Positions 1 through 64,000 of a DNA stretch of 64,000 nt are shown piece by piece; the first letter of the stretch is position 1, and each line of letters begins with the position of its first letter. Both the position numbers and the translations under genes were made by a program. The notes under the pieces are model-generated. The model worked only from the letters and a program-made list of their open reading frames with translations, had not been told where the DNA came from and ran no database searches. The DNA is taken from positions 124,001 through 188,000 of the forward strand of contig JAOATL010000015.1 of assembly GCA_030158125.1 (NCBI GenBank), given 5' to 3'. This DNA is from Limnohabitans sp. (GTDB taxonomy: Bacteria; Pseudomonadota; Gammaproteobacteria; Burkholderiales; Burkholderiaceae_C).

Positions 1-368
1 AAACCCTTGCCGCCAATGGCCACGGCCAAAGGCGTCTTGCCTTCAGTCTGCGTTTCACGCAATTTACCTGTCACGGCGCGCAGCAGGTTGGTGTTCAAGC
101 CACCGCACAACCCTTTGTCCGTGGTCACCACAATGAAGCCCACCGACTTGCCGTCGTTTTGCTTCATGAAGGCGTGCACGTACTCAGGGTTGGCCTGCCC
201 GAGATGAGTCGCAATGGTGCGAATCTTCTCGCTGTAAGGCCGGGCCGTGCGCATACGCTCCTGCGCCTTGCGCATTTTGGAGACGGAAATCATCTCCATG
301 GCCTTGGTGATCTTCTTGGTGTTTTCCACCGATTTGATCTTGGTGCGTAGTTCCTTGCCCGATGCCAT
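1..368 (-). CDS. atpG: ATP synthase subunit gamma (partial, 3' end off window)
   Basis: This is the central rotor shaft of F1, linking the catalytic hexamer to the c-ring. About 122 N-terminal residues are visible. They begin [20 protein letters not shown], the usual start of the gamma coiled-coil helix, and include the conserved [10 protein letters not shown] segment near residue 85. The C-terminal helix lies outside the window. The ATG is preceded by a good AAAGGAG-like ribosome-binding site, and the gene follows atpA by 27 bases, so it is the downstream member of the atp operon. The identity is secure from family knowledge and gene order. Confidence 0.96.
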
Positions 369-395
369 CAGAGGCTCCTTTTGGTCAGGTAGAAA

Positions 396-1949
396 TTAAG
401 CAAAAGTTTTCTTGAAGGCGGCGACAGCAGCGTTCAACTCGGCTTCGGCATCTTTGTCCAAAGCTTTGGTCTCTTCGATCTTGGCCAACAATGCGGCACA
501 TTTATCTTTGAGGTACGCGTGCAAACCACTTTCGAAGGACAGAATTTTCTTCACGTCGACATCGTCCATGAAACCTTTGTTGACGGCGAACAAAGAAGCA
601 CCCATCAAGCTGATCGATTGTGGGCTGTATTGAGCCTGCTTCAAGAGTTCAGTCACGCGGGCACCGCGGTCGAGTTGTTTGCGTGTGGATTCGTCCAGGT
701 CGGAAGCGAACTGCGCAAACGCAGCCAATTCACGGTACTGCGCCAAGTCGGTACGGATACCGCCAGACTGACCCTTGATGACTTTGGTTTGAGCCGAGCT
801 ACCCACGCGAGACACAGAAATACCGGCGTTAATCGCGGGACGAATACCAGCGTTGAACAGCGATGTTTCCAAGAAGATCTGGCCGTCGGTAATCGAAATC
901 ACGTTGGTTGGCACGAAGGCAGACACGTCACCGGCTTGCGTCTCAATGATTGGCAAAGCTGTGAGTGAACCTGTTTTGCCTTTGACCGCGCCTTTGGTGA
1001 AGGCTTCAACGTACTCAGCGTTGACGCGAGCTGCACGCTCGAGCAAACGGCTGTGGAGATAGAACACGTCGCCAGGATAAGCTTCGCGGCCTGGTGGACG
1101 GCGCAAGAGCAATGACACTTGACGATACGCCACAGCTTGCTTAGACAGATCGTCATAAACGATCAAAGCGTCTTCGCCGCGGTCGCGGAAGTACTCACCC
1201 ATGGTGCAACCAGAGTAGGCTGACACGTATTGCATCGCTGCAGATTCAGAAGCGGAGGCTGCCACCACAATGGTGTAAGCCATGGCGCCAGCTTGTTCCA
1301 ACGCGCGAACCACGTTTTTGATGGAAGAAGCTTTTTGACCAATCGCCACATACACGCAGGTCATGTTCTGACCTTTTTGGTTGATGATGGCGTCGATGGC
1401 CACAGCTGTTTTACCAGTCTGACGGTCACCAATGATCAATTCACGTTGACCACGGCCCACGGGCACCATGGAGTCAATTGACTTCAAACCTGTTTGCATC
1501 GGCTGGTCAACTGATTTACGTGCGATCACACCAGGCGCAACCTTTTCGATCACGTCGGTCATCTTGGCGTTGATAGGGCCTTTGCCGTCAATTGGCTGAC
1601 CCAAAGCGTTGACCACACGGCCAATCAGCTCAGGACCCACGGGCACTTCCAAAATGCGGCCTGTACATTTAACAGTGTCGCCTTCAGAGATGTGCTCGTA
1701 CTCACCCAAAATCACGGCACCGACAGAGTCACGCTCTAAGTTCAAAGCCAAACCGAAGGTGGCAACACCAGCGGCTGTAGCGGGGAACTCGAGCATCTCG
1801 CCTTGCATCACGTCTGACAAACCGTGCACGCGCACGATACCGTCAGTCACGGACACCACGGTGCCTTGGTTACGGATGTCTGCATCAGAAGACAAACCTT
1901 GGATTCGGCTCTTGATCAGCTCAGAAATTTCTGCTGGATTGAGTTGCAT
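396..1949 (-). CDS. atpA: ATP synthase F1 subunit alpha
   Basis: This is the non-catalytic nucleotide-binding subunit of the F1 hexamer and is full length at 517 residues. The Walker A motif GDRQTGKT lies at about residues 174-181. The N-terminal beta-barrel (about 1-95), the nucleotide-binding core and the helical C-terminal domain are all present. The segment [10 protein letters not shown] carries the arginine that reaches into the neighbouring catalytic site. The start [16 protein letters not shown] is the usual N-terminus for betaproteobacteria. It lies between atpH and atpG in the standard operon order. Confidence 0.98.
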
Positions 1950-1993
1950 GACTCTTTCCTTCTTTCTTTAAATAGATCCGGGCTCTCGCTGCA

Positions 1994-2524
1994 TCACGCA
2001 GTGAGCGCCGCTTTCATTTGTTCCAGACGGGCCTTGACGGAGGTATCTAACACTTCGTCCCCCACGACCACGCGCACGCCACCAATCAGTGACGCATCGA
2101 CCTCAACGCTGACGTTGAGTTTGCGGCCAAAGCGCTTTTCAAGTGTTCCGGACAGATCAGCCAAAGCGGCTGCATCAATGGGGAAAGCACTGTGAACGAT
2201 CGCATCGGCTGTGCCACCTTGTGCATTTTTCAGTGCGCGAAATTGGCTGGCAATTTCGGGCAGCGCCACAAGACGGCGGTTTTCAATGGCCAGACGCAAA
2301 AAGTTCTGAGCTGCTGCTGGCAACGTGGTTTTCACGACACCAGACATCAAATCAAACACTTGCGCGTCGGTCACCTTGGGGTTTTCAGAGAATTGCAGCA
2401 GTTGCGAATTGCTCGCAACTGCGGCAAGCTCGTCGAGCCAAGCTGCAGTACCCGCAAGGTCGGCTGATTGCGCTTTGAAAAGCGCATCAGCGTAAGGGCG
2501 GGCGATGGTTGCAAGTTCTGCCAT
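1994..2524 (-). CDS. atpH: ATP synthase subunit delta
   Basis: This is the peripheral-stalk subunit on top of F1 that ties alpha to the b dimer. It has 176 residues, the usual length. The helical N-terminal domain begins [16 protein letters not shown], and the C-terminal part contains the conserved [17 protein letters not shown]-like segment near residues 146-162. It follows atpF by 23 bases and precedes atpA by 44, in the canonical order. Nothing unusual is visible. Confidence 0.97.
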
Positions 2525-2547
2525 GGTCTTCTCGGACTGATAAAGGA

Positions 2548-3018
2548 TTACAGCTCGGTCTTCAGACGGTTCAACAGATCAGCATGAACACCAGCATTGA
2601 CTTCCTTGCGGAGAATCTGCTCAGCGCCCTTTACAGCCAATGCCGCAACTTGCTCTCGCAAAGTTTCACGGGCATTCACCGTTTGTTGCTCTGCTTCTGC
2701 TTTCGCGGAAGCAATGATCTTGTTGCCTTCTTCAGTGGCACGGGCTTTGGCTTCTTCGATGATCGTCAAAGCACGGCGCTCGGCATCAGCCAAGCGAGTG
2801 GCCGTTTCGTTGCGTGAGGTGGCCAATTCAGCTTCCACGCGCTGGTTTGCAGCAGCGAGTTCTGATTTGGCTTTGTCAGCAGCGGCGAGGCCGTCGGCGA
2901 TTTTTTGAGCTCGTTCATCCAAAGCGGCTGCAAGCGGTGGCCACACGAATTTCATCGTGAACAGCACCAGAATTGCAAAAACAATGGCTTGAACAAACAG
3001 GGTTGCATTGATACTCAC
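2548..3018 (-). CDS. atpF: ATP synthase Fo subunit b
   Basis: This is the peripheral-stalk b subunit, 156 residues. One N-terminal membrane helix (about residues 5-27, rich in V, F, I and L) is followed by a long, charged, alanine-rich helix that forms the parallel coiled coil bound by delta. The length equals the E. coli protein. It sits 31 bases after atpE and 23 bases before atpH, consistent with translation from one polycistronic message. Confidence 0.97.
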
Positions 3019-3049
3019 GGCAACACCTTTCTTTTGGTTGTTGCAGGAA

Positions 3050-3298
<249 letters not shown>

Positions 3299-3359
3299 TT
3301 AATTGCTCCTATGGATGATGATGGAAAGGTTGAGAAAAAACTAAACTAAATTGTGACGC

Positions 3360-4205
3360 TTAGTGAGCGTCGTGCGCTTGACCGATGTAGACCAAAGTCA
3401 ACATCATGAAAATGAAGGCTTGCAAAGCCACGATCAAGATATGGAAGATGGCCCAGATGGAGCCAGCGATCACATGACCGATGGGCAACAAAATGCCCGT
3501 CAATGACATGGCGGCTGTACCACCCATCAAAGCGATCAACATGAAAATCAGTTCGCCGGCATACATGTTGCCGAACAATCGCATACCGTGTGACACGGTT
3601 TTGGCGACGAATTCAATCATTTGGAAAACGAAGTTGAAAGGCCACAAAATGGGGTGCGCACCGAAGGGCGCTGTGGTCAACTCGTGAAACCAGCCGCCAA
3701 TGCCCTTGATCTTGATGTTGTAGTACACACAAATCAACAACACGGAAACAGACATGCCCAAAGTACTGGACAGGTCGGCCGTTGGCACAACGCGGAAATA
3801 GTGAATGCTGCTGTCAAGGCCCGTCCAAGCAAACAGCATGTGGAACAGGTCGACAGGCAAGAAGTCCATCGAGTTGAGCAAGAAGATCCAAACAAACACA
3901 GTGAGCGCCAAAGGCGACACCAGCTTGCGGCTTTCGGCACTGTGGATGATGCCCTTGGCTTGTGAGTCAACCATCTCAAACAAGATTTCGACAGCGGCTT
4001 GGAAGCGGCCTGGCACGCCAGATGTGGCTTTGCGTGCGGCTTTCCACAAAAGCAAACTGCCGACGACACCCAACAACACACCCCAAAAAATGGAGTCGAT
4101 GTTGAAGACTGAAAAGTCAATCACACCCGCCATCGGCTTGTTTTGCAGATGGGTCAGATGGTGGCCGATGTATTCACCGGCGCTGGGAGCGTTTGCAGCT
4201 GACAT
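3360..4205 (-). CDS. atpB: ATP synthase Fo subunit a
   Basis: This is the stator channel subunit that passes protons to the c-ring. It has 281 residues, with about five or six membrane segments. The essential arginine is Arg209 in HGMRLFGNMYAGEL, and conserved polar residues follow it. The spacing to atpE is 61 bases and to atpI upstream 39 bases. The identity is certain from the Arg motif and gene order. Confidence 0.97.
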   Translation of the reverse strand: MSAANAPSAGEYIGHHLTHLQNKPMAGVIDFSVFNIDSIFWGVLLGVVGSLLLWKAARKATSGVPGRFQAAVEILFEMVDSQAKGIIHSAESRKLVSPLALTVFVWIFLLNSMDFLPVDLFHMLFAWTGLDSSIHYFRVVPTADLSSTLGMSVSVLLICVYYNIKIKGIGGWFHELTTAPFGAHPILWPFNFVFQMIEFVAKTVSHGMRLFGNMYAGELIFMLIALMGGTAAMSLTGILLPIGHVIAGSIWAIFHILIVALQAFIFMMLTLVYIGQAHDAH

Positions 4206-4244
4206 TCTCTAGGCTCTTCTTAAATAACTTTTAAATTCATCAAC

Positions 4245-4769
4245 TCAGGCAACCGGGTGAAACACTTTGCGCCAGGCAAACACCACCCAATAGACCTTCA
4301 TCGTGATCACAAGGCCCACCAACATGGCAGGCCAACTTAAATCTTTGACTAACCAGACCGCCGCATAAAGCATGGCAATCGTGAGGCCAATCTTGACCAT
4401 CTCCCACAGCAAAAACCCAAAAACTGCCGTTCCTGAGTTCACAGTGCTTGCTTTACTGGTTAAGCCCCGCGCGAACAACGCTGCAGGGACCACCACCGCC
4501 AAACCACCGTAAGCTGCCGACCATGCCGCCGCAACCCGCCCTGTGAAGAGCCAAGTCAAAGCCGCAACGATCGCACCAACCAGCATTTGCGCCAAAACCA
4601 CGCGCCAAATGGAGAGAAGCGGCTGCTGGCGGCGCAGTTGTTGCACCTCCTCTGCAGTTAACGGCTTGAATTCGTCGATGTCATGCGTCTCATCTGATGC
4701 GTATGCTTGATACACAGGGTGAGCAGCTTTGACACCAGCGACTGCGCCGTCTTCGTACACTGTCTTCAT
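4245..4769 (-). CDS. atpI: ATP synthase subunit I (AtpI)
   Basis: This is the first gene of the atp operon. AtpI-type proteins are small membrane proteins thought to help c-ring assembly. I chose the ATG that gives MKTVYEDGAVAGVKAAHPVY (174 residues); a longer reading frame upstream adds 15 residues that look like untranslated leader. A cytosolic N-terminal part of about 65 residues, containing PLTAEEVQQLRRQQPL, is followed by four hydrophobic segments. The sequence is poorly conserved across bacteria, so the call rests on topology and position directly before atpB. Confidence 0.88.
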   Translation of the reverse strand: MKTVYEDGAVAGVKAAHPVYQAYASDETHDIDEFKPLTAEEVQQLRRQQPLLSIWRVVLAQMLVGAIVAALTWLFTGRVAAAWSAAYGGLAVVVPAALFARGLTSKASTVNSGTAVFGFLLWEMVKIGLTIAMLYAAVWLVKDLSWPAMLVGLVITMKVYWVVFAWRKVFHPVA

Positions 4770-4852
4770 CTGGCAAATCTTGTGGCGGAATTTTGAGCCC
4801 CTATGTTTACACACAGGTTACAGAAATATCCCTAGGTTCCGCAAAGCTTACG

Positions 4853-4858
4853 ATTATA
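4853..4858 (-). promoter_or_regulatory. Candidate -10 element of the atp operon promoter
   Basis: A perfect TATAAT lies on the minus strand, about 84 bases upstream of the atpI start codon. I cannot see a convincing -35 hexamer at 16-18 bases, so this is only a plausible promoter. The predicted transcript would carry a leader of about 75 bases. Confidence 0.4.
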
Positions 4859-4939
4859 AGTGAAAACCCATATGCGCAAAACAAGACACAATCGAAGTTC
4901 TTAAATTCTTCTCATTTGCGCTTCAACGGGTGCCCCTCT

Positions 4940-5386
4940 ATGTACGAACTCATTAAATTTACCCACTTGGCAGCAGGTGTTATTTGGCTGGGCGGCATGG
5001 CCACCATGATCTGGGCCGTGCGCCCGGCGGCCATTGCTTTATTTGAGCCCCCCATTCGTTTGCCCTTTTTGGCAAACGTCATGGCGCGCTTTTTCAAGGT
5101 GGTGGTGGCCTGCATCTTTTTGTTGCTGCTGACGGGCGGCGCCATGCTGGTGGGCGTTGACATGAAGTTGGCGCCAAAAGGCTGGCATACCATGTTGGGC
5201 ATCGGCACCTTGATGTGCCTTATTTTTGGTCACATCTATGCCGGTCCATTTCGAAAAATGAAATTGGCTTTGGCCCAGGCAGACTTGCCATCCGCCGCAG
5301 CACAATTGGCCAAAATACACCCCCTGATGATTTTGAATTTCGCACTCGGCTGGTTAGCTGTTGGTGCGGTGGTCATCTGGCGATAA
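4940..5386 (+). CDS. CopD-like integral membrane protein
   Basis: A 148-residue protein with four hydrophobic segments. It starts MYELIKFTHLAAGVIWLGGM, which matches the first helix of the CopD/HemJ-like superfamily: a His in helix 1 followed by a Trp-Gly-Gly motif. A second His pair appears as LIFGHIYAGPFRKM and KIHPLMILNF. These histidines suggest haem or metal binding, but no function can be assigned. I chose this ATG because the reading frame upstream lacks hydrophobic character. It is divergent from atpI across a 170-base gap and lies 17 bases upstream of ybeD. A true HemJ is encoded separately at 29988-30416, so this is probably a paralogue. Confidence 0.75.
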   Translation: MYELIKFTHLAAGVIWLGGMATMIWAVRPAAIALFEPPIRLPFLANVMARFFKVVVACIFLLLLTGGAMLVGVDMKLAPKGWHTMLGIGTLMCLIFGHIYAGPFRKMKLALAQADLPSAAAQLAKIHPLMILNFALGWLAVGAVVIWR

Positions 5387-5403
5387 GTTTTATTCTCTAG
5401 ACC

Positions 5404-5706
5404 ATGATGAGCGCCTCTCACCCCCCCCCCTTCAACGACGATCCTCGCAAAGAGTCCCTGATTGAATATCCATGCGACTTTCCCATCAAGGTTATGGGTG
5501 CACGCGTAGACGGCTTTGCAGAAGCCATGGCCGAAGTGGCCAAGCAGTTCGACCCTGGCTTCAATCCAGCCACCATTGAAATGCGCCCCAGCAAAGCCGG
5601 CAATTACCTGAGCGTCACCTTGACCATCAAGGCCACCAGCAGAGAACAGCTGGACAACCTGTACCGCGCACTGACCGGCCACCCCATGGTCAAAGTAGCC
5701 CTCTGA
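5404..5706 (+). CDS. ybeD: YbeD/DUF493 family protein
   Basis: A 100-residue ferredoxin-like-fold protein of the YbeD family, which is commonly encoded directly upstream of lipB. The conserved part runs from RKESLIEYPCDFPIKVMG (about residue 15) to the C-terminal HPMVKVAL. Its role is uncertain; an ACT-like regulatory function linked to lipoate metabolism is usually proposed. The extreme N-terminus contains a run of ten cytosines (5421-5430) encoding the end of His and three Pro. A one-base slip there would shift the frame before the conserved domain. Two adjacent ATG codons are possible starts, and neither has a strong ribosome-binding site. Confidence 0.9.
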   Translation: MMSASHPPPFNDDPRKESLIEYPCDFPIKVMGARVDGFAEAMAEVAKQFDPGFNPATIEMRPSKAGNYLSVTLTIKATSREQLDNLYRALTGHPMVKVAL

Positions 5707-5724
5707 CACTTCAAAGCACTGCAC

Positions 5725-6393
5725 ATGTTGGTCAAACATTCAGGGCAGGTGGCCTATTTAGACACCTACCAAGCCATGCAAGATTTCACGGCGCACCGAA
5801 CGCCCGAAACAAGCGATGAGCTGTGGCTCTGCGAGCACCCTCCCGTTTTCACGCAGGGCTTGGCCGGCCTAGCGGGCCATGTGCTGAATGCGGGTGATAT
5901 TCCTGTCATTGCCACCAACCGCGGCGGTCAGGTCACCTACCACGGTCCCGGCCAAGTGATGGCCTACCCCTTGGTCAACTTGCAGCGCGCGGGCTACTTT
6001 GTCAAAGAATATGTTTACCGATTAGAAGAGGCCGTGATACGCACCTTGTCACACTTCGGTGTCACAGGTCACAGAGTGCCCAATGCGCCTGGCATTTATG
6101 TTCGATTGGCCGATCCTTTTGCGCACACCGCCCTCACGGGCCCTGCAGTGCCCACGGACCCCTTCAAAGGACTTGGCAAAATCAGCGCACTGGGCATCAA
6201 AGTCAGCCGACAATGCACCTACCATGGCTTGGCACTGAACGTGAAGATGGACCTCGAACCCTTTCAGCGCATCAACCCTTGCGGCTATGCCGGACTCCAA
6301 ACCGTGGACCTTTTTACAATCGGGGTTCAGACCACTTGGGACGAAGCGGCCGATGTATTGGCACACAAGCTCACGCCCTTGCTGTCGCCCTGA
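5725..6393 (+). CDS. lipB: Octanoyltransferase (lipoyl/octanoyl-ACP:protein transferase)
   Basis: LipB moves the octanoyl group from acyl carrier protein to lipoyl domains, the first step of lipoate synthesis. The 222-residue sequence has the signature [13 protein letters not shown] (about residues 71-83). It also has the active-site Lys and Cys region [20 protein letters not shown], where Cys is the acyl carrier. It lies 18 bases after ybeD and 37 bases before lipA, so the product is handed to the next enzyme encoded in the operon. Confidence 0.97.
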
Positions 6394-6430
6394 TGTCGAC
6401 CCAAAGTCTCTGTGACACCGAAAGAATGCA

Positions 6431-7432
6431 ATGACCAAAGATACCGATGCCACACGCAATGTTGTGCGTGTGGCGCAAACTGTCGAGAACTACGATGCCA
6501 GCGCCAAGCAAAAAGCGGCGGCCAAACTGTCACGCATTCCCATCAAGGTTGAACCTGGTGAAGTGCTGAAAAAACCAGATTGGATTCGCGTCAAAGCAGG
6601 TTCCCCCACCACACGCTTTTACGAAATCAAAGACGTGCTGCGCAAAAACAAATTGGTGACAGTTTGCGAAGAAGCCAGCTGCCCCAACATCGGCGAATGC
6701 TTTGGCAAAGGCACGGCCACCTTCATGATCATGGGTGACAAATGCACGCGCCGCTGTCCGTTTTGCGATGTGGGTCACGGTCGACCCGACCCCCTGGACA
6801 TCCATGAGCCAGGCAACTTGGCACGCACCATTGCCGATTTGAAACTCAGCTATGTGGTCATCACCAGCGTCGACCGCGACGACTTGCGCGACGGCGGTGC
6901 AGGCCACTTTGTGGATTGCATTCGCGAAACACGCGCCCTGTCACCCACCACACAAATTGAAGTGTTGGTGCCCGACTTTCGCGGCCGCGACGATCGCGCT
7001 TTGGAAATCCTAAAAGCAGCACCTCCCGATGTGATGAACCACAACCTGGAAACCGTGCCGCGTTTGTACAAAGAAGTGCGTCCGGGTTCCGACTACCAGT
7101 TCTCATTGCAACTGCTGAAAAAATTCAAAGCGCTGTTTCCCAACATTCCCACCAAATCTGGCCTGATGGTGGGCTTGGGTGAAACTGACGAAGAAATTCT
7201 GGCGGTGATGCGCGAGATGCGCGCTCACAATATCGAGATGCTGACCTTGGGTCAGTACTTGGCCCCTTCCAACAGCCACTTGCCCGTGAAACGCTACGTG
7301 CATCCAGACACCTTCAAAATGTTTGAAGAGAAAGCTTACGAAATGGGCTTCACACACGCCGCGGTGGGCGCCATGGTTCGCTCCAGCTACCACGCAGATC
7401 AACAAGCACACGCGGCAAGTTTGGCGCGCTGA
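6431..7432 (+). CDS. lipA: Lipoyl synthase (radical SAM)
   Basis: LipA inserts two sulfur atoms into protein-bound octanoyl groups. The 333-residue sequence has both cluster motifs. [13 protein letters not shown] binds the auxiliary, sacrificed [4Fe-4S] cluster, and CTRRCPFC is the CxxxCxxC radical SAM motif. The C-terminal RSSYHADQ contains the Ser ligand expected in the family. The stop codon overlaps the start of the next gene by one base (TGATG), which suggests translational coupling. Confidence 0.98.
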
Positions 7433-8316
7433 TGAGCGCATCCGTTCGCTCCGCTTGGCTGGCACTTGGTGCCATTGCATTGTGGGCCACCTTGGCGCCT
7501 GTAGGGGTGCGCCTGTCGCACTTGCCGCCCTTCCTCACAGCCGGCTGCGCCTTGTTGATCGGCAGCTTGGTGGCACTGCCTTGGTCTGGTTTTAAGTGGC
7601 GCTTGGCGCTGGTGCCCGCATCCACTTTGGCCTTGGGCATCTACGGCCTGTTCGGTTACCACTTTTTATTGTTCGTTGCGTTTCGCATGGCACCTGCCGT
7701 ACAAGCCAACTTGGTCAACTACCTGTGGCCTTTGCTGATTGTGGTGTTGGCACCGCTGTTCAACAAACACATCCACTTGAAACTTCGCCAGGTCATTGCA
7801 GCCATGGCCGGATTTGCTGGCGCAGCCTTGGTCATGACCGGCGGCAAGGCCATCAGTGCAGATTTCAACTTGGGCTACTTGGCAGCTTTGGCTTCGGCTT
7901 TCATCTGGGCCACCTACTCGCTCATGACCCAACGCGTCACAGCTTTTCACACAGCCGCCATCGGCACCTTCGGCCTGGTGTCAGGCCTGTTGTCTGTGGC
8001 TTGCCACTTTGCACTCGAAGCGCCCGTGCGCATCAACGCACAAGACGCTGGTCTGTTGGCATGGATGGGTCTGGGTCCATTGGGTTTGGCTTTTTACTTG
8101 TGGGATGCCGCGCTTAAAAATGGCAACGCGCAGCAAATTGGTTTGCTCAGTTTCATCACGCCATTGGGCTCTACGGTGCTGCTGTTGATTGACCGCCAAG
8201 AAGCGCTCACACCGCTCGTGGCATGGGCTGGCTTGTTGATTGTGGGGGGTGCGTGGTTGGGTAGAAACACCGGGCCGCAGGATGCAGCCAACGACCCACG
8301 CTTTGACCCGCCCTGA
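7432..8316 (+). CDS. EamA/DMT-family transporter
   Basis: A 294-residue protein with about ten hydrophobic segments arranged as two EamA repeats, typical of drug/metabolite exporters. Its start overlaps the lipA stop by one base, so it is the last gene of the ybeD-lipB-lipA unit. The substrate cannot be inferred from sequence; the lipoate context may simply be positional. Its end faces ptsI across 14 bases without a visible terminator. Confidence 0.85.
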   Translation: MSASVRSAWLALGAIALWATLAPVGVRLSHLPPFLTAGCALLIGSLVALPWSGFKWRLALVPASTLALGIYGLFGYHFLLFVAFRMAPAVQANLVNYLWPLLIVVLAPLFNKHIHLKLRQVIAAMAGFAGAALVMTGGKAISADFNLGYLAALASAFIWATYSLMTQRVTAFHTAAIGTFGLVSGLLSVACHFALEAPVRINAQDAGLLAWMGLGPLGLAFYLWDAALKNGNAQQIGLLSFITPLGSTVLLLIDRQEALTPLVAWAGLLIVGGAWLGRNTGPQDAANDPRFDPP

Positions 8317-8330
8317 AAGCGCGCGCAGAC

Positions 8331-10076
8331 CTACAACAAACTGGCAGGGTCTTCAGAGTCCAGCACTTGCAGCGCCAGTGCCTTGAGTTTTTCTGTATCG
8401 GCTCGCAAAATTTGTTGCTTCACTTGCAACACTTGCGACGGGTGCATTGAAAAACTGCGAAGACCCATGCCCAACAACAAACGGGTCATGTTGACATCGC
8501 CCGCCATCTCGCCGCACACCGACACACTCTTGCCCTGCGCTGCGCCTTCGGCAATGGTGTCAGCCACCAAACGCAAAACTGCCGGGTGCAAAGGGTCGTA
8601 CAAATGCGCCACGCTTTCGTCGGCGCGGTCAATGGCCAAGGTGTATTGAATCAAGTCGTTGGTGCCAATCGACAAGAAATCGAAATGTTTCAAGAACAAT
8701 TTCAAGGACAGCGCAGCTGCGGGGATTTCAATCATGGCCCCCAAGCGCACATGGCCGTAGGCCACGCCGCGCGCATCCAAATCAAGCTGGGCTTGCTTGA
8801 CCAGCGCCAGCGTTTGATGAATTTCACTGGCATGCGCCAACATGGGCACCAGCAAGTTCACTTTGCCCAAAGCGGCTGCACGCAAAATGGCGCGCAGTTG
8901 CGTTAAGAACATTTCTGGGTCTGCCAAGCTCCAACGGATGGCGCGCAAACCCAATGCAGGATTCAAATGCGCGGCATCGTGGCGCGCTTCGTCCAAGGGT
9001 TTGTCAGCGCCCACATCCACAGTTCGAATGGTGACCGGCAAACCCTGCATGCCTTCAACAGCACGGCGGTATTGCTGAAACTGTTCTTCTTCATCGGGCA
9101 AGTGACCTTGTCTGCCCATGAACAAAAATTCACTTCGGAAAAGGCCCACACCCACCGCACCCACCAAGATGGCCGCATCGGCATCTTCTGGCATTTCAAT
9201 GTTGGCCAAGAGTTCAATTTTTTGACCATCCAAGGTCACAGCAGGTGTATGCCGCAACCGCGTCAGGCGCTCGCGCTCCAGATCGCCTTGGCGTTGCTTG
9301 AACCCATACTCGGCCAAGATGATGGGCGAGGGGTCCACAATGACCACGCCCATGTCGCCATCGATGATGACCCAATCGTCTTGGCGAATCAGCTGGCTGG
9401 CGCTGCGGGCACCCACCACGGCAGGAATGTCCAAACTCCGCGCCACGATGGCGGTGTGTGACGTTTTGCCGCCCACATCCGTCACAAAACCAGTGAACAC
9501 GCTTTGCTTGAACTGCAGCATGTCGGCAGGCGACAAGTCATGCGCAACCAGTACCAGTGGCACATCCATGGTGTCACCCAATTGCAACTCTTGTTGAGGG
9601 CGCACATGCGGCTTGATTCGAACAACGGGTGAAGTCCCGCCTTTCAAGAAATGCAAAACGCGCTCGGTGACTTGCTCCAGATCCGATTTGCGCTCGCGCA
9701 AATAAGCGTCTTCCATTTCGTCGAATTGGCGGCCAATGACTTCCATCTGGCTGCTCACAGCCCACTCCGCGTTGTAAAGCCTGTCTTCAATCCAGTGCTT
9801 CACACCCATGGACAAGCTCTCGTCCTCCAACAGCATCAAGTGCACATCGAGCAACGCGCCAAGCTCTGGCGGGGCGTCGTCTGTCAAATCTTTTTGCAGT
9901 CTTCTCAGCTCTTCAATCACGGCATCACGTGCTAACCGTAATCGAACAATTTCAGCTTCAACTTGTTCTGGTTGAATGAAATAGTGGGCAACGTCCACGC
10001 GACTGGAGGCAACCAGTACCGCGCGTCCAATGGCGATGCCTCTGGCAACCGCCAAGCCATGAATGCTGAATGTCAT
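8331..10076 (-). CDS. ptsI: PTS enzyme I (phosphoenolpyruvate-protein phosphotransferase)
   Basis: EI takes phosphate from PEP and passes it to HPr. The 581-residue sequence has the phosphorylated His207 in GGKTSHTAIVARS. It also has the PEP-binding barrel with SIGTNDLIQYTLAIDR and the catalytic Cys in VSVCGEMAGD. It overlaps ptsH by four bases (ATGA). No EIIB or EIIC permease is nearby, so this phosphorelay is more likely regulatory than a sugar importer, as is common in betaproteobacteria. Confidence 0.97.
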   Translation of the reverse strand: MTFSIHGLAVARGIAIGRAVLVASSRVDVAHYFIQPEQVEAEIVRLRLARDAVIEELRRLQKDLTDDAPPELGALLDVHLMLLEDESLSMGVKHWIEDRLYNAEWAVSSQMEVIGRQFDEMEDAYLRERKSDLEQVTERVLHFLKGGTSPVVRIKPHVRPQQELQLGDTMDVPLVLVAHDLSPADMLQFKQSVFTGFVTDVGGKTSHTAIVARSLDIPAVVGARSASQLIRQDDWVIIDGDMGVVIVDPSPIILAEYGFKQRQGDLERERLTRLRHTPAVTLDGQKIELLANIEMPEDADAAILVGAVGVGLFRSEFLFMGRQGHLPDEEEQFQQYRRAVEGMQGLPVTIRTVDVGADKPLDEARHDAAHLNPALGLRAIRWSLADPEMFLTQLRAILRAAALGKVNLLVPMLAHASEIHQTLALVKQAQLDLDARGVAYGHVRLGAMIEIPAAALSLKLFLKHFDFLSIGTNDLIQYTLAIDRADESVAHLYDPLHPAVLRLVADTIAEGAAQGKSVSVCGEMAGDVNMTRLLLGMGLRSFSMHPSQVLQVKQQILRADTEKLKALALQVLDSEDPASLL

Positions 10077-10342
10077 TCACCCTCGCCAAATTTATCGGCA
10101 ATCAAGGCCAACATAGCGTCTAGCGCCTCTTGGGCTTGTTCACCATCGGTGTCAATGACCACCTCACTGCCTATGCCAGCAGCCAACATCATCACGCCCA
10201 TGATGCTTTTGGCATTCACTCGGCGCTCACCTTTGGCCATCCAAACTTCGCAAGGGAAACTGCCCGCCAACTTGGTCAATTTGGCAGAGGCACGGGCGTG
10301 AAGTCCCAATTTATTGCTGATGGTCGTGGTAGCTTGGGGCAT
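10073..10342 (-). CDS. ptsH: HPr phosphocarrier protein
   Basis: This is the 89-residue phosphocarrier between EI and EIIA. His15 lies in KLGLHARAS, and Ser46 lies in NAKSIMGVMML. The Ser region matches proteins phosphorylated by HPr kinase (HprK), which Burkholderiales encode elsewhere. The chosen ATG (MPQATTTISNKLGL) gives the family length; it lies inside the end of the EIIA gene, a 32-base overlap. The ptsI start overlaps its stop. Confidence 0.95.
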   Translation of the reverse strand: MPQATTTISNKLGLHARASAKLTKLAGSFPCEVWMAKGERRVNAKSIMGVMMLAAGIGSEVVIDTDGEQAQEALDAMLALIADKFGEGE

Positions 10343-10754
10343 GTCGAGGTCCTGATTGATTTTGAGGCGCAGTGCAACCCACGGGCATGATGCCTTGCGC
10401 GCCACCAGCTTGCGCACGCGCAGCCAGGGCATCTAAAGTTTCGTGTCGATAACACACACTGCGCAGCAGCATGGGCAAGTTAACGCCTGCAAGCAAACGC
10501 GTATCGATGCCATCGTTGAGCTTTTGAGCCACGTTGGAGGGGGTCGCACCAAACACATCGCTGAGCAAAAGCACCTCAGGTGTGTTCAGTTTTGACATGG
10601 CCTGCTTGGCCAGGGCCAAGCTTTCTTCTGGGCTGTCATGGGCCCCGATGTCCAATGCTTGCACGCCCAAAGCACACTCGGGAAAAACGTGCAAAGCACA
10701 ATCACGCAAGGCCGAGGCCAAAGGTGCGTGGGCAACAATGAGAATTCCGATCAT
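10311..10754 (-). CDS. PTS EIIA component, mannose/sorbose type
   Basis: A 147-residue EIIA(Man) domain protein. The N-terminal MIGILIVAHAPLASAL carries the phosphorylatable His9, and the fold continues with LLLSDVFGATPSN, typical of the family. It is freestanding, without EIIB, EIIC or EIID. Such orphan EIIA(Man) proteins in betaproteobacteria are thought to be sensors or effectors of the regulatory PTS. It overlaps ptsH by 32 bases and the upstream transporter gene by four. The last 25 residues are polar and probably disordered. Confidence 0.92.
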   Translation of the reverse strand: MIGILIVAHAPLASALRDCALHVFPECALGVQALDIGAHDSPEESLALAKQAMSKLNTPEVLLLSDVFGATPSNVAQKLNDGIDTRLLAGVNLPMLLRSVCYRHETLDALAARAQAGGAQGIMPVGCTAPQNQSGPRHAPSYHDHQQ

Positions 10755-12004
10755 GCCGAATTATGGCGGTTTGCCCAGTGAAAATAAACATAGGACAACA
10801 CCGCACAGACACCAAACACCGAAAAAGCCGACTGAAAGGCCAACACGGGCGGCCATCCCAGTGATTTGAAGAAATCAACGCCGATGCCAATGCCCCACTG
10901 CACAACAAAAACACCCACGAAAATCACCAGGTTGTAGGCCGACAGCGCACGGCCAGCAAGGTGCGGCGGAAATGCCATGCCCACCGCAGGCTGCGCCAAA
11001 GCCACAAAGGTGCTGGTGATACAAAATAAGGCCAAGGCCGCAGCTGTGCCAGCGCCTAAATCAGGCCCCAGCCAAATCACGCCAAATAACACCGCAAAGC
11101 TAAGGGGCTGACCCCATGCAATCAATTGATCAGCCGTGATGCCGCGCTTGGCCAATCGAGGGGTGACCAAGCCCCATATCCAAAAAGTAGTCAACATGCA
11201 CAAGTTGATGGCAAACAAGCCCGTTGCTGCAGACAAGGGGTCGTAGCCACCCACCACGGTCATCCAAGGGCCTGCCCACAAAGTTTGGACGGCCAGCATG
11301 CCCGCATAACAAAAGAAACCCACTGGCGCCATGCGCCAAAAATAGGCGCTGCGCCACACGGGCCCATAACCCGCTTCTTCTTGAACAACTGGGTGAGTGG
11401 GCGCTTGGGGCTTTTCCCAAACAGGCACAAACTTGTAAATGAAGAACATGGCCACCAGAACCAAAACGGCCAGCCCCGCAAAGATGGCACGCCAACCTGT
11501 GAGAGGCATCAACCATTGAACGGGCAAGGTTGAGGACAGCATCCCCAAAGAGCCCGTCATCAACATCCACGAATTGGCACGCAACTGTGCGCCGGCATCC
11601 ATCCAGCGGCGATAGCCGGTGAGGGGCGCCATCAAACAAGCACTGACACCTACGCCGCATAAAAACCGCGCCAGCCACAAACCCACAAAACTTTGCGCCA
11701 TGGCGAAAGCCGCACAGCCTAAAACGGCCACGATTAAAAATGACAAGATGACCGTTTTAGGCCCGTACCGGTCCAGCCATTTGCCCAAGGGCAACTGTGT
11801 GACCGAAAACCCCAAGAAATAACCGCCCGCCAACAAGCCCAAGTCTTGGGCAGAAAGCGCCAACTCTTGCGTCAGTGCTGGCGACAAGGTTGCCGTGATG
11901 GCCCGCATCAAGGTGGACAAAAAATAAGCAAAGGCAAAGACCAAAAAGACCCCCACCATTTGCCGCTGCGCCAGCATGGGGTTTGGGTTCTGATGCTCAG
12001 TCAT
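10751..12004 (-). CDS. MFS transporter
   Basis: A 417-residue protein with about twelve membrane helices. The MFS signature between helices 2 and 3 is visible as LGKWLDRYGPKTVIL. The substrate is unknown. Its stop overlaps the EIIA(Man) start by four bases (ATGA), so it is the first gene of a four-gene unit with the PTS phosphorelay. That coupling makes it a candidate PTS-controlled transporter, which is inference. It is divergent from a CoA-transferase gene. Confidence 0.88.
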   Translation of the reverse strand: MTEHQNPNPMLAQRQMVGVFLVFAFAYFLSTLMRAITATLSPALTQELALSAQDLGLLAGGYFLGFSVTQLPLGKWLDRYGPKTVILSFLIVAVLGCAAFAMAQSFVGLWLARFLCGVGVSACLMAPLTGYRRWMDAGAQLRANSWMLMTGSLGMLSSTLPVQWLMPLTGWRAIFAGLAVLVLVAMFFIYKFVPVWEKPQAPTHPVVQEEAGYGPVWRSAYFWRMAPVGFFCYAGMLAVQTLWAGPWMTVVGGYDPLSAATGLFAINLCMLTTFWIWGLVTPRLAKRGITADQLIAWGQPLSFAVLFGVIWLGPDLGAGTAAALALFCITSTFVALAQPAVGMAFPPHLAGRALSAYNLVIFVGVFVVQWGIGIGVDFFKSLGWPPVLAFQSAFSVFGVCAVLSYVYFHWANRHNSA

Positions 12005-12022
12005 GACACGCTTTCAAAAATT

Positions 12023-12054
12023 CCTGCATGCCGACATTATCGGTGCCTGCATGC
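12023..12054. repeat. Two direct copies of CCTGCATGC in a divergent gap
   Basis: The 9-base word CCTGCATGC occurs at 12023-12031 and 12046-12054, a 23-base period (about two helical turns). Each copy contains the palindrome GCATGC, and CCGA/TCGG arms lie between them. The position between two divergent genes suggests an operator. Confidence 0.35.
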
Positions 12055-12081
12055 GTGATGATTTTTCGCGACAATGAGGCC

Positions 12082-13326
12082 ATGAATTCACTTGACGGCA
12101 TCCGCATCCTCGACCTGTCCCGCGTACTCGCGGGCCCATGGTGTACCCAAACTTTGGCCGACTTAGGGGCCGACGTGATCAAGATTGAGCGCCCCGGCGC
12201 CGGCGACGATACGCGCAGTTGGGGCCCCCCTTTTCTCAAAGACACCAACGGCAACGACACGCCTGAGGCAGCATATTATTTGGGAACCAACAGAAATAAG
12301 CGCTCACTTACTTGCGACATTTCCAAGACTGAAGGCCAAGCGCTGATTCGCGAACTGGTTGTGCACTGTGACGTTTTCATTGAGAACTTCAAGGTTGGTG
12401 ACATGGCACGCTATGGCTTGGACTACGCCAGTTTGAAGACCCTCAACCCCAAATTGGTTTACTGCAGCGTCACGGGCTTTGGTCAAACCGGGCCCTACAG
12501 TGAACGCGCCGGTTACGACTATGCCGTGCAAGGCATCGGCGGTTTGATGAGCGTCACGGGCGAACGTGATGACCTGGGTGGTGGCCCTCAAAAGGTGGGG
12601 GTGGCTGTGGCCGATTTGTTCACCGGCATGTATGCCACTGTGGGCATCTTGGCCGCACTCAGGCATGCCGAAAAAACAGGCGACGGCCAGTATGTCGACA
12701 TGGCCTTGCTCGACACCCAAGTGGCCATGCTGGCCAATTTGGGCGCCAATTATTTGGTCAGTGGCAAGACCCCTGGTCGCGCGGGCAATGCCCATCAAAA
12801 CATCGTGCCTTATCAAGTCTTTGAGGTGAAGGCACCTGCCCAGGCTGCGGCTGGGAGTCGCGATCATTTAATTTTGGCGGTAGGCAATGACGGCCAATAT
12901 GCCAAATTCTGTGACGTTGCAGGCCATCCCGAATTGGCGCGTGATGAACGTTTTGCCAAAAACACCGCGCGCGTTAAAAACCGTGCAATCTTGGTGCCGA
13001 TGCTTGAACAGATCATGTTGACCCGAACCAAAGCAGACTGGTTGTCTGCACTTGAAGCGGCCAAGGTACCTTGTGGTGCCATCAACAATTTGTCTGAAGT
13101 GTTCGCCGATCCTCAAGTGGCCGCGCGCAACATGGTGAGCACATGGCAACACCCTCACCAAAAAGATTTGAAGCTGGTCGCCAGCCCACTCAAACTGAGC
13201 CTCACACCTGTGCGACAAGACCACGTGCCGCCGCAACTGGGACAACACACGGCGCAATTGCTCCAAGAAGTGTTGGGCTACAACCATGCACACATTGAAC
13301 AACTGCAAAACAAAGGGGTAATCTGA
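12082..13326 (+). CDS. CaiB/BaiF (class III) CoA-transferase
   Basis: This enzyme family moves CoA between acyl-CoA and a free carboxylate. The 414-residue sequence starts MNSLDGIRILDLSRVLAGPW. The predicted catalytic aspartate is Asp178 in GVAVADLFTG, the residue that forms the acyl anhydride in the family. DIKIERP-type and GFGQTGPYSERAGYD motifs are present. I chose the ATG that begins the domain rather than an in-frame codon 54 bases upstream. The stop overlaps the next gene by one base. The substrate is unknown; dicarboxylic acids such as succinate or glutarate are frequent donors. Confidence 0.92.
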   Translation: MNSLDGIRILDLSRVLAGPWCTQTLADLGADVIKIERPGAGDDTRSWGPPFLKDTNGNDTPEAAYYLGTNRNKRSLTCDISKTEGQALIRELVVHCDVFIENFKVGDMARYGLDYASLKTLNPKLVYCSVTGFGQTGPYSERAGYDYAVQGIGGLMSVTGERDDLGGGPQKVGVAVADLFTGMYATVGILAALRHAEKTGDGQYVDMALLDTQVAMLANLGANYLVSGKTPGRAGNAHQNIVPYQVFEVKAPAQAAAGSRDHLILAVGNDGQYAKFCDVAGHPELARDERFAKNTARVKNRAILVPMLEQIMLTRTKADWLSALEAAKVPCGAINNLSEVFADPQVAARNMVSTWQHPHQKDLKLVASPLKLSLTPVRQDHVPPQLGQHTAQLLQEVLGYNHAHIEQLQNKGVI

Positions 13327-14063
13327 TGGCCCAGTATTTGTTGGTTCATGGCGCCTGGCATGGCGCTTGGTGCTGGCGTCATGTCACCGAAGGATTGATC
13401 CGCGCAGGTCACAGCGCACATGCCATCACACTGACCGGCTTAGGTGAGCGCTCACACCTCTTACACCGAGGAATTGATTTGGAGACTCACATCCAGGATG
13501 TCTTACAAGCTTTGGATGCAGAAGAAATGAACGATGCCATTTTGGTGGTTCATTCCTACGCTGGCATGCTGGGTACTGCCGTGGCAGATCGCCGCGCCTA
13601 CCGCCTGAAGCACCTGGTTTACTTAGACGCCGTCATACCCAAGCCAGGCGAAAGCTGGAGCAGCACACATGCCAGCGCCACCCAAAAAGCCAGAATCGAA
13701 GCGGCGGCAGACAGCATCGACAACAGCTTCCCGCCACCCGACCCTTCGGTGTTTGGCTTGAGTGCAGAAGGCTACGAATGGGTTCAAAGACGTCAGACAC
13801 CTCACCCTGGCGGCACCTATCAGCATGTGCTGAATTTCGACCCGGCCCGTGTTGCAAGCGTTCCCCGCACCTTCATCAACTGCACCGTACCGCCATTGGC
13901 AACCATCGATGCAGTGCGGCGCCGAGTGGTCGACCCTCAATTCTGGGATGGCCAGTGGCTGCCTCAATCGCAGGTGATTGAAATGAAAACGGGGCACGAT
14001 CCCATGATCAGTGCCCCGCAGGCTTTAACCGCGTTGTTGTTGGATTGCGCGAATCAAGTTTGA
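13326..14063 (+). CDS. Alpha/beta hydrolase (EstC/methylesterase type)
   Basis: A 245-residue single-domain hydrolase. It starts with the oxyanion-hole motif LVHGAWHGAWCW, has nucleophile Ser77 in VVHSYAG, and a late His in KTGHDPM (about residue 220). The HGAWHGAW pattern resembles plant methylesterases and bacterial EstC rather than lipases. It is translationally coupled to the CoA-transferase by TGATG, which suggests successive steps on one substrate. It ends tail to tail with a cytochrome c' gene. Confidence 0.88.
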   Translation: MAQYLLVHGAWHGAWCWRHVTEGLIRAGHSAHAITLTGLGERSHLLHRGIDLETHIQDVLQALDAEEMNDAILVVHSYAGMLGTAVADRRAYRLKHLVYLDAVIPKPGESWSSTHASATQKARIEAAADSIDNSFPPPDPSVFGLSAEGYEWVQRRQTPHPGGTYQHVLNFDPARVASVPRTFINCTVPPLATIDAVRRRVVDPQFWDGQWLPQSQVIEMKTGHDPMISAPQALTALLLDCANQV

Positions 14064-14084
14064 ACGCTTGGACTTGGTCCTTGC

Positions 14085-14537
14085 TTAGTCCTTGCGGAAA
14101 TTGTCGTGGCAGCCTTTGCAGGTTGACGCTGCTGGTCCAAAAGCCGATTTCAAAGCGTCAACGTTGCCGACTTTGGCAGCAGCAGCCAGTTTGGCCATCT
14201 CGGTTTGCATCTTGTCTGCAGCCTCTTTGTATTTGGCGCTGTCTTTCCAAATTTCAGGTTTTGAGCGCGTGTCGCCCTTGTCGCTGCCTTCTGGGAATGC
14301 GGTCCACGGCAACTTGGACATGGCGGCGGCGATGTCTGCATTGTCTGCTGCAGCTTTGGCATCAAATGGTGCTTTGCCAGATGCCATGGCACCCACACGA
14401 CCAAAGTGTGCGGCCATGACGGTGAAGCTGGCTTTGCGATATTTGATGGCGTCTTCTGGTTTTGCAAATTGCGCGGCGGCTGGCAAAGCCAACAACAAGG
14501 CCAGCAAGCTGGCAGTGGCAGTTAATCGTTTTTTCAT
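14085..14537 (-). CDS. Cytochrome c' (class II c-type cytochrome)
   Basis: A 150-residue periplasmic haem protein. The signal peptide (about residues 1-22, MKKRLTATASLLALLLALPA) is followed by a four-helix bundle. The single CKGCH haem motif lies six residues from the end of the mature chain, as expected for class II cytochromes c. These proteins bind NO and CO and may protect against nitrosative stress. It is divergent from a cytochrome b561 gene, a common pairing in Burkholderiales that suggests electron transfer between them. Confidence 0.93.
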   Translation of the reverse strand: MKKRLTATASLLALLLALPAAAQFAKPEDAIKYRKASFTVMAAHFGRVGAMASGKAPFDAKAAADNADIAAAMSKLPWTAFPEGSDKGDTRSKPEIWKDSAKYKEAADKMQTEMAKLAAAAKVGNVDALKSAFGPAASTCKGCHDNFRKD

Positions 14538-14626
14538 AGGTCGTCCAGATCAGGTTATCGTACTTTACAGTTTCGCATGTTTTTAATTTTTTTGCAGGCC
14601 CGCCTCAAGGTGATGAAAGTTTCAAG

Positions 14627-15298
14627 ATGATTCAAGTCCGTATTTGGGATTTACCAACGCGCGTGTTCCACTGGTCACTCGCCATCCTGGTCATTGCGTT
14701 GATCATGACCGGCAACGTGGGGGGCAACGCCATGGTTTGGCATTTCCGTTTTGGTTATGCTGTTTTAAGCCTGCTGCTGTTTCGCCTTATGTGGGGGTTT
14801 GTAGGCGGCCATTGGTCCCAATGGCGTCAGCTGACTTGTACGCCCTCTGCACTGCGGCAATATGTTTCAGGCCTGCACGGTCATCAGCGATTTTTGGGAC
14901 ACAACCCACTGGGCTCTCTGTCAGTCATTGTCATGCTCAGCATGCTGTTGCTCCAAGTCACAACAGGGCTGTTCAGCGACGATGAAATTGCCAACGCCGG
15001 TCCTTTGACGGTGTGGGTTACTGGGCACATTGTCTCTTTGGCCACAGCTTGGCACAAAGGACTTGGCAAAGCCATTGTGCTGCTGCTTATCGCGGCTCAC
15101 CTCTTGGCCATTGCTTGGCATTTGATCAAAAAGGAAGACAACCTCAGCCGGGCCATGGTCTTGGGCGACAAAGACACGGCCATGCCTGTGCCAGGGTCCA
15201 GTGACAAGCCTATCGATTGGCTCAAAGCATTTGCGTGTCTTGCATTCGCGTCGGGCTTGGTGTTTTTCCTCATCACCGCCACCCCTCCCAACTCGTAG
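14627..15298 (+). CDS. Cytochrome b561 family protein
   Basis: A 223-residue di-haem membrane cytochrome of the bacterial b561/CybB type. It starts MIQVRIWDLPTRVFHWSLA, with the first haem-ligand His at residue 15. Further histidines sit in predicted helices (WHFRFGYAVL, VTGHIVSL, HLLAIAWH). Four or more membrane segments are visible. It probably moves electrons from quinol to a periplasmic acceptor; the divergent cytochrome c' is a good candidate. Confidence 0.9.
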   Translation: MIQVRIWDLPTRVFHWSLAILVIALIMTGNVGGNAMVWHFRFGYAVLSLLLFRLMWGFVGGHWSQWRQLTCTPSALRQYVSGLHGHQRFLGHNPLGSLSVIVMLSMLLLQVTTGLFSDDEIANAGPLTVWVTGHIVSLATAWHKGLGKAIVLLLIAAHLLAIAWHLIKKEDNLSRAMVLGDKDTAMPVPGSSDKPIDWLKAFACLAFASGLVFFLITATPPNS

Positions 15299-15348
15299 CC
15301 CTTCCAAATATGGCGCTACACTTGAACGTCATTTTGCACTGAACCCAC

Positions 15349-15846
15349 TTGTCAGAAATACATCCCCCAAAGATTGCGCTTGTCGCACCGCACTCACATG
15401 CAGACATGGCTGATGTGCGACACATCTTCATGGCTTATGCACAGTCGCTCAGTGTTGATTTGTGTTTTCAAGATTTTGAAGCAGAGCTACAGCAATTACC
15501 AGGCGACTATGCGCCGCCCAGAGGCGCTTTGCTGTTGGCCATGGTCAATGATGACGTGGCTGGCTGCTGTGCATTGAGGCCCCTCGATTCAGCAGACTCA
15601 CCCAATGCTGCCGAAATGAAACGCTTGTATGTCAAACCCGAATTTCGTCGCTTGGGCTTGGGCCGCCAATTGGCGGAGGCCATCTTGGATGCTGCGCGGC
15701 AATGTGGTTACAGCTGTGTGTTGCTCGACACCTTGGACGAGATGGAAACTGCGCGTGCCTTGTACGAAGACCTGGGATTTGAAGAAATTCCACCGTACTA
15801 TCACAACCCTTTGCCAGGTGCGCATTACCTCAAAGTGATGCTCTGA
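15349..15846 (+). CDS. GNAT-family N-acetyltransferase
   Basis: A 165-residue protein. The acetyl-CoA binding motif is RRLGLGRQLAEAIL, preceded by the beta strand AEMKRLYVKPEF. The C-terminal ARALYEDLGFEEIPPYY is also typical of GNATs. The only reasonable start is TTG, giving MSEIHPPKIALV. The substrate is unknown. It is followed by two strong inverted repeats before the convergent peroxiredoxin gene. Confidence 0.87.
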   Translation: MSEIHPPKIALVAPHSHADMADVRHIFMAYAQSLSVDLCFQDFEAELQQLPGDYAPPRGALLLAMVNDDVAGCCALRPLDSADSPNAAEMKRLYVKPEFRRLGLGRQLAEAILDAARQCGYSCVLLDTLDEMETARALYEDLGFEEIPPYYHNPLPGAHYLKVML

Positions 15847-15849
15847 CAG

Positions 15850-15905
15850 GATGAGCCTAAAGGCTCATCGCTGCGTTGTTTTGAAAGCCTCACTTTAGAG
15901 GCTTT
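15850..15905. terminator. Two hairpins between convergent genes
   Basis: The first hairpin (15850-15869) has GATGAGCCT paired with AGGCTCATC around a two-base loop. The second (15884-15905) has AAAGCCTC paired with GAGGCTTT around ACTTTA. Both lie between the ends of the GNAT and peroxiredoxin genes. Neither has a long U-tract, so I read them as a bidirectional terminator region. Confidence 0.6.
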
Positions 15906-15913
15906 GGCCCTTC

Positions 15914-16420
15914 TTAGCCTTTGGCTTGAGACAACATGGTGCCCGCATCGCTGACTTCAAATTTGCCTGGGCCTTCGATGTTCAAGTTTGCAACTTTGCC
16001 GTCTTTGACCAACATGGAATAGCGGTTGCTGCGCAAGCCCATACCGCGTGTGGTCAGGTCCAATGTCAAGCCTGTGGCCTTGGTGAAGTCTGCACTGCCA
16101 TCTCCCAACATGCGAACTTTGCCCGCAGTGTGAAGCTCACGCCCCCAAGCGCCCATGACGAACGCGTCGTTGACACTGACGCACCAAATTTCGTCAATGC
16201 CTGCAGATTTGAGCGCATCAAACTGCTCGACATAGCCAGGTACATGTTTGGCAGAGCACGTAGGTGTGAAAGCGCCTGGCAGCGCAAACAACGCAATGGT
16301 TTTGCCTGCAGATGCTTTTGCCACATCGACGGGGTTGGGGCCAATACTGCAACCATTGCCTTCTACTTCAACGTATTCTGTCAAGGTCAATGCAGGTAGT
16401 GCGTCGCCAACTTTGATCAT
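15914..16420 (-). CDS. Peroxiredoxin (Prx5/glutaredoxin-dependent type)
   Basis: A 168-residue thiol peroxidase. The peroxidatic cysteine lies in PGAFTPTCSAKHVPGY (about residue 56), and the redoxin fold continues with EIWCVSVNDAFVMGAW. The long form of the first strands is typical of the Prx5 class, which reduces H2O2 and alkyl peroxides using glutathione/glutaredoxin or thioredoxin. It is monocistronic: the terminator of the ribosomal cluster lies just upstream and hairpins follow it. Confidence 0.94.
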   Translation of the reverse strand: MIKVGDALPALTLTEYVEVEGNGCSIGPNPVDVAKASAGKTIALFALPGAFTPTCSAKHVPGYVEQFDALKSAGIDEIWCVSVNDAFVMGAWGRELHTAGKVRMLGDGSADFTKATGLTLDLTTRGMGLRSNRYSMLVKDGKVANLNIEGPGKFEVSDAGTMLSQAKG

Positions 16421-16501
16421 GGTGTGTCCTTAAATAATGTGGAGGAGAGTTGTGAGAGAAACATGTCATTCGTGCGAGCATTCAACAAATGCGCAGACGA
16501 A

Positions 16502-16533
16502 AAAAAACGACCCACAATTGTGAGTCGTTTTTT
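16502..16533 (-). terminator. Rho-independent terminator of the S10 cluster
   Basis: Read on the minus strand, AAAAAACGAC pairs with GTCGTTTTTT, and an inner CACAATTGTG palindrome closes the hairpin. A run of eight T follows. It lies 30 bases after the rpsQ stop, so transcription of the ribosomal cluster ends here. Confidence 0.9.
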
Positions 16534-16563
16534 GAAGGTTTGCTGAGTGCAAGCTGATTAAGC

Positions 16564-16833
16564 TTAAACCGCGGCAGCCTTTTCAACCAAACGGGTTGCA
16601 ACCCAGTTTTTGGTTTTGGAAATTGGCTTGCTCTCGGTGATCTCAATCACGTCGCCCAAACCGAATTGTCCTGTTTCGTCGTGTGCGTGGTACTTGCTTG
16701 ATTTGGCAACAATCTTGCCGTACAAAGCATGCTTCACGCGACGCTCCACCAATACCGTTACGGTTTTGGCGCGTTTGTCGCTGACCACCTTGCCGATCAA
16801 GGTGCGCTTGAGGGATGTTTTAGCTTCCGTCAT
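16564..16833 (-). CDS. rpsQ: 30S ribosomal protein S17
   Basis: An 89-residue OB-fold protein that binds 16S rRNA early in 30S assembly. It starts [20 protein letters not shown] and contains the family segment [14 protein letters not shown]. An upstream in-frame GTG overlaps the AAGGAG ribosome-binding site (16839-16844), so the ATG is the right start. That site itself overlaps the rpmC stop, coupling translation. It is the last gene of the S10 cluster here. Confidence 0.97.
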
Positions 16834-16842
16834 GGTCACTCC

Positions 16843-17037
16843 TTATTTGGCGGCTTGCTTTTCAGCAAGGATGGTTTTGGCACGAGCGATGCTGCGGCGA
16901 GTTTCGCGCAGTTGGTTCGTGTTGCCGAGTTGCTGAGTGGCTTTTTGCATGCGCAAATTGAAATGGGCTCTTTGCAGATCCTTGATTTCTTTAGCCAAGC
17001 CAGCGTCGTCTTTGGTGCGCAGTTCAGTTGTGTTCAT
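16843..17037 (-). CDS. rpmC: 50S ribosomal protein L29
   Basis: A 64-residue helical protein near the peptide exit tunnel. It starts [20 protein letters not shown] and includes [21 protein letters not shown] moved the start to the second in-frame Met, which gives the family length and a ribosome-binding site. The stop codon overlaps the rpsQ ribosome-binding site. Confidence 0.96.
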
Positions 17038-17053
17038 TGTGAGTTCTCCTGAA

Positions 17054-17470
17054 TTACTGGCCAATCATGCGTGCGACAAAAGTCGTGCGCAAGGGCAGTT
17101 TGGCTGCGGCCAATTTAAACGCTTCACGGGCCAATTGCTCTGGCACGCCAACGATTTCATACAACACCTTACCGGGCTGAATCTCAGCCACGTAGTACTC
17201 GGGGTTGCCCTTACCGTTACCCATACGAACCTCTGCAGGTTTTGTAGAGATTGGCTTGTCGGGGAACACACGAATCCAGATACGGCCGCCACGCTTCACG
17301 TGACGTGAAATCGCACGACGTGCGGCTTCGATCTGACGGGCCGTCAAACGGCCGCGGTCGGTGGACTTCAAACCGAAATCACCAAACGCAACCGTGTTGC
17401 CACGGGTTGCGACGCCGGTGTTGCGGCCCTTTTGTTCCTTACGGAACTTTCTGCGAGCGGGTTGCAGCAT
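17054..17470 (-). CDS. rplP: 50S ribosomal protein L16
   Basis: A 138-residue protein near the A-site tRNA. It begins [20 protein letters not shown]. The GSFGLKST-type region reads [20 protein letters not shown], and the conserved [20 protein letters not shown] follows. It starts two bases before the rpsC stop region ends and precedes rpmC by 16 bases. Standard length and order. Confidence 0.97.
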
Positions 17471-17472
17471 GT

Positions 17473-18351
17473 TTACTCTCCTTTGGCACCGTCAGCTGCT
17501 GCAGCTGGCGCGGCTACTTTACGTACGCGCTTAACGGTGGGTTTGACATCACCACCAGCTTCGGCGGGCTTGTCGCTGCCGTCAACGGGTGCTGTGTTGG
17601 TGCCACCAGCACGACGGGGCGCACCGCGGCCTGCACGGTCACCCGGGCGAGCATCACGACGCGGGCCACGTGGGCGACGCTCTTCTTCTTGACGGGGTTC
17701 AGCCAAAGCGGGCGCATCGTTGCGACCCAGGTTGTCACCCTTGTAGACCCAGACCTTCACGCCGATCACACCATAGGTGGTCTTGGCTTCAGAAGTACCG
17801 TAGTCAATGTCAGCGCGCAGAGTGTGCAAAGGCACGCGGCCTTCACGGTACCACTCAGTACGTGCAATCTCGATACCGTTCAGACGGCCAGCAGACATGA
17901 TCTTGATGCCGAGGGCACCCAGACGCATGGCGTTTTGCATGGCGCGCTTCATGGCGCGGCGGAACATGATCCGCTTTTCGAGCTGTTGTGTGATGCTGTC
18001 AGCAATCAGTTGTGCATCGATTTCGGGCTTGCGCACTTCTTCGATGTTCACTGCGACTGGCACGCCCAAACGAGCTGCGAGTTCTTTTTTCAAGCTCTCG
18101 ATGTCTTCGCCTTTTTTGCCGATCACAACACCAGGACGAGCCGAGAAAATTGTGATGCGTGCGTTTTTGGCGGGGCGCTCGATGAGGACGCGTGCCACAG
18201 CAGCGTTCTTCAACTTGGCCTTGAGGTATTCACGAACCTTGATGTCTTCGGCCAACATGCCGGCGAAATCACGGTTGCTTGCGTACCAACGGCTTGCCCA
18301 GTTGCGGCTAACCGCAAGGCGGAAGCCGGTAGGATGGATTTTTTGTCCCAT
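17473..18351 (-). CDS. rpsC: 30S ribosomal protein S3
   Basis: A 292-residue mRNA-entry-channel protein. The N-terminal KH domain has the motif [14 protein letters not shown], and the start [16 protein letters not shown] is canonical. Compared with E. coli (about 233 residues) it carries a C-terminal tail of roughly 60 residues. The tail is rich in Arg, Gly, Ala and Pro, then Lys and Ala, and ends DGAKGE. Such extensions are common in Burkholderiales. An in-frame Met nine codons upstream is not used. Confidence 0.97.
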
Positions 18352-18367
18352 ATTCTTCCTAGGCCTT

Positions 18368-18697
18368 TCAGTTGCCAACCGTCACATACACGTGGCATGT
18401 GGGCTTGCTGATACGGTTGCCACGGCCTTTGGCGCGGGCTGTGAAACGCTTGAGTGTGGCGCCTTGTTCGACGTAGATGGTTTTCACCTTCAACTCGTCG
18501 ATGTCAGCACCGTCGTTGTGTTCAGCGTTGGCGATAGCGGACTCCAGAACCTTCTTGACGATGCCTGCAGCTTTTTTCTGCGTGAAAGTCAGAATGTTCA
18601 GAGCTTGATCCACTTTTTTACCGCGAATCAAATCGGCGACCAGGCGGCCTTTATCGACCGACAAACGGACGCCCCTGAGGACTGCACGTGTTTCCAT
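18368..18697 (-). CDS. rplV: 50S ribosomal protein L22
   Basis: A 109-residue protein whose beta-hairpin lines the peptide exit tunnel. It starts [20 protein letters not shown], and the hairpin region is [20 protein letters not shown]. The C-terminus HVYVTVGN is typical of betaproteobacteria. No macrolide-type deletion is visible in the hairpin. Confidence 0.97.
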
Positions 18698-18706
18698 GGT
18701 CTTTCC

Positions 18707-18985
18707 TTATTTCTTCTGGACTTTTTTGTCCGCTGGATGACCCTTGAATGTCCGGGTCAAAGCGAATTCACCCAGCTTGTGGCCAACCATTTGGTCAGTC
18801 ACATAAACAGGCACGTGTTGTTTGCCGTTGTGCACAGCAATGGTCAAACCGATGAAATCGGGCAAGACCATAGAACGACGTGACCATGTTTTGATGGGCT
18901 TCTTGTCTTTCGTTGCAACGGCTTTTTCAACCTTGGCAACGAGGTGATGGTCAACGAATGGACCTTTTTTAAGTGAGCGAGTCAT
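18707..18985 (-). CDS. rpsS: 30S ribosomal protein S19
   Basis: A 92-residue protein of the 30S head. It starts [20 protein letters not shown] and contains [15 protein letters not shown] and [18 protein letters not shown]. It lies between rplB and rplV with short gaps (10 and 9 bases). Confidence 0.98.
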
Positions 18986-18995
18986 TGGCTACCCT

Positions 18996-19820
18996 TTACT
19001 TCTTGCGACGCGACACGATCATGACCTGCGTGCGCTTGTTGTTACGGGTACGGTAGCCCTTAGTCAGGTTACCCCATGGGTCAACTGCATGACGGCCTTC
19101 ACCGGTACGACCTTCGCCACCACCGTGTGGGTGATCAACAGGGTTCATTGCCACACCGCGGACGGTAGGACGAATACCCATCCAACGCTTCACACCGGCT
19201 TTGCCCAACTGGCGCAAGCTGTGTTCTTCGTTGGCGACTTCACCAATCGTTGCACGGCATTCGATGTGAATCTTGCGAACTTCACCGGAACGCATACGCA
19301 CTTGAGCGTAGATGCCTTCGCGGGCCAACAATGTGGCAGAAGTACCAGCAGAGCGAGCGATTTGAGCGCCGGCACCTGGTTTCAATTCGATGCAGTGAAT
19401 GGTTGAACCCACTGGAATGTTGCGGATGGGCAATGTATTGCCAGCACGGATCGGGGCTTCCGAACCGGACAACAATGTTGCGCCAACTTCCAAACCACGG
19501 GGTGCAATGATGTAACGACGCTCACCGTCTGCATAGCAGACCAACGCAATGTGCGCTGTACGGTTTGGATCGTACTCAATGCGTTCCACTTTGGCTGGAA
19601 TTGCATCTTTGTTACGTTTGAAGTCAACAACACGGTAGTGATGTTTGTGACCACCACCCTTGTGACGGGTTGTGATGTGGCCGTTGTTGTTGCGACCCGC
19701 TTTTTGATGCTGTGCTTCGAGCAAAGGCGCATAGGCCTCGCCTTTGTACAGGTGATCGCGAGTCACCTTCACCACGCCACGTTGGCCTGGTGAGGTTGGT
19801 TTGAGTTTAATGACTGCCAT
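18996..19820 (-). CDS. rplB: 50S ribosomal protein L2
   Basis: A 274-residue protein needed for peptidyl transferase activity and subunit joining. It starts [20 protein letters not shown]. The highly conserved [22 protein letters not shown]-type segment is intact, including the His residue important for activity. The C-terminus MIVSRRKK is typical. Full length. Confidence 0.98.
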
Positions 19821-19822
19821 GA

Positions 19823-20137
19823 TTAAGCGGCCTCCCCTGAGAGGTTCAGCTCTTGACCTGGCATCAAGGTGACGTATGCCTTGCGAACATTGTCGCGACG
19901 GCCCACAGTCTTGCCAAAACGCTTGGTCTTGCCTTTGGTGTTCACCACAGACACGCCTTTTACTTCCACCTTGAACATCAACTGCACAGCAGCTTTGATT
20001 TCAGGCTTGGTAGCGTCCTGCAGCACTTTGAATGTGACAGCGTTTGATTTTTCTGCAACCATGGTGGCCTTTTCGGACACGATGGGGGCAACCAACACAG
20101 CCATCAGACGACCTTCGTCAAACTTTTGTGTGCTCAT
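19823..20137 (-). CDS. rplW: 50S ribosomal protein L23
   Basis: A 104-residue protein at the exit tunnel that docks trigger factor and SRP. It contains [34 protein letters not shown] and [12 protein letters not shown]. Its start overlaps the rplD stop by four bases, and two bases separate it from rplB. Confidence 0.97.
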
Positions 20138-20754
20138 GCGAACATCTCCTTGAGTTTGTCGACAGCGCCTTTGGTGACAACCACTTTCTTGAAGTGAACC
20201 AAAGAAACTGGATCGGCGTAACGGGGCTCAACAATCAGGATGTTGACCAAGTTGCGTGAAGCCAAGTAAAGGTTTTCGTCAACTTCTTCTGCAATGACCA
20301 AGACAGAGTCGAGGTTCATGGCTTTGAATTTGGCAGCCAATTGCTTGGTTTTGGGAGACTCAACTTTGAAGGAGTCAACCACAGCCAAACGGCCTTCGCG
20401 TGCCAACTGCGAGAAGATCGAAGCCATACCAGCACGGTACATCTTCTTGTTGATCTTCTGTGTGAAGTTTTCGTCGGGCATGTTCGGGAAAATACGACCA
20501 CCGCCGCGCCACAGAGGCGAAGAAGTCATACCAGCACGTGCACGGCCAGTACCTTTTTGCTTAAAGGGCTTCTTGGTTGAGTGGTGAACTTGTTCACGGT
20601 CTTTTTGAGCGCGGGTGCCTTGACGGGCATTGGCTTGATAAGCCACCACGATCTGGTGAATCAGGTCTTCGTTGTATTCACGACCGAACACGGTTTCTGG
20701 CGCTTCGAATTTAGAAGCGGCTTGACCTTGGTCGTTCAGGAGTTCGAGCTGCAT
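20134..20754 (-). CDS. rplD: 50S ribosomal protein L4
   Basis: A 206-residue assembly and tunnel protein. The long tunnel loop reads [20 protein letters not shown] (about residues 61-80). In E. coli L4 also represses the S10 operon, but the binding leader there lies before rpsJ and I cannot confirm an equivalent here. It overlaps rplW by four bases, and its start shares one base with the rplC stop. Confidence 0.97.
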
Positions 20755-21416
20755 CAGTTCGCTCCTTTAGCTTTGATGGCGGGACGCACAGTCACGAAGC
20801 CGCCTTTGGAACCAGGAATTGCACCTTTGATGAGGAGCAAACCACGGACTTCGTCTACGCGCACGACGTCGAGGTTCTGGGTTGTGCATGTGACATCACC
20901 GAGGTGACCGGACATGCGCTTACCTGGAAACACGCGACCTGGGTCTTGCGCCATAGAGATAGAGCCTGGCACGTTGTGCGAACGGCTGTTACCGTGCGAC
21001 GCGCGCTGTGACTTGAAGTTGTGACGCTTGATGGTGCCCGCGAAGCCTTTACCAATGGAAGTGCCTTGCACGTCCACCTTTTGGCCCACAGCAAACACCG
21101 TAGCAGGCACAGCAGCGCCAGCGGCGTACTGAGCTGCTGTATCAGCAGTTACTTTGAATTCTTGAATGATTTCACCGGCTTCAACGCCTGCTTTCGCAAG
21201 GTGGCCAGCAATAGGCTTGGTGACACGCGATGCTTTGCGTGCGCCGAACGTTACCTGAAGGGCAACGTAGCCATCGTTCTCTTGGGTTTTCACCTGGGTC
21301 ACGCGGTTGTTTGAAACATCTACCACTGTGACAGGCACTGCGTCCCCATCATCAGTGAACAGACGCATCATGCCCACCTTGCGACCCAGCAACCCGAGGG
21401 AGTTGCTCAGACTCAT
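20754..21416 (-). CDS. rplC: 50S ribosomal protein L3
   Basis: A 220-residue protein close to the peptidyl transferase centre. It starts [20 protein letters not shown]. The central extension contains [20 protein letters not shown], ending near the methylated Gln region. I chose the second in-frame Met: the first ten codons upstream are leader-like, and the family N-terminus begins here. A strong promoter lies about 110 bases upstream, between rpsJ and rplC. Confidence 0.96.
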
Positions 21417-21491
21417 TGTTTTCTCCAAAACTTCCACCGCAGCCACTTCAATTGGCAGCCACGTTTGGTGTGTGAAAGACTGTTAATAAAT

Positions 21492-21511
21492 CTCACCCCA
21501 AAAGAGGTGAG
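21492..21511 (-). other. Hairpin at the 5' end of the rplC transcript
   Basis: On the minus strand CTCACCTC pairs with GGGGTGAG around a TTTT loop (eight pairs, one a G-U wobble). It begins at the predicted transcription start of the promoter at 21518-21546, so it could stabilise the message or serve as a control element. Confidence 0.5.
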
Positions 21512-21517
21512 CCTGAA

Positions 21518-21546
21518 ATTATAGCCCGACTCGCCATTTCTGGCAA
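21518..21546 (-). promoter_or_regulatory. Sigma-70 promoter between rpsJ and rplC
   Basis: On the minus strand TTGCCA is followed after exactly 17 bases by TATAAT: five of six -35 bases and a perfect -10. The predicted start is near 21511, giving a leader of about 95 bases before rplC. This would allow the L3-S17 genes to be transcribed without rpsJ and tuf. Confidence 0.82.
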
Positions 21547-21598
21547 ATCGGGCCTTGTTTCAAGTTTTTGGATGGCCTGTCGGCCACCCCAAACCGCA

Positions 21599-21913
21599 TT
21601 ACTGCAGCTTGATTTCGACGTCCACGCCAGCAGGCAGGTCGAGTTTCATCAGGGCGTCCACAGTTTTGTCTGTGGGGTCCACGATGTCCATCAAACGCTG
21701 GTGGGTGCGGATTTCCAACTGGTCACGGCTGGTCTTGTTGACGTGCGGCGAGCGCAGGATGTCAAAACGCTTCATGCGTGTTGGCAAAGGCACGGGGCCC
21801 TTGACAATCGCGCCGGTGCGCTTGGCAGTGTCTACGATCTCAGCAGCAGACTGGTCGATCAATTTGTAGTCAAACGCTTTAAGGCGAATGCGGATTTTTT
21901 GTTTAGCTGACAT
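21599..21913 (-). CDS. rpsJ: 30S ribosomal protein S10
   Basis: A 104-residue protein of the 30S head that also acts as NusE in antitermination. It contains [39 protein letters not shown] and [13 protein letters not shown]. It follows tuf by 30 bases. It is separated from rplC by 182 bases containing a promoter, so it belongs to the str transcript as much as to the S10 group. Confidence 0.98.
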
Positions 21914-21943
21914 GCGTGTGCTCCAAACTTAGGCTTAATTCAA

Positions 21944-23134
21944 TTAAGCGATGATTTTGGCAACAACGCCAGCGCCCACAGTGCGGCCGCCTTCGCGGAT
22001 CGCAAAACGCAAGCCTTCTTCCATGGCGATCGGGTTGATCAACTTCACAGTGATCGACACGTTGTCACCAGGCATCACCATCTCTTTGCCTTCTGGCAAT
22101 TCAATAGCGCCTGTCACGTCAGTTGTACGGAAGTAGAACTGAGGACGGTAGTTGTTGAAGAATGGCGTGTGACGGCCACCTTCGTCTTTAGACAAAACGT
22201 AAATTTCGCCTGTGAAGTGTGTGTGGGGCTTGATCGAGCCGGGCTTGCACAGCACTTGGCCGCGCTGCACGTCTTCGCGCTTTGTACCGCGGAGCAAAAT
22301 ACCCACGTTGTCGCCAGCTTGACCTTGGTCCAGCAATTTGCGGAACATCTCAACGCCTGTACATGTGGTTTTCTGTGTGTCAGCAATACCAACGATTTCG
22401 ATCTCTTCGCCAACCTTCACGATACCGCGCTCGATACGGCCAGTGACCACTGTGCCGCGACCAGAGATGGAGAACACGTCTTCCACTGGCATCAAGAAAG
22501 CACCGTCCACTGCGCGGTCAGGCGTAGGGATGTAAGAGTCCAAAGCTGCAGCCAACTTCATGATGGCTTCTTCGCCCAAAGGACCCTTGTCGCCTTCCAA
22601 AGCCAGCTTGGCTGAGCCTTGAATGATCGGTGTGTCGTCGCCTGGGAAGTCGTACTTGGACAACAACTCGCGAACTTCCATTTCCACCAACTCGAGCAAC
22701 TCGGCGTCGTCCACCATGTCGCACTTGTTCAAGAAAACGATGATGTAAGGCACGCCCACTTGGCGAGCCAACAAGATGTGCTCACGTGTCTGGGGCATTG
22801 GGCCGTCAGCAGCAGAGCACACCAAAATAGCGCCGTCCATCTGAGCCGCGCCCGTGATCATGTTCTTCACATAGTCGGCGTGGCCTGGGCAGTCAACGTG
22901 TGCGTAGTGACGGTTTTCTGTCTCGTACTCAACGTGGGCTGTGTTAATGGTAATGCCGCGAGCCTTCTCTTCAGGGGCTGCGTCAATTTGGTCGTACGCT
23001 TTAGCAGCGCCGCCAAACTTGGCTGCCAACACGGTCGTGATAGCAGCTGTCAATGTTGTTTTGCCGTGGTCAACGTGACCGATGGTGCCAACGTTTACGT
23101 GCGGTTTTGTCCGCTCAAATTTCTCTTTTGCCAT
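21944..23134 (-). CDS. tuf: Elongation factor Tu
   Basis: A 396-residue GTPase that brings aminoacyl-tRNA to the ribosome. G-domain motifs GHVDHGKT (about 19-26), [12 protein letters not shown] and NKCDMVDD are intact, as is the switch region [13 protein letters not shown]. Domains 2 and 3 follow, ending [14 protein letters not shown] 164-base structured gap separates it from fusA. Many Burkholderiales have a second tuf copy elsewhere. Confidence 0.98.
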
Positions 23135-23241
23135 TTCAATTCTCCAAAGAACAAAGCCCGTGTTGTGGTTTTATGTTTGCATCCAATTGCTTGTTCACAC
23201 CGCACGGGCACAGCGTGGCACTGGATCGCAGACAGGTTTAC

Positions 23242-23289
23242 TTGATCAGTTGGGGACAGAGCAAACTGCTTCGCAATTTGATCAGTCCC
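23242..23289 (-). other. Structured fusA-tuf intercistronic element
   Basis: GGGAC (23253-23257) pairs with GTCCC (23285-23289). Inside it CAAA-C-TGC pairs with GCA-A-TTTG around a TTC loop, with one mismatch. The word TTGATCAGT occurs twice as a direct repeat, at 23242-23250 and 23278-23286. The element lies in the tuf leader; I see no clear promoter here. Confidence 0.45.
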
Positions 23290-23298
23290 GCAAAGTAT

Positions 23299-25401
23299 TT
23301 ATTTTGCCCTTGACGCAACAATCGCCTCTGCAACGTTACGTGGGGCTTCAGCGTAGTGCTTGAATTCCATCGTGTACGTGGCGCGGCCTTGTGACATCGA
23401 GCGCAATGTGGTGGAGTAGCCGAACATTTCGGACAATGGCACTTCAGCTTTAATGGCTTTGCCACCGCCTACCATGTCGTCCATGCCTTGAACCATACCG
23501 CGGCGTGAGGACAAGTCGCCCATCACGTTACCAGCGTAGTCTTCAGGTGTTTCAACTTCAACAGCCATCATGGGTTCCAAGATGACGGGGCTGGCTTTGC
23601 GGCAACCTTCTTTGAAACCAAAGATGGCGGCCATTTTGAAAGCCATTTCGTTGGAGTCAACGTCGTGGTATGAACCGAAGTGCAATGTGACCTTGACATC
23701 AACCACTGGGTAACCAGCCAACACGCCTTGACCCAAAGCTTCGATCACGCCTTTTTCAACCGCAGGGATGTATTCGCGAGGAACCACACCGCCCTTGATG
23801 GCGTCAACGAATTCGAAACCTTTGCCGGCTTCTTGTGGCTCGACCTTCAACACCACGTGACCGTACTGACCCTTACCACCAGACTGACGAACGAACTTGC
23901 CTTCGGCTTCTTCGACAGTTTTGCGGATGGTTTCGCGGTAAGCCACTTGAGGCTTGCCCACGTTGGCTTCAACGCCGAATTCACGCTTCATGCGGTCAAC
24001 GATAATTTCGAGGTGCAATTCGCCCTGGCCACCAATGATGGTCTGGCCAGATTCTTCGTCGGTTTGAACGCGGAAAGATGGATCTTCAGCAGCCAAACGT
24101 GACAAGGCCATGCCCATTTTTTCTTGGTCGGCTTTTGTCTTAGGTTCGACAGCTTGACGAATCACGGAGTCGGGGAACACCATGCGCTCCAAAGTGATGA
24201 CCGCGTTGGGGTCGCACAATGTTTCGCCAGTGGTCACGTCTTTCAAGCCCACGCAAGCAGCGATGTCGCCAGCGCGAATTTCGTCAACTTCTTCACGGTT
24301 GTTGGCATGCATTTGCACGATACGACCGATACGCTCTTTCTTGCCGCGCACAGAGTTGTAAACGGTGTCGCCCTTTTTCAGAACGCCAGAGTAAACGCGC
24401 ACGAAGGTGAGCTGGCCAACGAAGGGGTCGGTCATCAATTTGAATGCCAACGCAGAGAATTTCTCTTCGTCGTCGGCCTTGCGTGTGACTTCTTTTTCGT
24501 CTTCGTCAAAACCCTTGATGGCTTTCACGTCGAGAGGGGAAGGCATCAATTCCAACACAGCGTCCAACATGCGCTGCACGCCCTTGTTTTTAAAGGCGGT
24601 ACCGCACAACATTGGCTGGATTTCGCTGTTGATGGTGCGTGTACGCAAACCAGCAGTGATTTCTTCTTCTGACAAGTCGCCTTCTTCGAGGTACTTGTTC
24701 ATCAGTTCTTCAGAGGCTTCAGCAGCCGCTTCAACCATCTTCTCGCGCCACTCTTTGGCGACTTCAACCAAGTTGGCTGGAATTTCTTCGAAGGTGAACT
24801 TCATGCCCTGAGATGCTTCGTCCCAGATGATGGCCTTCATTTTGCGAAGGTCGACCACGCCGGTGAAGTTGTCTTCAGCGCCAATTGGGATGACGATTGG
24901 CACAGGGTTGGCTTTCAAGCGCAACTTCATTTGTTCCACAACTTTGAAGAAGTTGGCGCCGGTACGGTCCATCTTGTTCACGAAGGCCAAACGAGGCACC
25001 TTGTACTTGTTGGCTTGACGCCACACAGTTTCAGACTGGGGCTGCACGCCGCCCACAGCACAGTAAACCATGCAAGCACCGTCGAGCACGCGCATAGAAC
25101 GCTCAACTTCAATGGTGAAGTCAACGTGGCCAGGTGTGTCAATGATGTTGATGCGGTGGTCTGCGAAAGAGCCGTCCATGCCCTTCCAGAAACAAGTGGT
25201 GGCCGCAGAAGTGATCGTGATGCCACGCTCTTGTTCCTGCTCCATCCAGTCCATGGTGGCAGCGCCATCATGCACTTCACCAATTTTGTGGTTCACACCG
25301 GTATAAAAAAGAATACGCTCGGTGGTAGTGGTTTTACCCGCGTCAATGTGAGCGGAAATACCGATGTTGCGATAGCGCTCGATGGGAGTATTGCGAGCCA
25401 T
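23299..25401 (-). CDS. fusA: Elongation factor G
   Basis: A 700-residue translocation GTPase. G-domain motifs [30 protein letters not shown] and NKMDRTGA are present, followed by domains II-V to the C-terminal [15 protein letters not shown] chose the Met that starts [16 protein letters not shown]; two extra codons upstream are not family-like. It lies in the str cluster between rpsG and tuf. Confidence 0.98.
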
Positions 25402-25442
25402 GATCAACCTCTTGGAATTCAGTTAAAACAAAAAATGCAAAT

Positions 25443-25501
25443 GCCCTGCAGGGTCTCTACAGGGCTTTGCGGATGGTTGGCAGCGCAGCACGAGGCTGCG
25501 C
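25443..25501 (-). other. Two hairpins between rpsG and fusA
   Basis: GCGCAG pairs with CTGCGC (25483-25501). Downstream on the minus strand GCCCTG pairs with CAGGGC (25443-25465), followed after about nine bases by a T-rich stretch. An alternative palindrome CCCTGCAGGG (25444-25453) competes with the latter. This could be a weak terminator or a folded spacer. Confidence 0.45.
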
Positions 25502-25516
25502 GACAACCTCCGGGAT

Positions 25517-25987
25517 TTAGAAGCGGAAGTGTGAGAAGGCCTTGTTGGCTTCAGCCATACGGTGCACTTCATCACGCTTTTTCATCGCGCCGCCGCGGCC
25601 TTCATTGGCCTCGAGCAACTCGTTGGCCAAGCGCAAAGCCATGGATTTTTCACCACGCTTACGGGCCGCTTCTTTGATCCAACGCATGGACAAAGCCAAG
25701 CGACGGACAGGGCGAACTTCGACGGGCACCTGGTAGTTGGCACCACCCACGCGGCGGGATTTAACTTCCACCATGGGCTTGACGTTGTTGATGGCGATTG
25801 AGAAAAGTTCAACAGGGTCTTTGCCTGTTTTCTTTTCCATGTTTTCCAAGGCACCATAAATGATGCGCTCGGCAACCGCTTTTTTGCCGCCTTCCATGAT
25901 CACATTCATGAACTTGGAGAGCTCGACATTACCGAACTTGGGATCCGGCAGGATTTCACGTTTAGGGACTTCACGACGACGTGGCAT
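25517..25987 (-). CDS. rpsG: 30S ribosomal protein S7
   Basis: A 156-residue protein that nucleates 30S head assembly. It starts [19 protein letters not shown] and contains [20 protein letters not shown], ending FSHFRF. In E. coli S7 represses its own translation by binding the rpsL-rpsG gap. Here that 154-base gap holds three hairpins, consistent with such control. Confidence 0.98.
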
Positions 25988-26014
25988 ATTTCACCTCTTT
26001 GCTTCAGTTGATGG

Positions 26015-26084
26015 CTGGACGTCCGATCCAGACACCCTGCAAATTCATCTTGAATTTGCACTTACTCGACTCCAACATGGAGTC
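26015..26084 (-). promoter_or_regulatory. Three-hairpin leader of rpsG (possible S7 autoregulatory site)
   Basis: Three perfect hairpins follow each other. CTGGA/TCCAG is at 26015-26031. TGCAAATTCA/TGAATTTGCA, ten pairs with a three-base loop, is at 26038-26060. GACTCCA/TGGAGTC is at 26068-26084. They lie between rpsL and rpsG, where E. coli S7 binds its message. The role here is inferred by position only. Confidence 0.55.
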
Positions 26085-26141
26085 ACTTCGTTGAACCGGC
26101 TCGTCTAAAAACCAGCACAACACCTTTTTTTGAAAGCTAAC

Positions 26142-26519
26142 TTAAGCTTTCTTCGGGCGCTTAGCGCCATATTTAGAACGCGATTGCTTGCGATCTTTCA
26201 CGCCTTGCAAATCGAGTGAACCGCGCACGATGTGATAACGCACACCAGGCAAGTCTTTCACACGACCACCGCGTACCAGCACCACGGAGTGTTCCTGCAA
26301 ATTGTGGCCTTCACCACCAATGTAGGAGATCACCTCGAAGCCGTTGGTCAAGCGCACTTTGGCAACTTTACGCAGAGCAGAGTTAGGTTTTTTAGGCGTC
26401 GTGGTGTACACACGTGTGCACACACCGCGGCGCTGTGGAGAGTTTTGCATCGCAGGGCTTTTTGACTTGGTCTTTTCGACCTCGCGCCCCTGACGCACCA
26501 ATTGATTGATGGTTGGCAT
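26142..26519 (-). CDS. rpsL: 30S ribosomal protein S12
   Basis: A 125-residue decoding-centre protein. It starts [20 protein letters not shown]. The streptomycin-related segments [13 protein letters not shown] and [14 protein letters not shown] carry the wild-type Lys residues, so the sequence predicts no target-based streptomycin resistance. It is the first gene of the str cluster, with a strong promoter about 75 bases upstream. Confidence 0.98.
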
Positions 26520-26590
26520 TTAAAAAAACGTCCCTAAACGTTTGGAATTAACAAAAAATCTTTCCCGCCCCAAATGCGGAAAAGCCTTCT

Positions 26591-26619
26591 AGTATAGCGT
26601 TTGAATAGGGCCTGTGCAA
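26591..26619 (-). promoter_or_regulatory. Sigma-70 promoter of the str operon
   Basis: On the minus strand TTGCAC is followed after exactly 17 bases by TATACT. The predicted start lies near 26584, giving a leader of about 65 bases before rpsL. Both hexamers are close to consensus, as expected for a ribosomal protein operon. Confidence 0.8.
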
Positions 26620-26647
26620 AAATTTCTACTCTAGATCAACCTGAGTC

Positions 26648-26669
26648 AAAGTTGGCAAGCACCAACTTT
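26648..26669 (-). terminator. Hairpin just after the carboxypeptidase gene
   Basis: AAAGTTGG pairs with CCAACTTT around a six-base loop, starting three bases beyond the stop codon of the gene at 26672. There is no long T-run on the minus strand, so this is a weak terminator candidate. Confidence 0.45.
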
Positions 26670-26671
26670 TC

Positions 26672-27874
26672 TTATTTGATCCATAAACGCAAGGCGTCCC
26701 AGGCGCGGCCCAGCACACCCGCTTGCTCTACCGTGTCCAAAGCCTGCAAGGGCATGTCCACCCAAAGGTGTTCGCCGCGAAAAATTTTGAGACTTCCGAT
26801 GGTTTGACCTTTGGTGACGGGGGCCACCAGCGGATCGGGTCGCACCAGTTGCGTTTTGATTTGCGCAGCAGAGCCCGTGGGCACGGCCACCACCAGCGCA
26901 TCTGAGCGGCCCAGTTTGATGCTGGCAGCTTTGCCTTTCCAGATGGCGGGTGTTGCAACCGGCTGGCCGGCGTCAAAAAGCTTGACCGCATCAAAGGCGG
27001 TATAGCCCCAGTTGAGCAGTTTTTGCGCTTCATTGGCACGTGCAGTTTCGCTGCTGGTGCCCAGCACAACGGCCATCAAACGACGAGCGCCGACATTGGG
27101 GAAGTCGCGTTTGGCTGTGGCCACCAAGCAATAACCAGCGGCATCTGTATGGCCTGTTTTCAGGCCATCGACGGTAGGGTCTTTGAAAATCAGCAAGTTG
27201 CGATTGCTGTCATTGGCGGTAGGCGTGCCTGGATAGCGGTATTTTTTGATGGCGTAGATGCCGACGTATTCAGGGAAATCGTGCATCAATCGTGCGGCCA
27301 ATGTGCCCAAGTCGCGCGCCGTGGTGGCGTGCCCAGCCTCTGCCAAACCTTCTGGATTTTTGTAACGGGTGTTTTTCATGCCTAGCACTTTGGCTTGATC
27401 GTTCATCATTTGCACGAATCGATCGACCGTACCGGCCACACCTTCTGCCAATGCCACAGTGGCGTCATTGCCCGACTGAACAATCATGCCTTTGATCAAA
27501 TCTTCAACGGGCACCTTCATTTTGGGGTCTATGAACATGCGTGAGCCAGGCATCTTCCAAGCCCGCTCACTGACGCCAAAGGTCTGCTTCATGTCGATTT
27601 TTTTTGACTTCAAAGCATCAAACACCAAATAAGCACTCATGAGCTTGGTCAAAGATGCGGGCTCAACAGGCAGGTCCAGCTCACGCGAGGCCAGAATTTG
27701 ATTGGCCGTGACATCCAACAGAAGATAGGCGCGCGCTGCAATTTCAGGCGCTTCCGGCGCGGGTGCTTGCGCATGCGCGCGCATTGGCATCAAGCCGATC
27801 ATGATGGTCGCAGCAGCCAAACTGAATGCTGCGCGCAAAGTGAGACGCCGTGAAGTCGAGAAGAAAGGTGACAT
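26672..27874 (-). CDS. D-alanyl-D-alanine carboxypeptidase (PBP5/6 type)
   Basis: This enzyme trims the terminal D-Ala from peptidoglycan stem peptides in the periplasm. The 400-residue precursor has a signal peptide ending near RAHAQA. The SxxK motif is SLTK (Ser74-Lys77), the SxN motif lies in VQSGNDATVALAEG, and KTG lies in GLKTGHTDAAGY. A C-terminal beta domain ends in a short amphipathic stretch (WDALRLWIK) that probably anchors it to the inner membrane, as in PBP5. I chose the Met 28 codons inside the longest frame because it begins the signal peptide. It is the last gene of the hemJ operon. Confidence 0.94.
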   Translation of the reverse strand: MSPFFSTSRRLTLRAAFSLAAATIMIGLMPMRAHAQAPAPEAPEIAARAYLLLDVTANQILASRELDLPVEPASLTKLMSAYLVFDALKSKKIDMKQTFGVSERAWKMPGSRMFIDPKMKVPVEDLIKGMIVQSGNDATVALAEGVAGTVDRFVQMMNDQAKVLGMKNTRYKNPEGLAEAGHATTARDLGTLAARLMHDFPEYVGIYAIKKYRYPGTPTANDSNRNLLIFKDPTVDGLKTGHTDAAGYCLVATAKRDFPNVGARRLMAVVLGTSSETARANEAQKLLNWGYTAFDAVKLFDAGQPVATPAIWKGKAASIKLGRSDALVVAVPTGSAAQIKTQLVRPDPLVAPVTKGQTIGSLKIFRGEHLWVDMPLQALDTVEQAGVLGRAWDALRLWIK

Positions 27875-27890
27875 GAGAAGGCTTAAAAAT

Positions 27891-28541
27891 TTAAGCGCGC
27901 AGGTGGCGGCTGACCAAAGATCGCAGCAGAGGCAATTGCCCGTGAAAGAAATGCTCAACGCCGGGTATGACGGTGACAGGCAAAGACTGGGGACGGGCCC
28001 AATCCATCACGCTGGCCAGCGGGACGGTGTCGTCCACTTCGCCGTGAACCACCAATGTTTTGTCATGAAGCTCAGCGGGCACAGGGGCCACTTGGAAGCG
28101 GGAAGCCGCCGTTCCGACCAAGACCAGCTTTTCCAAGTTGCCTGCAGTTGCCATTTGCACAGCAGCATGACTGGTGACAAATGCACCAAAGGAAAAGCCT
28201 GCCAAGGCCAAGCCATTGGTTGCATTTGAATGCACTTGAGTTTGCGCTTGGCTTTGAGCGATGACCGCCATCAGGTCATCCAACTCACCGCGGCCTTCAC
28301 CGTACTCACCAGCGCTGGCACCGACACCCCGAAAGTTAAAGCGAATGGCACGCCAGCCATTTTGCACAAAGGCCTTTGCCAAGGTTTGAACCACCTTGTT
28401 TTGCATCGTGCCACCAAACAAAGGATGCGGATGCGAGATGACGGCGATGCCTTTGAATGAACCCTCAACAGGCTCATCTTGTAGCCCTTCCAACCATCCG
28501 GCTGGCCCCTGAAACCGCACAGATTGTGTGGATGAATTCAT
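27891..28541 (-). CDS. Alpha/beta hydrolase (DLH/KANL3-like serine hydrolase)
   Basis: A 216-residue hydrolase. The motif GFSFGAF supplies the nucleophile Ser, with SHPHPLFGGTM near the start. Family members of this HPHP type are short single-domain proteins of unknown substrate. The final His lies in VIPGVEHFFHGQL. Its start overlaps the ferredoxin stop by one base, and it lies 16 bases upstream of the carboxypeptidase gene. Confidence 0.85.
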   Translation of the reverse strand: MNSSTQSVRFQGPAGWLEGLQDEPVEGSFKGIAVISHPHPLFGGTMQNKVVQTLAKAFVQNGWRAIRFNFRGVGASAGEYGEGRGELDDLMAVIAQSQAQTQVHSNATNGLALAGFSFGAFVTSHAAVQMATAGNLEKLVLVGTAASRFQVAPVPAELHDKTLVVHGEVDDTVPLASVMDWARPQSLPVTVIPGVEHFFHGQLPLLRSLVSRHLRA

Positions 28542-28882
28542 CAGCGACCCACGTTGGACGGTGTGACCAAACGTTGCACGACTTGACCGTTTTGCAGATG
28601 ACTTTCAACAATTTCATCAATGTCGGAGTTGTCTACAAAGCTGTACCAGGTGCCTTCTGGATAAACCACAGCAACCGGGCCGCCAGCGCATCGGTCCAGA
28701 CAACCGGCTTTGTTGACGCGAACCTTGCCCACGCCAGCCAAGCCCAAATCCTTCACGCGGGATTTGCAATGATCAAAGGCAGCTTGGGCACCTTGCAGGG
28801 CACAACAGGCTTCGCCATTTTTTCTTTCATTCAGGCAGAAAAAAATATGGCGTTCGTAATAAAGGGACTTGTTTTCACTCAT
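28541..28882 (-). CDS. (2Fe-2S) ferredoxin domain protein (thioredoxin-like fold)
   Basis: A 113-residue protein of the thioredoxin-like [2Fe-2S] ferredoxin family. Cysteines occur at positions 16, 26, 27, 39, 61 and 65, with the second pair in the family motif GCLDRCAGGPV. It probably transfers electrons, with an unknown partner. It overlaps the VanZ gene upstream by four bases and the hydrolase downstream by one, so it is embedded in a coupled operon. Confidence 0.88.
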   Translation of the reverse strand: MSENKSLYYERHIFFCLNERKNGEACCALQGAQAAFDHCKSRVKDLGLAGVGKVRVNKAGCLDRCAGGPVAVVYPEGTWYSFVDNSDIDEIVESHLQNGQVVQRLVTPSNVGR

Positions 28883-29982
28883 CCGCCCATTTTAGAGGGG
28901 CGAGACGAGGACAGCCGGCGCATCAAATAGACCAACAAAACAAAAGGCCAAAGCCAACCTATCCACTGAATCAAGCCGTGAAATCGAATGAACTGGCCTT
29001 GTTCCCAATTGTGCAAAGTCAATGAAAAGTAAGCGCTCGCTGATGCATTATTTAGCATGGTTAATTGCAATACCAAACCGACCAGCGCCAGCACTTGCAC
29101 CGTTTTTTCTCGAGCCCACATCAAAGGCAAGGCCAACAAGGCCGCCAAGAGCAAGCCCAATTGAACGGGCGGATTGATCCAGCCCCAAGCATGCGAGGGG
29201 CCATAGGTCAGCGCAGCGGACAAGGCTGTGACGCTCAAGCCCGCCCCCACCAGGAGTGCCCAAGCAATGGCTTTTTGATGCAGATGACGAATCAATGTGA
29301 ACGCCAACATGCAGGGCAACAACTGCCCCATGCTGACGCACAAGACTTCGTAAATAGGCAGCAATGGCTGCAACTCGACTTCTCGGACAGGCAACCAATC
29401 AAGCCAAGGTGTGTCTTGCAACCACAATGCCAAGGCATCTTCGGTACGCTCCAAAATTTGCCCCAAGCCCAAGGGCACAGGCGCGGGAAATAACAATGCC
29501 ACAGGCCACAAAGCCAGCAACACCAAAGCACCGCGAGCATCAGGGAAAAACCAATTGGCCCGAAAACGGCTCCAACGGTCCAAGAAACCAAATCGCTCCA
29601 AGGTCCAGGCCAAGGCCGCGCCAATCAGCGCGCCCAATGTGTTCAGCTCCCAATCGACGTTGGAGGGTACTCTGGCTGGCAAGAACAATTGCAAGGACTC
29701 TAGAACCAGGGACAGCAATGAAGCCGCCACGACGGTGACAGTGACCGCGGGCAAATGCCTGGCACTGCGACGCAACGCCAGCACGCCAATGAAACCCAAG
29801 GGGGCATAACCGAGCACATTGGCCAGGACATCAAAACCTGTCCAGTAACGAGGCCAAGGCGCCCATAAAAAGGCGGTCCAATCCACGCCTTGCGATCGCC
29901 AGTGGTCAAAGGGATACAAACTGGCGTAGACGATCAATGCGGCGTAAATACCGGCCAAGGGCCAAGCCGCTGTCTTTTGCAT
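28879..29982 (-). CDS. VanZ-like family membrane protein
   Basis: A 367-residue protein with about ten hydrophobic segments. The N-terminal third matches the VanZ fold: LYPFDHW near residue 25, then DVLANVLGYAPLGFIG and NVDWELNTLGALIGAAL. The remaining part holds further membrane helices of unknown function. VanZ in Gram-positives gives low teicoplanin resistance; that is not implied here. I chose MQKTAAWPLAGIYAAL as the start, since the 79 upstream codons overlap hemJ and look non-coding. It overlaps the ferredoxin gene by four bases. Confidence 0.85.
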   Translation of the reverse strand: MQKTAAWPLAGIYAALIVYASLYPFDHWRSQGVDWTAFLWAPWPRYWTGFDVLANVLGYAPLGFIGVLALRRSARHLPAVTVTVVAASLLSLVLESLQLFLPARVPSNVDWELNTLGALIGAALAWTLERFGFLDRWSRFRANWFFPDARGALVLLALWPVALLFPAPVPLGLGQILERTEDALALWLQDTPWLDWLPVREVELQPLLPIYEVLCVSMGQLLPCMLAFTLIRHLHQKAIAWALLVGAGLSVTALSAALTYGPSHAWGWINPPVQLGLLLAALLALPLMWAREKTVQVLALVGLVLQLTMLNNASASAYFSLTLHNWEQGQFIRFHGLIQWIGWLWPFVLLVYLMRRLSSSRPSKMGG

Positions 29983-29987
29983 GGGGC

Positions 29988-30416
29988 TTAAAAGGGCTTC
30001 ACAACCACAAAAATAACCACAGCCACCAGCATCAAAACAGGGGCCTCGTTGAACCAGCGGTACCAAACATGGCTGCGGGTGTTTTGACCGGCTTCGAATT
30101 TTGTCAGCAAGCGGCTGCAGGCGTGGTGATAACCCACAACAAGCAGCACCACGGACAATTTGGCGTGCATCCAAGCGTTGCCTGGCCCCCAGCCGATACC
30201 GACACCCCACCACAACCAAATGCCCAACACAACAGCGGGGACAGACAACAGTGTGGTGAATTTGAGGAGTTTGCGTGACATGAGCAAAAGTCTCTCACGC
30301 TCTGCAACAGAGTCTTCGGGCACCATGGCCAAGTTAACGAAGATGCGGGGCAGGTAAAACAGGCCAGCAAACCAGCTGGTCACGAAGACAATGTGAAAGG
30401 CTTTGATCCAGAGCAT
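29988..30416 (-). CDS. hemJ: Protoporphyrinogen oxidase HemJ
   Basis: HemJ oxidises protoporphyrinogen IX in the membrane, the penultimate step of haem synthesis. The 142-residue protein starts MLWIKAFHIVFVTSWFAGLF, with the conserved His8. It has four hydrophobic segments and the conserved NAWMHAKLSVVLLVVGYHH. It is divergent from hemB across 56 bases, which strongly supports HemJ over a generic CopD-like label. It heads a five-gene operon. Confidence 0.9.
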   Translation of the reverse strand: MLWIKAFHIVFVTSWFAGLFYLPRIFVNLAMVPEDSVAERERLLLMSRKLLKFTTLLSVPAVVLGIWLWWGVGIGWGPGNAWMHAKLSVVLLVVGYHHACSRLLTKFEAGQNTRSHVWYRWFNEAPVLMLVAVVIFVVVKPF

Positions 30417-30448
30417 GTCGCAAGTGTAGCCCCGAGGCTTGTTTTTGA

Positions 30449-31480
<1,032 letters not shown>

Positions 31481-31508
31481 ACCAGGCGATACACGCCCTC
31501 ATTGCTGC

Positions 31509-32672
31509 ATGCGCGTTTTCACAGTTTCCGACAATCACGTTCAAGACGCGCTGTCATTGCCACGTGCATTGCCTGCCAATGCTTACGTCTGGATTGCTTG
31601 CTCGCGAACATTTTTCAAATCCGAACAGCAACAAGTTCAGCAAACTTTGCAAAATCTCACAGGCCACCAACTGCTAGATTTGCACGTGTCCGATTTGCTC
31701 AACGGCCAACTGCCTTCGCGTTTTGATTTAACCTCTTACTACGACATCTTGGTGTTTCGGCGCTTGGCCAGTGCTTCTCGCGAATCCGAGCCCAGCACCA
31801 GTCTTGCAAGCCTTAAAGGCAAGGGCAAATTGTCAGGCCCCCCCGCACTTCGACGTGTAGACACCAACCCCATCGGATTTGCTGTTTTCGACAAAGTCTT
31901 GCTTACCGTTCACCCCGACGAGTGCGTCATTCGTGACGCATATGCCGCTAGGCTACTGGCGGCCAGCACTCAGGCGCAATGGGCATCAACGTCAAGCCCT
32001 CACACAGATGCACCTGAAGTTTCCGACGATCGATCGACCGGTGCCCGCGGCATTCCTGTCAGCCCTGCCGACATGATGCTGCGCATGGTCAGCCAAGTGG
32101 TCGATGTGTACTTGGATTTGCGCAGAGAGCTCACGCGGCAGCTGGACCATTGGCAGTCGGAGTTGATCAACCCCGACACCCGCTTCAACAACTGGTCTGC
32201 CCTGCTCGAGGCGCGTTTGTCTTTGCATCACCTCGATGAGATCTGCGAAGACCAGCGCAGTGCCATGCAAGATTGGCTGGAGTCTTTGAACACTTGGGCG
32301 CCGCCCACTGCCAGTGCTTTGATCAAAGAGCACGAAATTTTGAAAGTGCGTAGCCGCGATGTTTTAGAACACATCGACCGCGTGGTGCATCACGTGCGGC
32401 GCCTAGAGCAAAGCATTGAAACAGCTGTGCAAATTCACTTCAATGCACAGAGCAATCGCACCAATGAAACCATGCGAACGCTCACGTCCATCACGGCCAT
32501 TTTCTTGCCTTTGAATTTGATCGCCGCCGTCTTTGGCATGAACTTTGAAGTCATTCCATTGCTGCACAACAGCGCCGGCTTTTGGTGGACCATTGGCAGC
32601 ATGCTGCTGATCGCCTCTACCCTGGCTTGGCTGTTTTGGCGCAAGCGCTATTTGGCGCGATCAGGCCGCTAA
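31509..32672 (+). CDS. corA: CorA family magnesium/divalent cation transporter
   Basis: A 387-residue protein with a large cytosolic N-terminal domain, a long helix and two C-terminal membrane helices. The pore motif Gly-Met-Asn lies in AAVFGMNFEVIPL, close to the C-terminus, and basic residues follow (FWRKRYLARSGR). The N-terminal half is divergent. It starts 28 bases after hemB and ends tail to tail with a dienelactone hydrolase gene. Confidence 0.92.
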   Translation: MRVFTVSDNHVQDALSLPRALPANAYVWIACSRTFFKSEQQQVQQTLQNLTGHQLLDLHVSDLLNGQLPSRFDLTSYYDILVFRRLASASRESEPSTSLASLKGKGKLSGPPALRRVDTNPIGFAVFDKVLLTVHPDECVIRDAYAARLLAASTQAQWASTSSPHTDAPEVSDDRSTGARGIPVSPADMMLRMVSQVVDVYLDLRRELTRQLDHWQSELINPDTRFNNWSALLEARLSLHHLDEICEDQRSAMQDWLESLNTWAPPTASALIKEHEILKVRSRDVLEHIDRVVHHVRRLEQSIETAVQIHFNAQSNRTNETMRTLTSITAIFLPLNLIAAVFGMNFEVIPLLHNSAGFWWTIGSMLLIASTLAWLFWRKRYLARSGR

Positions 32673-32683
32673 AAATCGCTCAC

Positions 32684-33373
32684 TCAGCTCAAGTGCTGCT
32701 TGAAGAAATCCAGGGTTCTTTGCTTGGCCAATGCTGCCGCTTCAGCTTGCCATGCACCGCGGTGGTTGCAATTGAAACCATGGTGTGCCGCGTAGGTGAA
32801 CACTTGCGCAGCAGGGTGTGATGCTTGGAAAGCTTTGACCGAGTCCATCGAAATCCATTTGTCTTCTTCTGCAAAATGCGCCATGACGGGCACTTTGGAT
32901 TGACGTGCCGATTCGGCCTCGGTCGTCATACCGCCGCCGTAATAAGGCGCGGCAGCCGACAAGCCGTGCAACATGCAGGCTGCACGCCAAGTTAACAGGC
33001 CGCCCCAGCAATAACCCACCACGCCCACTTTGCCGCCACACACCTTGTGGGCATGGTCAATGCTGGCTTGAATGTCTTGCAAGGCGCCGGGTGCGGGCAA
33101 GGCTTCAATGGCGGTTTTGAGTGCCATGCCAGCGCCCATGTCGGCCTCTGCGTAACCCAGTTCTACATTGGCTTGCGCGCGGTGAAACATGGCAGGCGCA
33201 ATGGCCAAGTAGCCTTCTTTGGCATAGGCATCGGCCACTTCACGGATGTGAACGTTGACGCCAAAAATTTCTTGTATGACCACCACCGCAGCCTTGGCAG
33301 GTGTTGCAGGTTCTGCCACATAAGCCGGAAATTGCGTGCCATCAGCGGCTGTTAGTTGAATGAATGTACCCAT
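32684..33373 (-). CDS. Dienelactone hydrolase family protein
   Basis: A 229-residue alpha/beta hydrolase. The cysteine nucleophile lies in VGYCWGGLLTW, as in true dienelactone hydrolases of the chlorocatechol and related pathways. The catalytic His is expected in YAAHHGFNC. The substrate is not proven, because many DLH-family proteins act elsewhere. It is 11 bases downstream of the isomerase gene and probably co-transcribed with it. Confidence 0.9.
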   Translation of the reverse strand: MGTFIQLTAADGTQFPAYVAEPATPAKAAVVVIQEIFGVNVHIREVADAYAKEGYLAIAPAMFHRAQANVELGYAEADMGAGMALKTAIEALPAPGALQDIQASIDHAHKVCGGKVGVVGYCWGGLLTWRAACMLHGLSAAAPYYGGGMTTEAESARQSKVPVMAHFAEEDKWISMDSVKAFQASHPAAQVFTYAAHHGFNCNHRGAWQAEAAALAKQRTLDFFKQHLS

Positions 33374-33384
33374 GACATGCGCCT

Positions 33385-33996
33385 TTAATGCTGTGAACCA
33401 ACAAGGGCCCGCTCGACAAAGTCAAGGCGGTCTTGGCCCCAGTAAATATCGCCATTGACCACGTAGGAAGGTGCGCCAAACACCCCCGCGTCAATGGCCA
33501 TTTGTGTGTACGACTCGTAGCGCAACTGCACGGCTTGGCTGTGTGCTTGCTCTAAACAACTGGCTGGCAAGTTTTGCTCTTTCAGGAGATCGGCCAATGT
33601 TTTTTCATCGGCAATGTTGCGCTGCTGGGCCCAAACAGCTGACAAAACGGCCCCGCTGATCGCCATGGCCGCTTGCGGACCTGCCGCCATGTCGACGGCA
33701 ATGATGAGCTTGGCGGCATCGTCACCATTCACCGGAAAGAACGTTGGTTTTAAATGCAAGGGTGCACCGAGCCATTTGCTAAAGCGCGCCAGTTCCGTCA
33801 AGCGATAGGCTTGCCTTTGCGGGGCACGTTGTCCCAAAGGCAGGCCACCGGAGATGGGGAACACTTTGCCGCCCAAGTCAATGGGCATGACACGCACGCT
33901 GGCACCCGCCTTGGTGAGAATTTGCTGAAAGCGTTGGTGTCCCAAATAAGCCCAAGGGCTTTGGGGCGCAAAGTAATAGTCGACTGAGTGACTCAC
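33385..33996 (-). CDS. 2-hydroxychromene-2-carboxylate isomerase family (DsbA-like)
   Basis: A 203-residue kappa-class GST/DsbA-fold protein. The N-terminus DYYFAPQSPWAYLGHQRF carries the Ser that activates glutathione in the family, and FGAPSYVVNGDIYWGQDRLD is the C-terminal cis-Pro region. Naphthalene-pathway members isomerise hydroxychromene carboxylate; related proteins have unknown substrates. With the adjoining dienelactone hydrolase it suggests an aromatic or ring-cleavage pathway, which is inference. Confidence 0.88.
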   Translation of the reverse strand: MSHSVDYYFAPQSPWAYLGHQRFQQILTKAGASVRVMPIDLGGKVFPISGGLPLGQRAPQRQAYRLTELARFSKWLGAPLHLKPTFFPVNGDDAAKLIIAVDMAAGPQAAMAISGAVLSAVWAQQRNIADEKTLADLLKEQNLPASCLEQAHSQAVQLRYESYTQMAIDAGVFGAPSYVVNGDIYWGQDRLDFVERALVGSQH

Positions 33997-34089
33997 AAAA
34001 AGCTCCTAGTTAAGGTAATCTGCACACTGAATGCCAAAGCACCAGACAGTGTTTTAACCGTTTACACATTATTCTGCAGGAGACAAAGA

Positions 34090-34836
34090 ATGCGCAAAGT
34101 AGTTTTGGTCACAGGCGGGAGTCGCGGCATTGGCGCTGCGACCTGCATTTTGGCGGCTCAAAAGGGCTGGGATGTTGCGGTTAACTACACCTCAAACGCT
34201 CAAGCTGCCGACGACGTGGTGCAGCAAGTGAAGGCGGCCGGTGGCCGTGCCATTGCCGTTCAAGCAGATGTGGCGAATGAAGACCAAGTCTTGGCCATGT
34301 TCCAAAAAGTGCGCGCCGAGCTTGGCCCCCTTCAAGGCCTGGTCAACAACGCAGGCGTGGTAGATGTGTCTGCGCGACTGGACGAAATGAGCATGGCCCG
34401 CTGGCGCCGGATGTTTGACATCAATGTGTTGGGGTCCATGCTTTGCGCGCGCGAAGCCATTTTGCAAATGAGCACCCAGCACGGCGGCCAAGGCGGCAGC
34501 ATTGTGAATTTGTCCAGCGCGGCTGCGCGACTGGGCTCACCTGGTCAGTATTTAGATTACGCCGCAGCCAAAGGCGCCATCGACAGTTTCACACTCGGCT
34601 TGGCCAAAGAAGTTGCCGGCGAGGGCATTCGTGTCAACGCCATTCGCCCCGGTTTGATTGACACTGACATTCATGCCTCAGGCGGACTGCCCAATCGGGT
34701 GAAAGACCTCGAGCATTTGGTGCCTGCCAAGCGCGGTGGTTCGGCCATGGAAGTGGCGCAGGCCATTGTGTGGTTGCTGTCTGAAGAAGCCAGCTACACC
34801 ACCATGAGCCTGATCGATGTGTCGGGGGGGCGCTGA
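34090..34836 (+). CDS. Short-chain dehydrogenase/reductase
   Basis: A 248-residue NAD(P)-dependent oxidoreductase. It has the cofactor motif TGGSRGIGAA (about residues 8-17), NNAGVVD, the catalytic Tyr-xxx-Lys in LDYAAAKGAIDS, and VNAIRPGLIDTDIH. I chose the Met that starts MRKVVLVTGG; the 34 upstream in-frame codons lie in the divergent promoter region. Its stop overlaps the MaoC gene start by one base, so the two are translated together. Confidence 0.93.
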   Translation: MRKVVLVTGGSRGIGAATCILAAQKGWDVAVNYTSNAQAADDVVQQVKAAGGRAIAVQADVANEDQVLAMFQKVRAELGPLQGLVNNAGVVDVSARLDEMSMARWRRMFDINVLGSMLCAREAILQMSTQHGGQGGSIVNLSSAAARLGSPGQYLDYAAAKGAIDSFTLGLAKEVAGEGIRVNAIRPGLIDTDIHASGGLPNRVKDLEHLVPAKRGGSAMEVAQAIVWLLSEEASYTTMSLIDVSGGR

Positions 34837-35354
34837 TGGCGGGTGCAGCTTCTGACAAGATTCTTTATTACTGGGAAGACCTGCAGCCTGGCAGTGAACG
34901 CGACCTGGGCAGCATCACGCCCACCCGTGAAGAGATCATTGCTTTTGCCACGCAATTTGACCCGCAGCCTTTTCATCTGGACGATGAAGCCGCCAAAGCT
35001 TCGGTGTTTGGTGGCTTGTGCGCCAGCGGTTGGCACACCTGTTCGATGGCCATGCGTTTGATGGTGACGCAGTTTTTGCAGCAATCAGCCAGCCTGGGTT
35101 CGCCTGGCCTTGAAAACGTGCAGTGGAAAAAACCAGTTTTCCCAAACGACACGCTGCGTCTCAAGCACACCATTTTAGAAACTCGGCCCATGCGCACCAA
35201 ACCAGCTGTGGGCTTGGTCCGAACCGCTTGGGACATGCACAATCAGCACGGCGACAGTGTGCTGCACATGGAAGGCTGGGGCATGTTCAGGCGCAGACAC
35301 CCCGCCACTGACACAACAGATCCAGCAGCAGATAGCGCCGCCACAAGCGATTAA
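34836..35354 (+). CDS. MaoC family dehydratase (hot-dog fold)
   Basis: A 172-residue hot-dog protein. The hydratase signature is visible as [18 protein letters not shown], followed by [16 protein letters not shown], where the Asp-His pair is catalytic in (R)-enoyl-CoA hydratases. Coupled to an SDR by TGATG, it may hydrate an enoyl-CoA whose alcohol the SDR oxidises. The C-terminal 15 residues are rich in Thr, Asp and Ala and probably disordered. Confidence 0.88.
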
Positions 35355-35386
35355 CATTCACTAGATACAAGATACCGAGAACTTCC

Positions 35387-36898
35387 ATGACCGTCACTTC
35401 GATTGCTCACTCAATTTCTGGCCAAAAAGCTGCAGGCTCTTCGACGCGCACACAAGACGTCTTCAACCCTGCAACAGGTGTCGTCACGGGTCGTGTGAGT
35501 TTGGCAAATGTGCAAGACGTCGCGCAAGCCGTTGCATCTGCGCAAGCGGCCTTTCCCGCATGGGCCGATACGCCGCCCTTGCGCCGCGCGCGCGTGATGT
35601 TCAAATTCTTGGAGCTGTTGAACCAACACCGCGACACCTTGGCTCACATGATCACCGCCGAGCACGGCAAAGTATTCACCGATGCACAAGGTGAGGTGAC
35701 ACGCGGCATCGACATCGTCGAGTTTGCATGCGGCATTCCGCAATTGCTCAAAGGCGACTTCACCGATCAAGTATCAACCGGTATTGACAACTGGACGATG
35801 CGCCAGCCCTTGGGTGTGGTCGCAGGTGTCACGCCCTTTAACTTTCCAGTCATGGTGCCGATGTGGATGTTCCCGGTGGCATTGGCTTGCGGCAACACCT
35901 TTGTTTTAAAGCCCAGCCCCCTCGACCCTAGCCCCAGTTTGTTCATGGCCGAACTGCTCAAACAAGCCGGCTTGCCCGATGGCGTGTTCAACGTGATTCA
36001 AGGCGACAAAGAGGCCGTCGACGCTTTGGTATCGCACCCCGACGTCAAAGCCATCAGCTTTGTAGGCTCCACACCCATCGCCAACAGTTTGTACGAAAAC
36101 GGCGCGCGCCACGGCAAGCGTGTGCAAGCCTTGGGCGGCGCTAAAAACCACATGGTGGTGATGCCCGATGCCGACATTGAGCAGGCGGTGGACGCCTTGA
36201 TTGGCGCAGCATACGGCTCTGCAGGCGAACGTTGCATGGCCATCAGCGTGGCCGTGTTGGTAGGCGATGTGGCTGAGAAATTGATGCCCTTATTGCTAGA
36301 GAAAACACGCGCGCTCAAAATCTTGAATGGCACCAACTTGGACGCCGAGATGGGTCCCATTGTGACCGCCGCAGCCAAGCAGCGCATCACCGGCTACATC
36401 GACGCGGGTGTGGCCGAAGGCGCCAAGCTGTTGGTCGATGGTCGTCAATTTGACGGCGCCAAAGCAGGCGCAGGTTGTGACAACGGCTTCTGGCTGGGCG
36501 GTACCTTGTTTGACAACGTCACCACTGACATGAAAATTTACAAGGAAGAAATTTTTGGACCCGTGTTGTCATGTGTTCGCGTCAAAGATTTTGGTGAAGC
36601 GGTGCAAATCATCAACGACCATGAGTTTGGCAACGGCGTGAGTTGCTTCACGCGCGATGGCAATGTGGCGCGTGAGTTTTCACGTCGCATTCAAGTGGGC
36701 ATGGTGGGCATCAACGTACCCATTCCCGTGCCCATGGCCTGGCATGGTTTTGGTGGCTGGAAACGCAGTTTGTTTGGCGACATGCATGCCTATGGTGAAG
36801 AGGGTGTGCGTTTTTACACCAAGCAAAAATCCATCATGCAACGCTGGCCAGAAAGCATTGGCAAGGGCGCCGAGTTTGTCATGCCCACCGCAAAGTAA
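35387..36898 (+). CDS. mmsA: CoA-acylating methylmalonate-semialdehyde dehydrogenase
   Basis: An aldehyde dehydrogenase that converts malonate or methylmalonate semialdehyde to acetyl- or propionyl-CoA, a late step in valine and inositol breakdown. The 503-residue sequence has [25 protein letters not shown] and the catalytic Cys in [12 protein letters not shown]. The absence of the usual general-base Glu and the ERCMA context fit the CoA-acylating class. It lies 32 bases after the MaoC gene and three bases before the GMC gene. Confidence 0.92.
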
Positions 36899-36901
36899 TT
36901 C

Positions 36902-38641
36902 ATGAACGACAGCACCTTTGACTACATCATCGTTGGCGCGGGAACGGCCGGCTGCCTGTTGGCCAACCGTCTGTCTGCGGACGCCAGCAAACGGGTGCTG
37001 CTGATAGAGGCCGGCAAACGCGATGATTACCACTGGATTCACATTCCAGTGGGTTACCTTTATTGCATCGGCAATCCCCGAACCGATTGGCTGTACCAAA
37101 CTGAAGCGGCCCCCGGCTTGAATGGCCGAAGCCTGCGTTACCCACGCGGCAAAGTGTTGGGCGGTTGTAGCAGCATCAACGGCATGATTTACATGCGCGG
37201 TCAAGCGCGTGATTACGACCAGTGGGCGCAGTTCACAGGCAATGACGAATGGCAATGGGACCAATGCTTGCCTTATTTCAAAGCGCACGAGGACCATTGC
37301 AAAGGTGCCACAGAATTTCATGGCGCCAAAGGCGTAAAGCCGGATTTATTTGACGCGACATCATCAACCGACCCAGCCTCGGCCGACTATTTCAAAGTCC
37401 TGAAAGCCCGACAAGCCGGTGGCGAATGGCGCATTGAAAAGCAACGCTTAAGTTGGGGTGTACTCGATGCGTTTGCACAAGCGGCACAGCAAGCAGGCAT
37501 TTCGGCCACAGAAGATTTCAACCAAGGCAACAACGAAGGTGTGGGTTATTTTGATGTGAATCAACGCAAGGGCTGGCGTTGGAACACCGCCCAAGCCTTT
37601 CTGCGGCCCACCTGTTTTGGGCGGCCTAATTTTGAATTGTGGACGCAAGCACAAGTGGCAAGCTTGGTCATTGAAACGGACGCCGATGGCGCCAAACGAT
37701 GCACGGGTGTGAAGGTCTGGGATGGTCATCAATTGGTCACCGCAACCGCCACCCGTGAAGTGGCATTGAGTGCAGGCAGCATTGGTTCTGCGCAAATTTT
37801 GCAGCTGTCCGGCATTGGCAATCCCAACGCACTTCAAGCCGTGGGTTTGGCTGTGCAGCACGCTTTGCCTGGCGTGGGTGCCAACTTGCAGGACCATCTG
37901 CAAATTCGCTCAGTCTACAAAGTGAAGAACGCGAAGACCCTGAACACCTTGGCCAACCATTGGTGGGGCAAAGCCAAAATTGGTTTGGAATACGCAATGT
38001 CGCGCAGTGGTCCTATGAGCATGGCGCCCAGTCAGTTGGGCGCATTTACAAAAAGTGACCCAAGCCAAAAATGGGCCAACATTCAATACCACGTGCAACC
38101 GCTCAGTTTGGATGCGTTCGGTGAACCGCTGCACAGCTTCCCGGCCATCACCGCCAGCGTGTGCAACTTGAACCCCACCAGCCGCGGCAGCGTGACTTTA
38201 AAGAGCCCCGACTTCAAAGACGCGCCCGCCATTGCGCCCAACTACCTCAGCACCGACGAAGACCGCAAAGTGGCGGCAGACAGCCTGCGCGTGACGCGCC
38301 GCATCATGTCGCAAGCGGCCATGGCGTCGTTCGAGCCTGAAGAGTTCAAGCCCGGTGTTCAATACCAATCCGATGAAGATCTGGCCAAGTTGGCAGGCGA
38401 CATTGCCAGCACCATTTTTCACCCCGTCGGCACCACCCGCATGGGCAAAGACGACGACAACATGGCCGTCGTCAACAGCCAACTGCAAGTGCGCGGCATC
38501 CGAGGTTTGCGTGTGGTCGACGCAGGCGTCATGCCCACCATTACCAGCGGCAACACCAACAGCCCTACTTTGATGATTGCTGAAAAAGCGGCGCATTGGA
38601 TGGCCTTGGATGCCCTCACACATTCACCGCGCATCTCATGA
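36902..38641 (+). CDS. GMC family oxidoreductase (choline-dehydrogenase-like)
   Basis: A 579-residue FAD-dependent alcohol dehydrogenase. The N-terminal FAD motif is YIIVGAGTAGCLLANRL, followed by GGCSSINGMIYMRGQ. The C-terminal active site includes FHPVGTTRMG and ITSGNTNSPTLMIAEKAA, with the catalytic His and Asn. The substrate is probably an alcohol whose aldehyde feeds the adjoining dehydrogenase; choline is not implied by context. It is the last gene of the SDR-MaoC-mmsA-GMC series. Confidence 0.92.
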   Translation: MNDSTFDYIIVGAGTAGCLLANRLSADASKRVLLIEAGKRDDYHWIHIPVGYLYCIGNPRTDWLYQTEAAPGLNGRSLRYPRGKVLGGCSSINGMIYMRGQARDYDQWAQFTGNDEWQWDQCLPYFKAHEDHCKGATEFHGAKGVKPDLFDATSSTDPASADYFKVLKARQAGGEWRIEKQRLSWGVLDAFAQAAQQAGISATEDFNQGNNEGVGYFDVNQRKGWRWNTAQAFLRPTCFGRPNFELWTQAQVASLVIETDADGAKRCTGVKVWDGHQLVTATATREVALSAGSIGSAQILQLSGIGNPNALQAVGLAVQHALPGVGANLQDHLQIRSVYKVKNAKTLNTLANHWWGKAKIGLEYAMSRSGPMSMAPSQLGAFTKSDPSQKWANIQYHVQPLSLDAFGEPLHSFPAITASVCNLNPTSRGSVTLKSPDFKDAPAIAPNYLSTDEDRKVAADSLRVTRRIMSQAAMASFEPEEFKPGVQYQSDEDLAKLAGDIASTIFHPVGTTRMGKDDDNMAVVNSQLQVRGIRGLRVVDAGVMPTITSGNTNSPTLMIAEKAAHWMALDALTHSPRIS

Positions 38642-38728
38642 TGCAAATGCAACTGAAACCCGCCACGGGAAATCCCTGATAGAAACGCCAAATGAACACA
38701 GCTACATTTCATGCACTCGATGAACTGC

Positions 38729-38799
38729 AGTTTGGGTTCGTTTTGAGGGCTGAGGAGACACCCAAACTACTCGAACATAAACATCCACAACGAGATGTT
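38729..38799 (+). ncRNA. Paired elements upstream of the TSUP terminator (possible sRNA or leader)
   Basis: AGTTTGGGT (38729-38737) pairs perfectly with ACCCAAACT (38760-38768). Next, AACATC (38780-38785) pairs with GATGTT (38794-38799). The terminator hairpin at 38809-38836 follows directly. Three successive hairpins ending in a terminator look like a small RNA or a regulated leader. I see no clear promoter, so expression is unproven. Confidence 0.4.
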
Positions 38800-38808
38800 A
38801 CTTTTAAT

Positions 38809-38836
38809 AGGCGCCGCGCAAGCGGCGCTTTTTTTT
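38809..38836 (+). terminator. Rho-independent terminator abutting a start codon
   Basis: GCGCCGC pairs with GCGGCGC around a GCAA tetraloop (38811-38828), followed by eight T. The ATG of the TSUP gene begins two bases after the T-run. It probably ends transcription of the GMC oxidoreductase gene and may also control the next gene. Confidence 0.9.
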
Positions 38837-38837
38837 C

Positions 38838-39596
38838 ATGGAATTACTGATCGTCTCCCTGGCGTCTTTGTTTGCCGGCTTGGTCGATTCGATCGTTGGC
38901 GGTGGCGGCCTCATCTTGGTCCCCGCACTCTTCGCCACATTTCCCACGGCCCCCCCTGCAAGCTTGGTGGCCACCAACAAAAGTGCGGCCATTTGGGGCA
39001 CTGCTTTTGCCACGTATCAATTCAGCCAGAAAGTGCAGATGCGCTGGAACGCCTTGATGCCAGCAGCCAGCGCAGGCCTGCTGGGCTCCTTGATGGGCGC
39101 CTGGACTGTGACACAAGTTGACCCCAGCTTTCTGCGCAAAGCATTGCCGTTTATTTTGTTGGCCTTGTTGGCCTACACCTTGGCCAAGAAAAACATGGGG
39201 CAACTGCACGAGCCTCGCTTCAAAGGTCGACAAGAAGCCTTGGCTGCAGTTGCCATGGGCCTGTTGATCGGTTTTTACGACGGCTTTTTTGGCCCCGGCA
39301 CTGGCAGCTTTTTTGTCTTCGCCTACGTACGCTGGTTGGGCTATGACTTCCTCAATGCCTCCGCTTCTGCCAAGCTGATGAACACAGCCACCAATTTTTC
39401 GGCCCTGGTGCTGTTCACTTTGCAAGGCCATGTTTGGTGGCACCTGGCCTTGCCAATGGCCTTGGCCAATGTGCTGGGCAGTTTGTTGGGCACCCGCTTG
39501 GCACTGAAACATGGCGCTGGATTTGTGCGCTATGTGTTCTTGGCGGTGGTCACCGCTTTAATCTTTAAAACCACTTACGACGGCTTTTTTCGCTGA
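38838..39596 (+). CDS. TSUP (TauE/SafE) family sulfite/sulfonate exporter
   Basis: A 252-residue protein with about eight hydrophobic segments. It begins MELLIVSLASLFAGLVDSIV and continues with GGGLILVPAL, the family signature; the second repeat has GFYDGFFGPGTGSFFVF. The substrate is unknown (sulfite, sulfonates or organic anions occur in the family). The start is forced, since an in-frame stop lies ten codons upstream. No ribosome-binding site is visible because the terminator hairpin and T-run fill that space. It ends overlapping the convergent EamA gene by 22 bases. Confidence 0.9.
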   Translation: MELLIVSLASLFAGLVDSIVGGGGLILVPALFATFPTAPPASLVATNKSAAIWGTAFATYQFSQKVQMRWNALMPAASAGLLGSLMGAWTVTQVDPSFLRKALPFILLALLAYTLAKKNMGQLHEPRFKGRQEALAAVAMGLLIGFYDGFFGPGTGSFFVFAYVRWLGYDFLNASASAKLMNTATNFSALVLFTLQGHVWWHLALPMALANVLGSLLGTRLALKHGAGFVRYVFLAVVTALIFKTTYDGFFR

Positions 39597-40483
39597 GGTG
39601 CAAACTGGGTATAGGCCACGCCCATCAAGGCAATGACGGCGCCCACCACCTTGATCACGGTGTACTGCTCCCCGGTCATGGCCCACGCAAACAAGCCAGC
39701 CACGGGCGGCATGAGGTACATCAAGGGCGCTGTTTTGGCCACGCCTCTGACTTGGTTCACCCACCCCCACACCAACCAACCGCCAAAGGCAGAGATCAAA
39801 ATAGACCACGCCATGGCGGCCCATCCTTGCCATCCCAAGTTGCCCCAAGGCGCTTCAATGCCCGCAGGAATCGACAACAACATGACGGGCAAACCGCCCC
39901 ACAAAGTAGCGTAGCCCATGGTGAGCACACTGCCATGTTTTTCAAGCATGGGTTTGGCTTGTACGGTGTAATAAGAAAAAAGCAACGCAGCCACAAACAA
40001 AATCACATCGCCACCTGTGGCTCGCAAATCACCCTTCAATAACTTTTCAGACAAAAAGAGCAACACCCCCACAAAGGCCACACCCACGCCCACGACTTGC
40101 GTGTGCTGAAGCTTCTCATGGCCTTTCCAACGCAAGATCAACAAGGTGAAGATAGGGCCGCATGCCAAAATGACCGAACTGGAAAACGGTGTCGACAAAT
40201 GAATGCCGTAGCAAACAATGCCCACGTGCAAACTGTGGCCCACAAAACCCAAGCGCGCCAGATCCCACACATCTTTGCGGGGTAGCGGCGGTAAAAATTG
40301 ACCCAAGGTCACGCGCATCAACAAGAGCGCGCACAAGGGCATGATGAGGTAACGGCCTAACAAAAAGCCACTGGGCGTCAGTGTGTTCAGCAGGTACTTT
40401 TGGACACTGAAATTGGCGCCCCAGATCAAAATCAACAGGAGGGCGGCACCCAGGGCCAGGCGATGGAGGGGCGCGTGCTTCAA
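39575..40483 (-). CDS. EamA/DMT-family transporter
   Basis: A protein of about 302 residues with ten hydrophobic segments in two EamA repeats; substrate unknown. The start is ambiguous. TTG at 40483 overlaps the alr stop (TTGA) and begins LKHAPLHRLALGAALLLI, right before the first helix. An ATG 39 bases upstream (40522) lies inside alr and adds 13 residues rich in Cys and Gly that do not look like a transporter N-terminus. Its 3' end overlaps that of the TSUP gene on the other strand. Confidence 0.85.
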   Translation of the reverse strand: MKHAPLHRLALGAALLLILIWGANFSVQKYLLNTLTPSGFLLGRYLIMPLCALLLMRVTLGQFLPPLPRKDVWDLARLGFVGHSLHVGIVCYGIHLSTPFSSSVILACGPIFTLLILRWKGHEKLQHTQVVGVGVAFVGVLLFLSEKLLKGDLRATGGDVILFVAALLFSYYTVQAKPMLEKHGSVLTMGYATLWGGLPVMLLSIPAGIEAPWGNLGWQGWAAMAWSILISAFGGWLVWGWVNQVRGVAKTAPLMYLMPPVAGLFAWAMTGEQYTVIKVVGAVIALMGVAYTQFAPQRKKPS

Positions 40484-41598
40484 TCCTTGACCACCACCGG
40501 TACACGTGCAGCCAAGGCACACATCAACTCATATCCCACTGTACCTGCCGACTGCGCCACCTCGTCAATGGCGACGCCGGCCAGTGCTTGTCCGCTGTCA
40601 TTTGATTTTTGCGGCAGGCCCCATAACGTGACCTCGCTGCCCAAACCGGCGTTGGGCAAGTCTGTGAGGTCCACGGTCATCATGTCCATGCTGACACGAC
40701 CCACCGTCCGTGACCGCCGACCCTCTACACAGACAGGTGTGCCTGTAGGGGCGATTCGAGGATAGCCATCGGCGTACCCGCAGGCCACCACGCCAATTCG
40801 CATGGGGCGATCCGCTACAAAACAAGAGCCATACCCTACCGCGTCACCCACTTGCAAATGTTGCACGCCAATGATGGCGGCGTTCAAACTCATGACGGGC
40901 TTCAGGCCCCAGTCATGGGCCGAATGCAAGGGGAAATCGGGTGAGCTGCCATACAAAGCGATGCCCGGACGGACCCAGTCTGCGCGCACCGCCAGATCTT
41001 TGGCGTGACGCAATGTTGCCGCGCTGTTGCAAAGACTGCGTTCGCCAGACAAATCGTGGGTGTGTTGATGGAACAAAGCCATGGCGGCTGCGATACCTTT
41101 GTCGCCATCGGCATCGCTGAAATGCGACATGAGTGATATTTCATCGACCTGGGGCAAAGCATTCAGACGCGTCCAGGCAGCTCTGAAGGCTTGGGGTGCA
41201 AATCCCAGCCGGTTCATGCCTGTGTTCATTTTGAGAAAGACCCGATGCGGCTGATGGGTTTTATGCACAGCCAGCATGTCAATTTGGGCCTCGGTATGCA
41301 CCACATGCCATAAATTCAAGCGCGAACACAGTTCTAAATCGCGTGTCTCAAAGACCCCTTCCAACAACAGAATGGGGCCGCGCCAACCCAATTGGCGAAC
41401 GCGTTCGGCCTCTGCCAAATCGAGGAGTGCAATGCCATCCACAGCCCGCAAACCCTCAAAGACACGCTCAATGCCATGACCATAGGCATTGGCTTTCACC
41501 ACACCCCACACCAATGCGTCGGGTGCTGCGGCTCTGATTTGCGACACGTTGTGACGCAAGGCTTGAATGTCGATGGTGGCCTGAATCGGTCTTGGCAT
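40480..41598 (-). CDS. alr: Alanine racemase
   Basis: Alr makes D-alanine for peptidoglycan. The 372-residue enzyme has the PLP lysine in VWGVVKANAYGHG (about residue 40). The C-terminal beta domain contains the second catalytic residue, Tyr, in AVGYGSCFV. The sequence starts MPRPIQATIDIQALRHN. It is coupled to the downstream EamA transporter by stop/start overlap and is divergent from lplT across 174 bases. Confidence 0.95.
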   Translation of the reverse strand: MPRPIQATIDIQALRHNVSQIRAAAPDALVWGVVKANAYGHGIERVFEGLRAVDGIALLDLAEAERVRQLGWRGPILLLEGVFETRDLELCSRLNLWHVVHTEAQIDMLAVHKTHQPHRVFLKMNTGMNRLGFAPQAFRAAWTRLNALPQVDEISLMSHFSDADGDKGIAAAMALFHQHTHDLSGERSLCNSAATLRHAKDLAVRADWVRPGIALYGSSPDFPLHSAHDWGLKPVMSLNAAIIGVQHLQVGDAVGYGSCFVADRPMRIGVVACGYADGYPRIAPTGTPVCVEGRRSRTVGRVSMDMMTVDLTDLPNAGLGSEVTLWGLPQKSNDSGQALAGVAIDEVAQSAGTVGYELMCALAARVPVVVKD

Positions 41599-41772
41599 GG
41601 CAGATCGTTAGTAAAACAGCGATCAATCTCGCGGGTAGAAGCCTAGATTGTGGCACTACGGAGCGTGATATAACCGAAACTTACGTCAAGCTCTGCAATG
41701 CAGGTGTTGTTTGTTCCTTTTTCCCAATTTTCGAATTCGGCCTTATGCCTGATCGATTCACTGCATGATTTC

Positions 41773-43056
41773 ATGAAGCGCGGTTTTTACACCATCATGG
41801 CGGCCCAGTTTTTCAGTTCGCTGGCCGACAATGCGCTGTTTGTCGCGGCGGTCGAACTGATTCGCACCAGTGGTGGCGCCGAGTGGCAACGTGCCGCCTT
41901 GGTGCCCATGTTCGCTTTGTTTTATGTGGTGCTGGCGCCCTTTGTTGGCGCCTTCGCCGACGCCAGGCCCAAAGGCGAGGTGATGTTTATCAGCAACGCC
42001 ATCAAGGTTTTGGGTTGCTTGATGATGTTGTTTGGCACCCACCCTTTGTTGGCTTATGCCATTGTGGGCTTGGGCGCGGCGTCGTATTCACCCGCCAAAT
42101 ATGGCATCTTGACCGAACTGTTGCCGGCCTCTCAATTGGTCAAGGCCAATGGCTGGATTGAAGGCCTGACCATTGCCTCCATCATTCTGGGCGTGTTGAT
42201 AGGCGGGCAACTGGTCGGGACACATGTCTCTGAATACTTGCTCAGCTTTGACCTGCCCTTTGTCAACACGGGCATCGACACAGCACCAGAATCGGCCATT
42301 TTGTTGCTGATTACTTTTTATGCGTTGGCCGCTTGGTTCAACACGCGCATTCCCAATACGGGCGTTGTGATGCGGCCCATGCCTTCCAAATTATGGGCCT
42401 TGCTGCCCGACTTCTGGGATTGCAACACCCGTCTTTGGAAAGACCGACTGGGTCAAATTTCACTGGCCACCACCACCTTGTTTTGGGGCGTGTCGGGCAA
42501 CCTTCGCTACATTGTGTTGGCCTGGAGTGCGGCGGCATTGGGTTACTCCACCACCCAGGCTTCTAGTTTGGTCGGCGTGGTGGCCATTGGCACCGCGGTG
42601 GGCGCGGTGGTGGCCTCGGTCCGCATGAAGTTGCATCAAGCCACGCGTGTCATGCCCTTGGGCATTGGCATGGGCGTCTTGGTCATGGGCATGAATTTCA
42701 TCGACAACGTTTGGGTGGCTGCGCCATTCCTTATTTTGCTAGGCGCCTTGGGCGGCTTCTTGGTCGTGCCCATGAACGCATTGCTGCAACACCGTGGCCA
42801 CAACCTGATGGGCGCAGGACGCTCTATTGCTGTGCAAAATTTCAACGAGCAAACCTGCATTCTGTTGTTGGGCGGTTTTTACAGCTTCTCAACCGGCATG
42901 GGTTTGTCCGCCTTTGGCGCCATCACGGCATTTGGCTTTGTCGTGGCCAGCATCATGTGGGTCATCAAACGCTGGCACGAGCGCAACATGCGCGAACACA
43001 GTGCCGTGCTGAACCATTTGATCGATGTGGCGAAGAATGATCACCTGCACGGTTAA
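41773..43056 (+). CDS. lplT: Lysophospholipid transporter LplT
   Basis: An MFS flippase that returns lysophospholipids to the inner leaflet for re-acylation. The 427-residue protein starts MKRGFYTIMAAQFFSSLADN, the typical LplT N-terminus. It has LGAASYSPAKYGILTELLP and VKANGWIEGLTIASIILG, and about twelve helices. E. coli lplT is followed by aas; here the next gene is a glutathione peroxidase, so the acyltransferase is not adjacent. I chose this Met over one 75 bases upstream. Confidence 0.92.
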   Translation: MKRGFYTIMAAQFFSSLADNALFVAAVELIRTSGGAEWQRAALVPMFALFYVVLAPFVGAFADARPKGEVMFISNAIKVLGCLMMLFGTHPLLAYAIVGLGAASYSPAKYGILTELLPASQLVKANGWIEGLTIASIILGVLIGGQLVGTHVSEYLLSFDLPFVNTGIDTAPESAILLLITFYALAAWFNTRIPNTGVVMRPMPSKLWALLPDFWDCNTRLWKDRLGQISLATTTLFWGVSGNLRYIVLAWSAAALGYSTTQASSLVGVVAIGTAVGAVVASVRMKLHQATRVMPLGIGMGVLVMGMNFIDNVWVAAPFLILLGALGGFLVVPMNALLQHRGHNLMGAGRSIAVQNFNEQTCILLLGGFYSFSTGMGLSAFGAITAFGFVVASIMWVIKRWHERNMREHSAVLNHLIDVAKNDHLHG

Positions 43057-43105
43057 TTCCACGGTTTTTAGTTTTTGAGTTTTGACACTGGAAAGCACAA
43101 ATACC

Positions 43106-43591
43106 ATGACCTCCATCTACGACTTTGACGCGGTTCAAATGAACGGACAAGCCTTGGCGCTCGCCTCCATGCGCGGACAAGTCATGTTGATCGTGAACAC
43201 GGCCAGCGCCTGCGGGTTCACGCCGCAGTTTGGCGGGCTTGAAAAAATTCACCAAACCTACAAAGCGCAAGGCTTGGCGGTTTTGGGTTTCCCATGCAAT
43301 CAATTTGGCAGCCAAGACCCCGGTAGCAACGCGTCCATTGCCAGCTTCTGTCAATTGAATTACGGTGTGAGTTTTCCCATGATGGAAAAGATCAAAGTGA
43401 ATGGCCCAGAGGCCCATCCTTTGTACCAATGGTTGTGCGCAGAAGCCCCAGGCCTGTTGGGCAGCAAAGCCATCAAATGGAATTTCACCAAGTTCTTGGT
43501 GGGCCGTGATGGCCGCGTCATCAAGCGCTATGCGCCCATGGACAAGCCCGAGAAAATCAGCCGCGACATTGAAGCCGCGCTGGCCGCCTAA
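43106..43591 (+). CDS. Glutathione peroxidase (BtuE type)
   Basis: A 161-residue thiol peroxidase. The peroxidatic Cys (not selenocysteine) is in NTASACGFTPQFGGLE, and the catalytic Gln/Trp regions are GFPCNQFGSQDPG and KWNFTKFLVGRDG. Bacterial members usually use thioredoxin rather than glutathione. I chose the ATG giving MTSIYDFDAVQMNG; an upstream TTG is less likely. It ends tail to tail with glcF around a GTGCTTAAGCAC palindrome. Confidence 0.94.
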   Translation: MTSIYDFDAVQMNGQALALASMRGQVMLIVNTASACGFTPQFGGLEKIHQTYKAQGLAVLGFPCNQFGSQDPGSNASIASFCQLNYGVSFPMMEKIKVNGPEAHPLYQWLCAEAPGLLGSKAIKWNFTKFLVGRDGRVIKRYAPMDKPEKISRDIEAALAA

Positions 43592-43612
43592 TTGAGCCGC
43601 AACGAAGGGTGC

Positions 43613-44854
43613 TTAAGCACTTTTTGACAACGCCTCGTCCACCAACTCGACCCAGTGCCTGACAGGCACATCGGCGCCACTTTGCAAGTGCGTGATACAG
43701 CCAATGTTGGCACTCAAAATGGCTTTGGGTTGCAGCTTGTGGAGGTGGCCCAGTTTTCGGTCTCGCAAGGCGTACGCGGTGTCGGCTTGCAAAACGGAGT
43801 AAGTGCCTGCAGAACCACAGCACAAGTTGGACTCGAGTTCAGTGACGCGCAATTGGAAGCCCAGTTGACCCAACTGAAACTCTACGCCACCTTTCAACTG
43901 TTGACCGTGTTGCAAGGTGCACGGTGGGTGGTATGCCAAGGGTCCTGACGCCGCCACCACCTCAGGCTTCAAACGTTTTTTCAGGTCTGGCAGGCACATG
44001 GGCAGCAGCTCACTCAGGTCACGCGTGAGCGCCGAAATGCGTTTGGCTTTGTCTGCATATTGCGCGTCGTGCTGCAGCAAGTGGCCATACTCTTTGACCG
44101 TCACACCACAGCCCGAAGCATTCATCACAATGGCCTCGACACCTTGCGACACCCATGGCCACCATGCGTCGATGTTGCGGCGCATGTGGTCTAAACCACC
44201 CACTTGATCGTTCAAGTGGAATTTGACGGCTCCACAACAACCTGCGTCTGGCGGCACCACCACTTCAATGCCACAAGCATTGAGCACGCGCGCTGTGGCG
44301 GTGTTGATGTTGGGCATCATGGCGGGCTGGACACAGCCAGCCAACATCAGCACTTTACGCGCATGTGATTGGGCAGGCCAAGCGCCAGCCGACTGCGGCG
44401 CGGGCACCTTGGCTTGCAAGGTTGCGGGCAACAAAGCCCGCACGCTTTGCCCCAGCTTCATGGCCGGCGCAAACAGTGAGGAGGTCAGACCTTCTTTTAA
44501 AAGCCAGCGCATGGCCCGCTCTTTCAGGGGGCGCTGCACTTTGGCATCGACCACCTTGCGGCCCAAGTCCACCAAGTGGCCATACTGCACGCCGCTGGGG
44601 CATGTGCTTTCGCAATTGCGGCAGGTGAGGCAGCGGTCCAAATGCAATTGGGTTTTGCGCGTAGGCTGGGCACCTTCGAAGACTTGCTTCATGAGGTAGA
44701 TGCGGCCTCGAGGTCCGTCCAATTCATCGCCCATCAACTGGTAGGTGGGGCAGGTGGCCGTGCAAAAGCCGCAATGCACGCACTGACGCAAGATGGCTTC
44801 AGCCTCTTGTCCGAGCAAGGTGTTTTGAAACTCAGGTGCGAGTTGGGTTTGCAT
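43613..44854 (-). CDS. glcF: Glycolate oxidase iron-sulfur subunit GlcF
   Basis: The electron-transfer subunit of glycolate oxidase, which oxidises glycolate to glyoxylate at the membrane. The 413-residue protein has two [4Fe-4S] motifs, CVHCGFCTATCPTY and CLTCRNCESTCPSG, near the N-terminus. Two CCG-type cysteine-rich domains (DAGCCGAVKF and SNLCCGSAGTY) follow. I chose MQTQLAPEFQNTLLG as the start. It is eight bases downstream of glcE. No glcD is present in this window. Confidence 0.95.
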   Translation of the reverse strand: MQTQLAPEFQNTLLGQEAEAILRQCVHCGFCTATCPTYQLMGDELDGPRGRIYLMKQVFEGAQPTRKTQLHLDRCLTCRNCESTCPSGVQYGHLVDLGRKVVDAKVQRPLKERAMRWLLKEGLTSSLFAPAMKLGQSVRALLPATLQAKVPAPQSAGAWPAQSHARKVLMLAGCVQPAMMPNINTATARVLNACGIEVVVPPDAGCCGAVKFHLNDQVGGLDHMRRNIDAWWPWVSQGVEAIVMNASGCGVTVKEYGHLLQHDAQYADKAKRISALTRDLSELLPMCLPDLKKRLKPEVVAASGPLAYHPPCTLQHGQQLKGGVEFQLGQLGFQLRVTELESNLCCGSAGTYSVLQADTAYALRDRKLGHLHKLQPKAILSANIGCITHLQSGADVPVRHWVELVDEALSKSA

Positions 44855-44862
44855 GGAGAGCC

Positions 44863-46089
44863 TCAAAAATGCGCGTTTAATCTGCAAGGCCCAAACAAGC
44901 CAGCAGGGTCAAATTCATGTTTCAACGCTTGTTGAATGCGTTGTTGTACCGCGTCCAATGGCGTGAATACCGGCACAGGTACGGGCACTGCGGCACTGGC
45001 TTGCTGTGGCCGTCTGAACAAGGTGGCCTGCCCACCCACCGCCATGGCTTCGCGGCGCAAAGCCTGTGCATCAGACAGCGGCGCCCAGACCCACCGCTGG
45101 CCGCCATGCCATTCGATGAACGGCGAACTGGCTGTGTCGGGTAAGTTTAAAACAGGTGCCGTTTGTGGCACCGACAAGCGCCAAAGGGCCAAGTCAGGTG
45201 AGCTTGCAGCGTGTGTGAAAAATGGCAAGCGCTGGTCTGCGCTGGCCAGCCAATCTTGCGCTGCGCCATCCGCCGGCTGCTCAATCAGCTCACTGTTCAA
45301 GGCCGCCACATCTTGTGACATGCGCAATTGGGCCGCCGCCACTGCGGCTTGTGCGCCACGCAAACGCAGGAACAACATGTTTGGCGCGCCCGGTGCCGTC
45401 GTGTCTTGCACCCAACAACTGGCGTTCAATGGCAAGGGCTGACCACCCCATCGGTGCAACACATCCAGTGCCTGAGCTTGTGGCAATTGACACATGAAAA
45501 AAGCCTGCGCCGGCGCAATGGGCAAGACCTTCAAAGAAACTTCGGTGATCAGACCCAAGGTGCCCCAACTGCCCGCCAACAATCGGCTGACGTCATAACC
45601 GGCCACATTTTTCATCACTTGGCCGCCAAAGCTCAGGTGCTCACCGCGGCCGTTGATGAATTTCAAACCCAAGACATAGTCGCGAACAGCGCCCACACTG
45701 GCACGCGCTGGACCACTCAATCCAGCGGCCACCATGCCACCGACAGTGGCCTGACTGCGGTCTCGAACTGACGCAAAAACAGGCGGCTCAAATGCCAAGC
45801 ATTGACCTTGTGCGGCCAATGCTTTTTCCAAATCTATCAACGGCGTTCCCGCGGCGACAGTGATCACTAACTCACTAGGCTCGTATTGAACAATGCCCGA
45901 GAGTCCGCGGGTTTCCAGCAGCTCGCCTTCCAACGCCTGTCCATAAAAATCATGGCTGCCTGAACCATGAATGCGAAAGCCTTTGCGTTGTGCCGGCGCT
46001 TGCGCTGCCGCGGCGCTCACCATGTCCAGCAGCGCAGGCAAATCGGGAAAGGCTTGAGAACTCGGATTGGAGGATGGACTGTCGATCAT
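44863..46089 (-). CDS. glcE: Glycolate oxidase FAD-binding subunit GlcE
   Basis: A 408-residue FAD-binding protein of the PCMH/VAO type. The FAD segment includes ELVITVAAGTPLIDLEKAL and QATVGGMVAAGLSGPARASVG, followed by LKFINGRGEHLSFGGQVMKNVAGYD. In the complex GlcD is the catalytic flavoprotein and GlcE pairs with it. GlcD is usually encoded directly upstream, but here the upstream gene is an SMP-30 lactonase. The C-terminus HEFDPAGLFGPCRLNAHF is typical. Confidence 0.93.
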   Translation of the reverse strand: MIDSPSSNPSSQAFPDLPALLDMVSAAAAQAPAQRKGFRIHGSGSHDFYGQALEGELLETRGLSGIVQYEPSELVITVAAGTPLIDLEKALAAQGQCLAFEPPVFASVRDRSQATVGGMVAAGLSGPARASVGAVRDYVLGLKFINGRGEHLSFGGQVMKNVAGYDVSRLLAGSWGTLGLITEVSLKVLPIAPAQAFFMCQLPQAQALDVLHRWGGQPLPLNASCWVQDTTAPGAPNMLFLRLRGAQAAVAAAQLRMSQDVAALNSELIEQPADGAAQDWLASADQRLPFFTHAASSPDLALWRLSVPQTAPVLNLPDTASSPFIEWHGGQRWVWAPLSDAQALRREAMAVGGQATLFRRPQQASAAVPVPVPVFTPLDAVQQRIQQALKHEFDPAGLFGPCRLNAHF

Positions 46090-46161
46090 GACGCCATGTT
46101 AAACGGACGCGCCGCGTTTGTGCCCAATTTGACGCACAAGGCCAGCAAGAAATGGGTCAAT

Positions 46162-47115
46162 TCAGTTTTTGAAAAAACTCACAGGTAAACCAGGCGTGTC
46201 GACCCGCATGGCAAAAACACAGCCCGAGTTGGGCAAGGCTTGAAGCTCTGCATCACTTCTGCCGTGCGCCGAAGTGGTGACGAACAATGTCCGGAAATCT
46301 TCACCACCAAAGCAAGGCATGGTGGGGCATTGAACAGGCGTTTCAATGAAGGCCACACACCGACCGTCCGGCGCCATCTTGGCCAAGCGATGGCCTTCGT
46401 ACATGGCTGCATAGTAAAAACCTTCGGCATCCACCGCCGCGCCATCGGGTCGCCCCATGTATGAGCGGGCCACCTCTGAGCCATATGTCCAGTTGGCAGG
46501 CTTTGAAGGGAACTGGGCAAAGACGCGCTCACCGCTCATCTGCTGTGTGGCTGGGTCAAAATGCCAAGTACGAATGCAATGCGCACCTGTGTCTGACCAA
46601 TACATGGTTTGTGCGTTGGGCGACCAAGCCAAACCATTGGCCACAGTCGCCTGATCGGCTTTGGCCAGCAACCGGTGGTCGGCTTGCAATGCATACAAAA
46701 CACCGGCCGCCTGGTCGCGTGGCTCGTACATTGTGCCGCTCCAAAAATTCCCTGCGGGATCACACTTGCCATCGTTGAACCGCAGCTTGTGGGTGTCGTA
46801 GGGGGCTGCTGCCAGCAGGGTCAACTCGCCACCCCATTGTTGTGCACGGTAAACACCGCTGCGCAGCGCCATCACCCATCCACCTGATTGAGCTGGCGCA
46901 AAGCATCCTGGTTCTTCTTGCAACAACCAATCTTCTACCGCATGCGTTTGCGACAAATCAGAACTGACCGCCATGCGACGCAGGCGCTTTCCCGGAATGT
47001 CGACCCAATACAAACGTTGCTCTTGCGGATGCCAAAACGGTGACTCCCCTAGCCCGTCGGCTTGGGTTGTCATTCGGTGCCATTCGGGGCGCAAAAAAGG
47101 CGTTGCAACAGTCAT
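46162..47115 (-). CDS. SMP-30/gluconolactonase family protein
   Basis: A 317-residue six-bladed beta-propeller hydrolase. Metal-binding residues are expected at GLGESPFWHP (Glu), NDGKCDPAGNFWSGTM (Asn, Asp) and GLAWSPNAQTMYWSDT. Such enzymes open sugar lactones with a divalent metal. The start MTVATPFLRPEWHRMT was chosen over one 96 bases upstream. It is followed by glcE after 72 bases; a metabolic link is not evident. Confidence 0.9.
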   Translation of the reverse strand: MTVATPFLRPEWHRMTTQADGLGESPFWHPQEQRLYWVDIPGKRLRRMAVSSDLSQTHAVEDWLLQEEPGCFAPAQSGGWVMALRSGVYRAQQWGGELTLLAAAPYDTHKLRFNDGKCDPAGNFWSGTMYEPRDQAAGVLYALQADHRLLAKADQATVANGLAWSPNAQTMYWSDTGAHCIRTWHFDPATQQMSGERVFAQFPSKPANWTYGSEVARSYMGRPDGAAVDAEGFYYAAMYEGHRLAKMAPDGRCVAFIETPVQCPTMPCFGGEDFRTLFVTTSAHGRSDAELQALPNSGCVFAMRVDTPGLPVSFFKN

Positions 47116-47193
47116 GGAAATGTTCAGGTTAAAGCTTTGTTGGCATTGTGAATTAAATTGAAGGTGTCGACCTTCGCCGCAGATGTGACGCGC

Positions 47194-47220
47194 AAAAAAA
47201 AAGCCCGCCAAAGCGGGCTT
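47194..47220 (-). terminator. Rho-independent terminator of the amtB operon
   Basis: AAGCCCGC pairs with GCGGGCTT around a four-base loop, followed on the minus strand by nine T. It lies about 50 bases after the amtB stop. Confidence 0.92.
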
Positions 47221-47270
47221 GTGAGGTTGGAGACTAACTTCTCGGAAAGTCTGAGGAAAATCTTTGCAGA

Positions 47271-48791
47271 TTAACCGTGATAAGCCGTTTCGCCGTGGGA
47301 GCTGATGTCCAAGCCTTCGCGCTCTGATTCCTCAGAAACACGCAAACCAACTGTCAGATCAACCAACTTGAACGCCACCAATGACACCACGCCAGACCAC
47401 ACCACCGTCACCAGCACGGCCTTGGCTTGGGTCCAAACTTGTGCTGCGATGGAGTAATCGGCTGCCGTCACCATGCTGACGGTCACCCAATCGGCCACGA
47501 AGCCAGGGCCACCCAAGGCGGGTGAATTGAACACACCGGTCAGCAAGGCGCCGACGATACCGCCCACACCGTGCACACCGAAAACGTCCAAGGAATCGTC
47601 TGCGCCGAGCATTTTCTTGAGGCCGTTGACGCCCCACAAACATGCGAAGCCCGCCACAATGCCGATGACCAAAGCGCCGCCGATGCCGACGTTGCCAGCG
47701 GCTGGGGTGATGGCCACCAAACCGGCCACAGCACCTGAAGCTGCACCCAACATGGAAGCCTTGCCGCGCATGAGCGCTTCACCCACACACCAGGCCAACA
47801 CCGCAGCAGCTGTGGCCAACAAGGTGTTGACGAAAGCAAGGGCTGCAAAACCGTTGGCTTCCAAAGCAGAGCCGGCGTTGAAACCGAACCAGCCCACCCA
47901 CAGCAATGACGCACCGACCATGGTCAATGTCAAAGAGTGAGGCGCCATGGCTTCGCGGCCATAACCAATGCGCTTGCCAATCATGAAGGCGCCAACCAAA
48001 CCAGCCACCGCTGCGTTGATGTGAACCACGGTACCGCCAGCGAAGTCGAGTGCACCCCACTGCCAGATCAAGCCCGCTTTGCCCGTCATTTCATCAACCA
48101 CTTCTTTGGAAGCATAAGCGTCAGGACCCATCCAGAACCAGACCATGTGCGCAATGGGCAAGTAGCTGAAAGTGAACCACAAAGTCATGAAGAGCAAGAC
48201 GGCAGAGAACTTGATGCGCTCTGCAAATGCGCCCACGATCAATGCGCAGGTGATGCCAGCGAATGTGGCTTGGAAGCCTGCAAACGTGATTTCAGGAATG
48301 ACCACACCTTTGCTGAACGTCGCAGCGTTGGCAAAGGTGCCTGCTGCGTTGTCCCAAATGCCGTTCATGAACAAGCGGTCGAGGCCACCAATGTAGGCGT
48401 TGCCTTCAGTGAACGCCAAGCTGTAGCCGTAAATGAACCACAAGACGGTGATCAATGAGAAGGTGACCATGACTTGCATCAGCACGGACAACATGTTTTT
48501 ACTGCGAACCAAGCCGCCGTAAAACAAGGCCAAGCCAGGCACAACCATCAAGATCACGAGGATGGTGGAAACCATCATCCAAGCGGTATCGCCTTTGTTG
48601 GGCACCAAAACGGGCGCGGCTTCTGCGGCAGCAGGCGCTGCGGCTGGCGCCGTCGCGGGAGCGGCGGCATCGGCTTTCACCTCCGCTTTGGCTTCCACCT
48701 TGGCTTCAGCTGCCGGCGCTGTTTGTGCGAAGGCCGTACCGCCCAAACACAATGTCAATCCCAATGCGAGGGAGGCAAATAATTTTTTCAT
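47271..48791 (-). CDS. amtB: Ammonium transporter AmtB
   Basis: A 506-residue ammonium channel. The signal peptide (about 1-22, ending AFA) is followed by an Ala- and Glu-rich linker of about 45 residues, then eleven membrane helices. Conserved sites include NDNAAGTF-like and DFAGGTVVHINAAVAGL (pore His) and FGVHGVGGIVGALLTG (second pore His). The cytosolic tail LRVSEESEREGLDISSHGE binds GlnK. It is 22 bases after glnK in an operon controlled by a sigma-54 promoter. Confidence 0.96.
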   Translation of the reverse strand: MKKLFASLALGLTLCLGGTAFAQTAPAAEAKVEAKAEVKADAAAPATAPAAAPAAAEAAPVLVPNKGDTAWMMVSTILVILMVVPGLALFYGGLVRSKNMLSVLMQVMVTFSLITVLWFIYGYSLAFTEGNAYIGGLDRLFMNGIWDNAAGTFANAATFSKGVVIPEITFAGFQATFAGITCALIVGAFAERIKFSAVLLFMTLWFTFSYLPIAHMVWFWMGPDAYASKEVVDEMTGKAGLIWQWGALDFAGGTVVHINAAVAGLVGAFMIGKRIGYGREAMAPHSLTLTMVGASLLWVGWFGFNAGSALEANGFAALAFVNTLLATAAAVLAWCVGEALMRGKASMLGAASGAVAGLVAITPAAGNVGIGGALVIGIVAGFACLWGVNGLKKMLGADDSLDVFGVHGVGGIVGALLTGVFNSPALGGPGFVADWVTVSMVTAADYSIAAQVWTQAKAVLVTVVWSGVVSLVAFKLVDLTVGLRVSEESEREGLDISSHGETAYHG

Positions 48792-48813
48792 TCTGTTCTC
48801 TCTTTCTGCGGCA

Positions 48814-49919
<1,106 letters not shown>

Positions 49920-49959
49920 TGAGAGCTCCTGTTAATTGAGTATGAGACTGATGGCTTCA

Positions 49960-49975
49960 AGCATTTAGCATGCCA
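49960..49975 (-). promoter_or_regulatory. Sigma-54 promoter of the torF-glnK-amtB operon
   Basis: On the minus strand the sequence TGGCATG-N4-ATGCT matches the sigma-54 consensus with one mismatch, and the invariant GG and GC are ten bases apart. The predicted start is near 49949, about 30 bases before torF. Confidence 0.85.
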
Positions 49976-50098
49976 ATGGCCATTAAGGCCCGCACACACC
50001 TTGGCCGCCCCTCTGGGGGGCGTGCAATTTTCAAAGATGGGTGTTCCAATCTTCTCTGCACCGCCCTCGTTCTGGCTGATTCCAAGCTGACACACATC

Positions 50099-50113
50099 GC
50101 ACCTATTTGGTGC
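50099..50113. promoter_or_regulatory. NtrC-type operator
   Basis: GCACC-N5-GGTGC is a perfect dyad matching NtrC sites such as those of E. coli glnA. It lies about 155 bases upstream of the torF start of transcription, a suitable enhancer distance. A weaker half-match (GCACC only) is at 50059-50063. The dyad also touches the comM ribosome-binding site. Confidence 0.8.
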
Positions 50114-50124
50114 AAGGAGTACAC

Positions 50125-51681
50125 ATGCGTCTTTCTTTGGTGCAAAGCCGAGCCCTGGTCGGGCTTCAGTCTCCCTCGGTCACCGTCGAGGTGCATCTGG
50201 CAAACGGCTTACCGAGCTTCACGTTGGTGGGCTTGGCCGACGTGGAGGTGAAGGAGGCCAGAGAACGGGTGCGCTCCGCCTTGCACAACTCAGGCTTTGA
50301 ATTTCCCAGCAACCAACGCATCACCGTCAACTTGGCGCCTGCAGACTTGCCCAAAGACTCCGGGCGGTTTGATTTACCCATTGCGCTGGGCATCTTGGCG
50401 GCAAGTGGTCAAATTGATGGCCGCCGCTTACAGCAATTTGAGTTTGCAGGCGAGCTGTCTCTGTCGGGTGCGCTGCGGCCTGTCAGAGGTGCATTGGTGA
50501 TGGGCATGGCACTGTATCGTCAAGACAAGGCACCCCATTTGGTGCTGCCCCCTGGCAGTGCAGAAGAGGCCGCTTTGGTGCCTGGCGCCACGGTGTTTCG
50601 GGCCACGCACTTGCGTGATGTCGCGGATCAATTTCGGCTTGAGGGCCAAGCCCCCACCGAAGGGCCCTCTTCTTGGGAGCGCATGGTGCAACCTGTCCAC
50701 GTACACCCCCATGCTGTGTGTGCCCTGGACTTGTCAGACGTCAAAGGACAAGCGGGTGCCAAGCGGGCGCTTGAAATTGCGGCCGCAGGCTCTCACAGTT
50801 TGCTGATGGTCGGCCCCCCCGGCACTGGCAAGTCCATGTTGGCGCATCGATTTGCCAGCTTATTGCCGGACCTTTCTGTAGAAGAAGCCTTGGAGACAGC
50901 TTCCGTGGCAAGTTTGGCGGGTCGATTTCGTTTTGATCAATGGCGCAAGCGTCCCACGCGTCATCCCCATCACTCCGCCAGTGCCGTGGCTTTGGTCGGT
51001 GGCGGATCGCCGCCCAGGCCAGGAGAAATTTCTTTGGCACACCATGGCGTCTTGTTTCTAGACGAGCTTCCTGAGTTTCCACGCTCGGCACTGGAGGCGC
51101 TGCGCGAGCCATTAGAGTCGGGTAGCGTCACCATCTCGCGTGCAGCGCACAGTGCAGAATTCCCTGCACGTTTTCAGTTGATCGCTGCCATGAACCCCTG
51201 CCCGTGCGGCTACGCCGGTCAAGTGCGATCGCCAGGCCACCAAAGTCCCGTGTGTCGATGCACGCCCGATCAAGTTCACCGCTACAGCAGCAAAATCAGT
51301 GGCCCTTTATTAGATCGGATTGACTTGCACATCGAGGTCCCAGGTCAAAGTGCCACCCATTTGCTTCAAGCACCTGCAGGTGAAAACACCGCCAGCATCC
51401 GGGCCCGTTGCCATCGGGCCAGGCACATGGCCCTGCAGCGACAAGGCTGCACCAATCAGGCGCTCAGTGGGGCTGCATTGGACTTGCACGGCGGCTTGGG
51501 CACTGACGCTGCGGCTTACCTCACCCAAGTGGCCGCACATTTCGCTTGGAGTGGTCGCAGCACACACCGTACTTTAAAAATAGCCAGAACCATTGCCGAT
51601 CTCGCCGAGAGTCAAGTCATTGCGTCAGAACACATTGCAGAGGCCGTTCAATATCGCAGACCGTTTGCCGAGCACCGATAA
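50125..51681 (+). CDS. comM: ComM/YifB family AAA+ ATPase (Mg-chelatase-like)
   Basis: ComM is a hexameric branch-migration helicase that promotes recombination during natural transformation. The 518-residue protein has an N-terminal Lon-like domain (VHLANGLPSFTLVGLADVEV), Walker A GPPGTGKSML, Walker B VLFLDELPEF, and a Cys-rich NPCPCGYAG region. The SD AAGGAG lies five bases before the ATG. An NtrC-type operator ends directly before that SD. Confidence 0.94.
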   Translation: MRLSLVQSRALVGLQSPSVTVEVHLANGLPSFTLVGLADVEVKEARERVRSALHNSGFEFPSNQRITVNLAPADLPKDSGRFDLPIALGILAASGQIDGRRLQQFEFAGELSLSGALRPVRGALVMGMALYRQDKAPHLVLPPGSAEEAALVPGATVFRATHLRDVADQFRLEGQAPTEGPSSWERMVQPVHVHPHAVCALDLSDVKGQAGAKRALEIAAAGSHSLLMVGPPGTGKSMLAHRFASLLPDLSVEEALETASVASLAGRFRFDQWRKRPTRHPHHSASAVALVGGGSPPRPGEISLAHHGVLFLDELPEFPRSALEALREPLESGSVTISRAAHSAEFPARFQLIAAMNPCPCGYAGQVRSPGHQSPVCRCTPDQVHRYSSKISGPLLDRIDLHIEVPGQSATHLLQAPAGENTASIRARCHRARHMALQRQGCTNQALSGAALDLHGGLGTDAAAYLTQVAAHFAWSGRSTHRTLKIARTIADLAESQVIASEHIAEAVQYRRPFAEHR

Positions 51682-51688
51682 TGGGGGC

Positions 51689-52954
51689 ATGCGCAGAATC
51701 AGGCCGTTCTGGGATCTCACCCGAATCACTCACCATGCCCCCGATCTAGCGCCCTTTGCAGTCTGGCTGTCTTGGGCCCAACTGATCACTTGGGGCAGTG
51801 TGTTCTACACCTTCTCATTGGTCATGGGGCCGGTAGAACGCGAACTGGGCTTGAGCCGGGCCGATGCTTCTTTGGGTTTCAGTTTGGCTTTGCTGGCCGA
51901 TGGCCTGATGGCGTACCCCGTCGGACGCTGGATTGACCGTGGACACGAGCGCCGCGTCATGACTTGGGGCTCTGCTTGGGTGGGGCTGTGTTTGTTCGCA
52001 CACAGCTTTGTCGACTCACTCGCGGGCTTTTATGCGGTGTGGCTGGGATTGGGCCTTGGCATGTCCGCCACCTTGTATGCCCCCGTGTTTGCAGTGGTCA
52101 CGCGGCGCTTTCCAAATGACTTTCGGCGCGCCATCATCATCATGACGTTCTTGGGTGGCTTGGCCAGCACCGTCTTCATTCCGCTGTCGTCTTGGCTCAT
52201 TCAAAGTCTAGGTTGGCGCCATGCCTTATGGGTGCTGGCCTTGTTGCAATGGGTCATTTGTTTGCCCTTGCATGCATGGTTGCTGCAAGGTGCGGCCAAA
52301 AAGAAAACGCTTGCCACTGAAAGCGCAAACACCCATGTGCAAACAAAGCCCGTGTCCATCCAAGTGCATTTGAAACGAGCGCCCTTTTGGTTGCTGGCCG
52401 GCTTCATGCTGATGACCGCCATCGTCAGTTCTGCATTGCCTGCACACATGGTGAGTTTGCTGGAAGAAGCACACCTGTCACCGGCTTGGGTCATTGCCAT
52501 TCCCGCTTCGATTGGCGCCATTCAAGTGCTAGGGCGCTTCTTGTTGTTTTTGTTTGAAAAACATTTGGATGTGCATGCCGCCAACAAATGGATCCCATGC
52601 TTGGTGCCAGTGGGCTTGGTGTTTTTAGTAGCCGGCGGTTTAGCGCCTTGGGCCGCTTTGTTGTTCGTCACGTTCTATGGGCTTGGCAATGGACTCAACA
52701 CCATCGTCAAAGGCACCGCCATGGCGCAGTACGTCAGCCGCGACCATGTCGGCCAACTCAATGGTGTCTTGGGCGTGCCCTTGGCCATGGGACGCGCGGT
52801 TGCGCCTTGGGCTTTGGGTTTGATGTGGACGCCCGAGGTGGGCTACACGCACGGCCTGCGTTGGTTGTTACTGGCCGGCGTCTTGGGTGTGGCGTGTTTG
52901 TGGTGGGCGCAAAAGAGCGCGCTTCAAGCACACACGAAGGCGCTTACAAATTAG
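51689..52954 (+). CDS. MFS transporter
   Basis: A 421-residue protein with about twelve helices. The helix 2-3 loop reads [18 protein letters not shown], with [17 protein letters not shown] later. The substrate is unknown; the overall form resembles oxalate/formate-type or nitrate-unrelated MFS members. It starts seven bases after comM, so the two may be co-transcribed. Its stop overlaps the convergent metH end by 11 bases. Confidence 0.85.
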
Positions 52955-55688
52955 GCGCCAACAATCGCTGAATGTCTGACACTTTCAAGTTTTGACGTTT
53001 GGCCAAATCTTGCACTTGGTCTTCACTCACTTTGCCCACGTTGAAGTACTGACTGTCGGGATGGCTGAGGTAAAAACCTGACACGCTGGCGGCGGGTGTC
53101 ATGGCCAAACTCTCGGTCAGGCCCATGCCAATCTCTTCGCATTGCAAGAGTTCAAACATTTGTTTTTTGACCGAGTGGTCTGGGCATGCGGGGTAGCCTG
53201 GCGCGGGCCTGATGCCTTGATATTTCTCGGCAACCAAATCTTCCAGCGTTGCGCTCTCTGCTGCAGCGTAGCCCCACAAATCTTTGCGCACGCGCTCGTG
53301 CATGCACTCTGCAAAGGCTTCTGCAAATCTGTCGGCCAAGGCCTTGAGCATGATGGCGCTGTAGTCGTCGTGCGCGGCTTCAAAAGCTTGCTCGCGTTTT
53401 TCAACACCGATGCCAGCCGTGACGGCGAAAACGCCAACGTAATCTTGTAGTTTTGTAGGTTGACCTTTTGCATCAAGCAAAGGTGCCACAAAGTCTGCCA
53501 AGCAACGGCTGGGTTTGCCGGTTTGCTTTTCTGTTTGTTGACGCAGGCCATGCCAAGTGAGCACAGGCGTTTGACGTGACTCATCGGCATACAAAGCAAT
53601 GTCGTCATGGTTCACGCTGTTGGCGGGGTACAAGCCCATCACGCCATGCGCCGTGATCCAACGGCCTTCAATGATTTTTTGCAGCATCTTCTGCGCATCG
53701 TTGAACACCTTTTGCGCTTCAACGCCCACCACTTCGTCTTTCAAAATGGCGGGGTATGGGCCGGCCAAATCCCATGTTTGGAAGAAGGGACCCCAGTCGA
53801 TGTAGCGTGCCAATTCGGCCAGGTCAAAATTCTTGAACACACGACGGCCAATGAACTTGGGCGTGGGTGATTTAAAGCTTGTCCAATCGATTTGTGTCTT
53901 ATTGCCGCGCGCTTTGACCAAAGGCCACATGGGCGTTTGCTTTTTATTGGCATGCATCTCACGCACTTTGGCGTAATCAGCATTGAGCTCGTCAATGTAA
54001 GTAGCGGCTTGGTCAGACAACAAACCTTGCGCCACACTCACGCTGCGAGAAGCATCGGGCACATAGACCACAGGGCCTTCGTAGTGCGGCGCAATTTTGA
54101 CGGCCGTATGCACACGGCTGGTGGTGGCGCCACCAATCAGCAAAGGCATTTTGCGCAAACGGAAATGCGGATCTTTTTGCATTTCGCTGGCCACGTACTG
54201 CATCTCTTCCAAGCTGGGGGTGATGAGCCCTGACAAGCCAATGATGTCGGCATTTTCTTCTTTGGCCTTGGCCAAAATTTCATGGCAGGGGACCATCACG
54301 CCCATGTTGACCACGTCAAAGTTGTTGCACTGAAGTACCACCGTCACAATGTTTTTGCCAATGTCGTGCACGTCGCCTTTGACAGTGGCAATCACAATCT
54401 TGCCCTTGGATTTGACGTCTTGGCCAGCAGCTTCTTGCTGGCGTTTTTCTTCTTCGATGTAAGGCACCAAGTGCGCCACCGCTTGCTTCATGACGCGCGC
54501 CGACTTGACCACTTGTGGCAAGAACATCTTGCCTTGGCCAAACAAGTCGCCCACCACATTCATGCCATCCATCAGCGGACCTTCAATGACGTGCAGGGGT
54601 CGGCCGTTCTTGGCCAATATTTCTTGATAGGCTTCTTCGGTGTCTTCGGTGATGAAGTCGGTAATGCCATGCACCAAGGCGTGTGACAAGCGCGCGGAGA
54701 CAGTCACTGGCGCATCGGGCGTGCCGCGCCATGCGAGTTTTTGCGAGTCATCTTTTGCCGCGCCTTTGGCGTTCTCAGCCACTTCGACCAAGCGCTCGCC
54801 GGCATCAGGGCGACGGTTCAAGACCACGTCTTCAACACGCTCACGCAAGTCGGGCTCGAGTTCGTCGTACACACCCACCATGCCCGCATTGACAATGCCC
54901 ATGTCCATGCCCGCTTGAATGGCGTGGTACAAAAACACCGTGTGAATGGCTTCGCGCACGGGGTCATTGCCGCGGAAGCTGAACGACACATTGGACACAC
55001 CGCCCGACACTTTGGCGCCTGGCAAATTTTGTTTGATCCAACGCGTGGCTTCAATGAAGTCCACTGCGTAGTTGTCGTGTTCTTCAATGCCGGTGGCAAT
55101 GGCAAAAATGTTGGGGTCAAAAATGATGTCTTCCGGTGGGAAGTCCACCTCGTCCACCAACACGCGATACGCACGTTCACAAATTTCAATTTTGCGCTGA
55201 TACGTATCTGCCTGGCCTTTTTCGTCGAACGCCATCACCACGGCTGCGGCGCCATAACGCTTGATCAACTGCGCTTGTTGCTTGAAACCTTCCACGCCTT
55301 CTTTCATGCTGATGGAGTTGACAATGCCTTTGCCCTGAATGCAACGCAGGCCGGCCTCAATCACGCTCCACTTGGAAGAGTCGATCATGATGGGCACGCG
55401 GGCAATGTCGGGCTCGGAGGCGATGAGGTTCAAGAACCGAACCATGGCCGCTTGGCTGTCCAACATGGCTTCGTCCATGTTGATGTCAATGATCTGTGCG
55501 CCGTTTTCCACTTGCTGGCGGGCTACCGCCAAGGCTTGCTCGTACTCGCCATTCAAAATCATGCGGGCGAAGGCTTTGGAGCCTGTGACGTTGGTGCGCT
55601 CACCAATGTTGACAAAGAGCGTACCCGTGCCAATTTGAACCGGCTCTAGACCTGACAGCTTTAATGGGGGAACAGCAACTGAAGACAC
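52944..55688 (-). CDS. metH: Methionine synthase, folate-, cobalamin- and SAM-binding modules
   Basis: This part of cobalamin-dependent methionine synthase carries the methyl-THF domain ([18 protein letters not shown]), the cobalamin domain with the His ligand in [10 protein letters not shown], and the C-terminal activation domain ([13 protein letters not shown]). It has 914 residues. The start is GTG, eight bases after an AGAGGTGA site. An SAH riboswitch lies directly upstream. The homocysteine module is encoded by the preceding gene, so the enzyme works as two polypeptides. The C-terminus overlaps the convergent MFS gene. Confidence 0.95.
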
Positions 55689-55708
55689 AACTCACCTCTT
55701 GGATCGCA

Positions 55709-55806
55709 GGTGAGCGTGGTTTGCAATAGGAATGGGGCGAGCCCCAGATTGAACCCCAAGCCTGACCTGCGACCTGTAAGGCCTGCGGGCTGCAACGCTC
55801 CTTGGG
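55709..55806 (-). promoter_or_regulatory. S-adenosylhomocysteine (SAH) riboswitch
   Basis: On the minus strand CCCAAG (55801-55806) pairs with CTTGGG (55755-55760) as P1. Conserved bases GGAGCGTTGC and GTCAGGCTTGGG match the SAH aptamer. The pseudoknot pairs 55795-55800 with 55712-55717, and an optional P3 hairpin is at 55734-55745. AGGTGAG (ribosome-binding site, 55691-55697) can pair with CTCACCT (55708-55714), which shares three bases with the pseudoknot strand. SAH binding should therefore free the ribosome-binding site. Confidence 0.9.
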
Positions 55807-55814
55807 ATGCCGTT

Positions 55815-55843
55815 ATTTTAACTGGCTAAATGCAAGCGATTAA
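55815..55843 (-). promoter_or_regulatory. Candidate promoter for the riboswitch-metH transcript
   Basis: TTAATC is followed after 17 bases by TAAAAT on the minus strand. The -35 is weak. The predicted start (about 55808) falls at the first base of the riboswitch P1 stem, which supports it; it overlaps the stop of the upstream gene. Confidence 0.4.
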
Positions 55844-56886
55844 GCTGCCTCTTTGTAAAACGCCGCTTTGTGCAAACCGCGAGGTGCCAGCGGGCTCACA
55901 GCCTGTTGAATCGCCCCAATGTGATCGGGTGTGGTGCCGCAGCATCCTCCCACAATGTTGACCAAACCTTCGGCCGCAAATTCATGCAACAAACGGCTGG
56001 TCACATCGGGCGTTTCATCAAAGCCGGTGTCGCTCATGGGGTTGGGCAAACCGGCATTGGGGTAACAGCTGATGAAGGTGTCGTCCGCCACTTTGGCCAA
56101 CTCTTGAATGTACGGGCGCATCAAAGTAGCGCCCAAAGCGCAATTCAAACCAATGGCCAAGGGGCGAGCATGGCGCACACTGTGCCAAAACGCTGTCACG
56201 GTTTGGCCACTCAAAATTCGGCCCGAGGCATCGGTCACGGTGCCACTGATGATCAGGGGCAAGCGCTCGCCGCTGACATCAAAATATTCCTCAATGGCAA
56301 ACAAGGCTGCTTTGGCGTTCAAGGTGTCAAAAATGGTTTCCACCAACAACACATCGACACCGCCTTCAACCAGCGCTTGTGTTTGTTCGTAGTAGGCCTT
56401 GCGCAAAGATTCAAAGTCGACATTGCGCGCACCGGGATCGTTCACATCGGGGCTGATGCTGGCGGTTTTGGGTGTGGGGCCTAAGGCGCCTACGGCATAG
56501 CGCGGCTTATCGGGTGTTGAAAACTTGTCACATGCCGCGCGGGCCAGGGCGGCCGAGGCGCGGTTCATTTCAATGGCCAAGTCGGCCATGTCGTAATCGG
56601 CTTGCGCAATGGTGGTGGCACCAAAGGTATTGGTTTCAATCATGTCTGCACCAGCCGCCAAGTAGCCTTCGTGAATGTCACGGATGACATCGGGGCGCGT
56701 CAGGCTGAGCAACTCGTTGTTGCCCTTCACGTCTTTGTGAAAGTCTTTGAAACGCTCGCCGCGGTAATCGGCTTCGCTTAATTTAAAGCGCTGAATCATG
56801 GTACCCATGGCGCCATCCAAGACGGCAATGCGTTTTTCCAAAATGGCTGGCAGGGCTTTCGCGCGTGTGTAGATCAAAGCTTTCAT
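55840..56886 (-). CDS. Homocysteine S-methyltransferase module of methionine synthase
   Basis: A 348-residue zinc-dependent domain equal to the N-terminal module of MetH. It starts [20 protein letters not shown]. Zinc ligands are Cys in GLNCALGAT and the pair in [12 protein letters not shown]. Motif [14 protein letters not shown] is typical of MetH rather than stand-alone MmuM proteins. It lies 151 bases upstream of the cobalamin half and uses a normal stop. Splitting is known in related genera, so I do not treat it as a pseudogene. Confidence 0.94.
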
Positions 56887-56983
56887 ACCCGTATTGTAGA
56901 AAATGAATCTGACTCATGAGATTTCGTCACAGTCGGGCCCACTCCCAATTGAAGGTCATCCCTATTGTCTCTATATTGCAAGC

Positions 56984-57964
56984 ATGCAAAAACGACAATT
57001 TCTGGCCCTCAGTGGCGGCGCCCTGGTGGCGGGTTTAACAGCCACAACGGCCTTTTCACAAGCCAAATTTCCGGATCGCCCCATCCGTGTCATTGTGCCG
57101 TTTGCACCAGCAGGCGATGGCGACATCATTGGCCGCTTGTGGGTCAAATACGCCATTGCGCACACGGGCGCCAATTTCATTGTCGACAACAAGGCGGGTG
57201 CGGGGGGGGCCATTGGCGCAGCTGAGGCATCTCGTGCCAAAGCCGACGGCTACACCTTGTTGCTGGGCACATCGTCTACACAAATTATCAATCCACTGGC
57301 ATCGGGCACCGCCACATACGACGCCATCAAAGACTTCAGCCTGGTGGGCATGGTCAGCATCAATCCCACTTGCATCGTGGTCAACCCCAGCGTGCCCGCC
57401 AACAATTTGAAAGAATTGATCCAGCTGATCAAGGCCAGCCCTGGCAAGTTTGCCTATGGGTCGGCAGGCCCCGGCACCATCACCAACCTCACCGGTGAGT
57501 TGTTCAAGCTGCAAGGTGGCAAATTGAACGTGCAACACGTCCCCTACAAAGGTGGCGGCCCCGCCATGCAAGACTTGGTGGCAGGCCATGTCCCCATGAT
57601 CACGCCCATCATGTCGTCTGCGGTGTTGGCACAACACCGCGCAGGTCGCGCACGAATTTTGAGCGTCAACAGCGATGCACGTTTAAAGGCCGCCCCTGAA
57701 ATTGCAACGTCCATTGAATCGGGCATTGCAGACATGCGAGTCCAAGTTTTCAATGCTGTCTTTACGCCTGCTGGCGTGCCACGCGAGGTGATGGACTTCT
57801 TGCGCGCCACACATCTTAAAGTGCGCAATGACCCTGGCTTTTTGCAAGACCTTGAAAAGGCAGGCGCAGAGCCCTTCACATTGCCTGATCCCGAAAAATT
57901 CATCGCCGATGAAGTGCTTCGCTGGACCTCGGTCATCAAAGCCACACAATTCAAAATCAGCTAG
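56984..57964 (+). CDS. Bug-type tripartite tricarboxylate transporter solute-binding protein
   Basis: A 326-residue periplasmic binding protein of the TctC/Bug family, much expanded in Burkholderiales. The twin-lysine-free signal peptide (MQKRQFLALSGGALVAGL) ends near FSQA. The mature part begins KFPDRPIRVIVPFAPAGDGD, the family signature, and contains VDNKAGAGGAIGA and FAYGSAGPGT. The ligand is unknown and no TctA/TctB membrane genes are adjacent, as is common. It is divergent from the metH module. Confidence 0.92.
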   Translation: MQKRQFLALSGGALVAGLTATTAFSQAKFPDRPIRVIVPFAPAGDGDIIGRLWVKYAIAHTGANFIVDNKAGAGGAIGAAEASRAKADGYTLLLGTSSTQIINPLASGTATYDAIKDFSLVGMVSINPTCIVVNPSVPANNLKELIQLIKASPGKFAYGSAGPGTITNLTGELFKLQGGKLNVQHVPYKGGGPAMQDLVAGHVPMITPIMSSAVLAQHRAGRARILSVNSDARLKAAPEIATSIESGIADMRVQVFNAVFTPAGVPREVMDFLRATHLKVRNDPGFLQDLEKAGAEPFTLPDPEKFIADEVLRWTSVIKATQFKIS

Positions 57965-57980
57965 CCTACTGGCCAAGCCG

Positions 57981-58026
57981 CAACAAGGCTTGCATCCGCT
58001 TAGAAATTGCATGCAGCGCCTTGTTG
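57981..58026 (+). other. Long hairpin before recQ
   Basis: CAACAAGGC (57981-57989) pairs perfectly with GCCTTGTTG (58018-58026), and TGCAT pairs with ATGCA inside. There is no T-run. It begins 16 bases after the Bug gene and lies 28 bases before the recQ start. Confidence 0.55.
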
Positions 58027-58054
58027 ATCGTCGACATGGTGGACAATACCCACC

Positions 58055-59920
58055 GTGCCAACCACCGCCTTATCCAACCCGCCCAGCAAGATTCTGAACA
58101 TCCTCAGTGAAGTCTTTGGCTACGAGTCCTTCAGAGGACCACAGCAAGACATCATTGCGCATGTCACAGGCGGTCACGATGCGTTGGTTCTCATGCCGAC
58201 GGGCGGCGGCAAAAGCTTGTGCTACCAAATCCCCGCCATTGCCAGACAACAAGCGGGTTTGGGCATCACCATCGTGGTGTCCCCTCTTATTGCACTGATG
58301 CACGATCAGGTGGGTGCCCTGCACGAGGCCGGCGTCAGCGCGGCTTTTTTAAATTCCACGCTCAGCCAAGATGAGACCAGCGCCATTGAACAGCGTTTGC
58401 GAAAGGGCGAAATCACCCTGCTGTACGCCGCGCCAGAGCGCATCAACACCGCGCGGTTTTTGGCCCAACTCGATGCCTTGTACGCGCAAGGCCTGCTCAG
58501 TTTGTTTGCCATTGATGAGGCCCATTGCGTCAGTCAGTGGGGGCATGATTTTCGACCCGAATACCGCAGCCTCACGGTTCTGCACGAGCGTTACCCAGGT
58601 GTGCCGCGTGTCGCTCTGACAGCCACCGCCGATGCCCTCACACGCGCCGACATCATCGAGCGCTTGCAACTTGAAGAAGCTCGGCTGTTCATCAGCAGCT
58701 TTGACCGTCCCAACATTCGCTACACCATCGTTGAGAAAAAAGATGCGTCAACGCAATTGCTTCGCTTCATAGAGCGCGAGCACGAAGGCGAAGCTGGCAT
58801 TGTGTATTGTCAATCACGCAAACGCGTTGAAGAAGTGGCTGAGATGCTGGCGCAAACTGGCATCGATGCGCTGCCCTATCATGCGGGTTTAGATTCGGCT
58901 CTCAGGCAGAAACACCAAGACCGTTTTTTACGCGATGAAGGCGTGGTCATGGTCGCCACCATTGCTTTTGGCATGGGCATTGACAAACCCGATGTTCGTT
59001 TTGTGGCCCACCTAGACATGCCCAAAAACATAGAGGGCTATTACCAAGAAACCGGCCGCGCAGGGCGCGACAGTTTGCGCGCAGATGCTTGGATGGCTTA
59101 TGGTTTGCAAGATGTGGTGAACCAGCGCCGCATGATCGATGAAAGTCCCGCTGAAGAAAATTTCAAACAAGCCATGCGCGGCAAATTGGACGCCTTGCTG
59201 GCCCTGGCAGAAGCCACCGATTGCAGACGCGTTCGGTTGTTGTCTTACTTTGACGAAGCCAGCCAGCCTTGCGGCAATTGCGACAACTGCCTCAACCCAC
59301 CTGCGGTTTGGGACGGCACCGATGCTGCGCGCAAGTTGCTCTCTACCGTTTTCCGGGCAGAGCAACACAGTGGGTTTTCATTTGGCGCAGGTCACATCAT
59401 GGACATCTTGCGCGGCAAGGCAACCGAAAAAGTCACCCAGTACGGCCACACCCAACTCAGCACCTTTGGCATCGGCTCAGACTTCAGCGAAATTCAATTG
59501 CGTGGCGTCTTGCGCCAGCTCATTGCCATGGGCGCCCTGAATGTTCAAGGCCAAGTGTTCAACACTTTGCAGCTGACAGAAGGTTCGCGCGCAGTCCTCA
59601 AGGGTGAGGTCAGCGTTCAACTGCGCGAATCATTGAGTCAAAAACCCGAAAAACGCAGCCGCAAGCCCCAAGCACCAGGACCTGCAGCAGCCAACCTCAG
59701 CCAAGACGCCTTGGTGCGTTACATCAACCTTAAAGCGTGGCGCGCCGAAGTGGCCAAAGAACACAACTTGCCGGCCTATGTCATTTTTCATGACGCCACG
59801 TTGGCGCACATTGCCGCCGCGGCGCCTCAAAACCCCGAAGACCTCCACGGCATCAGTGGTTTGGGCGCCAAAAAACTAGAGGCCTATGGCCAAGACGTGC
59901 TGCGAATCTGCCGCGCTTAG
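58055..59920 (+). CDS. recQ: ATP-dependent DNA helicase RecQ
   Basis: A 621-residue 3'-5' helicase for recombination and fork repair. Walker A is [12 protein letters not shown], Walker B plus aromatic loop is [19 protein letters not shown], and motif VI is [12 protein letters not shown]. The RecQ-Ct zinc site is CGNCDNC, and a C-terminal HRDC domain ends the protein. The start appears to be GTG, giving [15 protein letters not shown]. Full length for the family. Confidence 0.96.
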
Positions 59921-59946
59921 AGGCGCCACCTCGCCAAGCCCAACTT

Positions 59947-59963
59947 TATGCAAGTTTTGCATA
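59947..59963. promoter_or_regulatory. Perfect 17-base palindrome upstream of pckG
   Basis: TATGCAA-GTT-TTGCATA has seven-base arms and a three-base spacer, in the recQ-pckG gap. It looks like a dimeric repressor operator. The TGCAA half-site recurs in the repeat arms at 60095-60163. Confidence 0.5.
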
Positions 59964-60094
59964 TATTTTGAGTTGATTCCGCCGATTGTTATTCCCAAGT
60001 CAGGTCAGCCTCCCTAAAATTCAGGTCTGGTTACAAGACGGGTACATGTTCGTTGAGGACCAGCCCACCCGGTGCGCTTTTCGGCGTTCTGCGG

Positions 60095-60163
60095 TCGTTT
60101 TTTGCAAGCGTCATTTCACAGTGCTTTGGTGTTGGCGCACCAGAGGGCCCTTGCAAAAAACGA
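60095..60163 (+). repeat. 14-base inverted repeat (leader stem-loop) before pckG
   Basis: TCGTTTTTTGCAAG (60095-60108) pairs perfectly with CTTGCAAAAAACGA (60150-60163). Inside, CTTTGGTG (60124-60131) pairs with CACCAGAG (60138-60145) with one wobble. TTTTT follows immediately, and the pckG ribosome-binding site (GGAG, 60176-60179) lies 12 bases on. This may be an attenuator-like leader, or paired DNA operators. Confidence 0.6.
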
Positions 60164-60187
60164 TTTTTAAACTTTGGAGCTTTTCCC

Positions 60188-62059
60188 ATGAACTCACCCG
60201 TGATGCAGGGCTTGAACCTGAATACACCCACGTACGTTAAAAACCCCAAGCTGATTGCTTGGGTGGCCGAAATGGCCGCTTTGTGCAAGCCCGCCAATGT
60301 GTACTGGTGCGATGGCTCCGAAGAAGAGTACGACCGTCTGTGCCAACAATTGGTCGACAGCGGCACCTTCAAAAAGCTCAACCCCGCCAAGCGTCCAGGC
60401 AGCTTCTTGGCCTGCTCCGATCCTTCCGATGTGGCGCGCGTCGAAGACCGCACCTACATCTGCTCTGAAAAGAAAGAGAACGCCGGCCCTACCAACAACT
60501 GGATGGCGCCCGCCGACATGCGCAAAACCTTGAACCCTTTGTTCGACGGTTGCATGCAAGGCCGCACAATGTATGTGGTGCCATTCTCCATGGGCCCCTT
60601 GGGCTCCCACATTGCGCACGTTGGCATTGAGTTGACCGACAGCGCCTATGTGGCCGTCAATCAAAAGCTCATGACCCGCATGGGCAAAGCGGTGTTTGAT
60701 GTCATCGGCACCGATGGCGAGTTCGTACCTTGCTTGCACACTGTGGGCGCACCTTTGGTCAATGGCGCCAAAGACACCACCTCATGGCCTTGCAACCCCA
60801 CCGTCAAGTACATCGTTCACTACCCAGAAACACGCGAGATCTGGTCTTACGGTTCTGGCTACGGCGGCAATGCTTTGTTGGGCAAAAAATGCTTGGCCTT
60901 GCGCATCGCCTCCAGCATGGGCCGCGAACAAGGCTGGTTGGCCGAGCACATGCTCATTTTGGGCGTGACCAATCCTCAAGGCAAAAAGTACCACGTGGCT
61001 GCTGCCTTCCCCAGCGCTTGCGGCAAAACCAATTTCTCGATGTTGGTACCGCCCGAAGGTTTCAATGGCTGGAAAGTCACCACCATTGGCGACGACATTG
61101 CTTGGATCAAGCCCCAAGCCAACGGCAAGATGATGGCCATCAACCCTGAAGCGGGTTATTTTGGCGTGGCCCCAGGTACCAACCACCACACCAACCCCAA
61201 CTGCATGGCCAGCTTGGACAAAAACGTCATTTTCACCAACGTGGCTTTGACCGATGACGGCGACGTCTGGTGGGAAGGCATCGAAAAAGACACCGGCAAA
61301 TTGCCCGATCATTTGATCGATTGGCAAGGCAAAGACTGGACCCCCCAGATTGCCAAAGACACGGGCGCCAAAGCAGCGCACCCCAACGCACGCTTCACCG
61401 TGGCTGCCACCAACAACCCCGCACTCGACCCCGCATGGGACGATGCTGCAGGCGTGTCCATCGACGCGTTCATCTTCGGCGGTCGCCGCTCCACCACCGT
61501 GCCTTTGGTGACCGAAGCTCGCAACTGGACCGAAGGCGTTTACATGGCGGCCACCATGGGCTCTGAAACCACCGCTGCCGCCTTTGGCGCGCAAGGCGTG
61601 GTTCGCCGCGATCCTTTTGCCATGTTGCCCTTCTGCGGCTACAACATGAGCGACTACTTCCAACACTGGTTGGACGTGGGCGCCAAAATCCAAGCCGGCG
61701 GCCACAAGTTGCCCAGCATTTACTGCGTTAACTGGTTCCGCAAAGACGAAGCGGGCAAGTTTGTCTGGCCCGGTTATGGCGACAACATGCGCGTTTTGAA
61801 GTGGATGATCGACCGTTTGGAAGGTCAGGCCCAAGGTCAAGAATCCATGTTTGGCGTCACGCCCACGTATGGCGAATTGAACTGGACCGGCTTGAACTTC
61901 ACCGCCGACCAATTCAAAACTGTCACCAGCATCGACAAAGCGGCATGGCAACAAGAGTTGCAATTGCACACCACGCACTTTGAGCAATTGGCCTACAACA
62001 TGCCCAAAGCATTGCTCGACACCAAAGCAGCGTTGGAACAACGCTTAGCAGCCATCTGA
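60188..62059 (+). CDS. pckG: Phosphoenolpyruvate carboxykinase (GTP)
   Basis: PckG converts oxaloacetate and GTP to PEP for gluconeogenesis. The 623-residue enzyme has the nucleotide motif [25 protein letters not shown] and the substrate arginine region near the N-terminus. The Cys in PSACGKT is the reactive cysteine of GTP-type enzymes. I chose [17 protein letters not shown] because it follows a ribosome-binding site; 45 in-frame codons upstream form the leader hairpin. Confidence 0.97.
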
Positions 62060-62082
62060 CAAACGCTGCCTCGCGCCAAAAG

Positions 62083-62979
62083 TTGGCGCAAGCTTTGTTG
62101 TGGTTCACACCGGCCATGTGGTCGGTGAACTACGTGGTGGCCAAAACAGCGCCCGGCATCATCAGCCCTCACGTGCTTGCACTGGGCCGATGGTTTTTGG
62201 CGGGCCTCATTTTGGCCACGATCGCGCGCGCCGAGCTTTGGCGCGAACGCAAGAGCACACTGAATGCCTGGCCTCAATACTTGGTTTTGGGCAGCTTGGG
62301 CATGCTCATTTGTGGCGCGTGGGTGTACTGGGCAGCCGAGACCACCAGCGCCATCAACATTGCTTTGATTTATGCGGCATCGCCCGTGCTGATCACTTTG
62401 GGCGCAGTGATAGGCCTGAAAGAAAGCTTCTCTTGGCGGCAAGGGTTTGGCGTTGTGTTGGCCTTGCTGGGTGTATTGCATGTGGTGGTGAAAGGCCAAT
62501 GGACAGCATTGTCCCAAGTGATCTGGGTGCTGGGCGATGGCCTGATTGTGATGGCCATGGTGTCTTGGGCAGCCTATGCCTTGCTGCTGAAAAAATGGGT
62601 CAGCCCCTTGAGTTCGACGGCCCGGTTGGCGGCAACGTGTTTGGGGGGTAGCCTGGTTTTGTTGCCATTTGCAATGACAGAATGGCTTGGCACAGCGCAT
62701 GCAGAATGGCGTTTTGAGGCCAGCCTGCTTGTTGTAGTGGCAGCCATATTCCCAGGAGTAGGCGCTTACTTGGCTTATAGTTTTTGTCAAAAAACATTGG
62801 GGGCTAGCCGAGTTGCCGCCAGTCTTTACATGGGTCCTTTGTATGGCAGCCTGGTCGCCTGGCTCTTCCTGGATGAAACCTTGGGCTGGCACCATGCCAT
62901 GGGCACCCTCATGATTTTGCCTGGCATTTATTTGGCTTCGCAAAAGACGCAAGAGAACGTCCAAAAAGTCGAGGCGTAA
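62083..62979 (+). CDS. EamA/DMT-family transporter
   Basis: A 298-residue protein with ten hydrophobic segments and two EamA repeats. The only start keeping the first helix complete is TTG (62083), giving MAQALLWFTPAMWSVNYVVA; the next ATG would cut into helix 1. The substrate is unknown. It lies 23 bases after pckG and may be read through from it. A hairpin overlaps its end. Confidence 0.85.
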   Translation: MAQALLWFTPAMWSVNYVVAKTAPGIISPHVLALGRWFLAGLILATIARAELWRERKSTLNAWPQYLVLGSLGMLICGAWVYWAAETTSAINIALIYAASPVLITLGAVIGLKESFSWRQGFGVVLALLGVLHVVVKGQWTALSQVIWVLGDGLIVMAMVSWAAYALLLKKWVSPLSSTARLAATCLGGSLVLLPFAMTEWLGTAHAEWRFEASLLVVVAAIFPGVGAYLAYSFCQKTLGASRVAASLYMGPLYGSLVAWLFLDETLGWHHAMGTLMILPGIYLASQKTQENVQKVEA

Positions 62980-63000
62980 AAAAACCTCCCGCAGGAGGTT
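62977..63000 (-). terminator. Rho-independent terminator of the membrane-protein gene
   Basis: AACCTCC pairs with GGAGGTT around a four-base loop. On the minus strand a run of seven or more T follows. It is downstream of the gene at 63044-63538 and starts within the stop codon of the convergent transporter gene. Confidence 0.85.
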
Positions 63001-63043
63001 GTTGACGAAGCCCTGCTCACGAAGGCGTCAGGACCCTGTGAGC

Positions 63044-63538
63044 TCAGATGTAGTATTGGCGCTGGCGCAACATGCGGGCAACGCGGCGCTGCGTGCTGCT
63101 TTCGCCCAGCAAAGTTTCTTCATCGCTGCGTGACATGGCAATTTGCAAATCAGACATCAAACGTGCGTCTGTTTGTGCAATGGCCCACAGACGTTCATCG
63201 GAGCGACGTTGCGCCATTTTGGAGGCCAAGTGATCTAAACCCGCCTTCAACTGAACGGCCACTGTTTTTGAGACGCCGGCAAACAAGCCAACTGCGGCAA
63301 AAACAACGGCCCACAAAGCCACCCAAGCCGCCAACAAATGGTCTTCAGCCCACGTGTCAATCATCTGATCTGCCACCACAATGAAGGCGGCCACCACGGC
63401 GGCCAACAACATGATGGCAAGCGTGCGAGTGGGGCTGAATGTGTCGCTCAGGCGTTTGAAGTTGTTGACGACTTTTTCAGCACGGTCAACACCAGGGTGT
63501 GTCAGGGGGTACTCTAAGTGAACAAAATTATGATTCAT
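63044..63538 (-). CDS. Small membrane protein of unknown function
   Basis: A 164-residue protein I do not recognise. A soluble N-terminal part (about 1-38) is followed by two hydrophobic helices (about 40-62 and 68-92) joined by the acidic loop DTWAEDH. The C-terminal 70 residues are charged and helical (LASKMAQRRSDERLWAIAQ) and end QRRVARMLRQRQYYI. A good GAGGAAAC ribosome-binding site precedes the ATG. It has its own terminator and shares a divergent control region with a LysR regulator. Confidence 0.8.
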   Translation of the reverse strand: MNHNFVHLEYPLTHPGVDRAEKVVNNFKRLSDTFSPTRTLAIMLLAAVVAAFIVVADQMIDTWAEDHLLAAWVALWAVVFAAVGLFAGVSKTVAVQLKAGLDHLASKMAQRRSDERLWAIAQTDARLMSDLQIAMSRSDEETLLGESSTQRRVARMLRQRQYYI

Positions 63539-63630
63539 GTCGTTTCCTCTTTGGGAGATTGAATGCGTTAGGGGTCGGACTTGGATGAAAAATTCACCTG
63601 ATTGACTGACCCAATGCTTGAATCATAGGG

Positions 63631-63659
63631 TTTACTCTGATATTGTTCAACTTTATATT
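63631..63659 (+). promoter_or_regulatory. Predicted promoter of the LysR gene
   Basis: TTTACT is followed after 17 bases by TATATT, about 27 bases before the ATG at 63686. The -35 is four of six and the -10 five of six matches. Confidence 0.55.
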
Positions 63660-63680
63660 CATGATTATCATCATTCACAA
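63652..63680 (-). promoter_or_regulatory. Predicted promoter of the small membrane-protein gene
   Basis: On the minus strand TTGTGA is followed after 17 bases by TATAAA. It overlaps the LysR promoter on the other strand, and the two -10 elements share bases. The leader would be about 105 bases. Confidence 0.5.
63657..63675. promoter_or_regulatory. Fur-box-like palindrome between divergent promoters
   Basis: The core ATGATTATCAT matches the centre of the Fur consensus, and about 14 of 19 positions agree overall. It overlaps both predicted promoters, so a bound repressor could block both. Fur is only one candidate. Confidence 0.4.
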
Positions 63681-63685
63681 TAGAA

Positions 63686-64000
63686 ATGATTGAAGCCATC
63701 CAAACCAACTTCCGTACGTTGGACTTGAACCTGTTGCGGGTCTTTGACGAGGTCATGGCGGAGCGCAGCCTGACCAAAGCTGCACGCAACCTGTCCATCA
63801 CTCAGCCGGCTGTGAGCAACGCTTTGCGCCGTTTGCGTGAAACGCTGGGCGACGATTTGGTTCGCCGCGAAGGACACGGCATCTCGCCCACTCTCTTTGC
63901 CTTGACGCTGTGGCCCAACGTGAGAGAGGCTCTTGACCAACTGCAATCGGCCTTGGTGCCGCAGCACTTTGTGCCCAGCCAAGCGCGCAATTCATTTGTA
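63686..64000 (+). CDS. LysR-family transcriptional regulator (partial, 3' end off window)
   Basis: About 105 N-terminal residues are visible. The winged helix-turn-helix is complete: LNLLRVFDEVMAERSLTKAA, then NLSITQPAVSNALRRLRETL and DDLVRREGHGISPT. The ligand domain lies beyond the window, so the inducer cannot be guessed. It is divergent from the small membrane-protein gene, the usual arrangement for a LysR regulator and its target. Confidence 0.92.
   Translation, partial: MIEAIQTNFRTLDLNLLRVFDEVMAERSLTKAARNLSITQPAVSNALRRLRETLGDDLVRREGHGISPTLFALTLWPNVREALDQLQSALVPQHFVPSQARNSFV

Follow-up and report, generated by a model that had tools for sequence, protein, structure and literature searches.

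Methionine synthase is encoded in two parts in the window (the whole 64-kb stretch of DNA analysed here), and an SAH riboswitch lies on the minus strand between them, directly before metH2, which encodes the cobalamin half of the enzyme. SAH is a by-product of SAM-dependent methylation, and ON logic is expected of the SAH riboswitch class. The arrangement raises the question, as a matter of protein balance, why one part alone of a two-part enzyme would respond to SAH. The source genome contains one metH1 match and one metH2 match, and it has one other SAH riboswitch, before ahcY (L001, C13; Pfam AdoHcyase). We consider it probable (about 0.8) that the metH2 leader controls translation as an SAH riboswitch working by strand exchange.

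The SAH aptamer and its probable expression platform

A preliminary description of the locus had identified an SAH riboswitch and proposed a covariance search with the Rfam model. Scanning the window with cmscan returned RF01057 over its full length (model positions 1–78 of 78; E 0.00024), with 41.8 bits against a gathering score of 37 bits; it is the sole Rfam family above its gathering score within the 64 kb. The parts of the element are collected in Table 1. P1, of 7 bp with one U.G, is found in the sequence and the Rfam structure line, the six-base pseudoknot stands at the bases where it had been placed, and the hairpin inside P1, which contains a C.A mismatch, is probably what had been called P3.

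Table 1. Features of the metH2 leader and its surroundings in the window
Feature	Position	Strand	Basis or remark
metH2, cobalamin half of methionine synthase (folate, B12 and activation domains), GUG start	52944..55688	minus	PF00809, PF02607, PF02310, PF02965
AGGUGAG, 3' arm of the alternative helix and Shine-Dalgarno region of metH2	55691..55697	minus	sequence, relatives
Switching strand CUCACCU; CUC shared with the end of the pseudoknot strand	55708..55714	minus	sequence; kept in relatives
Pseudoknot 3' strand ACGCUC	55712..55717	minus	sequence, Rfam match, relatives
SAH riboswitch aptamer	55705..55809	minus	full-length RF01057, cmscan 41.8 bits
Linker stem-loop UGGGG-CUCG-CCCCA	55733..55746	minus	counter-evidence: CUCGCC (55741-55736) could re-pair with the Shine-Dalgarno bases 55696-55691
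P1 3' strand UUGGGGU	55753..55759	minus	Rfam match
Hairpin inside P1, with C.A mismatch	55766..55789	minus	Rfam match
Pseudoknot 5' strand GAGCGU	55795..55800	minus	sequence
P1 5' strand AUCCCAA, partner 55759-55753	55802..55808	minus	Rfam structure line, sequence
-10-like box TAAAAT, 5 nt before the aptamer	55815..55820	minus	search for hexamers with 5/6 or better
Weak -35-like TTAATC, 3/6 bases	55838..55843	minus	same search
metH1, homocysteine S-methyltransferase half	55840..56886	minus	PF02574

The seven-base-pair pairing proposed earlier for the ribosome-binding site, and the three bases common to it and the pseudoknot strand, are also exact in the sequence. This alternative helix, CUCACCU with AGGUGAG, encloses a loop of 10, and its first three bases, CUC (55714-55712), belong both to the pseudoknot strand and to the helix that hides the Shine-Dalgarno (SD) region. 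The mutually exclusive geometry thus described is supported by Rfam and by the relatives considered below. Directly downstream of AGGUGAG the window has UU and then the GUG start. Since GUG at 55688 is the sole start candidate of its frame between an in-frame stop 6 nt before it and a point 60 nt after it, AGGUGAG occupies the obligatory position of the ribosome-binding site. The predicted energies are -11.7 kcal/mol for the SD duplex, computed with what we take to be the 3' end of 16S rRNA, -9.2 for the hiding hairpin alone and -7.9 for the pseudoknot duplex.

The following course of events may be proposed. The transcript probably begins close to the first nucleotide of the aptamer, and its promoter would occupy the narrow space left after the metH1 stop codon. 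Without SAH, CUCACCU would pair with AGGUGAG, and metH2 would be translated poorly. At high SAH, the aptamer would fold and the pseudoknot would take the CUC, so that the hiding helix would lose its first three pairs and the ribosome could bind. More of the cobalamin half would then be made when SAM-dependent methylation leaves much SAH to recycle. We infer that the window copy binds SAH, that its promoter is active and that the cobalamin half is affected separately, and, from the geometry and from the known class, that SAH switches it ON.

Occurrence before metH2

Relatives were taken from the best 80 of 583 MetH2 loci in one genome scan. RF01057 lies above its cut-off before metH2 in 47 of these 80 (1/18, 0/15, 15/16, 17/17 and 14/14 by batch). 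No match precedes metH2 at five family-like loci (L054, L057, L081, L083 and L086) or at any of the 21 outgroup loci. With an in-house covariance model (R1, built from alignment A2), weak matches were obtained in two outgroups, at places other than before metH2 (L099, 17.4 bits; L096, 11.4 bits). At least one SAH element is present in 293 of 299 same-family genomes, which were drawn from a larger group. This wide occurrence agrees with Leyn et al. 2014 (PMC4239095), a passage of which counts MetH in the SAH riboswitch regulon as a member specific to Comamonadaceae.

The modest score of the window copy might be read as the mark of a relic, that is, of a decaying aptamer that is no longer functional. 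Indeed, 43 of the 47 metH2 loci with a match outscore its 41.8 bits, and the in-house model finds weak copies at L046 (23.7 bits) and L041 (19.9 bits). Against this reading, the window retains intact the conserved residues of the aptamer core, the two strands of the pseudoknot, the SD helix and the -10-like box, and at L084, the closest relative by MetH2 among the best 80 of 583 loci, the element is retained with 46.3 bits and a U.G within the SD helix. We regard decay as very improbable for the window copy. Elsewhere, weak and possibly decaying elements were seen before metH2 with the in-house model at L051 (2830-2932, 37.9 bits), L046 (2838-2968) and L041 (2896-2971).

Conservation of the switching helix

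At the window locus alone, the switching helix could be due to chance: 7 bp were reached by 3.6% of 5000 dinucleotide shuffles (P about 0.04), a result that is not decisive. A comparative set of 66 metH2 leaders was therefore more informative than a single locus; it comprises the window, 47 loci from the MetH2 scan and 18 from a scan for SAH elements. The window also appears as L002 and was counted once. Extra loci (30, and 60 by place) came from the best listed matches of the same-family scan for SAH elements, so that strong aptamers are over-represented. Outside the 66 stand L041 (CGCTC not found), L078 and L140 (outside the motif pattern, though RF01057 matches both), L051, L048 and L181, and L035, L073 and L076 (no more than 2 nt of sequence before the MetH2 match). 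The 66 metH2 leaders and 72 ahcY leaders, treated below, all differ in their first 120 nt; the counts ignore kinship, and related sequences are not independent.

Of the 66 metH2-linked leaders, 57 have an unbroken helix of 6 bp or more that begins with CUC, as compared with 3.5% of shuffles of the downstream sequence; a 6-bp switching helix is absent in the other nine. In 44 of the 57, no more than 10 nt separate the 3' arm from an in-frame start, which is the design of the window, and in 13 the arm is farther away (Roseateles, Mitsuaria, Pelomonas, Aquincola, Paucibacter, Albitalea and others). At the 21 outgroup loci without the riboswitch, GGTGAG was not found around the point where the MetH2 match begins, from 130 nt before it to 30 nt after it; in four of them the frame is open through metH1, so that this stretch is coding there.

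Within the 44 leaders of the window design, the core pairs CUCACC/GGUGAG are near-invariant, the sole change being A-U to G.U at position 4, in five leaders. There is therefore little covariation in these six pairs, and the pairing is neither proved nor disproved by them. Variation is found farther out. Position 7 is U-A, C-G or U.G in 38 of the 44 and unpaired in 6, while position 8 is G-C, U-A, A-U or G.U in 34 and unpaired in 10. When the arms of the 28 distinct metH2 pairs were swapped, the observed Watson-Crick count was reached in 27 of 2000 trials and the observed mean helix length in 424 of 2000, so that the helices are not clearly longer than swapped ones. The corresponding values for the ahcY leaders were 198 of 2000 (Watson-Crick count) and 23 of 2000 (helix length). 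Pooling metH2, ahcY and metH1 leaders gave 0 of 2000, which is no proof because classes are mixed and the results within classes are weaker. The pseudoknot itself provides a further comparison: its last pair is U-A in 37, U.G in 17 and C-G in 12 of the 66 metH2 leaders, and C.A in none. Judged from these leaders, covariation is present among relatives at the last pair of the pseudoknot. A search of the metH2 coding start for a third pairing element gave none (67 of 200 swaps came up to the observed value).

Four leaders with a distant arm (L074, L077, L079 and L082, from Pelomonas, Roseateles, Mitsuaria and Paucibacter) form a group of their own. In these, GGUGAG overlaps the loop of a G+C-rich hairpin, by eye of the GGCCGCG...CGCGGCC type, some tens of nucleotides before the likely metH2 start. 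This looks like a different, remote expression platform.

Accessibility of the SD region in fold models

The fold models were of the nearest-neighbour kind and omit the energies of the pseudoknot and of the ligand. The SD is closed without the pseudoknot (mean unpaired below 0.2) in 43 of the 44 leaders. Blocking the 3' strand of the pseudoknot raised the mean unpaired value of the SD from 0.04 to 0.31 over the 44 leaders, and the SD opened by more than 0.1 in 38 of them, the window included. Values above 0.5 were reached in four, one of which (L164) was open beforehand. For the window, blocking the pseudoknot strands raised the mean unpaired value of the SD from 0 to 0.14. When the window leader is folded without constraints, the structure of minimum energy is not that of the aptamer, and the leader, at 151 nt, folds only slightly better than its shuffles (z -1.37).

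The window is a poor case in the fold model because CUCGCC in the linker can take the SD. The element might accordingly be a genuine SAH element in which the pseudoknot alone fails to free the SD, the linker bases re-pairing with it; this copy would then be constitutively low or need another factor. In the model, with the aptamer helices formed and the pseudoknot strands blocked, the SD does still pair with 55741-55736. However, the linker can form its own 5-bp stem-loop, the calculation leaves out the pseudoknot and ligand terms, and the window belongs with the 38 leaders that open by more than 0.1. We consider such a trap unlikely, and direct release of the SD by strand exchange remains the preferred reading of the metH2 leader.

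A probable promoter and the separation of the two metH halves

A -10-like box, defined as a hexamer with at least 5/6 bases starting within 30 nt before the aptamer, is present in 64 of 67 metH2-linked leaders, compared with 3.7% of base shuffles used as the control, and in 67 of 72 ahcY leaders, compared with 2.1%. It ends 4–13 nt before the aptamer in the 64 metH2 leaders, and 4–8 nt before it in 57. The -35 boxes are weak (at least 4/6 bases in 3 of 64 metH2 leaders and in 7 of 67 ahcY leaders), and a simple promoter scan did not report the TAAAAT box of the window. The conserved -10-like box suggests that the aptamer lies at about the start of transcription and that metH2 would have its own promoter even where metH1 adjoins. 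Hence metH2 probably has its own transcript, from a separate promoter.

The position of the halves bears on the same point. Both were found in 143 same-family genomes and placed in 141 (G040 and G046 have no listed place for metH2; G083 and G068 carry the halves on different contigs). They share one contig in 106 and lie on different contigs in 35, which in draft genomes does not necessarily mean that they are unlinked. Among the 106, metH1 lies upstream of metH2 at a distance of no more than 300 nt in 16 and at a greater distance in 81; it is on the opposite strand in 7 and downstream of metH2 in 2. At the metH1 loci searched with the in-house model (the best 30 of 145 genomes with a match), the element follows metH1 in 11 and precedes it in one (L181), and none occurs in the stretch searched in 18. 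The operon reading, in which metH1 and metH2 share one transcript and the translation of the second gene is regulated, was considered and is weakened by the -10-like box and by how far apart the halves lie in relatives.

The preliminary description had proposed that synthesis of the cobalamin half only would be raised. For the window this is likely: the -10-like box favours it, neither RF01057 nor the in-house model finds an SAH element before metH1, and the halves lie within 300 nt of each other in only 16 of the 106 genomes. It is not a rule of the family, as loci L048 and L181 demonstrate. There, an SAH riboswitch (1-78 and 1386-1475, respectively) stands directly before metH1 and not before metH2, with a switching strand of the CUCACU type and a matching arm before the metH1 start; by eye, position 6 of the helix in these metH1-linked copies is U.G (L181) or U-A (L048) instead of C-G. 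The findings suggest that, in this family, an SAH-sensing transcript serves the cobalamin half separately from the homocysteine half.

With respect to gene order in general, the split metH halves are rarely adjacent in the same family, and most of the outgroup Burkholderia-like loci (L088–L112) have them adjacent and without the riboswitch. Four outgroup loci (L099, L108, L110 and L111) look unsplit.

The ahcY leaders

A passage of PMC7057144, citing Wang 2008, states that SAH raises ahcY expression. Of the 72 ahcY leaders, whose start codons were picked by a simple SD rule, 60 also have a helix of 6 bp or more that involves the pseudoknot strand. Its partner, the near arm, is of the GGUGAG type and ends at least 40 nt before the chosen AUG in 59 of these (median 57); the near arm is for this reason not the SD.

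Control of metH2 might instead be mainly transcriptional, by intrinsic or Rho-dependent termination in the leader, the overlap with the SD being a side effect. The ahcY leader of the source genome has the homologous helix CUCAUCC/GGAUGAG, soon followed by UAUUUUUU, and a run of at least five U occurs within 14 nt of the near arm in 8 of the 60 ahcY leaders (near 1590-1615 in L001, and in seven others). The U-run after the ahcY near arm is possibly an intrinsic terminator. No U-run follows the metH2 helix of the window, however, which is not what an intrinsic terminator would have; a terminator scan of the metH2 leader gave one site, in the linker, which is below the mean of 2.3 in shuffled sequences. 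The same scan found none in L001, where the loop is larger than the limit of 8 used in the scan. Termination as the main control of metH2 therefore appears improbable, rather more so than the linker trap and slightly less so than decay of the element, and translational strand exchange is retained for this leader.

Beyond the near arm, the bases after CUC in the ahcY leaders have a far partner with at least six Watson-Crick pairs in 47 of the 60, as compared with 12.9% of shuffles. This far arm ends 18–35 nt before the AUG in 46 of the 47. Upon swapping partners among 59 distinct ahcY leaders, the observed value was reached in 0 of 60 cases; the far helix therefore covaries strongly. A further pairing is available between the far arm and the ahcY SD (in swaps among 44 distinct leaders, 0 of 300 came up to the observed value), and it is present in the minimum-energy folds of L158 and L011. 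These observations suggest a multi-strand relay, in which formation of the pseudoknot would allow the extension to capture the far arm and would thereby leave the ahcY SD free.

The fold model supports the relay in part. With the pseudoknot strand blocked, the extension captures the far arm in L011, whereas L158 keeps the far arm on the SD, and in L001 the SD stays closed (0.00 to 0.02). Over the 60 leaders, the same constraint opened the ahcY SD by more than 0.1 in 23 and closed it in 4, the mean rising from 0.19 to 0.28.

Taken together, the leaders would fit a more general scheme for Comamonadaceae-like bacteria, in which a single SAH aptamer serves interchangeable outputs through the same 3' extension of the pseudoknot strand: direct pairing with the SD at metH2, a choice between near and far arm at ahcY with the far arm relaying to the SD, and, in two relatives, relocation of the unit to a position before metH1. 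We would give this scheme an even chance of being correct. The ahcY relay is a cleaner candidate for a new RNA mechanism than the metH2 switch, and both the relay and the relocation to metH1 deserve a separate look.

Comparison with known systems

By comparison with the SAH riboswitch class as represented by RF01057, the window element has the same aptamer core, P1, inner hairpin and pseudoknot, and likewise stands upstream of a gene of the SAM cycle. The aptamer differs from the class in nothing beyond its long linker. Its expression platform appears to be where it departs, in that the pseudoknot strand pairs with the SD itself. Relatives give good support to the metH2 leader as a sound member of a known riboswitch class, with strand exchange over the SD and a predicted response to SAH, and what had been a pairing drawn by hand has become a comparative case with precise, testable bases.

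The riboswitch, the target gene and the family are the same as in the metH regulon of Leyn et al. 2014 (PMC4239095), as given in passages of that paper. Other passages name metH1 and metH2 for Xanthomonas, and metH2 under the protein SahR. The passages on the SAH-controlled metH make no mention of an SD helix or of a promoter. A further comparison is with the strand-exchange translational riboswitches reviewed in PMC10907184. As described in a passage of that paper, one sequence there takes part either in the aptamer or in a helix that covers the ribosome-binding site, and the metH2 leader would follow the same either/or principle. According to the same source, the switching sequence is most commonly in the first helix, whereas in the window it would be the pseudoknot strand that is exchanged between the aptamer and the SD.
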